A DNA stretch of 30,719 nucleotides. Source: a virus. The DNA is taken from the IMG/VR virus record IMGVR_UViG_3300018080_000442, positions 1 to 30,719 of that record; one strand, written 5' to 3'. Position 1 is the first letter of the stretch; each line of letters begins with the position of its first letter. Of this stretch, positions 1 through 30,719 are shown piece after piece. A program made the position numbers and the translations under genes. The notes under the pieces are model-generated. The model ran no database searches. It was not told the origin of the DNA and was given only the letters and a program-made list of their open reading frames with translations.

Positions 1-985
1 CCGCAGCACCCACAATCACTGAGGAAGCTCTGGTAAAAGCAGCTGTTCTGGTGGCTGTCACTACTGTTCCTATCTGAACGGAGGCAGACCTTGCCGCAGC
101 AATAACACGGGAGGCTGTAGCCAGGACTCCTACAATTACCGCAGAAGATACTACCCATCCATATAAAACTGAGGCTGTGACTACACTGCCAACACTTACA
201 GAAGATGAACGGGTAGCAGCAAAAGTACGGGAAGCTGTTACCAAGGCACCAATCATTACAGAAGATGATCTTGACGCTGCTAAAGCTCGTGTTGCCGAGA
301 CCAGAGTACCAACAATTACACTAGAGTCCCTATCAGCAGCCAGTTGACGGGAAGCGGTAACTACCGTACCAACAATAACACTAGCAGAAACCGGCCCAAG
401 CTCCTCGCCCCCTTCTTCTTGCAAGTCCAAATTGTAAACGTAGTACGTTATTGTAGCAGTATCGGAATACTCTCTGCTCTGGACTGCATAGATGTAACGA
501 CAAGCAGTTGTAGCACAGGTAACACTTAAAGTATCAAGGAGGTTGGTTCTTTCTGAATCGCTGTATATTTTAGCTGTTAAGGCTGTGCTGTCACGCTCAA
601 TGGTCATGTAGTAAGTTGTTTCGGTACACACATAGACATCTGAATCATCATTAAAATAATCTATCAGAATCATCCGTTTTTGTGGCGTACTGCTATAATA
701 GAAGCAACAAGCAAGCCCATCATTGCCTACTTTCATTGCCTTCAGGCTAATATACTGACTAGCGGATACACCCCAAAACCCAGCATTAGCTTTATACCCA
801 GACCATGAGTGTAAATACACACGCATCAAGTGTTCAAAGTCCCCGAAATGTGATGCACCTTTATCGTCCCGAACACAGCTTACAGCGTCACGGCGCATAG
901 TGTTGACAAGGATGGTATTCTCTGCAACAGTGATGTCACTATCCTCGTCCACCTCGGTGTAGGTAGTAAAATCTTCTAGAGCCAT
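1..985 (-). CDS. Tandem-repeat virion protein, probably tail or fibre associated (partial)
   Basis: The reading frame opens with ATG at 985 behind a GAGGAAC ribosome site and stays open to the left edge, so about 328 N-terminal residues are visible and the C-terminus is missing. Residues 1-190 look like a globular domain with many aromatic and Cys residues. From about residue 195 the protein becomes a chain of 20-residue repeats with consensus S-S-V-x-[IV]-G-x-[LV]-V-T-A-S-R-x-x-A-A-x-R; six full copies and part of a seventh are visible, and the fourth is degenerate. It is the last visible gene of the late operon, 9 nt after the preceding stop. Short hydrophobic repeats of this kind would suit an elongated beta-rich virion appendage, which is inference. 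I do not recognise the N-terminal domain. Confidence 0.8.
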   Translation of the reverse strand, partial: MALEDFTTYTEVDEDSDITVAENTILVNTMRRDAVSCVRDDKGASHFGDFEHLMRVYLHSWSGYKANAGFWGVSASQYISLKAMKVGNDGLACCFYYSSTPQKRMILIDYFNDDSDVYVCTETTYYMTIERDSTALTAKIYSDSERTNLLDTLSVTCATTACRYIYAVQSREYSDTATITYYVYNLDLQEEGGEELGPVSASVIVGTVVTASRQLAADRDSSVIVGTLVSATRALAASRSSSVMIGALVTASRTFAATRSSSVSVGSVVTASVLYGWVVSSAVIVGVLATASRVIAAARSASVQIGTVVTATRTAAFTRASSVIVGAA

Positions 986-994
986 AAAGTTCCT

Positions 995-1294
995 CTATAA
1001 CGTAGGTATATCCTCAAGGTTGATACTGTCCCCAAACTCGATGATGAAATCTCTGATTATATGCCTCAACTCTAAGAGATCAGTAGTAACAGTATCGTCT
1101 CTGGGATCGTACCAATCTTTCACGAACGTTTCCCACTCTTCCTTTGTTATTTGCCCTGCCCTGAATTTTGCCCCCTCCTGATTGTGTCTTAGTCTGAGAA
1201 GCTCTTTAACAATGTAAGTATAAGCATACTTCAGTGCAGTATTCTTCACGGCATTGGGCACGTTGTTTGGATTAGGATAAGATAGTAATGTCAT
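995..1294 (-). CDS. Hypothetical late protein, 99 aa
   Basis: The gene starts with ATG at 1294 behind GGGAGGAAGAGG and lies in the tightly spaced late operon (13 nt after the upstream gene). The product looks mostly alpha-helical, with an acidic C-terminus, and no known domain is recognised. Its residues TFVKDWYDPR recur exactly in the early plus-strand gene at 19611-20003, and the underlying DNA (1100-1130) matches 19679-19709 in inverted orientation at 30 of 31 positions. Position near the tail-like repeat gene suggests a small virion or assembly role, but no function can be assigned. Confidence 0.75.
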   Translation of the reverse strand: MTLLSYPNPNNVPNAVKNTALKYAYTYIVKELLRLRHNQEGAKFRAGQITKEEWETFVKDWYDPRDDTVTTDLLELRHIIRDFIIEFGDSINLEDIPTL

Positions 1295-1307
1295 CCTCTT
1301 CCTCCCG

Positions 1308-1718
1308 TTATGATCCTAGTTTGAATTGCATCTTCAGTTCACAGGTAAGTGTATCGCCGCTCTCCCCCTCAAGGGCTGCATTGAAGCAACACTCTGCGTA
1401 GACCACATCATCATCATCATTCTCAACAGCGAAGCCACTGACAGACTGTGAACCAGACCAAGTAAACACATGGTCAAGCTCAACAGTATCATCAGCTACA
1501 GTAGTCTGGGAAGATGCTACCGTATCCGCATCAGCCAAGGTGAATCCATTGGCTGCTAGCTTTGTGGCTCCACCAGGATTGGCAAAGGTAGAAGCTTCCG
1601 CTGCTGTGCAAGCTCCTGTTAAACCTACGATTGACTTCATTGCTGAAGCTGCTTCACCAGCTACCAGCCTTCCTAATTCGCCATACCCAAGATTGGTTGG
1701 TTTTTGACTTTGCGCCAT
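1308..1718 (-). CDS. Putative virion protein, 136 aa
   Basis: ATG at 1718 follows AAGGAGG. The sequence is rich in Ala, Thr, Ser, Gly and Asp, with alternating short hydrophobic stretches, as in a small beta-sandwich structural protein. The second half contains a DDDDVVY acidic turn and a hydrophilic C-terminus. There are no enzymatic motifs. It sits between small uncharacterised late genes and the left-end repeat protein, so a tail-associated or decoration role is plausible. No family is recognised with certainty. Confidence 0.75.
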   Translation of the reverse strand: MAQSQKPTNLGYGELGRLVAGEAASAMKSIVGLTGACTAAEASTFANPGGATKLAANGFTLADADTVASSQTTVADDTVELDHVFTWSGSQSVSGFAVENDDDDVVYAECCFNAALEGESGDTLTCELKMQFKLGS

Positions 1719-1719
1719 A

Positions 1720-1899
1720 TTATGCCTCCTTTACTGCAATATCCCCTTCATTGGTATTCGTACATACTTTGACACCACTAGCATCTTGGATATCCTTTAG
1801 TACAGCAACAACATGCCAAGCAGCGTCCTCGGTGGTATCACACTCTTCAATGATTTGTTCTACTCTATTACACAGGTCGTCTTCATGTACCTTCTTCAT
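1720..1899 (-). CDS. Small late protein, 59 aa
   Basis: This short ORF starts with ATG at 1899 after TAGGAGGAAAGT and stops at 1720. Its ATG overlaps the stop of the upstream gene by one base (TAATG), and its stop lies 1 nt before the next start, which is strong evidence of a translated gene in a packed operon. The product is acidic (begins MKKVHEDDL), mainly helical, and contains two Cys. No homologous family is recognised. Confidence 0.7.
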   Translation of the reverse strand: MKKVHEDDLCNRVEQIIEECDTTEDAAWHVVAVLKDIQDASGVKVCTNTNEGDIAVKEA

Positions 1900-2267
1900 T
1901 ACTTTCCTCCTAATAGTGGGTCTATATCATACTTACGACACACAGGACACTTCAACTTTATGTTTGCATGGACAGCTTGCCACAAGGTTCGTGGGGATGG
2001 TTCCCCCGTTCGATACCTTTCCAATATTTCCTTGCGTCTGTTGGCCTCGGCATAGGCTACCCTTCTGGCGTGGTAATTAACTACTAAAGCATAGACTAGA
2101 CTATCCCAAACATACTTAAACAAGCACGAAGGTCTTGGACATTTCGGTGGCTCCGGTGGGTCTACACTAGCTGACCGAGAAATTAAGTTGCCCTCACTGT
2201 CCCGATGCTCCGCCCCCCAAGTTAACCGAATATTGCTACCAGTATTAGCATCTATTTTCTTATCCAC
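1899..2267 (-). CDS. Hypothetical Cys-containing late protein, 122 aa
   Basis: The start is ATG at 2267. The product has two separated cysteine pairs, C-P-R-P-S-C near residue 45 and C-P-V-C near residue 109, which could together bind zinc. Between them is a basic helical stretch (residues about 66-95). The C-terminus ends LLGGK. It is co-directional with the virion genes and overlaps the next gene by one base. Zinc binding is inferred from Cys spacing only; the role is unknown. Confidence 0.7.
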   Translation of the reverse strand: MDKKIDANTGSNIRLTWGAEHRDSEGNLISRSASVDPPEPPKCPRPSCLFKYVWDSLVYALVVNYHARRVAYAEANRRKEILERYRTGEPSPRTLWQAVHANIKLKCPVCRKYDIDPLLGGK

Positions 2268-2278
2268 AAAGCCCCCTT

Positions 2279-2497
2279 CTACTTGCCTATCTTGATTTGG
2301 ATATCTGTTACTTTGTGTTCAATGCTTTCCATACTCTTCTTCATTGCACATATCTCTGGGCCATAAGGACAATCTTCTCTCAGTTCCTTGATCGACTTCT
2401 TACCATTCCTCCGTGTCAGAAGCACTGGTATAGAGGCTAAAGCCGCAAGATTAGCTGTCCCAAACCCAATAACTGCACCCAATACTTGTCCTTCCAT
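2279..2497 (-). CDS. Small membrane protein with C-terminal coiled coil, holin-like candidate
   Basis: This 72-residue protein begins with a hydrophobic segment (about residues 4-28, GAVIGFGTANLAALASIPVL) followed at once by positive charges (RRNGKKS), then a helix with heptad character (residues 46-70). One N-terminal membrane span, a basic cytoplasmic edge and a small size fit a phage holin-like or lysis accessory protein, and it sits in the late operon. A membrane-anchored virion component is an alternative. No endolysin is visible in the window. The start abuts the stop of the upstream gene (2498). Confidence 0.65.
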   Translation of the reverse strand: MEGQVLGAVIGFGTANLAALASIPVLLTRRNGKKSIKELREDCPYGPEICAMKKSMESIEHKVTDIQIKIGK

Positions 2498-2656
2498 TTA
2501 TCCACCAGTCCTCTCCTTCAGCATCTGATTACACATGGCAACCGCTTGTTCCTGGGGATAACCATTGCGGATTTCCTGTGCTATACAGTCACTAAGTGCA
2601 GCCTTCTTCTGCGCATCCTCGCTATTCGGTTGTAGTTTATCTATAGCAGTTGGCAT
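2498..2656 (-). CDS. Small phage protein with Cys-x15-Cys helical motif, 52 aa
   Basis: ATG at 2656 follows AGGAGGTAGTC, and TAA at 2498-2500 is directly adjacent to the next gene's ATG. The core reads SDCIAQEIRNGYPQEQAVAM followed by CNQM, an arrangement I recall from small uncharacterised proteins in virion gene clusters of several phages. Function is unknown. It could be a small assembly cofactor. Confidence 0.7.
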   Translation of the reverse strand: MPTAIDKLQPNSEDAQKKAALSDCIAQEIRNGYPQEQAVAMCNQMLKERTGG

Positions 2657-2665
2657 GACTACCTC

Positions 2666-2869
2666 CTAAAATTCTTCATACTGACCATTGGCAAAGAAGA
2701 GTGGAGAAGGCTTCCGGTAATAGTGACCGCTTATGGGTGATATGATCAGCTTACATGTTTTGCCACACTTGGGACATCGACCCATGTGCCTATCATCTAC
2801 CTTCTTGACTTCCTCAAACTGGTAGCCCCCCACCTCGCAATACTCACAAACATATGTGTAAGTTGGCAT
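2666..2869 (-). CDS. FmdB-like zinc ribbon protein, 67 aa
   Basis: The protein opens MPTYTYVCEYC and has a second pair CPKC about 31 residues later, the classic layout of FmdB-type regulatory zinc ribbons (M-P-x-Y-x-Y-x-C-x-x-C ... C-x-x-C). The ATG at 2869 has a strong TAAGGAGG site, so I prefer it to an upstream ATG at 2932 that would add 21 unrelated residues. Such ribbons occur as small stand-alone proteins in bacteria and phages; their biochemical role is poorly defined. It lies inside the late operon. Confidence 0.8.
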   Translation of the reverse strand: MPTYTYVCEYCEVGGYQFEEVKKVDDRHMGRCPKCGKTCKLIISPISGHYYRKPSPLFFANGQYEEF

Positions 2870-2952
2870 AAACCTCCTTAGAATACCGAAGGGGAGGGGG
2901 ATCACTCCCCACTCCCCCTCAATGGTTACCAATATTCAGTTGTTAAACCAGA

Positions 2953-3633
2953 CTAGCTGGTTGTGACCCAGCTCTCAGGCAGATGGGCAAACACGAAGTT
3001 GCCAATAAACTCTGAGACCTGCGCAGCACCAACACCAACACAGTAGCCAAGAATCTGACAAGGGCCAGCGAGGAACCGTGGGTGTGTCCACTGGTACTCG
3101 GCATTGACCGAAGTATCCACATGACCAGAGGTGGTTAGGACACTAGCAAATATCTTGGAATACAGGATGTCGGCCTCGGTGACAGCGGTGAGATTACCCG
3201 TAACCACACTGTAGCAGCGACCCCCAAAAGAATCGCCCCCATCAAGCAGGTTAAGGGCAGTCTCAACAGTAGCTGTAGCTCCCGCTGCCTCTGCCTGGGT
3301 TCGGTCAGCAACCACCAGCAAATGGGTCTGGTCAGCGTCAGCGTCACACTCCGAAGCAACGGAGATGTTCAAGCTAACAGGAATGAGCCATCCACTGTCA
3401 ACAGCCACTACGAACTCAGGCTGGTCGGCATCAATGTCATGGTTACCAGCGAGCAGAGTTCCGGCAGTTCCCAGATCGAGGGAGAAGAGCTTACCAGCCA
3501 TCGCCAATCGGGTTTGCCAATTAGCGGTAAACAGGTTACCCATCTTATCAACAACTGGATACTCCATTTGCCCGTTAGACAGCGGAGCAACTGCGGCTAG
3601 CTGGTCTACCTTTACCTTAACATTTGATATCAT
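2953..3633 (-). CDS. Putative major virion structural protein, 226 aa
   Basis: ATG at 3633 follows GGAGGAAAG. The product is neutral to acidic, rich in Ala, Val, Thr and Asp, with regular alternation of beta-strand-like stretches (for example SLNISVASE, HLLVVADR) and a hydrophobic C-terminal region. This composition is typical of capsid-associated or tail-tube proteins. It follows the capsid genes by about 1 kb in the late operon. No enzyme motif is present, and tail tube, minor capsid or fibre-base assignments cannot be separated. Confidence 0.75.
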   Translation of the reverse strand: MISNVKVKVDQLAAVAPLSNGQMEYPVVDKMGNLFTANWQTRLAMAGKLFSLDLGTAGTLLAGNHDIDADQPEFVVAVDSGWLIPVSLNISVASECDADADQTHLLVVADRTQAEAAGATATVETALNLLDGGDSFGGRCYSVVTGNLTAVTEADILYSKIFASVLTTSGHVDTSVNAEYQWTHPRFLAGPCQILGYCVGVGAAQVSEFIGNFVFAHLPESWVTTS

Positions 3634-3723
3634 TCTTTCCTCCGAATTAAATTTTAGCTATAAGTAGCAAACTCTCGAACTCAATCGCCAATTTACACTA
3701 CTTGTTACATTCGCACAACCTCC

Positions 3724-3831
3724 CTAACTTTCATCCGAAAGAGCAGCATAGATAAGTTCCAGCCACTCTTCTAGGTCATTAGACTCTTGCACATTGGTGA
3801 AATCAGTGTCAATATTTGTTTTCCTAGGCAT
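3724..3831 (-). CDS. Tiny acidic late ORF, 35 aa
   Basis: ATG at 3831 overlaps the end of the upstream gene by 8 nt and is preceded by a purine-rich stretch (GAAGGGGG) that can act as a weak ribosome site; TAG is at 3724-3726. The product (MPRKTNIDTDFTNVQESN...) is acidic with a helical, hydrophobic second half. The translational overlap argues that it is real, but its size and weak ribosome site leave doubt. The 90 nt after it, up to 3634, are AT-rich with no clear gene or terminator. Confidence 0.45.
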   Translation of the reverse strand: MPRKTNIDTDFTNVQESNDLEEWLELIYAALSDES

Positions 3832-4147
3832 CTTCATCGCCCCCTTCTGGCTCATCATCCGATTCACCAAACTCAGCGTTAAGAGCTTCTAATACCTCGA
3901 TTGCATAGTCGAGGTCATACCCACTTGCCCAATCTTCACCAATCACTTCCTGTACCAGAAGTGTCTCGATGAGTGCAGCTAGTACCTGCATCCCATTGGT
4001 TAGCAAGGTAAGTGAATCTATGTTCAAGTCGGGGATATCGGCAGCACGAAGGAAGTCGGTAGCTGGGATTTGGTATGGTGCTCCCGAATCCTTGGTTACC
4101 TTCAAAAACCCCGATTGCAGGGTTACATCCGTAACCTTATCTGACAT
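3824..4147 (-). CDS. Hypothetical late protein with acidic tail, 107 aa
   Basis: ATG at 4147 follows TAGGAGGTGAATT. The N-terminal half (residues 5-35) alternates like a small beta sheet; the middle is a hydrophobic helix rich in Leu and Ala; the last 20 residues are nearly all acidic (ESDDEPEGGDEDA). It sits directly after the decoration-like protein in the head module, so a small head or head-tail joining role is possible. No family is recognised. Confidence 0.7.
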   Translation of the reverse strand: MSDKVTDVTLQSGFLKVTKDSGAPYQIPATDFLRAADIPDLNIDSLTLLTNGMQVLAALIETLLVQEVIGEDWASGYDLDYAIEVLEALNAEFGESDDEPEGGDEDA

Positions 4148-4157
4148 AATTCACCTC

Positions 4158-4607
4158 CTATAAATCGTTGATTGGATGTGGGCTAATATTGCAATAGACT
4201 GTGCCGAAGTCATCATCAGCATTACACGAAGCATCAATCCTCAGGTAACGTCTGGTTGGAGTCACCCGAAGAATAACGGTAGCAGGAGCCTCATTGCCAA
4301 GGATTATGCCCTTAGTGGCGGCGGCAATATCAAACTTCCCAAGCTCGTGTACGTCACTGGAGAATGCCTCCACGTCCGACTCTTCCACGATTACTGTTAG
4401 AGCATCATCCGCAGCGTTCCCAGCTTCCGTGAGAGTCAGGACGATAGCCAGACCACCAAATGGGCCTTCGTTGAGCAAGTCTATCACAGCGAACCCACCA
4501 GAATTTCTGGTGGTTGAAGTCGGAGTGCCGTAGTTACTGGTAACTAGATTGGCATAAGTCCAACCTGCACTCCCATCACACAATACTAAATTAGCATCAA
4601 ACGCCAT
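4158..4607 (-). CDS. Putative capsid decoration (cement) protein, 149 aa
   Basis: The start at 4607 (MAFDANLVLCDGSAGW) is chosen because GAGGAAAAC precedes it; a longer frame from 4664 adds unlikely residues overlapping the capsid gene. The opening x-F-D-x-x-L-V-L-x-D-G-S, then a V-I-D-L strand and a jelly-roll-like series of short strands, resembles Bbp16-type capsid cement proteins of podovirus-like phages. It lies 11 nt downstream of the major capsid gene, the usual place for a decoration protein. The assignment is by pattern and position and should be treated as moderate. Confidence 0.65.
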   Translation of the reverse strand: MAFDANLVLCDGSAGWTYANLVTSNYGTPTSTTRNSGGFAVIDLLNEGPFGGLAIVLTLTEAGNAADDALTVIVEESDVEAFSSDVHELGKFDIAAATKGIILGNEAPATVILRVTPTRRYLRIDASCNADDDFGTVYCNISPHPINDL

Positions 4608-4618
4608 GTTTTCCTCCT

Positions 4619-5599
4619 CTAAGATGCGGCACTGGCGATAACCCCATAAAGCCTGGCCATGCAATACGGGTTGACATCAGCCAATCCTAGTGGCCAGTCT
4701 ACCTCAGTTCGGTAGATGGGCTTATCCTTCAGCCGTCCTAAATCTTCCACTTCCATTGGGTACTCTTGGATGCCCCACAGCAAGTCACCAATGCCAAACT
4801 TGACAGCGTAGATGGAGCACTCAGTCGTGCCACCACCCTTAGTCTCGTCTTCGGCTATGATTTCCGTAGATTGGTCAGCTGCGACTCCAACATCGACCAT
4901 TCGAGCACTCCCATACACGTCTACTACCCGATCAAACATATCCTTAGTGGTCGTGAGTAGTTGCTCACGTCTAAGCAATGACCTGGTAGCCAGGAGTGTC
5001 TTGTGATTCATCAACAGATAGTCGGGGCTGTGGCCCCAAATAGCGTAGACCAACTGATCCAACTTGTCGAGGAAGTTGTGACGTGTAGTGGAGCTGTTGA
5101 GGATTCCCTCAGTAACAGAACTCCCACCAACGTCAATCAGCTGATTGGTGTAACCCTCATTATAGATGTCATCACACCGTTTCTCTATGCCTTTGAACTC
5201 CTCTGGGTCGGAAGTTGGATTACCATTGATGAACTTGTCGTTGAAGTTAAAAGCCATAGCCTTAACCATCATAGTCTGGGTGATTGCTCTCGCATCAGCA
5301 ATGGTGTTTTTGGCTCGTGCAATAGCCTTGTCGGTATCGAAGTATGCACCCATCAGGGCAATGACCTCGGTCTTCCCTTCCAGAGCACCTGTCCCCGAAG
5401 CATAGCCCTCATTGACCTTTCTAAACCCTACACTTGGGAGATCTCCCATTCGGACTACCCTTATGGATAGCGCACCAATATCCTCCCAAGGAATAAGCTC
5501 AGCAAGGTTGCTCTCCATTATGAAAGCATCAATGACAGACTTACGCAACGGATCAACTTCGATCTTTGATAATTCGGCTAGCGTAAATTCACCTGCCAT
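4619..5599 (-). CDS. Major capsid protein, HK97-like fold
   Basis: This 326-residue product has the features of an HK97-fold coat protein: a helical N-terminus, an E-loop-like segment (residues about 45-80, MGDLPSVGFRKVNEGYASGT), a long spine-type helix (about 92-120) and a C-terminal region ending in a typical jelly of short strands (YRTEVDWPLGLADVNPYCMARL). It follows the scaffold gene by 13 nt and precedes the decoration candidate, which is the canonical head order. No separate prohead protease is visible nearby, though the giant upstream protein carries a metalloprotease motif. The ribosome site is weak (GGGGTAAG). Confidence 0.85.
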   Translation of the reverse strand: MAGEFTLAELSKIEVDPLRKSVIDAFIMESNLAELIPWEDIGALSIRVVRMGDLPSVGFRKVNEGYASGTGALEGKTEVIALMGAYFDTDKAIARAKNTIADARAITQTMMVKAMAFNFNDKFINGNPTSDPEEFKGIEKRCDDIYNEGYTNQLIDVGGSSVTEGILNSSTTRHNFLDKLDQLVYAIWGHSPDYLLMNHKTLLATRSLLRREQLLTTTKDMFDRVVDVYGSARMVDVGVAADQSTEIIAEDETKGGGTTECSIYAVKFGIGDLLWGIQEYPMEVEDLGRLKDKPIYRTEVDWPLGLADVNPYCMARLYGVIASAAS

Positions 5600-5612
5600 G
5601 TGTTCTTACCCC

Positions 5613-6086
5613 CTATTCATTTGACTTTGCATAGGCTTGCCTTGCTAATTGCATAGGCGAACCCTGCGGCACTTGCCCACCTGCTCCACCACTTGACATA
5701 TCAGGCAGTGGCTTGGTGGCTTCAAGAACACTTAAAGCTCCATTAAGTGCTTCCTCGGACATATCTTTAACCTTTTCCTCAGATAGTCCCCGCTTAACGA
5801 GGGCTGATCTCTTCTCCGAGACACTTGCTTCTTTCATGTTCTTGAGGTTCTCAGTAGCTTCATTAAGTTTGCCCTGAGCCTCCTCAAGCTGTTGTTTGAC
5901 CTTCTCGTGCTCTTCCGTGCTTATTGCGGACTGTAACTTCTCTTCAAGGCTAGCTACTTTATCTTTGGCTTTCCCAAGGGTTTCTTTAACTCCTACGTAT
6001 TTACCCCAGGGAACTGTCTCTGGAAACTTTCCATCCTTGTCAGGTTGGATTTCTTCCACTTCTAGCTTATCGCCTTCACCAGACAT
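5613..6086 (-). CDS. Capsid scaffolding protein
   Basis: The 157-residue product is highly charged with a long coiled coil (residues about 35-90, Lys/Glu heptads), and a Gly/Ser/Pro-rich linker before a short C-terminal helix (MQLARQAYAKSNE). This architecture, with a C-terminal helix that contacts coat protein, is typical of phage scaffolds. It lies immediately upstream of the major capsid gene. ATG at 6086 follows TAAGGAGGACATT. Confidence 0.8.
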   Translation of the reverse strand: MSGEGDKLEVEEIQPDKDGKFPETVPWGKYVGVKETLGKAKDKVASLEEKLQSAISTEEHEKVKQQLEEAQGKLNEATENLKNMKEASVSEKRSALVKRGLSEEKVKDMSEEALNGALSVLEATKPLPDMSSGGAGGQVPQGSPMQLARQAYAKSNE

Positions 6087-6129
6087 AATGTCCTCCTTAT
6101 GTTTACTCTACCATACTTTTCTCTGGTTG

Positions 6130-9100
6130 TCAATACCCTGCGTCATCAAGTTCAGGAATTGGTTCCTCACCCTCACGGATGGGTAGTACCCAACTGGTAA
6201 AATGTGGGTGCTCATACTGTGGGTCTATGTCGAACTGGTCGAACCAAATAAGTAGCATATCAATTATGGACTGGAGATCGTTGGTTGATAAGCCATCTAC
6301 TGGCCGATCATACTTACCCCAGAAGAGCATCCTTGCTTCTTCCTCAAGATGGCTGAGTCTCCACTCCTTACGTAGGTCTCGGCCCTTCATCTCCCCAATG
6401 TCTGTCTTGGTCGGGAGTTCTAGGTATTCCCACCACATATCCTCGGACTCTTTGTAGAACTCAACAAGTCGAGAGAATCCATACTCTTCACTCACCATAT
6501 CTATTGGGAAGAACTTAGTCAGTTTGCTAGCATCATTCCCAAGCTCCTTGAGTGTGTAGAACTTACCCATATCCCTTGTGCCTAGTGAGTCTTCCAAATC
6601 CTTCAGTGTGCTTGTAGTTTCCTCCCATAGTTGTGGGTCAGGAGCTTCAGAACCAGTGAAGGCATGTTGTAGCTGTTCAAGAAGACTACGTTCAATATCT
6701 TCCTGCTCCTCCGGTGTATAATTCTCATCTAACCAACCACGTAGCTTCCGTATATACTGCATATCAAGACCTCTGGTATCCGTCATAGTTTCAATACTGT
6801 CCAGGGTTATCTTGTAGAAACCTACGAAGGTATTGCCAAGCCTAGATACTGTGGCTGGTAAGGCTGCTAACGCACGTTCCTTCATGCTCTTGTCTCCTGC
6901 CATTGCTTGGATCACCTCATTGACACCTCCCATAACGTCTTGGGCCAAGCCTAGTGTGAGTCCACCAAGCTCCCAATTGATTATCTCAAGGAAGCCATAT
7001 TCCTTCCGCTTCTTGCCAGACAACCCAATGAGGAATGCACTCATGACCTCCCCAGCTACGAGGAGCAAAGCGACATTCTTAACAGCATCTATTCGCTCCA
7101 TTGGGGAGGTTTCGCTGCTGAATATCTTGCTAGCTTGGAGTGCATACATCTGTACCGTACTACGTGGGAAGACTAGCAGACTACCAAGTGTCCGGCCTGA
7201 TCCCTTCCATTCAAGCGAAGACCTAGATGATCTATCATACATATACAATGATGTATCGGTTAAGGACTGAGCTAGCCGAAGTGAGGCTGCCTCTGGGCCG
7301 GTAAGGTTCTCAAGCCCTGGGATAGATAAGGAAATCCTCTCTTGGGCCAAGAGTCTCAAGATGTTGTCACGTTCCACTTGAGTTAAGAGTGGACTCTGAA
7401 TACCCGACCTCCTCATCCATCGGTCAAGGTTTCCATCCCTCAAGTATCTGTTGGTAACTCGATACGTCTTATTTAGAGCCGAATGGTAGCCCACATTTCT
7501 TGATATCTTATCGGATAGTGGGAATTGACTTGTCCTATTAGCTAATCGGGACAGACCCCATAATGGTTTTAGCAGGAACCTTGATGTACCTTCCACAGCT
7601 GTGGGTAGTTTACCACTAGAACCAATATTCTCTTCTTGGTACATATAGTCCCGTATAGACCGGCCAGACTGGTCAACTTCGGTATCAAAGAATATTCTTG
7701 ATTTCAAACGGAAGTCAGCTGGTAGTTTTCGGAACTCCACTAGACCACGAAAAAGCTCAGTGCGGAATGGGAAGCCCCACAATGGCTGGACTACATTACG
7801 GAAGCATAGCCACGGATGCCAGAAGATAACTGGTGCAGCCATCTGGTACACCCTACGTAATGTGTGGTCAAGCATACCACCTTCCTGGGCTATACCCTGA
7901 ACCTCTGTTAGGTAGGTACGAATGAAGGTTTCAACCAACTTGGGTTTATCAAACTTGGGAGCAGCCATATCGAATAGATCAGCCATAGCCATTATCTCCC
8001 TGCGTAGGAACCAACGGATACCTACACTGTGGATATATGAGTCAAGTCGGGCAAAGATAGCTGACATCTCGTGACCGGCTTGGTCTAGTTGCAAATTCTC
8101 CCGTTGAATGAGTCGGCCTGATCCACGGGAAGATGAGATTGGGTTAACCCTGGCAAAGAGGTTAGGATTGAAGATGATACGTGGGTCGTAACCACTTTCC
8201 CTTACACCCCAAGTCTTATCATAGAGATAGGCCCAAAGGTTCTGTTCCCCCTCACCCTCATAGATTATCTTAGCTGCTTCTAGTTCCTCGATTGGTGCGT
8301 CTGGTATGTCCTTGTGCATAGCTTCCAACTCTGGGTGCTGCTCATAGGCTTCGAGGAACCTGAGCATCCTGACAACAGGTTTGAACTCATTGAAGATTGC
8401 CATTATCTGGTTGCCTACTTGACGCTCAAGGTCAGAAAGGTTTTCTGGTTCTTGTACCCCCGAATCTGGGTCTTGGGCATTAATGTATTGAGCAATCCGT
8501 GTCTTGGCCGCCTTATCCCCCTTAATCCTGTGAAAGCCTTTAATCTTCTCATATCTGTCAGCATACTTGTCTCGCATCTGTTCTACTTGACCTTTGCCAT
8601 CACGGATACGTTGGTTGACAAGATAGAATGGTAGTCCTGTTGCTGCTTCATATGCAGCAAAGACGAAGCGGGAGTCAAGGAAATTCCACTGCATTTTATA
8701 TTCTATAGACTTATCCCCAATGAAAGGCATGGACAGTCGGAATCTATCAAATGGAGGAAGACCATCCCAACCGCCTTCAATGAGTCTTTGGCGTGGTATA
8801 TGGGTTAGTTTGGATAGATTAGTAAATTGCTTTTTGATAGCTTTGGGATCGTCCTTGTCCTCCTTGGTAGCATCCTCCTGACTAACCCTCTCTTGGGCCT
8901 CAGCTAGTTGGTTCTGCATGTTGGTAAGGAACCTTTTGCCCTGTTCCTGGGCTACCTTCCGTACTTTATCAGACTTAATATGCTTGGCTATATCCTCCCT
9001 CTCAGCTAGAGCTGCTTCCTGGAAGGTAATTTGCTCATCAAGGGATGGATTACGAGGATTATACTTACCTGAGTAGAATGGGTTCTCAAACCGCTTATAA

Positions 9101-12100
9101 GAGAAATCAACCCATTCCTCGGCTTGTGGTTCAGAAGCTTGGGAGAACTCTTCATCAGATAACTTAGTATGCGGGTCTGGGCCAACACCCTCTTCACGAG
9201 GGAAGAACTGCTCAAAGAAGGCTAGACCATTTTGGCCTGTACGTCTGGGTAGTCTGCCACGAACATACTCAGAGAAGTCATCAGCAAAAGCTTCTTCAAG
9301 CTCATTATATTCGTCTATATGGTAAAAAGCATTGTCTAACTTCATACCTGGAGAAAGTTTATGCCAATTTTTATCATCCTTGTATATTTTCTCTAGTTCT
9401 GGTAGGTTTCCCCTCACCTTGTCCCAATTTATAGCTTCCCCTTTATGTCTCCGCCCAACATGGATAGAAGCATAAACATCGAGGAAACTGGTATCACCAT
9501 CTTCAAATGCCTGACCAATAATCCCATGAGCTACTTCATGGAACATAACCTCTGGATCGAGTAGAGTCTCCTTATCTTGTGCCCTTATGATACCATCGTC
9601 TGGCATCCAAGAAGCACGAGTTGTTCTAATACCACCTTCCGTCAAGAACTCTGGATTTATTTCAAAGCCTTTGACCATCTTACGAATTGAGGTGGGTAGG
9701 CCACGAAGGTACTCAAGGACTGTCTCCCGATCCTCAACCTCAATACCCTCACCCCAGGTAAGGTGCTCCCATGACTCTATCTCTGCCTTGGTAGCAGGAA
9801 CACGAACCTCAGCCACCTTCTTCAACTCAGATAGTTGGGTTCTCCTTGCGTCTATCTGGTCTTGGGTAAGTTTGAGGTTCTCCTTCAAATGGTCAACAGC
9901 AGCTTTCTCTTCCACTATACCCGTTGGGGAACCACTCTGCTCGAGAGCGTAAATTCGATCTTGCTTCGCAATGATACTATTAGATATTGTTTCTATTTCC
10001 CCTTCCAACTCCTCAATGTCAGCTTCATGCAAAGCTATCTGTCTGTTGTAGGTTCTCTTGTATACATCTGTTATCTTGGTATTTAGGTCATCCTCCATAA
10101 CAGCACCGGCAACACTAGCTACCAGCTCTTCACCACGTTCAGTCTCGGCAAACTCATCCAGCGCTTCCTTCTCGGCAGCAGCCGTAGCTGGTTCGTCTTC
10201 AACCCCATCCTTCATCAGCTGCTCTTTCAACTCCTCAACCCTTGAGTCGAAGTCAGCCTTGTCACTTGGGGTCATGTGCTCTTTGGTAGTTTCAATCATC
10301 CTGTTGATGATCGCACCAGAAGCCCCGAACCCTACACCCATCATAGTACCAATGATGAAGGCTTCCTTGGCATCTGCATCGAAAGCCCAAGGGTCTTCCT
10401 CGCCCGTTGCTATATTGTAGACTACATTCTGGTAGAGTTCCTCACCACCCTCTGTGAGACCGACAATGGTTGTTTTACCAGCAACAGTCCCTAGCTTGAA
10501 CAGACCACGGTTTATTCCTCTGGCAAAGTTTTTCAAAGCATTGGCACTTGGAGCAAAGATCGTGGCAAGCTGAACAGCATCAAGACCCGCAAGCTTCATG
10601 TTACCCCAAAATGCCTCATTAGCAGCTTCATGGGCTTCATCCCAACTTGCACCCTCAGCGAGTTGTGCATCAAGCACACCACCTGCTTCCATCATGGACT
10701 CAGTGGTTCGGGACATAACACCGCCTGTGACACCGCCAAAGATGGTACGGAGGATTGTTGAACCAAAGGTTCCAAGCCCAGCCTTAGTAGCTACAGGGCC
10801 AGCTAAAGCAGCGCCACCAGCCCAACCCCACATGCCAACCAACATTAGATGGGCAGTAGTGGGAACTGTGCGGACAACACGTTGGGCATAGAAATTTGGG
10901 TTAAGGAGATGGCTCCACTGGAACTCACCCATAGTATCTACAACGTTGGGTGTGACAAACTCGCCCATCTCGTACATCTTCTTGGCTCCACCATCCCAAC
11001 CCATCATCTTTGTTGCCCCACCGAGGGTTTTCCACATATCACCATAACCTGCAAGGACAGATTTACCAGCAGTCTCCACAAAGCCAAGTAAACCCTTCTT
11101 CGGTATAGCCCTCTTGACCTTCTGGAGCATATCATGGTAGAACTCAACAATATATGAATCCTCGGTAACATCCCCGTAGATATCTGGGAAAGTCTCCTGA
11201 ACCCAATCAACTATAGCTTGATAACGTAGTTTTTTGTCACTGTAGAAGGGTATAGAAGCTAGGTCTTTAAGAGTCTCGTACCTCAAATGTGGGTATATTT
11301 GGGCTATATAATCAATAGGAAGTGTAGCTTCCTTTGGTTCATTGTCAGCAAGAAAAGCCTCTTCCAGGGTCAATGGGAGGAACTCTTCGGTATCCTCATC
11401 ATAGTGGGCTATGAGTTTATTGTTCTCATCCCAAACATCTCCCTCACGAAGAACGAACGGCACTGGTTCCCCAGACTCATCATCTATCATAATTATAACC
11501 TGACCACCACCCTCAGCTAGACCATCATAGTACCGCTGCAACGCCTCGACAGCTGTCTCGCCTTCCTTTGGTTCAATTCCATACTTCTCCTTGAGTGTCC
11601 GAAGCAGGGATTCTTCAAGTTTGGCAGCTCGGTCATCTACCTCAGTGTCGGTTAACCCGCCAAGCTTTTGCTCCGATTCTAGTGGATTGCCAAGCTCATC
11701 TACTGGTGGATAAGCAAGCTGTAGTGCCTCGGCTATTTCCGGTATATCCTTGCTGAAAGCTACTGTGGACATAATTTGGTTTGGTGATAGTTCGTCTTGG
11801 TTGGCTGCTAACCAATCCCAAAGGTCTATGTCCGAGACATCGAACCCACCCTCAATGATCTCCTTGGGAGACTTCTGGGCTATGGATTGGGCAAAGTTAG
11901 TGACCCACTCTGTCTCCTCATCATTGAAGTATAGACCTATGACTTTGAACCGTGAGCCAAGCTCTGTGGTATCTACGATTGGATGGCCCACAACAGCCAA
12001 GTATTGAACGGCATCCATGATATCTGGCAAGAGGGTGACAACCTTCTGCTTTCGTACCATTTCTTGGTACTCTTCCTCTAGTTCTAGCCGGTTCGCTACT

Positions 12101-12378
12101 ACTTCCTCTGGTGTGAGTCCGAGGTCTATTCCCCAACTCTCTGGGGTTACATTTTCCATTATGAGATCGGTAAGTCCAAAGAGGCTGGGAGCGAATTGTT
12201 CTGTAGTTTCCCTTATAGCCTTTTCTGGTAGACCCATCTTACCCCATTGTTCCGGAGTATGTCGCCGTAAATAGATATCGGAGTATTCTTTCCGTTTCTT
12301 CTCAAGTTCCTGCATCCGCTTGGTTTCGGATTCACCAAATTGGGTTGGGAACTTTGGTAATACTGTTGGATCTGGCAT
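6130..12378 (-). CDS. Giant internal virion / polyvalent protein with HEVAH metalloprotease motif, 2082 aa
   Basis: A 6.2-kb gene lies between portal and scaffold; its ATG at 12378 follows AAGGAGAAG and is 1 nt past the portal stop. Visible parts: an acidic helical N-terminus (1-500); hydrophobic Gly/Ala-rich segments at about 508-565 and 671-693; a coiled coil at about 768-860; a zinc-protease motif HEVAH at 947-951 with a possible third ligand in EEAFADDF (E1028/E1029); and a C-terminal third with an arginine-rich, membrane-like region (about 1600-1900) resembling the large polyvalent-protein domain LPD38. Phages often place ejected internal proteins or MuF-type toxins here, so I infer a virion-packaged protein delivered into the host, perhaps cleaving host or capsid proteins. 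No RNA polymerase motif was seen. Confidence 0.75.
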   Translation of the reverse strand: MPDPTVLPKFPTQFGESETKRMQELEKKRKEYSDIYLRRHTPEQWGKMGLPEKAIRETTEQFAPSLFGLTDLIMENVTPESWGIDLGLTPEEVVANRLELEEEYQEMVRKQKVVTLLPDIMDAVQYLAVVGHPIVDTTELGSRFKVIGLYFNDEETEWVTNFAQSIAQKSPKEIIEGGFDVSDIDLWDWLAANQDELSPNQIMSTVAFSKDIPEIAEALQLAYPPVDELGNPLESEQKLGGLTDTEVDDRAAKLEESLLRTLKEKYGIEPKEGETAVEALQRYYDGLAEGGGQVIIMIDDESGEPVPFVLREGDVWDENNKLIAHYDEDTEEFLPLTLEEAFLADNEPKEATLPIDYIAQIYPHLRYETLKDLASIPFYSDKKLRYQAIVDWVQETFPDIYGDVTEDSYIVEFYHDMLQKVKRAIPKKGLLGFVETAGKSVLAGYGDMWKTLGGATKMMGWDGGAKKMYEMGEFVTPNVVDTMGEFQWSHLLNPNFYAQRVVRTVPTTAHLMLVGMWGWAGGAALAGPVATKAGLGTFGSTILRTIFGGVTGGVMSRTTESMMEAGGVLDAQLAEGASWDEAHEAANEAFWGNMKLAGLDAVQLATIFAPSANALKNFARGINRGLFKLGTVAGKTTIVGLTEGGEELYQNVVYNIATGEEDPWAFDADAKEAFIIGTMMGVGFGASGAIINRMIETTKEHMTPSDKADFDSRVEELKEQLMKDGVEDEPATAAAEKEALDEFAETERGEELVASVAGAVMEDDLNTKITDVYKRTYNRQIALHEADIEELEGEIETISNSIIAKQDRIYALEQSGSPTGIVEEKAAVDHLKENLKLTQDQIDARRTQLSELKKVAEVRVPATKAEIESWEHLTWGEGIEVEDRETVLEYLRGLPTSIRKMVKGFEINPEFLTEGGIRTTRASWMPDDGIIRAQDKETLLDPEVMFHEVAHGIIGQAFEDGDTSFLDVYASIHVGRRHKGEAINWDKVRGNLPELEKIYKDDKNWHKLSPGMKLDNAFYHIDEYNELEEAFADDFSEYVRGRLPRRTGQNGLAFFEQFFPREEGVGPDPHTKLSDEEFSQASEPQAEEWVDFSYKRFENPFYSGKYNPRNPSLDEQITFQEAALAEREDIAKHIKSDKVRKVAQEQGKRFLTNMQNQLAEAQERVSQEDATKEDKDDPKAIKKQFTNLSKLTHIPRQRLIEGGWDGLPPFDRFRLSMPFIGDKSIEYKMQWNFLDSRFVFAAYEAATGLPFYLVNQRIRDGKGQVEQMRDKYADRYEKIKGFHRIKGDKAAKTRIAQYINAQDPDSGVQEPENLSDLERQVGNQIMAIFNEFKPVVRMLRFLEAYEQHPELEAMHKDIPDAPIEELEAAKIIYEGEGEQNLWAYLYDKTWGVRESGYDPRIIFNPNLFARVNPISSSRGSGRLIQRENLQLDQAGHEMSAIFARLDSYIHSVGIRWFLRREIMAMADLFDMAAPKFDKPKLVETFIRTYLTEVQGIAQEGGMLDHTLRRVYQMAAPVIFWHPWLCFRNVVQPLWGFPFRTELFRGLVEFRKLPADFRLKSRIFFDTEVDQSGRSIRDYMYQEENIGSSGKLPTAVEGTSRFLLKPLWGLSRLANRTSQFPLSDKISRNVGYHSALNKTYRVTNRYLRDGNLDRWMRRSGIQSPLLTQVERDNILRLLAQERISLSIPGLENLTGPEAASLRLAQSLTDTSLYMYDRSSRSSLEWKGSGRTLGSLLVFPRSTVQMYALQASKIFSSETSPMERIDAVKNVALLLVAGEVMSAFLIGLSGKKRKEYGFLEIINWELGGLTLGLAQDVMGGVNEVIQAMAGDKSMKERALAALPATVSRLGNTFVGFYKITLDSIETMTDTRGLDMQYIRKLRGWLDENYTPEEQEDIERSLLEQLQHAFTGSEAPDPQLWEETTSTLKDLEDSLGTRDMGKFYTLKELGNDASKLTKFFPIDMVSEEYGFSRLVEFYKESEDMWWEYLELPTKTDIGEMKGRDLRKEWRLSHLEEEARMLFWGKYDRPVDGLSTNDLQSIIDMLLIWFDQFDIDPQYEHPHFTSWVLPIREGEEPIPELDDAGY

Positions 12379-12379
12379 T

Positions 12380-14128
12380 TTATCTTCTCCTTATCCGTCC
12401 ATTACCTACCATATCACGTAATTGCTGTGGGGTAAAACCTCCCCTAGTTTCGGGTGGCGCTGTTCGGGACTGAGCACGGGGGGTAGCCTGTGGTGCTCCT
12501 GCTTCCCTTTGAGCCAAGATATCGGTCATCTCTGTTGGTTGACCCTGACCTGGAGGTGGTGCAGCAAACTGAGCTTCGAGTGCTTGAGCTGCCCTCCGAA
12601 AGAGCATAGCCTGTTTCACATCACCTCGCTGCTCAAGGTACTTGGCATGAGTTTGGTATCCGGCAATAAGTTTAATATTCTTGGTCATTGGATGATTCAT
12701 CACATCATCAAGTTCTTTACGCCTGATGATTGCTTGGGGATCGGGGAATTTATAAACCTCACCGAGCAATGTGGCTTGGTCAACATCTTCCCTCATCATC
12801 CCCCCAATAGTTCCACGCTCTAGCCAATCCTTTGCTACAGCAACTTCGGAATCCACCTTGAGGATCACATTATCGGGAATGTCCTTAGACGTAAGTTTCT
12901 CCAGGAATTTACCTTTTACCTCGAAGACTCGTCTAGTTGATTTAAGGTTAGTTAACCAGAATCGGCTGCTTTCACCCATTGCCCAATGCTTGGCATCCAT
13001 GTATGGATATAGTATCTGATTGGCAGACGATGTGGCCAATTGGCTGAGGGCATAGCCTGGCTGCCCCTCAACCATACCATAGACCGCATCATTAAAACTA
13101 CCTTTCTGTAATTCCCTCCGGATCTCCAGCAGATGGGCCTGAACTTCTATTGGTATGCCACCTGGGGGAATACGCTGGAGGCCAAGCTCCCCTGGGGCAT
13201 AGTGGAAGAATGCTCCACGTTCACGGATTTGTTGTGGAGTTGCTTGTGGAGTAGCACTGAACTCTTGGGTAATTGGTTGAGCAGTATCCCTCAGTATTTG
13301 GGATACCATTGATTTCCATTTATTGAAATAACCATTGACATCCTCGTTCACTGCAAAGATACCCCGACCTGTCCATCTACGCCAATCATCCTTGGCGGGG
13401 GTAAGGCTGCCTTTGTCGGGGAAACCACCCACTGGTGAAACCAAGATATTCATTTCTGGTCTTGGAACCCAACCAGTAACGTCCTTACCATTGATGAGTA
13501 CCATATTATACAGTGTGCCATCAGTATCTCTGGTAAAGAAGTCATCCAATGTAACCTGTGACCTATAGGTAGAATGTGGTGGATCATAGTTCCAATGCAA
13601 TAGTTGGGCCTTCTCAGCTGCTTCCCTATCGTTTATTCGGTATGAATGGACGCAGGACTGAAGTCTTCGGTTGTGGAAAAGTGGGTAAACCTCATATGGA
13701 TTCCACACTTGGGCATCGAGAAGCCCTGTTTGGGAATCGAAACGGAGTGGGATACTGTACCAACCAGTTACGAGAAGGAAGAACCCTAACTCGTCAATGA
13801 ATGGCTGGAGACCACCACTCTGTCTATCTTGGTCAATGAGAGTCCACATATGCTTACATGCCCTATCTATCTTTGCCCTTCTATCAAGCTCAATGGCTGT
13901 TTCTGATAGGATCGGGGTATTGAAGACTAGCTCCCCCTTGGTCAACAGGTAATGAGCCATGTTGTAGAATGTTAGTGGTTCATTGCTGACATATGATTCC
14001 ATATTCTTGGCTTGCAATTGGTCAACGAGAGTAAGCATCTGATACCACTCGGTAAACTGAGCATTTCGTTGATACCAATGGGTTTTTAGGTTGGCTATTT
14101 GTGATCTTACTTGGGCTTCTGTTAACAT
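12380..14128 (-). CDS. Portal protein
   Basis: The 582-residue size, the position directly after the large terminase (9 nt) and the sequence character (helical N-terminus, central mixed region with WNPYEVYPLF, a long stem-like helix LLEIRRELQKGSFNDAVYG) fit a phage portal, the dodecameric head vertex through which DNA is packed. The C-terminal 60 residues are Pro/Gln/Arg-rich and likely disordered (PPPGQGQPTEM, QSRTAPPETRGG), a common portal feature. ATG at 14128 follows GGAGGAATA. Confidence 0.8.
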   Translation of the reverse strand: MLTEAQVRSQIANLKTHWYQRNAQFTEWYQMLTLVDQLQAKNMESYVSNEPLTFYNMAHYLLTKGELVFNTPILSETAIELDRRAKIDRACKHMWTLIDQDRQSGGLQPFIDELGFFLLVTGWYSIPLRFDSQTGLLDAQVWNPYEVYPLFHNRRLQSCVHSYRINDREAAEKAQLLHWNYDPPHSTYRSQVTLDDFFTRDTDGTLYNMVLINGKDVTGWVPRPEMNILVSPVGGFPDKGSLTPAKDDWRRWTGRGIFAVNEDVNGYFNKWKSMVSQILRDTAQPITQEFSATPQATPQQIRERGAFFHYAPGELGLQRIPPGGIPIEVQAHLLEIRRELQKGSFNDAVYGMVEGQPGYALSQLATSSANQILYPYMDAKHWAMGESSRFWLTNLKSTRRVFEVKGKFLEKLTSKDIPDNVILKVDSEVAVAKDWLERGTIGGMMREDVDQATLLGEVYKFPDPQAIIRRKELDDVMNHPMTKNIKLIAGYQTHAKYLEQRGDVKQAMLFRRAAQALEAQFAAPPPGQGQPTEMTDILAQREAGAPQATPRAQSRTAPPETRGGFTPQQLRDMVGNGRIRRR

Positions 14129-14137
14129 TATTCCTCC

Positions 14138-15646
14138 TTACCAATCCCATCCTGGGACTGCGCCTTGATAGCCCTGTGAACCACCACCAAACTTGCGGAC
14201 TGCACAGGCAATCATTAGGGCAATTGCTAAGTCATCGAAAGTTTGGGCAGTCGGCTTCATCTTAATAAACCGATAGCCCCGTAATTGCCTAACTAAGTTT
14301 ATATCTCGTATATTAAGCCTTGGTAATACTTCCCTAAGTGCTGTTCTCATGTACTCCTTTGTGGGTTCATTAGTCCACCATCCGAGGTTATTAGTAACTC
14401 TTGATTGGAGTAAGTCCCTCTGGCGGTGGATGTTTGGGTAGTTGGATAACCGAATGTTCGGTGAATCTAGGCTATAACCCCCGACAAGTGCTCCAAGGAC
14501 TGCGTAGCCCGTGAAGTTACGCTCAACTACCAGTTCGGCACTATTGTACCAGAAACCCATCTGTTGGAGGATGTTGGCAAAGGTATTTGGGTCAACACGG
14601 CCTTGGTATGTGGCTACTACATTATAGTGGTAGTCCATTACCACAGCAGCCGAGTAGCTTCCTGTTGGTGATCCAGCCGCTGAGTCAGCAGCCAATATAT
14701 ATGCTTGGCCAGGTAATGGGGGTGTCCAATAATGCCAACCCCCTGGGTGGAGTTCGCCCTCGTAACAACCATTAGCCATATCCCTCAGTAGCTCCTGGTC
14801 GAACACGGGGTCACCAACAGTTAAGAAACATGATACCTCATCCTCTGGGTACTCTTGCCAGAATAGTCCACCTTTCTCACCAAGCTTCCACCTACGCCAT
14901 CTTATCTGATCTTCGGTTAGTTTGAACCTCTCCACGAGGTCACCCTCTTCGGCTGTGTAGATTAGGTCAAAGCGATCTTCTGGTGGTGCTAGTTCTGACC
15001 CACGAGATATGAAATAGCCATCATCCCACCACCAAGGAAAGAAGAACGGTTTGTATGGGGATTTGCCTTCTCTTGCCCGTGTCCATTTCTCGAAGAAGAT
15101 GTTGTCTTCACCATTAGGCGTACATTCTATAGTAAGTTCCCCTGTGATCGGCACAGCATCCTCTACGCCATTGAGTAGTTTTTCCCCATCCTCGTAATAG
15201 GCTAGCTCGGACAGTAGGGCTTTACGGATTGTATCACCATGACCAAACGCTCTGGCCCCAGCAGTACCAATGTATATGGCACTGTGCAATTCGGGGAAAG
15301 TCTTCTCCGAGCGGCTCTCGGCCCCTACCTTTGGTTTGGGTTCACCCATAGTGTCATGGTAGAATTGAACACGATCAAGCAGCCGCTGTGTAGCACGGGT
15401 TTCATGGCTTACTACAGCACATTGGGTGTGAAGGATAGTGATACAGTCCACATACATATCAGCCAATATGCTACTTGAGCATCCTCCTTGGCGATATTTG
15501 AGGATTATATTCCTCGGCCCTTTGTTCCTGTTAAAGTGCGATTGGAGGCGATTGAACTTGAAGGGGACAACTACCCCCTGTTTGTTGTCAATCTTCAACA
15601 GAGCTTCAATAAGCTTAACTCGGTCTATGTCAGCTATGGTCGTCAT
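14138..15646 (-). CDS. terL: Terminase large subunit
   Basis: TerL is the ATP-driven DNA packaging motor with a C-terminal headful or site nuclease. Residues 50-58 (KYRQGGCSS) form the terminase-type Walker A variant; A-L-L-S-E at 143-147 is Walker B with catalytic Glu; C-T-P-N-G at 175-179 is the coupling motif. The nuclease half shows D321 (ILAADSAAG), E385 (VVERN) and D471/D472 (FDDLAIAL), the three-acid RNase H-like site. The length of 502 residues is normal. The gene follows the small-terminase candidate by 15 nt and precedes the portal. Confidence 0.92.
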   Translation of the reverse strand: MTTIADIDRVKLIEALLKIDNKQGVVVPFKFNRLQSHFNRNKGPRNIILKYRQGGCSSSILADMYVDCITILHTQCAVVSHETRATQRLLDRVQFYHDTMGEPKPKVGAESRSEKTFPELHSAIYIGTAGARAFGHGDTIRKALLSELAYYEDGEKLLNGVEDAVPITGELTIECTPNGEDNIFFEKWTRAREGKSPYKPFFFPWWWDDGYFISRGSELAPPEDRFDLIYTAEEGDLVERFKLTEDQIRWRRWKLGEKGGLFWQEYPEDEVSCFLTVGDPVFDQELLRDMANGCYEGELHPGGWHYWTPPLPGQAYILAADSAAGSPTGSYSAAVVMDYHYNVVATYQGRVDPNTFANILQQMGFWYNSAELVVERNFTGYAVLGALVGGYSLDSPNIRLSNYPNIHRQRDLLQSRVTNNLGWWTNEPTKEYMRTALREVLPRLNIRDINLVRQLRGYRFIKMKPTAQTFDDLAIALMIACAVRKFGGGSQGYQGAVPGWDW

Positions 15647-15661
15647 TTAGGCAACCATCCT

Positions 15662-16210
15662 TTAAGGGTATACTTCCTCTTCAATCGGTGAACGTGCTTG
15701 TTCACACTCCGTGACATTGTCGCTCTCTGCACGTTCTGTAATGAGGCGTGTCTGGCCTTCAATGACCTCATTTTGTTGGTTGCCATTATCTCCCTCCACG
15801 ATTAGTTGCTGTAGTCGTTGTTCCCAAGAAAGGGCAAGAGATTGGGGTTGGTAGTCCAGGTCTCCTATGAGTTTGGTGTAGACATCACGGGCAAGCGGGA
15901 GTCGGATTAGCTGGTACTCTCCCGATTCCACCTCATCTTTTAGCTTGTCGAGGATCATTTTCTCCAACATAACTGCACTGAGTTGATTGTCCCGCCGTAG
16001 GAGCCTGATGGCCTCTTCCTTGTATTCACCAGCAAATTCTTTCCTTCTACGGTAGAGAGATACAAACTCATCACTCTTGAGCCATGTATTGTAGGTTCCC
16101 TTGGTTACACCACACATCTCCCGTGCTGCTTCCGTGGGAATGTCACAGATACGAAGGAGAAGGAATTTACGCCTCTTGCCGTGGGTAGCTTTTAATTCTT
16201 CTACTAACAT
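15662..16210 (-). CDS. Putative small terminase subunit (DNA-binding)
   Basis: The 182-residue protein has an N-terminal helix-turn-helix (about residues 26-50, TEAAREMCGVTKGTYNTWLK), a central helical oligomerisation region and a polar acidic tail. First position in the packaging operon, immediately before TerL, fits a small terminase that recognises the packaging site. No Shine-Dalgarno precedes ATG at 16210; instead a promoter -10 ends 6 nt upstream, so the mRNA is probably leaderless. A stand-alone HTH regulator is the alternative. Confidence 0.75.
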   Translation of the reverse strand: MLVEELKATHGKRRKFLLLRICDIPTEAAREMCGVTKGTYNTWLKSDEFVSLYRRRKEFAGEYKEEAIRLLRRDNQLSAVMLEKMILDKLKDEVESGEYQLIRLPLARDVYTKLIGDLDYQPQSLALSWEQRLQQLIVEGDNGNQQNEVIEGQTRLITERAESDNVTECEQARSPIEEEVYP

Positions 16211-16216
16211 GAGTTT

Positions 16217-16245
16217 ACTGTAACATAAAGTTGGCTGAATGTCAA
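16217..16245 (-). promoter_or_regulatory. Leftward late promoter
   Basis: On the minus strand, TTGACA (16240-16245) is followed by a 17-nt spacer and TACAGT (16217-16222). The predicted transcript start falls at or next to the ATG of the small terminase gene (16208-16210), so transcription would yield a leaderless message. It would drive the whole packaging and head operon. The -10 matches consensus at four of six positions. Confidence 0.65.
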
Positions 16246-16284
16246 TACCCCAGAGCTAGTTTGAGGCTATTTGGTGGCTAGCTA

Positions 16285-16313
16285 TTGACACACTTTGATT
16301 TATATGGTAAAAT
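16285..16313 (+). promoter_or_regulatory. Rightward early promoter P1
   Basis: TTGACA at 16285-16290, a 17-nt spacer and TAAAAT at 16308-16313, with TGG immediately upstream as an extended -10. It lies back to back with the leftward promoter in the 199-nt divergent intergenic region and 97 nt before the first early gene. The stretch from 16314 to 16390 is very AT-rich and otherwise shows no feature. Confidence 0.8.
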
Positions 16314-16409
16314 AACATTAGGAATTGAAGCTACTTTTAATAATAATGAAGCTATATCATAAGATTTATACTAATAATAAGAAAAAACGTTATGTAAAGG
16401 AGGACACTG

Positions 16410-16760
16410 ATGAAGTTTAATGTAGCAAAGAATGATCGACTACACTGTTATTATTGCAAGGAAGGAATCCAATATGGGACGCATTATCTTCTTATATTTC
16501 TCAAGGAAGGAGTAAGCAAACGAAGAGGTATCCTGCTATTTCATCTTGAATGTTACCCCAAATGGAGTGAAGCAGTGATGCTGAAGAAGTATTTTAGTTG
16601 GGAAGGGAGGATGAAACCAACAAAGAAGAGGGGTAGGCCAAGGAAGTATGCTACAGTAGAGGAAGCCCAACAAGCCAATCGGGAGAAGTCATTGGCAAAT
16701 TATCATAGGAGGAAGGAAAATGGACTTAATACTACCACCCAATGTGCAAAAGCAATTTAA
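16410..16760 (+). CDS. Early zinc-finger/AT-hook DNA-binding protein, 116 aa
   Basis: ATG at 16410 follows AAAGGAGGACACTG. The N-terminal 50 residues hold C-Y-Y-C and then H-x-x-C (LLFHLECYPKW), a likely treble-clef-like zinc site. Residues 70-80 read KKRGRPRKY, a textbook AT-hook that binds AT-rich minor groove. It is the first gene after the strong early promoter, so a role in host or phage gene regulation is likely (inference). Its end overlaps the next gene by 41 nt in another frame. Confidence 0.8.
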   Translation: MKFNVAKNDRLHCYYCKEGIQYGTHYLLIFLKEGVSKRRGILLFHLECYPKWSEAVMLKKYFSWEGRMKPTKKRGRPRKYATVEEAQQANREKSLANYHRRKENGLNTTTQCAKAI

Positions 16761-16917
16761 CCGATTAAAGGAGGAAAAGAAGGATCAGAACATTTGGGAA
16801 GGGAAGAAACGCCGAGGGGGTAAACCGATCTTGTGCCAAAGATGCGGCCAAGGTGGGGGAACGTTGGTCAAGGTGAATGACGGGGTCTACATACATACTA
16901 AGTGTTTGAAACAATAG
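16720..16917 (+). CDS. Small basic zinc-ribbon protein, 65 aa
   Basis: ATG at 16720 lies inside the end of the upstream gene and is preceded by AGGAGGAAGGAAA. The protein has a Lys/Arg-rich centre (KEEKKDQ, GKKRRGGK) and C-Q-R-C followed by a third Cys in HTKC, a probable zinc-binding ribbon. Charge and size suggest nucleic-acid binding. The function is unknown. Confidence 0.75.
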   Translation: MDLILPPNVQKQFNRLKEEKKDQNIWEGKKRRGGKPILCQRCGQGGGTLVKVNDGVYIHTKCLKQ

Positions 16918-16922
16918 AGGTA

Positions 16923-16951
16923 TTGACAACCAAACCATTATGTGGTACAAT
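16923..16951 (+). promoter_or_regulatory. Promoter P2 of the candidate ncRNA
   Basis: TTGACA (16923-16928), a 17-nt spacer ending TGTGG, and TACAAT (16946-16951), which is near-consensus. The expected transcript start, about 7 nt downstream, is base 16958, exactly where the 5' strand of the ncRNA closing stem begins. No gene follows in a usable distance before the terminator at 17209. Confidence 0.85.
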
Positions 16952-16957
16952 ACATTT

Positions 16958-17230
16958 GTGATGTGGCTGAATAAGCTGCTACGCAGGGTTAAGGCACCAA
17001 TTGGACTAGCGATGAGTTAGTCGCCTGTCGGCGGCAGTCAGAAAGCCGTAACTGACACGGCAGGCAAACAGTTGGGTTGTTGTCCCACAACTTACAGTGA
17101 TATCAATAATATTGGTACTACTGCGGAGGGACGCAAGCTTGGAAGAGAAGACACGGGAGAGGGTAGAAGTGCCCGAACCTAGTGCGGGTCTCCCCATCAC
17201 AGCAAATTACCCCCAATTCGGGGGTTTTTT
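16958..17230 (+). ncRNA. Candidate structured non-coding RNA, about 270 nt
   Basis: This stretch has its own promoter and terminator and no convincing ORF. Its ends pair: GUGAUG (16958-16963) with CAUCAC (17195-17200). Inside are consistent helices: GACTA/TAGTC (17004-17008/17018-17022); an 8-bp stem 17023-17030/17058-17065 enclosing GTCAG/CTGAC (17037-17041/17052-17056); AGTTG/CAACT (17070-17074/17088-17092); a 7-bp stem 17101-17107/17111-17117; and GGGAGA/TCTCCC (17155-17160/17189-17194) enclosing CCCG/CGGG. The predicted start coincides with the closing stem. It does not look like tmRNA, RNase P, SRP or 6S RNA. It may be a phage-specific regulatory RNA. Confidence 0.7.
17209..17230 (+). 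terminator. Intrinsic terminator of the ncRNA
   Basis: A C-rich arm ACCCCC (17209-17214), AATTC loop and GGGGGT (17220-17225) lead directly into a run of six T (17225-17230). It begins 8 nt after the RNA's closing stem and is the strongest rho-independent terminator in the window. Confidence 0.9.
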
Positions 17231-17281
17231 GTTACCTACCGTCTGCAGAAGTCCCCATATGACGGCATAATGTAACAGTGT

Positions 17282-17308
17282 ATTATACCACATCAATGGT
17301 TATGTCAA
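17282..17308 (-). promoter_or_regulatory. Possible leftward promoter antisense to the ncRNA
   Basis: On the minus strand, TTGACA (17303-17308) is followed by a short 15-nt spacer ending GATGTGG and a perfect TATAAT (17282-17287). The GATGTGG-TATAAT part matches the element shared by the rightward promoters. The short spacer lowers confidence. A transcript would run into the ncRNA in antisense. Confidence 0.4.
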
Positions 17309-17400
17309 GTAAGATGGGAAAAGTGGGATTTTTGTGTGAGTGTCAATTCTTCGGTGGGTGGCTTGGTCAGGCCAGAGTAGTGGCCCAGACCCCCGACCCC

Positions 17401-17579
17401 TTGACAACCAGTAGACAAGCCCTAGACATAAGGCGATTATGAGCCAATAACTACGTTTGAAATGTGCCAAGCCCCTAGACATAGGCAGGCTACTTGACAT
17501 AATGTTAGTAGCAATTCTAGCATTGGCTATAAACCAGCCATGCAATAGACTTGACATTGCTAGCCAGATATGCTAGACT
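17401..17579 (+). promoter_or_regulatory. Tandem promoter cluster upstream of the 195-aa gene
   Basis: Three TTGACA boxes occur: 17401 (16-nt spacer to TAGACA), 17494 (18-nt spacer to TAGCAT) and 17551 (17-nt spacer to TAGACT at 17574-17579). The last is best and contains the CAGATATGC element also seen at 18472 and 22831. An imperfect direct repeat, CAAGCCC(C)TAGACATA(A)GGC, occurs near 17417 and 17469. The 17580-17653 leader is unusually GC-rich. The rest of 17231-17400 holds no recognisable gene. Confidence 0.6.
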
Positions 17580-17653
17580 TGCCTTGACCGTTGAATGACG
17601 GCCGGCGAGCGCCATGCCCGCCCGCACGTTAAAAACTAAATACGGAGGTTGAA

Positions 17654-18241
17654 ATGGCTGTAGCAAGTTTAGAATTGATCGTGGCAGGTATGACGGACGA
17701 GGAGCTCCAAGCGTACGCCGAGCGTAGTAAAGAAAACCAGCCGCTAGTGGACGCTATAGCGGAAGTGGTAACAAAGCGTACGGCAGAGCGGGAGGCAGCC
17801 AAGGCGATAGAAGCATACCACAAGGCTGTTGATAAGCTAGTCAGAAGTCTACCTGCGCCTCCCCCAGAGGTCAAAAACCTCTACTTCGAATACGGCGATC
17901 ACGATGTGCCCACAGGAGGGGAAGTGGAGGTTAAAAATCCGGAGACAGGGGAAGTGGAAAAAGTCCAAGCCGTCATCAGCCAGAAGTCCTGGGTGCTAAC
18001 CACAAATAAGGCAATGAAAGTAGGCACAGACAAGATGACGACGCCCACAGTCGGAAAGCTGGCAATCCGTGTTAGCAAGATCGGCCAGCCAAATGCCGAC
18101 GGTAACCGCACCCTGACACCTATTGGCGAATTTGCTAATGGCACGATTGCCTGCAATACCTTGGGGTTGACAATTGGCAAACAATCCGCTAATCTTGTTC
18201 TTCGCAACAGTGGCTACCACGTGGAAAACATTGTAGCCTAG
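17654..18241 (+). CDS. Unknown early protein, 195 aa, likely highly expressed
   Basis: ATG at 17654 follows ACGGAGGTTGAA. Residues 1-75 form a charged helical, coiled-coil-like region (MTDEELQAYAERSKENQP...); after a PAPPPE linker, residues 80-195 look beta-rich with a conserved-looking C-terminal block (GEFANGTIACNTLGL, ANLVLRNSGYHVENI). I do not recognise the family. The gene is a single cistron between a promoter cluster and a strong terminator, and its codon use is richer in GCC, ATC and CG than its neighbours, as expected for high expression or a different origin. Confidence 0.8.
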   Translation: MAVASLELIVAGMTDEELQAYAERSKENQPLVDAIAEVVTKRTAEREAAKAIEAYHKAVDKLVRSLPAPPPEVKNLYFEYGDHDVPTGGEVEVKNPETGEVEKVQAVISQKSWVLTTNKAMKVGTDKMTTPTVGKLAIRVSKIGQPNADGNRTLTPIGEFANGTIACNTLGLTIGKQSANLVLRNSGYHVENIVA

Positions 18242-18254
18242 ATTCAACTAAATG

Positions 18255-18290
18255 AGGCTGCCAGTGGCATGGGCTGGCAGCCTTATTTTT
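18255..18290 (+). terminator. Intrinsic terminator after the 195-aa gene
   Basis: A perfect 10-bp stem, AGGCTGCCAG (18255-18264) with CTGGCAGCCT (18274-18283), is followed by TATTTTT. It ends the single-gene unit 14 nt past the stop codon. Confidence 0.85.
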
Positions 18291-18314
18291 ATGTCAAGTT
18301 TACCTATCTACCAG

Positions 18315-18407
18315 ACTAGCCCAGAACTATCAGGCTGCTAGTATAGGGAAGGAGTGTCACAATCTAGTTGCCATCCATGACTAGCCACTAGCCTGATTTT
18401 ACTAGCC
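18315..18407 (+). repeat. Four ACTAGCC direct repeats and a hairpin in the early intergenic region
   Basis: ACTAGCC occurs at 18315-18321, 18380-18386, 18387-18393 and 18401-18407. A stem ATCAGGCT/AGCCTGAT (18329-18336/18390-18397) spans part of the cluster, with CTAGT/ACTAG nested inside. This gene-free 230-nt stretch lies between the terminator at 18290 and the promoter at 18472; the repeats could be protein-binding sites (operator or iteron-like). Confidence 0.55.
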
Positions 18408-18471
18408 TATTAGTACCCCTACTCCTTGACCACGTTGTGTTATGTCAAGCATGGCTATTTCATCGTAGCTA

Positions 18472-18500
18472 TTGACATTGCTAGTCAGATGTGCTATCAT
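18472..18500 (+). promoter_or_regulatory. Promoter P3 of the small-gene early operon
   Basis: TTGACA (18472-18477), a 17-nt spacer containing CAGATGTGC, and TATCAT (18495-18500), with TGC as extended -10. It is nearly identical in layout to 17551 and 22831. It would drive the long run of small genes from 18545 to 22798, in which no strong terminator is seen. Confidence 0.8.
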
Positions 18501-18544
18501 ACGGGCAACGTGGTAGGATTGTAGGTACTGAAAGGAGGTAAACA

Positions 18545-18631
18545 ATGACTGCCAAGAAACTATTCGAGGCCAAGGGTTGGAAGGTTAGTGTGCTAAAGCC
18601 CAGGCCACAGTTGGGTAAGAAAAGGAGGTAA
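18545..18631 (+). CDS. Basic micropeptide, 28 aa
   Basis: First ORF after promoter P3; ATG at 18545 follows GAAAGGAGGTAAACA and TAA is at 18629-18631. The product is strongly basic (MTAKKLFEAKGW...KKRR). Its last codons AAG-AAA-AGG-AGG also form the ribosome site of the next gene 3 nt away. The excellent ribosome site favours translation, but function is unknown and a leader-peptide role is possible. Confidence 0.6.
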   Translation: MTAKKLFEAKGWKVSVLKPRPQLGKKRR

Positions 18632-18634
18632 ACA

Positions 18635-18805
18635 ATGGATGTCCAGATCAAAGATGGTAAGTTACACATTGAGACTCTGATCGAGCCAGGAAGACCCTCC
18701 AAGACTGGTAGTGGGGATAACCTCGTTGTTGCCAGTACTGGTGGGTTTTTACCAATCCCAGGATCAGATATCAGAGTCAATCTTGTAGCCATAAAGCGGA
18801 GGTAG
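18635..18805 (+). CDS. Small early protein, 56 aa
   Basis: ATG at 18635 follows AAAAGGAGGTAAACA. The product (MDVQIKDGKLHIETLI...) has an opening beta-hairpin-like pattern, a Gly/Ser-rich middle and a C-terminal strand VNLVAIKRR whose final codons make the next ribosome site (CGGAGG). No family is recognised. Confidence 0.7.
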   Translation: MDVQIKDGKLHIETLIEPGRPSKTGSGDNLVVASTGGFLPIPGSDIRVNLVAIKRR

Positions 18806-18809
18806 AAGG

Positions 18810-18992
18810 ATGTCACAACCAGTATGTAGCAAGTGTAACTTCCCACTGTTTGATGACAACACTAACCATAGCAGGGGTGGGCAGGTCAAGTGGTGTGATG
18901 CCTGCTGGAGAGACTACTGGCACAAGGAAAGGTACATGGAACTGAGACGGATGGGGGTGACAATGGTGCTTCCACCCAGACCAGTTGGTTAA
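18810..18992 (+). CDS. Small zinc-finger protein, 60 aa
   Basis: ATG at 18810 follows CGGAGGTAGAAGG. C-S-K-C near the N-terminus and C-D-A-C about 22 residues later give a four-cysteine zinc site around a His-rich loop, and an aromatic/basic helix follows (WRDYWHKERYMELRR). It looks like an HNH-proximal or ribbon-type fold but lacks a visible HNH catalytic set. Nucleic-acid binding is inferred. Confidence 0.7.
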   Translation: MSQPVCSKCNFPLFDDNTNHSRGGQVKWCDACWRDYWHKERYMELRRMGVTMVLPPRPVG

Positions 18993-19023
18993 CCCAAATC
19001 CTGTTCCCTCCTTGTTAACAGGT

Positions 19024-19063
19024 GTGGAGTACTTAGGTTGCCAGGCTTGCCTCGGTACTCCAC
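19024..19063 (+). other. RNA hairpin before the membrane micropeptide gene
   Basis: A perfect 9-bp stem GTGGAGTAC (19024-19032) / GTACTCCAC (19055-19063) encloses a 22-nt loop. Just upstream CCTGTT...AACAGG forms a second small hairpin. The stem ends 10 nt before an AAGGAGG ribosome site and no T-run follows, so a translational control or RNA-processing element is more likely than a terminator. Confidence 0.55.
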
Positions 19064-19085
19064 GCAAGGGAATAAGGAGGTCTCA

Positions 19086-19163
19086 ATGTTTTACCTATTC
19101 ATTATTGGCTACACTGGAGTGAACTTGGGTCTAGTATTAGCATTAGCCCTGAAAGTATGGTAA
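19086..19163 (+). CDS. Single-span membrane micropeptide, 25 aa
   Basis: ATG at 19086 follows AATAAGGAGGTCTCA; TAA is at 19161-19163. Almost the whole product is one hydrophobic helix (MFYLFIIGYTGVNLGLVLAL...) ending in K-V-W, long enough to span a membrane. With such a strong ribosome site it is likely translated. Possible roles include modulating a host membrane protein or superinfection exclusion, but this is conjecture. Confidence 0.6.
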   Translation: MFYLFIIGYTGVNLGLVLALALKVW

Positions 19164-19183
19164 TAAGGAGTAGGAGGTTGACA

Positions 19184-19297
19184 ATGGCACGCTGTAGTAA
19201 ATGCAAGCAGAAGAAGACTCCACTACACAAGAGATTTGGAGGTGTACTGTGTGATGACTGCCTGAAGGTCTACCAAGAACTGACAGGAAAGGAGTAG
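19184..19297 (+). CDS. Zinc-finger microprotein, 37 aa
   Basis: ATG at 19184 is preceded by TAGGAGGTTGACA. The protein has C-S-K-C at residues 4-7 and C-D-D-C at 23-26, a compact four-Cys zinc knuckle with a basic loop (KQKKTPLHKR) and a short C-terminal helix. It lies between two well-supported genes with typical 4-20 nt gaps. Function unknown; nucleic-acid binding likely. Confidence 0.65.
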   Translation: MARCSKCKQKKTPLHKRFGGVLCDDCLKVYQELTGKE

Positions 19298-19301
19298 AAC
19301 A

Positions 19302-19601
19302 ATGGAACCTGGAAGCGATGAGTTCCTTCGTATGCTTGGCATACCAGAGAAGGATTGGGAAGAGATCAGAGGTGCTACGAATAAGCAGGCTGATCTAGAT
19401 GCCTTGTTGGATGAGACAGAAGGCAAGCAATTGCCAGAGGGTAACAGACAGATCATTACCTTGGCTTGTTCTAAGGCTGCTCAGGCTTACCCTGCGCTGT
19501 TCGTATGTGCGCCTTATGTCTCTATCCTCTGTGAGTTGGCCTACTGGTTGGGTCACAAGAGCGGAGTCCAGGACGAGAAGCTCGAATCAATGATGAGATA
19601 G
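19302..19601 (+). CDS. Hypothetical early protein, 99 aa
   Basis: ATG at 19302 follows AAAGGAGTAGAACA. The N-terminal half is acidic and helical (EKDWEEIRGATNKQADLDALLDE); the second half has an amphipathic/hydrophobic stretch (residues 60-85, AAQAYPALFVCAPYVSILCELAYWLG) that could be a membrane helix or a buried core. No family recognised. Confidence 0.7.
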   Translation: MEPGSDEFLRMLGIPEKDWEEIRGATNKQADLDALLDETEGKQLPEGNRQIITLACSKAAQAYPALFVCAPYVSILCELAYWLGHKSGVQDEKLESMMR

Positions 19602-19610
19602 GTGAATGTT

Positions 19611-20003
19611 ATGGATACTTTGAGTGCCTTCGCTAGGGGGCAAGCAACCAGAGAAAGACCGCTATCAGTAGTAACAGTAACGTTCGTGAAAGATTGGTAT
19701 GATCCCAGAATGGTTTTTGACTGGGAGCTTGCAGCCAGACTGATCAAAGAACAGAAACCTATGGTAGCTAGAGCTGGTCTGAGAGGTGATTGGGGATGGA
19801 CAGGAGGAAATATATGGGAGAATGGTGCTCCTGTTCCCAAAGACCAGACATATACCTATCTGGCTAGTACATGGGCGGTACCTGAACTTGATCTCGATGG
19901 GGAGATAATCCAGTGTTACCGAATGATGTCTGAGGTTCCGTCATGGGATTCAGGCACATACTGGCCCGAAGAAGCGTTGGAAATTGTGTCAAGAGGTGAT
20001 TGA
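19611..20003 (+). CDS. Hypothetical early protein sharing TFVKDWYDPR with a late gene, 130 aa
   Basis: I start at ATG 19611, spaced from TAGGTGA; a GTG at 19602 would add three residues. The product is Trp-rich (GDWGWTGGNIW, YLASTWAVPEL) with no known domain. Its residues TFVKDWYDPR are identical to part of the late gene at 995-1294, and bases 19679-19709 match the reverse complement of 1100-1130 at 30 of 31 positions. The next gene begins 2 nt after its stop. Confidence 0.7.
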   Translation: MDTLSAFARGQATRERPLSVVTVTFVKDWYDPRMVFDWELAARLIKEQKPMVARAGLRGDWGWTGGNIWENGAPVPKDQTYTYLASTWAVPELDLDGEIIQCYRMMSEVPSWDSGTYWPEEALEIVSRGD

Positions 20004-20004
20004 A

Positions 20005-20295
20005 ATGAGACAACAGCGTTGTCCGAACTGCGGTAGTATCCCACAGCACATTGGGTTTGACCTAGCAGGTAATGGTATCTACCATTGCCTAGCTCAGTTG
20101 ACCCGAATGAAGCGAACCAGAGATGGGATAATTGTCCACGGGATGATTCCATGTGACTCAGGGTTCCAGTCCATTAGGGGTATTCTCAAGCCCATTGAGG
20201 TAGCCTACATGGAAGCTGAGAAAGAGACCGAAGACGGTGAGAAGAAGAGGACAACTGATACCGTGCAGTTTCGGACGTTAATCGAGATAACTTAA
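20005..20295 (+). CDS. Zinc-ribbon-like early protein, 96 aa
   Basis: The start at 20005 (MRQQRCPNCGS) follows AAGAGGTGATTGAA; an upstream in-frame TTG is unlikely. C-P-N-C near the N-terminus plus later Cys/His (HCLAQL; IPCDSG) could complete a zinc site. The C-terminal half is charged and helical (MEAEKETEDGEKKRTT). Role unknown. Confidence 0.7.
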   Translation: MRQQRCPNCGSIPQHIGFDLAGNGIYHCLAQLTRMKRTRDGIIVHGMIPCDSGFQSIRGILKPIEVAYMEAEKETEDGEKKRTTDTVQFRTLIEIT

Positions 20296-20305
20296 TAGGT
20301 GATTC

Positions 20306-20370
20306 TGGCCACTACTTAGGACTTGGAGATCTGGGGCGAAGGTCAAAACTTGGGTGCTAGGTAGTGGTCA
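20306..20370 (+). other. Long-stem RNA hairpin in intergenic region
   Basis: Bases 20306-20319 pair with 20357-20370 over 14 continuous base pairs, two of them G-U, around a 37-nt loop. No T-run follows and the next gene's GAGGAGG ribosome site lies 23 nt downstream. The wobble pairs suggest the stem is maintained as RNA. It could be a regulatory leader, processing site or small RNA. Confidence 0.6.
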
Positions 20371-20401
20371 GGCATGACTCATTAAGGAGAGGAGGTTAAC
20401 C

Positions 20402-20644
20402 ATGTTTGTCTGTAGGGAAGACGACAGTGGATTCATTCCAATCACCATTGTACTAGAGTCACAAGAAGAAGCAGATACCATGTGGCATAAACTAAACTGT
20501 AATAGTGATTGGAGAGAGTACCTGAGAAGGCGTGGCATAGCAACTGACGAAGGGCTAGACCCATTCCAAAGACATACAACGAGGATGTGGACAGATTTTG
20601 ACAGGGTTTACCAACCTAGTATTGGAGGTGACAGATTTGGGTAG
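20402..20644 (+). CDS. Hypothetical early protein, 80 aa
   Basis: ATG at 20402 follows GAGAGGAGGTTAACC. The product starts with a beta-type segment (FIPITIVLES) followed by helices with many charged and aromatic residues (MWHKLNCNSDWREYLRRR). No catalytic motif or known family is apparent. Its stop overlaps the start of the next gene. Confidence 0.7.
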   Translation: MFVCREDDSGFIPITIVLESQEEADTMWHKLNCNSDWREYLRRRGIATDEGLDPFQRHTTRMWTDFDRVYQPSIGGDRFG

Positions 20645-20873
20645 AGAGCAGTATGATGAAGGAGTAAACGAGCTAGTAGCTTGGGCTATAAGGAAGGAGT
20701 GGTTCCCCCTCGGACACCATAAAGGTGAGGTAGTTGGGGTCTACTCCTTTCTGACTCCCAAGGGAACACTCGTTGAGGTTACACATGATCTGAACGGGAA
20801 CATCATCAAGGTCGAGACTGAGACAAGTGAATGGATTCCAGGAGAAGGAGGGTTGCAAGATGAGAGACACTAG
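20637..20873 (+). CDS. Small early protein, probable paralogue of the next gene, 78 aa
   Basis: No ATG fits; TTG at 20637 is spaced 9 nt from GGAGG (20623-20627) and overlaps the upstream stop by 8 nt, so I choose it. The product has a helical start and a beta-rich end with VYSFLTPKGTLVEV followed by G-N-I-I-K-V-E. The following gene shows the same layout (TYITPMGDIVEVEY...TIQRIE), suggesting tandem duplication. Function unknown. Confidence 0.6.
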   Translation: MGREQYDEGVNELVAWAIRKEWFPLGHHKGEVVGVYSFLTPKGTLVEVTHDLNGNIIKVETETSEWIPGEGGLQDERH

Positions 20874-21087
20874 GTTGATTGGAGGTTTCCATGAGTGGGC
20901 TAAAGAACATGGATGGGTCTGGGCTATGGAGTCTCCGTTGGTGATGAGGGAGGATGTTGAAAGGAGATACAGGTTTTACCACCGATGGTCAAGATACAGA
21001 ACCTACATTACCCCAATGGGAGACATCGTCGAGGTAGAGTACTATGGCCCAGGAACCAGAACAATCCAACGTATAGAAAGGAGGTGA
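20860..21087 (+). CDS. Small early protein, paralogue-like partner, 75 aa
   Basis: ATG at 20860 follows GAAGGAGGGTTGCAAG and overlaps the upstream gene by 14 nt. The N-terminus reads LIGGFHEWAKEHGWVW; the C-terminal half, with T-P-M-G-D-I-V-E-V-E, aligns by eye with the previous gene. The basic end IERR is encoded by codons that also form the next ribosome site (AAAGGAGGTGA). No known domain. Confidence 0.7.
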   Translation: MRDTRLIGGFHEWAKEHGWVWAMESPLVMREDVERRYRFYHRWSRYRTYITPMGDIVEVEYYGPGTRTIQRIERR

Positions 21088-21092
21088 TAAAG

Positions 21093-21338
21093 ATGGAGTT
21101 CAAATTGGTAAAGAGGGAAGAGATTCCCACTCTCCCCCGTAAGTGGGCTGATATCCTGAGGAGTTTGGATGATGAGAATGCTGCGGTACTGGAACTTTCT
21201 TCTGTAGAAGAGGTAGAGAAGGTTCGTGGATTTCTCTATAACAGCAGTATCTACATCAGAGTTCCTATCCATACAAGGAGTTCCCGCAGGAATGGCAGCT
21301 TCGATCTCTTTGTGTGGAAGAGAGGAGGTGATGAATGA
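21093..21338 (+). CDS. Hypothetical early protein, 81 aa
   Basis: ATG at 21093 follows AAAGGAGGTGATAAAG. The product is helical with a charged core (VKREEIPTLPRKWADIL; SSVEEVEKVRGFLY) and ends KRGGDE, codons that contain the next gene's AGGAGGTGATGA ribosome site. It overlaps that gene by 4 nt (ATGA). The family is unrecognised. Confidence 0.7.
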   Translation: MEFKLVKREEIPTLPRKWADILRSLDDENAAVLELSSVEEVEKVRGFLYNSSIYIRVPIHTRSSRRNGSFDLFVWKRGGDE

Positions 21339-21748
21339 ACTTCAGGATCAGGACTGTAGGTAGCAAACCAATGGGTGGGCTGAAGGTGACGGGTGTTAGA
21401 TACCTGCCTATTGGGGATGGAGTGGAGGTTGCATGGGTTGGGAAGGACTCAACAGGTGCAGTTGTTCTGGCTGTACCATCTAATTGTAAACCATACATGG
21501 AGTATGGAGTATTAAAGATGAAGAAAGGAGGTGATAGTATGCTTACTGAGAAGCGGTATACCTATTGGGTAGATGGGTGGAACATGGCTAACTGCCCCAC
21601 ACCAACAACTGATAAACAGGCTGTCTACGATGCGGCTGAGGATGCAGCCATAGAATCGGGGAGGAAAGTGCATGTACTGGAGACAACAGCAGTCTGTGTG
21701 ATGGAAGCACCGGAGCCAGTGCTTGTTCCTGCTTGGCACCCAATCTAG
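21335..21748 (+). CDS. Apparent in-frame fusion of two small early genes, 137 aa
   Basis: ATG at 21335 overlaps the previous stop. Residues 1-63 look like one small beta-rich protein. Residues 62-68 (KMKKGGD) are encoded by DNA carrying a perfect AAAGGAGGTGATAGT ribosome site, followed by an in-frame ATG at 21539 that would give a separate 69-residue protein (MLTEKRYTYW...). Everywhere else in this operon such a KxGGD/ribosome-site junction coincides with a stop codon; here there is none. Both the 137-aa form and an internally started 69-aa form may be made. The C-terminal domain resembles no known family. Confidence 0.65.
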   Translation: MNFRIRTVGSKPMGGLKVTGVRYLPIGDGVEVAWVGKDSTGAVVLAVPSNCKPYMEYGVLKMKKGGDSMLTEKRYTYWVDGWNMANCPTPTTDKQAVYDAAEDAAIESGRKVHVLETTAVCVMEAPEPVLVPAWHPI

Positions 21749-21762
21749 CAGGTAGTCTGTGA

Positions 21763-21788
21763 CTATGCCTCAGTACGCTGGGGCATAG
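21763..21788 (+). other. Stable 11-bp RNA hairpin with TACG loop
   Basis: CTATGCCTCAG (21763-21773) pairs with CTGGGGCATAG (21778-21788), one G-U pair, around a four-base loop TACG (UNCG type). No T-run follows, so it is not a typical terminator; it may protect or process the operon mRNA between 21748 and the gene at 21817. Confidence 0.55.
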
Positions 21789-21816
21789 CGACAGGTTACT
21801 TAACTGGAGGTATATT

Positions 21817-21969
21817 GTGGATGAAGGAAGCAGGGCTGATGTACTGGCACGGATTGAGGAGATAACTCAACTGTTGGATTTCTTTGTCTTGTCTGATCTT
21901 GACCAAAGAGATTTGTTGAAGGCAGAGAAGCTGCGACTCCAAGCCAGGTTGGAAGAAGATTTAGAGTAA
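21817..21969 (+). CDS. Small coiled-coil protein, GTG start, 50 aa
   Basis: GTG at 21817 stands 6 nt after GGAGG (21806-21810), and the frame runs to TAA at 21967-21969, followed directly by the next ribosome site. The product (MDEGSRADVLARIEEI...LQARLEEDLE) is acidic and fully helical with Leu heptads, consistent with a dimerising coiled coil. An ATG at 21821 in another frame encodes only 14 residues and is rejected. Confidence 0.6.
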   Translation: MDEGSRADVLARIEEITQLLDFFVLSDLDQRDLLKAEKLRLQARLEEDLE

Positions 21970-21980
21970 GGAGGTGCTTT

Positions 21981-22388
21981 ATGCAAGAGCAGTCCAAGGA
22001 GATGTGTAGGTTGAGGTGTGGTAACTGTACATTCAACTTCATCAGGAGCTACGAAGAAGGAGGCAAGCTTAATACCCCATGCCCATGTTGTGGAGGACGG
22101 GGTACATCAATGATAGTTGACATTTGGTCAGAAGGTGGTACTGTTAACCAGTGGTTTGTTCCCGAAGAGGAAGAGGAAGAGGTAGAGGTAGAGGCGGAGT
22201 TCATGACTAGCCATGGCCGTATATTCCTAACTGATCCTCTACCAGAGGATCATGAACCAATTCTTGGGTTGAGAATGGTTAGGAGATGTCACACACAGGA
22301 ATGTATGGCAATCATGGTCTACACAGGTAATGATGGGGACGGAGGTTGCAGTGGTTTTCCTGGGTGGATATGTGAGGAGCATTTATAA
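21981..22388 (+). CDS. Multi-cysteine zinc-binding early protein, 135 aa
   Basis: ATG at 21981 follows TAAGGAGGTGCTTT. C-x-x-C pairs near residues 13-16 (CGNC) and 34-37 (CPCC) form a zinc ribbon. A Glu-rich linker (about 62-74, EEEEEEVEVEAEF) separates it from a second Cys/His-containing part (RRCHTQECMA; GGCSGFPGWICEEH). Two metal sites are plausible. It could bridge nucleic acid and protein partners, but no function is known. Confidence 0.75.
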   Translation: MQEQSKEMCRLRCGNCTFNFIRSYEEGGKLNTPCPCCGGRGTSMIVDIWSEGGTVNQWFVPEEEEEEVEVEAEFMTSHGRIFLTDPLPEDHEPILGLRMVRRCHTQECMAIMVYTGNDGDGGCSGFPGWICEEHL

Positions 22389-22401
22389 AAGGAGGGTTAA
22401 A

Positions 22402-22599
22402 ATGTTTCTAGTTGTAGACGAGTATAACCAAATTGTTAAGGAGTTTGAGACCCTTGATCAGGCAGAGCGAGAAGTGCTTAACCTCCTCAATGAAGAGGAA
22501 GATTATGAGTACGAGTCGGGAGATGATGATATAAAGGTCTATGAGCTGAAGAGAGAGGTTAAATTCAAAGTAAACCCAAGAATAGTGTGGGAGGAATAG
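22402..22599 (+). CDS. Small acidic early protein, 65 aa
   Basis: The start at 22402 (MFLVVDEYNQIVKEF) is favoured by AAAAGGAGGGTTAAA; the longer frame from 22330 overlaps the upstream gene. The product has an N-terminal beta strand, a helix, and an acidic middle (NEEEDYEYESGDDD). The next gene opens similarly (MFIVVAEDQEA), so the two may be diverged paralogues. Function unknown. Confidence 0.7.
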   Translation: MFLVVDEYNQIVKEFETLDQAEREVLNLLNEEEDYEYESGDDDIKVYELKREVKFKVNPRIVWEE

Positions 22600-22603
22600 A
22601 CAA

Positions 22604-22798
22604 ATGTTTATTGTAGTAGCAGAGGATCAGGAAGCAACCATTTGTGAAGAACTAGGGGAGGTTATGCACGCAGTATATATCCACTGTGAGGTGGAGAAGA
22701 TTCCACACCACGAGCTAAGGATTTTCCTCGCTGAGGAGATTAGTGTTGACTTTGAGGAATATCCCTCAGTGAAGCATCTTCCTGCAACTACCCCTTAG
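22604..22798 (+). CDS. Small acidic early protein, 64 aa
   Basis: ATG at 22604 follows GGGAGGAATAGACAA, 4 nt after the previous stop. The product is acidic with several His (IPHHELRIFL) and starts like its neighbour. It is the last gene before promoter P4 of the ubiquitin-like operon. Function unknown. Confidence 0.7.
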   Translation: MFIVVAEDQEATICEELGEVMHAVYIHCEVEKIPHHELRIFLAEEISVDFEEYPSVKHLPATTP

Positions 22799-22830
22799 TT
22801 ATGTAAAGCATGGCTATATTAAAATTGGGC

Positions 22831-22859
22831 TTGACATAACACATCAGATGTGTTATGCT
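22831..22859 (+). promoter_or_regulatory. Promoter P4 of the ubiquitin-like operon, with internal palindrome
   Basis: TTGACA (22831-22836), a 17-nt spacer and TATGCT (22854-22859), with TGT as extended -10. The spacer holds a perfect inverted repeat ACACATC-A-GATGTGT (22839-22853), a likely operator. Its right half, GATGTG, is shared with promoters at 18472 and 26172. The upstream AAGCATGGCTAT also occurs upstream of P3. Confidence 0.85.
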
Positions 22860-22919
22860 TTGACTATCCGTGGGTGCGTAGGTTTTGACCTAAGTTATGC
22901 CCCAGAAAGGAGGTTACCT

Positions 22920-23165
22920 ATGACTAGGTGGGGACAAAATCCTGAGATCGTAAACATCGAGACCGGACGTGGCGACTCCATTTCGGCAGAGGTTGGAACC
23001 AGCTTTGTTGCCGCAGTGGAAGCTGCCGCATCTCAGGCCAATTATGGGGGATACTTCCGAGTGTTCCTCAATGGCGCTGAGATCATCGACCCCGATGCCG
23101 CTCCTGCCACCATCGAGGCTGGGATGCGGATTCAGATTACCTCTTTTGACAAGGTAGGAGTGTAG
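22920..23165 (+). CDS. Ubiquitin-like (beta-grasp) modifier protein, 81 aa
   Basis: ATG at 22920 follows GAAAGGAGGTTACCT, about 60 nt after promoter P4. Size and pattern fit a ubiquitin/ThiS/MoaD-like beta-grasp fold: N-terminal hairpin (VNIETGRGDSISAEVG), a central helix (SFVAAVEAAASQA), then FRVFLNGAEII and a closing MRIQITSFDKVGV, as in PRTRC-C-type modifiers. The C-terminus ends Gly80-Val81 rather than Gly-Gly, so trimming of Val by the neighbouring JAMM protease could expose a terminal Gly (inference). Codons are GC-rich relative to neighbours, as expected for an abundant modifier. The E2, E1 and JAMM genes follow. Confidence 0.75.
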   Translation: MTRWGQNPEIVNIETGRGDSISAEVGTSFVAAVEAAASQANYGGYFRVFLNGAEIIDPDAAPATIEAGMRIQITSFDKVGV

Positions 23166-23449
23166 TCTGACTTGGGTGCTGGTGTCCTGTCGGATCGGGA
23201 TACCAATGTTGGTTAAAATTGGTATACAGAAGTTCAAGGCAAGTAAGAACCGTCAGTAGGTGTGTTTCTCCAATTACGGAGACAGGGCCGAAGGATCGCT
23301 CTGAACGTAAGCAACTTTGTTACCAGCTTTAAGGCAAGGGCAGCAAACTGGAGGTCTGGTGTTGGTACCGCTCCTAAAGAGAACCCTTCCCGTGGTCAGG
23401 CACGTTAAATCCGAGCCAGCACAATTCTATAGAAAGGAGGTTATGCACA
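23166..23449 (+). other. 284-nt gene-free, hairpin-bearing stretch inside the ubiquitin-like operon
   Basis: No convincing ORF lies here. ATACCAAT/ATTGGTAT (23200-23207/23218-23225) makes a perfect 8-bp hairpin; TCTCC/GGAGA around 23270 and ACCAG/CTGGT around 23323-23360 give further stems. Two 11-mers, ACTTGGGTGCT and GTGGTCAGGCA, are shared with the 20296-20401 intergenic hairpin region. It may be a regulatory leader that separates abundant modifier expression from lower enzyme expression. Confidence 0.5.
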
Positions 23450-24526
23450 GTGGAATTGACATTACAACAGACCGTAGACGGTCTAGAGAGTATGCGCAAC
23501 GACGAGTTCCCTGAGGGTATGTCTATTGGACTTAATCTTGGGGAACATGGTTACTGTGAGATCAGATCAAATTGTCCACTCGCAGTTCGTCTGCGTACAA
23601 TGGTAGAAGAGATGGGCATTGACCTGGAGAAGTTCATCAACGAGTATCAAGAAACACCGCCTGATCCCCTCACTTTCGCAGATTGGTCTAATACCATTAG
23701 TGAGGTTGAAGGTGACCTTTCACTCACCATTGGTGGACAGACTTTCCATCTCGACTACACCACGATTGTTACTGACCACTTGAAACAAGCTATCCAGACA
23801 CGGCTAACTCGGATGAGAGATATAGAGCAGTCTCTGGTTCGCCTCAAACAGGACTACTACAGCACCTATAAGAATGAGGTTCTCCTTAGGAGGGAGCGGA
23901 GGGGTCTCACCCTTCCAGGTAGTTTTACCTCAGTTGACCTTGCTTCGTGGGGGATAACAATGGGAACAGGATACAACGGGAGTAACTATGAGTTCATCCT
24001 GCCTCTTCCCTATGACCCTGCATTTGTCTTCTCACGAGGGCAGAAATACGCCATCCTTGAGAGACATCAACAAGCACTCCGCAGGGACAATGTGGTTCTC
24101 TTCCTAGATATTACCCCAAACTACAAGTTCAGGAGAGCCCAAACCATGCAGAGAGTAGCCAAGGAGAGGAAAAGCCACTACACTAGCTTCAGTCACTATC
24201 ATGGAAGTGGTGGTGATGACTGTTGGGGGAGTGTAGTCTTACCTGCTAAATGGGAAGGCACAATAGGACAACTGCTTCGACTTCGGGATGAATTAGCTGT
24301 TTCTCTGACTACAATTAACAAGGACAGCCTCATGAATAGCCATCCAGTAGATATGTTGGCGATTCAAACCATCATGGAGAAGGCAACCCAGCTCGGAACT
24401 GAAGGAGAGGTTACCCGTAGTCCAGATTCCGACCCAGATAAACCGGATATAACTTTTGTAGATCTGGAAAGCATCATCATAGATGAGCCTCGTGTGGGTG
24501 CTGTCCGCAGATGGGGAGGGAGATAA
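23450..24526 (+). CDS. E2-like ubiquitin-conjugating enzyme, 358 aa
   Basis: GTG at 23450 lies 9 nt after AAAGGAGG. Near residue 249 the protein reads HYHGSGGDDCWG, then KWEGTIGQLLRLRDEL and later NKDSL. This matches the E2 catalytic signature (H-P-N-I-x-x-x-G-x-x-C-L ... W-x-x-x-x-T-I-x-x-L-L), with Cys258 as the presumed thioester cysteine. Residues 1-130 are helical and acidic; 130-245 contain the beta-meander expected before the active site. It is longer than eukaryotic E2s (about 150 aa). It would transfer the modifier from the E1 encoded 2 nt downstream to an unknown target. Confidence 0.75.
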   Translation: MELTLQQTVDGLESMRNDEFPEGMSIGLNLGEHGYCEIRSNCPLAVRLRTMVEEMGIDLEKFINEYQETPPDPLTFADWSNTISEVEGDLSLTIGGQTFHLDYTTIVTDHLKQAIQTRLTRMRDIEQSLVRLKQDYYSTYKNEVLLRRERRGLTLPGSFTSVDLASWGITMGTGYNGSNYEFILPLPYDPAFVFSRGQKYAILERHQQALRRDNVVLFLDITPNYKFRRAQTMQRVAKERKSHYTSFSHYHGSGGDDCWGSVVLPAKWEGTIGQLLRLRDELAVSLTTINKDSLMNSHPVDMLAIQTIMEKATQLGTEGEVTRSPDSDPDKPDITFVDLESIIIDEPRVGAVRRWGGR

Positions 24527-24528
24527 AC

Positions 24529-25227
24529 ATGGAACAAACAGAATTGGTATACGCAAGACAGGAACAACTCCTACTAAGTGTCCCATCTAGTGTAACTGTT
24601 GTGGGAGTAGGTGGAGTTGGAACTTGGGTAGCTATCCAGGCTGCTATGTCAGGAGTGGGGGAACTTCACCTCTTTGACGCAGATGTACTTGAGGAGCACA
24701 ATCGTAACCGACTTCCATTCTGCCAAGGTGGTCTCAACAGGCCAAAGGTAGATGTAGTAGCCGACTTTATCAGGGCTATCCGTCCTGACTGCTTGGTTTG
24801 GGCTATCCATGAGAGGTTAGAAGGGGAGGACAACATTAGGAACCAGTTACAAATCTCCCATACAATCGTAGACTGTACGGATTCCCCACGGACACAGATA
24901 GAACTCTATAAAGTGTGTGGGCAGTATGGTGGGTTATATATTCGTGCGGGATATGATGGAACACACATAACTGTGTCCTCCTCAGTGCCTGGATGGATAA
25001 AGAATGCAGAGCGGGAGACATATGAGATCAATCCATCCTGGGTCGTGCCATCGGTGGTTGTCGCAGCATTGGCAGTGGGTAAATTGATGAAATACCCCGA
25101 CCAAGAAGTGTCCTTGGAGATTGGAGAGATCGGGATACCCATGCTTAACCGTATACCACCACCTGGGGCACGGTGCAGACAGTCGGGTAGCTCAGAAACG
25201 TCAACTAGGACGAGAAGAAGGAGGTAA
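24529..25227 (+). CDS. E1/ThiF-like ubiquitin-activating enzyme, 232 aa
   Basis: I choose ATG 24529 (MEQTELVY), preceded by GGGAGGGAGATAAAC. The Rossmann nucleotide site is clear: G-V-G-G-V-G at 26-31, then L-F-D-A-D-V-L-E-E-H-N-R-N-R (48-61), the E1 signature D-x-D-x-V-x-x-x-N-x-N-R, K73 and a D-C-T-D segment. E1 enzymes adenylate the C-terminal Gly of the modifier. In the crossover-loop region (VSSSVPGWIKN) no cysteine appears where ThiF/MoeB and canonical E1s carry the catalytic Cys, so transfer may use another Cys or pass directly to E2. The Arg-rich C-terminus is encoded by DNA overlapping the next ribosome site. Confidence 0.85.
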   Translation: MEQTELVYARQEQLLLSVPSSVTVVGVGGVGTWVAIQAAMSGVGELHLFDADVLEEHNRNRLPFCQGGLNRPKVDVVADFIRAIRPDCLVWAIHERLEGEDNIRNQLQISHTIVDCTDSPRTQIELYKVCGQYGGLYIRAGYDGTHITVSSSVPGWIKNAERETYEINPSWVVPSVVVAALAVGKLMKYPDQEVSLEIGEIGIPMLNRIPPPGARCRQSGSSETSTRTRRRR

Positions 25228-25229
25228 GA

Positions 25230-26114
25230 ATGAGTTTCAAAGAGTACAAATCCAAATTGGAGGGAGATTATGAGGTCATAGACACCGCTGCTGGGAGGGT
25301 GTATGTGGCCAGGAAATCAAAGGGGTGGAAAACCAAAGAGGTTAAGGAACCACCTGTTACCTGCTCGCTGTGCTCGGAGCTTGACATCTTTCTTGAGTAC
25401 ACACCACGTAAGAAACTCAAATTGCTCATGGAGGAGTTCACTGACAAGGAGTGGATGGGATATTTGGTCGGACTCCAGTATGATGAGGGAATATGTGTTA
25501 CTGACTTGGTTATCCCACCCCATGAAGAGTCTAACTACTCTTCTGCCGAGGCTGAGCCATTCAACATACCAGACGACTGTGTTGGAGTGATCCACTCCCA
25601 CCACAAGATGGGTGCTTTCCACTCAGGTACTGACCACGACCATGTGGACTCCAACTTCCCATGTTCCATTACAGTTGCAGTCAGTGGTGGTAAGCTAGAG
25701 TTCAGCACGGTAGCCGTCATCCACACTCCATGTGGTAAAGTTGCTGAGGTCACACCCAAACTGGTGTTCGTTGATCCTCCACCCACATTCCCAGAGGAGG
25801 AATGGTTCGAGGAGGCAGTTACTAATGTTAAGAAGGGGCAGTGGTCATACAAACATCCAACTACTGTTCAGCCTACTACTGCTAAAGGGTGGGATGAGGA
25901 TGAGTATTTGGAAAGGCTATATGCCTATGCCTATGGAGCCAGTCCCCCAAAAGAGAAGTCCAATGGATGGGGAAAGAATCTGGCCAAAGAGACAACCCCT
26001 GATTCCTACCTCCCACTTCGCTACCGAGTTGCAGATGGTGGTCTCTATGATGAGAATAACCACGAGGTAGAGGATGGGGAACTGTTGGCTCTTATGGCTG
26101 CTTGGTCAGTCTAG
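25230..26114 (+). CDS. JAMM/MPN+ isopeptidase (JAB domain), 294 aa
   Basis: The gene starts 2 nt after the E1 stop. Residues about 45-165 form an MPN+ domain: general-base Glu E74 in KEWMGYLVG, and the zinc motif H122-S-H124 with x7, S132, x2, D135 (HSHHKMGAFHSGTD). All JAMM catalytic residues are present. Such enzymes process modifier precursors or remove modifiers from targets. The C-terminal 120 residues (KGWDEDEYLERLYAYAYG...) are an uncharacterised extension. Tail-assembly JAB proteins (lambda K type) are an alternative but lack E1/E2 neighbours and would be late genes. Confidence 0.9.
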   Translation: MSFKEYKSKLEGDYEVIDTAAGRVYVARKSKGWKTKEVKEPPVTCSLCSELDIFLEYTPRKKLKLLMEEFTDKEWMGYLVGLQYDEGICVTDLVIPPHEESNYSSAEAEPFNIPDDCVGVIHSHHKMGAFHSGTDHDHVDSNFPCSITVAVSGGKLEFSTVAVIHTPCGKVAEVTPKLVFVDPPPTFPEEEWFEEAVTNVKKGQWSYKHPTTVQPTTAKGWDEDEYLERLYAYAYGASPPKEKSNGWGKNLAKETTPDSYLPLRYRVADGGLYDENNHEVEDGELLALMAAWSV

Positions 26115-26119
26115 GTATT

Positions 26120-26150
26120 GGGGAGGGGAGCGCAGTTTGTTCCCCTCCTC
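26120..26150 (+). terminator. Hairpin ending the ubiquitin-like operon
   Basis: GGAGGGGA (26122-26129) pairs with TCCCCTCC (26141-26148), extended by flanking pairs, 8 nt after the JAMM stop. The following bases are not a strict T-run (CAGTCTATTTGG), so termination may be partial. It separates the operon from promoter P5. Confidence 0.55.
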
Positions 26151-26171
26151 AGTCTATTTGGAATCATAATA

Positions 26172-26200
26172 TTGACAAAAGTGCGCAGATGTGGTAGGAT
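26172..26200 (+). promoter_or_regulatory. Promoter P5 of the replication module
   Basis: TTGACA (26172-26177), a 17-nt spacer holding CAGATGTGG, and TAGGAT (26195-26200). The transcript should begin near 26205-26208, on top of ATG-ATG, predicting a leaderless or near-leaderless message for the ATPase gene. The spacer element matches P3 and P4. Confidence 0.75.
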
Positions 26201-26207
26201 GGTGATG

Positions 26208-26921
26208 ATGTTTGAAGTGCGGGATGGAGTGGATTACATGAATCTCCGCATCCCACCCCCCAGATTTATAATAGATAAACTACTAGCTGAGGGGGAATTT
26301 CTCATGATTTATGGGGATGCTGGTGTTCGGAAAACTTTTCTAGGATTGTGGATGGGATTCTGTATTGCTACGGGGACTGATTTTTTTGAGTTCCGAGTTA
26401 ATCAATCATCCATGTTAATAGGGAATTTTGAGTTGACTGATCATAGATTCCAATATCGTTTCCATAATATGGGAAATCAGTTTAGCTTTGATAGGAACCA
26501 GATAATGGCTTTTACTGAGCATAAATCACTCATGGTTCCAGAGAACTTTGCAGTGTTTCGATCAGTGGTGCTTAATCTTAGGCCGCAAGCCTGTGTTATT
26601 GATTGTATGCAGGAAGCTTATGCGAGAGATGAACTTAGTGAGGAGTTACTCGCTATATTCTTTGGAAACTTTAGGGAACTAGCTGATGAGACAGGCACAG
26701 CCTTTGTGTTTATCCACCATGAGAATAAGAACGAGGCTTATGTTGACACGTTATCGAGGATACGTGGTCACTCATATATTAAAGGTAAACTTGATGCTGC
26801 TATTCGGATAGTAAAGCAACCCAATGGAGGTAATCAGCTCCAGTATGCCAAGGTACGTCACGTTGATAACCTCCCAAATACCAACATTTTTTTCGAGGAT
26901 GGGTTATGGAGACTAAGATAG
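26208..26921 (+). CDS. RepA-like RecA-fold ATPase with altered Walker A, 237 aa
   Basis: The frame continues upstream but crosses the promoter, so the start is ATG 26208 (or 26205); ATG 26238 behind a weak GGAG is the alternative. The layout fits AAA_25/RepA-type replicative helicase-like ATPases: IPPPRFIIDKLLAEGEFLMIYG before the P-loop, Walker B ACVIDC, F-I-H-H-E-N-K, and an R-G-H-S-Y-I-K-G block. The P-loop reads G-D-A-G-V-R-K-T: the Gly before Lys is Arg, one base change (GGG to CGG at 26328). Activity may be reduced or altered. It likely acts in phage DNA replication or recombination. Confidence 0.75.
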   Translation: MFEVRDGVDYMNLRIPPPRFIIDKLLAEGEFLMIYGDAGVRKTFLGLWMGFCIATGTDFFEFRVNQSSMLIGNFELTDHRFQYRFHNMGNQFSFDRNQIMAFTEHKSLMVPENFAVFRSVVLNLRPQACVIDCMQEAYARDELSEELLAIFFGNFRELADETGTAFVFIHHENKNEAYVDTLSRIRGHSYIKGKLDAAIRIVKQPNGGNQLQYAKVRHVDNLPNTNIFFEDGLWRLR

Positions 26922-26972
26922 AGGAGGTGAGTTAGACCGAACTACAACATGAGTATCATTAAGGAGGGTTGT

Positions 26973-27119
26973 ATGGAGGTTAGAGTCAATGGTTCAACCA
27001 ACGAAGAAGATGGCTACTGGATTGAAATTGTTGGGAACAATGATGACAAACCAGAAGATGTAGCCGAAACGTACTTAAAAGTGAGGAGGATATTGGAAGA
27101 TGGCGCTATTCGACAGTAA
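26973..27119 (+). CDS. Small acidic protein, 48 aa
   Basis: ATG at 26973 follows TTAAGGAGGGTTGT; an upstream in-frame ATG at 26949 is possible. The product (MEVRVNGSTNEEDGYW...) combines two beta strands and a C-terminal helix (DVAETYLKVRRILEDG). It overlaps the start of the next gene by 20 nt, which contains the ribosome site of that gene. No family known. Confidence 0.65.
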   Translation: MEVRVNGSTNEEDGYWIEIVGNNDDKPEDVAETYLKVRRILEDGAIRQ

Positions 27120-27822
27120 ACAGGCAACGGAGAGTGGTTGGGCACAGGTAAGGGATGCCCTCCAGAGATTCGAGGGTGATGTTGTTGGATGCAAAGTAGG
27201 TAGATGGGAGTCTACAGGGTTTGATCCTGAGACAGGCAAACCATTCCCTGCCCAAGAGTTCTTTGAGGTTAAGAACAAGAATATCAAGGTTCTTAATGTC
27301 TCAGAAGAATTGAGTATGAATGTAGAGGGCCAGGAGTTTACCTTCCGCACCAACTGTTCCACATCCAAGAGTAGTTTCTGGGTAGATAACTTCCTTGGAG
27401 CTGCTGATGCACTGAAGGTCATGTTACCCCAGGGGATTACCGGCAAGCGAGTAATCTGGAAGAAAGAGACTCGTGAAGCCAACAACCCAAGATTCAACAA
27501 GACAGGCTTTGTGCTTGAAGCTGTGCTTGGTGATGCAACTGCCCCATTGGAAGACCTCGATGCTGAGCCGGAAGCTGTTATCCCTCCACCCCCAACCAAT
27601 GGTGAGCTTACATCAGAGGAGATGACTGGCATTGTGTTGGAACTAGCCAAGGGTAAGACCGAGGCTCAGTTGCAATCGGCAGCCAGTGTCCACCCCAAGC
27701 TCGTAGGTAGTCCGCTTCTTAACTTGGTTAGGACAGGGGCAGTTACCTCGATGCTTGTTGCTGATGGTAAGCTGGTCAAGGTAGCAGGTGATGGTGGAGA
27801 AGAAGTCTACCAGGGTAAGTAG
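27100..27822 (+). CDS. Putative single-stranded DNA-binding / recombination mediator protein, 240 aa
   Basis: ATG at 27100 follows GTGAGGAGGATATTGGAAG. Residues about 25-150 alternate as in an OB-fold (VVGCKVGRWESTG; QEFFEVKNKNIKVLNV; KRVIWKKETREANNPRF), followed by a Pro/Glu linker and a helical C-terminal region with GELTSEEMTGIVLELAKGKTE. Position between a RepA-like ATPase and a Cas4-like nuclease fits an SSB-type role. This rests on composition and context; no diagnostic motif is visible. Confidence 0.55.
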   Translation: MALFDSKQATESGWAQVRDALQRFEGDVVGCKVGRWESTGFDPETGKPFPAQEFFEVKNKNIKVLNVSEELSMNVEGQEFTFRTNCSTSKSSFWVDNFLGAADALKVMLPQGITGKRVIWKKETREANNPRFNKTGFVLEAVLGDATAPLEDLDAEPEAVIPPPPTNGELTSEEMTGIVLELAKGKTEAQLQSAASVHPKLVGSPLLNLVRTGAVTSMLVADGKLVKVAGDGGEEVYQGK

Positions 27823-28049
27823 ATTGATGCCAGCCTACCCGAAAGGGCGGATATACACAAGCATGGGGGTCGGTAGCTGATGGTAGTTGGAGGCTACTAG
27901 GCTGGCACAATGCCCCAAGCCGAGGTATGGTGTAGGCAAGGGGCAATGCGGGGTAGCTCTGTGGGGTTGCGATAACAAAGTATCACCGTATGGTGGTAGC
28001 CGAGAGGCCGCAGCATAGCCCCACAGGGCTTCCTGAAAGGAGGATAAGA
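27823..28049 (+). ncRNA. Three-hairpin structured RNA, leader or small RNA
   Basis: This 227-nt gene-free stretch folds into three consecutive domains: a perfect 9-bp stem TGCCAGCCT/AGGCTGGCA (27828-27836/27899-27907) enclosing CCC-GAAA-GGG (GNRA loop) and GTAGC/GCTAC; TGCCCC/GGGGCA (27911-27916/27940-27945); and a 12-bp stem 27955-27966/28019-28030 with one G-U pair and a 52-nt loop. The ribosome site of the next gene (28037-28043) follows the last stem. No promoter is visible, so it is probably co-transcribed. Riboswitch-like leader or processed small RNA are the options. Confidence 0.6.
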
Positions 28050-28442
28050 ATGGAAAGTAATACTAGTGATGGTATTAGAGGTTGGGCAATACAACCCTCT
28101 AGTGTTCTCTTTGAAAACCTATATGCCAGTGAGTACCCGTCAATAAGATACTCTTGGCCATCGTTACCTAACCCTGATTCACTGCTCGATGGTCTTGTTG
28201 AATCCCTCCAAGCTTTGACAGGTGGAGATGTTCGGTTAGCTCCTGACCCCGTGTCAGATGGTACTATCATTGAGGTAGAGTTGGTGTTTAGGATAGGACA
28301 ATCACTAGCAAAAGACCTCATACGAAGTGGGGGATTCGCTAGTACCCTACCAGTAATACGCAGAGAGATAGCCGAAAGGATTATCAACTCCCTGTATGAT
28401 CGGATTGATGGAATAGAATTAGGCATGGATAATGATACCTAG
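28050..28442 (+). CDS. Hypothetical replication-module protein, 130 aa
   Basis: The start at 28050 (MESNTSDGIRGW) follows GAAAGGAGGATAAGA; a longer frame from 27990 crosses the hairpin. The product has an N-terminal polar region, then helical and strand elements (TIIEVELVFRIGQSLAKDLI; IRREIAERIINSLYDRI). No catalytic motif. Its stop codon lies in the first arm of the next hairpin. Confidence 0.7.
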   Translation: MESNTSDGIRGWAIQPSSVLFENLYASEYPSIRYSWPSLPNPDSLLDGLVESLQALTGGDVRLAPDPVSDGTIIEVELVFRIGQSLAKDLIRSGGFASTLPVIRREIAERIINSLYDRIDGIELGMDNDT

Positions 28443-28520
28443 GGGTTTCTTTTGGGGGGCAGTCCCCTAGGCCGGTGACTCTACTAACAGTTGTCGGAAT
28501 CTCCGCTGCCCCCCACCCCT
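28441..28520 (+). other. Composite 15-bp RNA hairpin between genes
   Basis: AGGGGT (28441-28446) pairs with ACCCCT (28515-28520), and after a 7-nt bulge GGGGGGCAG (28454-28462) pairs perfectly with CTGCCCCCC (28506-28514); the loop is 43 nt. The first arm overlaps the upstream stop codon and the last arm ends 2 nt before AAAGGAGG. It is very stable and suited to controlling translation or mRNA decay. Confidence 0.65.
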
Positions 28521-28534
28521 TAAAGGAGGAAATA

Positions 28535-28678
28535 ATGGAAGTCTACGAACTAGAGGTTATTGTCAGGAAGTCCGAAAGTGATATAGTAATTCAACTGCAA
28601 CTCCAAGACCTCTTGAGTTTAGTTAATAGGTCGTTCAATGCTGGTTATATTGAAGGGAAGGAGAGGAAGGATGCTTGA
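28535..28678 (+). CDS. Small protein, 47 aa
   Basis: ATG at 28535 follows AAAGGAGGAAATA. The product (MEVYELEVIVRKSESD...) has a beta hairpin and a helix, ending GYIEGKERKDA. Its end overlaps the nuclease gene start by 8 nt and includes that gene's GAAGGAGAGG ribosome site. Likely translationally coupled to the nuclease. Function unknown. Confidence 0.65.
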   Translation: MEVYELEVIVRKSESDIVIQLQLQDLLSLVNRSFNAGYIEGKERKDA

Positions 28679-29582
28679 GTGGTTTATTTGCCCAGACAAG
28701 AAACAAGTTAAAGTTACCGACTGCTTAGCTCAATGCCGAATGGGTAGTCGGTGTCTCACACTGCCAACCTTGCACATCTTGGGTGCAGAGCGAGAGTGGC
28801 ATGGTGAACCTTCTACTACTCAGTTGCTGAATGGTACGATGATGGAGTACTTGAAGCTCACCATGCCATATGCAGTTGACCCCAAATCTAGGGCATTCCT
28901 GTTGGCTGGTACTAAGCACCATGAACAGCTTGAGGAGGTGGCAAACAAGCTAGGTATCCCTGCTGAGATAGCACTCAGTACTGATAGGGATATCTTTGAC
29001 CTACTTGAGGAAGAGGATGGGGAACTGACGTTGACTGACTACAAGAATTGGGGTAGCTTTAAGCTAGCCAAGGCTCTTGGTATGAAGGAGATTGGGAAGA
29101 AGCCCCATCCGACTGAGGTGTATAAGAGCAACGGTAAATGGGGCAAAGCAGGTGAAGCTAAGATGATACCAGTCTTTGACAGCATCGAGGAGGAAGCTGA
29201 TAATTGGGAAGCGGAGTTGCAACTGAACAACTACCGTGTCAAGCTCAAGGAAGAATGGGGTATAGACATAGCGAAGATGAGACTCCAGGTTACGGTTCGT
29301 GATGGTGGTATCCACTCTGCTTTTGCCAAGGGTATCATGGAGAATATCTATCTTGTACCTGTGAAGTTCATCGAGGATGAGGTAGTTAAAGGGTACTTCC
29401 TGACCAAGAGGGAGCAACTACTTGAAGCGCTGGAACATGGGTGGACTAACCCCTGCTTGCCTCGTGAACGGTGGGATGATAGACGATGCAAGGGCTACTG
29501 TGATGTAGCTCAATACTGTTGGTATGGTAAGCAATTTATGGAGGTTGAAGATGCACTATACAATGGGACGGGTGACAATTAG
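28671..29582 (+). CDS. Cas4/AddB-like Fe-S PD-(D/E)XK nuclease, 303 aa
   Basis: The start MLEWFICPDK at 28671 follows GAAGGAGAGGAAGG. Nuclease motifs: G80-T-K-H-H-E85-x-L-E88, D123-Y-K125 and a later Q184 in QLNNY, as in Cas4, RecB and AddB families. C-terminal cysteines C273, C277 and C283 (C-x3-C-x5-C) with an N-terminal Cys (C22 or C28) can hold a 4Fe-4S cluster. The N-terminus carries an extra group of four Cys (C7, C18, C22, C28), unusual for Cas4. No Cas1 or Cas2 is present, so a phage recombination or end-processing exonuclease is favoured. Confidence 0.8.
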   Translation: MLEWFICPDKKQVKVTDCLAQCRMGSRCLTLPTLHILGAEREWHGEPSTTQLLNGTMMEYLKLTMPYAVDPKSRAFLLAGTKHHEQLEEVANKLGIPAEIALSTDRDIFDLLEEEDGELTLTDYKNWGSFKLAKALGMKEIGKKPHPTEVYKSNGKWGKAGEAKMIPVFDSIEEEADNWEAELQLNNYRVKLKEEWGIDIAKMRLQVTVRDGGIHSAFAKGIMENIYLVPVKFIEDEVVKGYFLTKREQLLEALEHGWTNPCLPRERWDDRRCKGYCDVAQYCWYGKQFMEVEDALYNGTGDN

Positions 29583-29913
29583 GGGGCAAACTGTTCAACA
29601 ACCTATGTGTGTCTGGATGGAAATATTCAATGATGGTTGGTGGAGAATCAATGGTCAACAAGGCAAGTATGTTGCCACTGAGAGAATCCTTCTCATGAAC
29701 TTCATGGGTATGGGTGAGGATGTTATTGTTCATCATGGGCCAACCTGCGACCATAACTTGGATATGGGTATTTACCTCTTCCATGCAGAAGACATGAATG
29801 ATCAGTTTGAGTTCTCTAACCCAAATCTCGGTGCCAATAGGAATCAAGAATACTGGAAGAAGATTGAGAAATTTCAAGGAATGTTAGACATGATGAAAGG
29901 AAGGAGAAGATGA
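29551..29913 (+). CDS. Hypothetical early protein, 120 aa
   Basis: ATG at 29551 (MHYTMGRVTIRG) sits 6 nt after a GGAGG and overlaps the nuclease gene by 32 nt. The product is beta-rich at first (VTIRGQTVQQP, VWMEIFNDGWWRI), has His-containing stretches (VHHGPTCDHNLDMG) and ends in a helical basic tail (QGMLDMMKGRRR) whose codons form the next ribosome site. No family recognised. Confidence 0.65.
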   Translation: MHYTMGRVTIRGQTVQQPMCVWMEIFNDGWWRINGQQGKYVATERILLMNFMGMGEDVIVHHGPTCDHNLDMGIYLFHAEDMNDQFEFSNPNLGANRNQEYWKKIEKFQGMLDMMKGRRR

Positions 29914-30071
29914 TAGGCAAGTACATCAGAAGATGCCCAGAAGCAAGAACCCAGGAAGAAGGGCCGGATTGCTGTTTACTCAATGGCAAGGTTTGTATTC
30001 TAGAGGGTGGACATAGCTGCCCATACCTTGAGAACTATCTAATTGAATTAGCGGAGGCAATAGATGGCTAG
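29910..30071 (+). CDS. Small six-cysteine protein, 53 aa
   Basis: ATG at 29910 overlaps the previous stop (ATGA) behind GAAGGAGAAG; TAG is at 30069-30071. Five Cys (C9, C21, C22, C29, C37) and a His (HSC) in 53 residues suggest a metal-binding microdomain: RRCPEAR, PDCCLLNGKVC, HSCPYLEN. The count in the title of a full zinc set is uncertain because no regular C-x-x-C spacing is present. It overlaps the next gene by 8 nt. Confidence 0.6.
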   Translation: MIGKYIRRCPEARTQEEGPDCCLLNGKVCILEGGHSCPYLENYLIELAEAIDG

Positions 30072-30719
30072 AGAAAAAATAATGCTTAGTGGGGAGATGA
30101 ACACCAGTAAGACCTACTCATTGGTCTCATTGGCTGTCCTCTACCCGCAGAACAAGGTGGCTATCTTCGATCCTGATGATGGGATAGCCAAGCTTCTGGA
30201 GGAACAGGGGTGGACAAACTTACCTAACCTGATGATATTCCCCGTGACTAGGGATTATGAACAGCTGATTGCTACCTACAATATGGTCAAGACAACGCTT
30301 GGCCCAGGGGACTGGTGCTGCTTTGATATGCTTGGTAGGTTCTGGGATATGTCCCAGGACTATTATACCAGCAAACGGTATGGGGAGGATATAGTAGGCC
30401 ATGCAATGAAGCAACTAGAGAAGGGTGGTGATGCAGCCTTTGGGGGTCTCGATGGTGTTGGTGATTGGCCCTGGATTAAGATGCTCCACAATACTAGACT
30501 GATTGATGATGCTGTTGTCAACTCTGAGTTCAATGTTATGGCTACTACATCAGCTACACCTTACATACCGAAGGGCAAAGCTCCGACAGGTATCGCTGGT
30601 ATCTATGCCACCGAATTTGGTATCAAGCCAGAAGGTGAGAAGCATAACAACTTTCGGTTTGACACACAAGCTTTCGTCTACCGTAGGGGTGATGGGACTT
30701 ACCACTTCAGATTAGGCCG
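30064..30719 (+). CDS. RecA-fold ATPase, Sak4-like (partial)
   Basis: ATG at 30064 begins a frame open to the right edge (218 codons). MLSGEMNTSKTYS (residues 7-19) is a P-loop in which Ser replaces the usual Gly before Lys16; D-W-C-C-F-D-M-L serves as Walker B. The region resembles phage Sak4-type or AAA_24 ATPases that work with SSB and exonuclease in annealing recombination. Such a partner set (SSB-like, Cas4-like nuclease) is just upstream. The C-terminus is outside the window. Confidence 0.7.
   Translation, partial: MAREKIMLSGEMNTSKTYSLVSLAVLYPQNKVAIFDPDDGIAKLLEEQGWTNLPNLMIFPVTRDYEQLIATYNMVKTTLGPGDWCCFDMLGRFWDMSQDYYTSKRYGEDIVGHAMKQLEKGGDAAFGGLDGVGDWPWIKMLHNTRLIDDAVVNSEFNVMATTSATPYIPKGKAPTGIAGIYATEFGIKPEGEKHNNFRFDTQAFVYRRGDGTYHFRLG

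Follow-up and report, generated by a model that had tools for sequence, protein, structure and literature searches.

The window analysed here is the 30,719-nt virus DNA of IMG/VR record IMGVR_UViG_3300018080_000442 (positions 1 to 30,719). On its plus strand, positions 22920-26114 hold genes for a ubiquitin-like protein (Ubl), an E2-like protein, a ThiF/E1 protein and a JAMM protease as one unit, which has its own promoter and terminal hairpin and runs on the strand opposite to the virion genes. The four tightly ordered reading frames that a preliminary description had reported are all present, and our analysis supports its claim that a phage carries a complete operon for Ubl conjugation and deconjugation, with the E2 member standing as a candidate. 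A non-coding interval of 284 nt separates the Ubl and E2 genes; no Rfam families or tRNAs were found in the window.

The promoter and hairpin, both noted previously, were recovered by promoter scan and folding energy, respectively. The promoter (22831..22859, + strand) is sigma70-like, with the arrangement TTGACA-17-TATGCT, a TG extension and 10/12 matches, and two relatives (L072 and L074) also carry TTGACA-type promoters just 5' of the Ubl gene. Between its -35 and -10 elements sits a perfect 23-bp palindrome (CATAACACATC-A-GATGTGTTATG, 22835..22857) that occurs once in the window, where none would be expected, and that is a probable repressor operator. A ribosome-binding site (AAAGGAGGT, 22906..22914, +) precedes the Ubl gene. 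At the other end, the hairpin (26117..26151, +; -28 kcal/mol, z=-6.2) is followed by a separate promoter for the next gene (26172..26200, +; promoter scan).

The Ubl (22920..23165, +) is an 81-aa protein ending in ...DKVG-V. It had no protein-family match; its AlphaFold model (pLDDT 83.5, strand order bb-a-bb-b) was closest in the PDB to ubiquitin and SUMO (probability 0.98-1.00, TM about 0.6, E 0.007-0.03), which bears out the beta-grasp fold proposed earlier, and a PDB profile search likewise ranked SUMO first (E=0.02). One residue, Val81, lies beyond the conserved Gly80. All 28 of the 28 credible Ubls have a C-terminal glycine, mostly as the last residue and otherwise with 1-6 residues beyond it, so that the family has the beta-grasp modifier with a terminal-region glycine that defines Ubl conjugation systems. 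The C-terminus of UFM1 reads ...RDRVG; a likeness to it was considered and dropped, as a PDB sequence search gave no match.

The E1 is a ThiF-type adenylyltransferase of 238 aa (24511..25227, +; true start probably 24529 rather than 24511). The assignment made from its motifs holds: Pfam ThiF matches at E=2.6e-22, and the GxGGxG loop and the catalytic Asp, Asn, Arg, Lys and Asp are intact, with the glycine loop, N64, R67, K79 and D124 conserved in 39/39 relatives. Its matches include ThiF, TcdA, UBA5, the NAE1 catalytic subunit, BubCD and Cap2. The JAMM/JAB metalloprotease (25230..26114, +; 294 aa) has the full catalytic set E74/H122/H124/S132/D135, exactly as numbered previously; the two His, the Ser and the Asp are present in 39/39 relatives and the Glu in 38/39, and the match to Pfam Prok-JAB (E=1.2e-4) falls just under the curated cut-off.

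The E2-like protein (23450..24526, +; 358 aa) is here corrected to a GTG start at 23450. The motif described for it, HYHGSGGDDCWG, occupies residues 249-260 and places Cys258 within HYH-x(6)-CWG; Cys258 is invariant, and Asn290 is kept, in 32/32 relatives, while Trp355 near the C-terminus is near-invariant. Profile-library searches with this protein gave no UBC match, and Foldseek searches of its model against two libraries gave no significant match, although in one of them about 10 of the top 50 were E2s such as UFC1. Comparison by hhalign with seven bacterial Prok-E2_B proteins found nothing bar a weak alignment of L078/L079, which falls exactly on the catalytic motif. None of these searches demonstrated a UBC fold, and we regard the protein as a candidate E2 with a predicted catalytic role for Cys258. 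The terminal Trp motif was also considered as a clamp-binding peptide, but this was not supported: most DNA polymerases of these phages end in a PIP-like QTSLSSFFKR-type sequence, from which the Trp motif differs, so it lends no direct support to clamp docking.

The E2-like protein bears on a reading in which the operon serves sulfur transfer, with the Ubl as a ThiS/MoaD-like carrier, the E1 as its adenylyltransferase and the JAMM protein as a maturation protease, for thiolation of tRNA or a cofactor. ThiF and MoeB are among the closest E1 matches, and ThiS/MoaD-JAB-E1 neighbourhoods are known (PMC1779556), but between Ubl and E1 there is always the E2-like protein, whose E2-type motif has an invariant Cys, and the neighbourhood yielded no recognisable gene for a rhodanese, SirA, a thiolase or cofactor functions. 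Nor does the E1 keep a conserved cysteine of the kind used by ThiF, with none conserved in the crossover-loop region. We consider sulfur transfer improbable.

Relatives of the operon were first reached with a pattern search for the JAMM motif HSHHxMGxFHSxTD; scans of viral contigs with the E2, JAB and E1 proteins one at a time, and an over-strict E2 DNA pattern, found none. The order Ubl-E2-E1-JAMM recurs in 26 non-redundant contigs (the window plus 25 IMG/VR or MAG contigs). All four proteins are under purifying selection (dN/dS 0.07-0.33 in all comparisons with unsaturated dS), and the distances of the operon parts correlate with one another and with those of the clamp genes. These clamp genes lie directly upstream of the operon in 18 contigs, one of which was found via the clamp genes and not via E1. 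They encode a T4-like clamp loader (gp44, phrog_168, 2.5e-62; gp62, phrog_225, Phage_clamp_A) and a sliding clamp that aligns to T4 gp45 (hhalign E=7.7e-7) and whose best PDB matches are archaeal PCNA. The window and its close relatives, all fragments, have no clamp genes. In this clade the operon is followed by genes for an ATPase of RepA/RecA type and an exonuclease of RecB/Cas4 type, represented in the window by an AAA_25 ATPase (26118..26921, +; AAA_25 1.9e-23, primase/helicase PHROGs; true start probably near 26208) and a syntenic exonuclease (28638..29582, +; phrog_2139 6.4e-9), with a conserved syntenic protein of no assigned function between them (27100..27822, +). In the relative L073 the operon lies ahead of genes for DNA polymerase A and a nuclease of the ERCC4 type, and L054 and L053 have DNA ligases nearby.

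This setting removes a role in tail assembly, modelled on the TAPI (Ubl)/TAPK (JAB) pair of lambda. Phage tail genes do include a known Ubl-JAB pairing (PMC1779556), but here E1 and E2-like genes are present as well, NlpC/P60 or tail genes were not found beside the operon, and both the window and its relatives have the operon next to replication genes, on the opposite strand from the virion genes, in agreement with the argument already made against this role. We reject it as contradicted by both position and gene content, leaving it almost no likelihood.

The preliminary description had suggested that the modifier marks host or viral proteins, or counters a host modifier system. A genuine pathway that, early in infection, tags proteins of the host or factors of its defence would suit the early-type region and the autonomous promoter and operator, and bacterial Ubl systems are known from anti-phage defence (PMC10097602; Bil as cited in PMC12660748). 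However, placement by core replication genes is conserved across unrelated virus groups and purifying selection is strong, so the operon looks like a core function and not a variable counter-defence cassette; moreover, none of its neighbours was recognised as a defence or anti-defence gene, and the only PADLOC match was that of the E1, to generic E1-E2 models. In 18 relatives the operon is linked to clamp-loader and sliding-clamp genes, which makes viral replication proteins the likelier target, and marking of host proteins appears unlikely. For countering a host modifier system we found no evidence: the operon encodes a complete forward pathway that includes a Ubl, rather than a protease by itself.

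From the genes, their order, the catalytic residues, the modelled beta-grasp fold, the purifying selection and the synteny, we infer the following biochemical steps and target. The JAMM protease would cleave the extra Val81 to expose Gly80, and would later also strip the Ubl from its targets. The ThiF-type E1 would adenylate the glycine, and the Ubl would then move, probably directly from the adenylate because the E1 lacks a conserved crossover-loop cysteine, to Cys258 of the E2-like protein. The E2-like protein, with no neighbouring E3 (neither an E3 nor a known tag reader was found), would join the Ubl to amine groups of the phage's replication proteins; in T4-like relatives these would be the sliding clamp or the clamp loader, and in the window's clade the helicase/recombination proteins.

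We are confident that the operon is a conjugation cascade. That it is a phage conjugation/deconjugation pathway forming part of the replication module, with replisome proteins as its most likely substrates, is the reading we favour with reasonable but limited assurance, and the replisome as target, as synteny suggests, we put at even or slightly better. More tentative, and in our judgement rather less than probable, is the specific proposal that a class of uncultured tailed phages uses a dedicated cycle of E1, E2 and JAMM to attach a phage-encoded Ubl to its own replisome or sliding clamp, a viral analogue of PCNA ubiquitination/SUMOylation outside eukaryotes. Bacterial Ubl conjugation has so far mainly been treated as anti-phage defence; here phages own a Ubl pathway, under purifying selection and kept with replication genes. 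Should the substrate prove to be the clamp or some other protein of the replisome, control of DNA replication by Ubl conjugation would exist outside eukaryotes, and the 26 loci offer four small proteins together with a natural candidate substrate among adjacent genes. We found no comparable operon in 50,697 annotated phage records (blastn and tblastn), from which the clade-2 sliding clamp is also absent, nor the operon in the plasmid sequences searched; a clamp search of two bacterial/archaeal phyla matched only a MAG already among the relatives. Searches of an open literature collection yielded no report of a phage Ubl-conjugation operon or of its sliding-clamp link.

The operon is a relative of, yet distinct from, the bacterial Ubl operons Bil, Bub, type II CBASS and PRTRC. 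Bub comprises bacterial ubiquitination-like operons (Gong 2025 and Ye 2026, as cited in PMC13373217). It too is a Ubl conjugation operon with a related E1 (PDB 9ea4 BubCD, E=3.7e-7), but its E1 and E2 are fused as BubCD whereas the phage has separate reading frames, which lie in replication modules with no CapW/CapH/CapP/CapK/CapS-type regulators recognised adjacent. Bil (BilABCD) likewise has four genes, for Ubl, E2, JAMM and E1. BilA contains two Ubl domains, BilD an inactive and an active adenylation domain, and the Bil E2 motif is Cys-Glu-His-His, with His downstream of Cys (PMC11354881); in contrast, the phage has a single-domain Ubl of 81 aa, an E1 with one ThiF domain of about 200-240 aa, an E2-like His upstream of Cys, and the gene order Ubl-E2-E1-JAMM.

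Type II CBASS Cap2/Cap3 and 6A-MBL have E1, E2 and JAMM chemistry in common with the operon, with weak E1 similarity; the phage differs in its separate E1 and E2 and dedicated Ubl, and no CD-NTase was recognised among the scanned window proteins. PRTRC, class 6d of Iyer 2006, comprises mobile-element loci with genes for Ubl, JAB, E1 and E2-like proteins (PMC1779556). The gene set is the same, but the phage proteins score far below the family cut-offs (PRTRC_ThiF 15 bits against 144.75; PRTRC_A 11 against 101.8), and His follows Cys in class 6d E2s (PMC1779556 Table 1) and precedes it in the phage. Lambda TAPI/TAPK are distinguished by tail location and a JAB with NlpC/P60, neither seen here. 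The operon resembles eukaryotic PCNA ubiquitination and SUMOylation in that a Ubl pathway is apparently devoted to a clamp-bearing replication module, though for the phages clamp modification is proposed from gene order only. With at least 25 other contigs carrying the kit by replication genes, often right after the clamp, our data suggest that tagging of the phage's own replication machinery may occur in some phages, in the manner of PCNA tagging in human cells.

In the window, an IMG/VR virus record of 30,719 bases, the minus strand carries virion genes, including a major head gene (phrog_212, E=1.9e-53) and terminase-like matches, and the plus strand carries, in sequence, a block of small genes, the Ubl-E2-E1-JAMM operon (22831-26151, plus strand) and replication-type genes. 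The preliminary description had assigned the operon its own promoter and terminal hairpin, and both are present: TTGACA-17-TATGCT at its start and a hairpin of -28 kcal/mol (z=-6.2) at its end, while the gene 3' of the operon has a separate promoter. A perfect 23-bp palindrome sits between both promoter boxes and, given this position and its single copy within the window, looks like a repressor operator. The 284-nt gap between the Ubl and E2 genes (23166-23449) contains no convincing gene and a terminator-like hairpin (23180-23205); similar gaps occur in two relative contigs, L072 and L018 (L numbers denote relatives, mostly metagenomic virus contigs).

The 81-aa Ubl is very probably a beta-grasp protein: its AlphaFold model (pLDDT 83.5) has the fold order beta-beta-alpha-beta-beta-beta, and ubiquitin and SUMO are its top PDB matches (Foldseek). 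In every credible Ubl a glycine lies no more than six residues from the C-terminus, in most at the exact end, and the window Ubl ends in DKVG-V. Since one to six residues follow the glycine in some relatives, trimming would be needed there, a natural task for the JAMM protein. The five-residue JAMM catalytic set proposed in the same description is indeed intact in the window protein, and among relatives H122, H124, S132 and D135 are invariant (39/39) and E74 is nearly so (38/39). JAMM proteins of 505-643 aa, with big uncharacterised C-terminal extensions, are encoded in L058, L057 and L069.

The E1 protein matches ThiF (E=2.6e-22), and its PDB relatives comprise ThiF, TcdA, UBA5, the NEDD8 E1 catalytic subunit, BubCD and Cap2. 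The glycine loop, N64, R67, K79 and D124 are fixed in 39 of 39 relatives. No conserved cysteine was found in the crossover region across aligned relatives; just two cysteines, that of DCTD and another within the glycine loop, are conserved in more than half. This absence suggests that the Ubl would pass directly from the adenylate to the E2 cysteine.

The E2 assignment, drawn from gene position and an invariant cysteine motif, could still fall. No family match was found for this protein, whose structured core spans residues 160-310. Cys258 lies within HYHGSGGDDCWG; C258 and N290 are conserved in all 32 relatives and H249 in 31, and the two outlying E2s (L078 and L079) carry PHCN-x-GGTVCLG, near the canonical H-x-N...C-L pattern. 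An N-terminal H-x2-C-x5-C-P conserved in the window's clade (residues 33-42 in the window; also L049) is possibly a small metal site. A tandem pair of E2-like genes occupies L057:7240-8982 within a single operon.

Relatives were gathered first with a DNA pattern based on the JAMM motif and next with Ubl and E1 alignments, yielding metagenomic virus contigs and one MAG, labelled Thermoplasmata but 5 Mb in size and possibly mixed. Iterated profiles gave the Ubl-E2-E1-JAMM order in 26 non-redundant contigs (three near-duplicates dropped by identical coordinates), a count that takes in the window and the MAG's second contig. Values of dN/dS were 0.07-0.33 for all four proteins, using only pairs without synonymous saturation, and distance matrices agreed among all operon parts and the clamp genes described below. 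GIY-YIG-like homing-endonuclease frames are inserted beside operon genes, interrupting some operons (L067:7244-7864, L067:9576-10310, L068:9543-10472 and L070:9562-10233); in L068 the E1 C-terminus is duplicated at 10290-10469, beside such a frame.

The JAMM-motif DNA pattern also found nine further contigs with the order JAMM-E1. Four inspected loci (L002, L011, L012 and L015) encode, ahead of these genes, an 81-aa-class protein whose last residues are NKSGIVA or NKSGIVS, together with a protein of ~500 aa that carries the textbook E2 signature, HPHI-x(4)-PCL or a near variant. In L013 the same ~500-aa protein, with HPHIAGPNPCL, lies at the contig start, so that the place of the small protein is cut off; JAMM and E1 genes are present in L004, L007, L009 and L017. 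With its 81-aa-class and E2-type proteins, this second architecture suggests that more than one viral lineage has a complete Ubl pathway.

In 17 clade 2 contigs, three clamp-related genes lie directly 5' of the operon: a gp44-like clamp loader (phrog_168, 2.5e-62; Gp44_lid), a gp62-like clamp loader (phrog_225, Phage_clamp_A) and a sliding clamp. The last, a protein of 250 aa, was identified from its profile match to T4 gp45 (E=7.7e-7), and its top PDB matches are archaeal PCNAs (E=0.05). Because these contigs were found via E1, the adjacency is free of search bias; a check starting from the clamp, made in the MAG, returned its second contig, where the operon is also present (total 18). The window is a fragment, and no clamp is seen in it. 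In its clade, AAA_25, a conserved 240-aa protein and an exonuclease follow 3' of the operon where relatives extend far enough; L073 has an ERCC4 nuclease and DNA polymerase A 3' of the operon, and L053 and L054 have DNA ligases nearby. Such neighbours in separate viral groups make replisome proteins our best guess for the Ubl target.

A short Trp-centred motif (e.g., DVWST, EYWDGG and MAWGK) is common to many Ubl N-termini, E2 C-termini (Trp355 in 31/32 relatives) and JAMM N-termini, and is a probable docking peptide. It also occurs in two small proteins between or beside clamp genes (L061:5983-6261 and L061:7079-7534). Most DNA polymerases of these phages end in PIP-like sequences, unlike the Trp motif, so the clamp's polymerase pocket is probably not its partner.

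Among known systems, we rejected identity with Bil (the phage Ubl and E1 are each single-domain), PRTRC (scores fall far under cut-off, and the phage E2 His is on the opposite side), Bub (the phage proteins are unfused) and the lambda tail pair. Identity with type II CBASS is unlikely, as no CD-NTase was recognised among the scanned window proteins. Taken together, the operon parts would give a cycle in which the Ubl is matured, adenylated, transferred and removed, working much like a ubiquitin/SUMO pathway.
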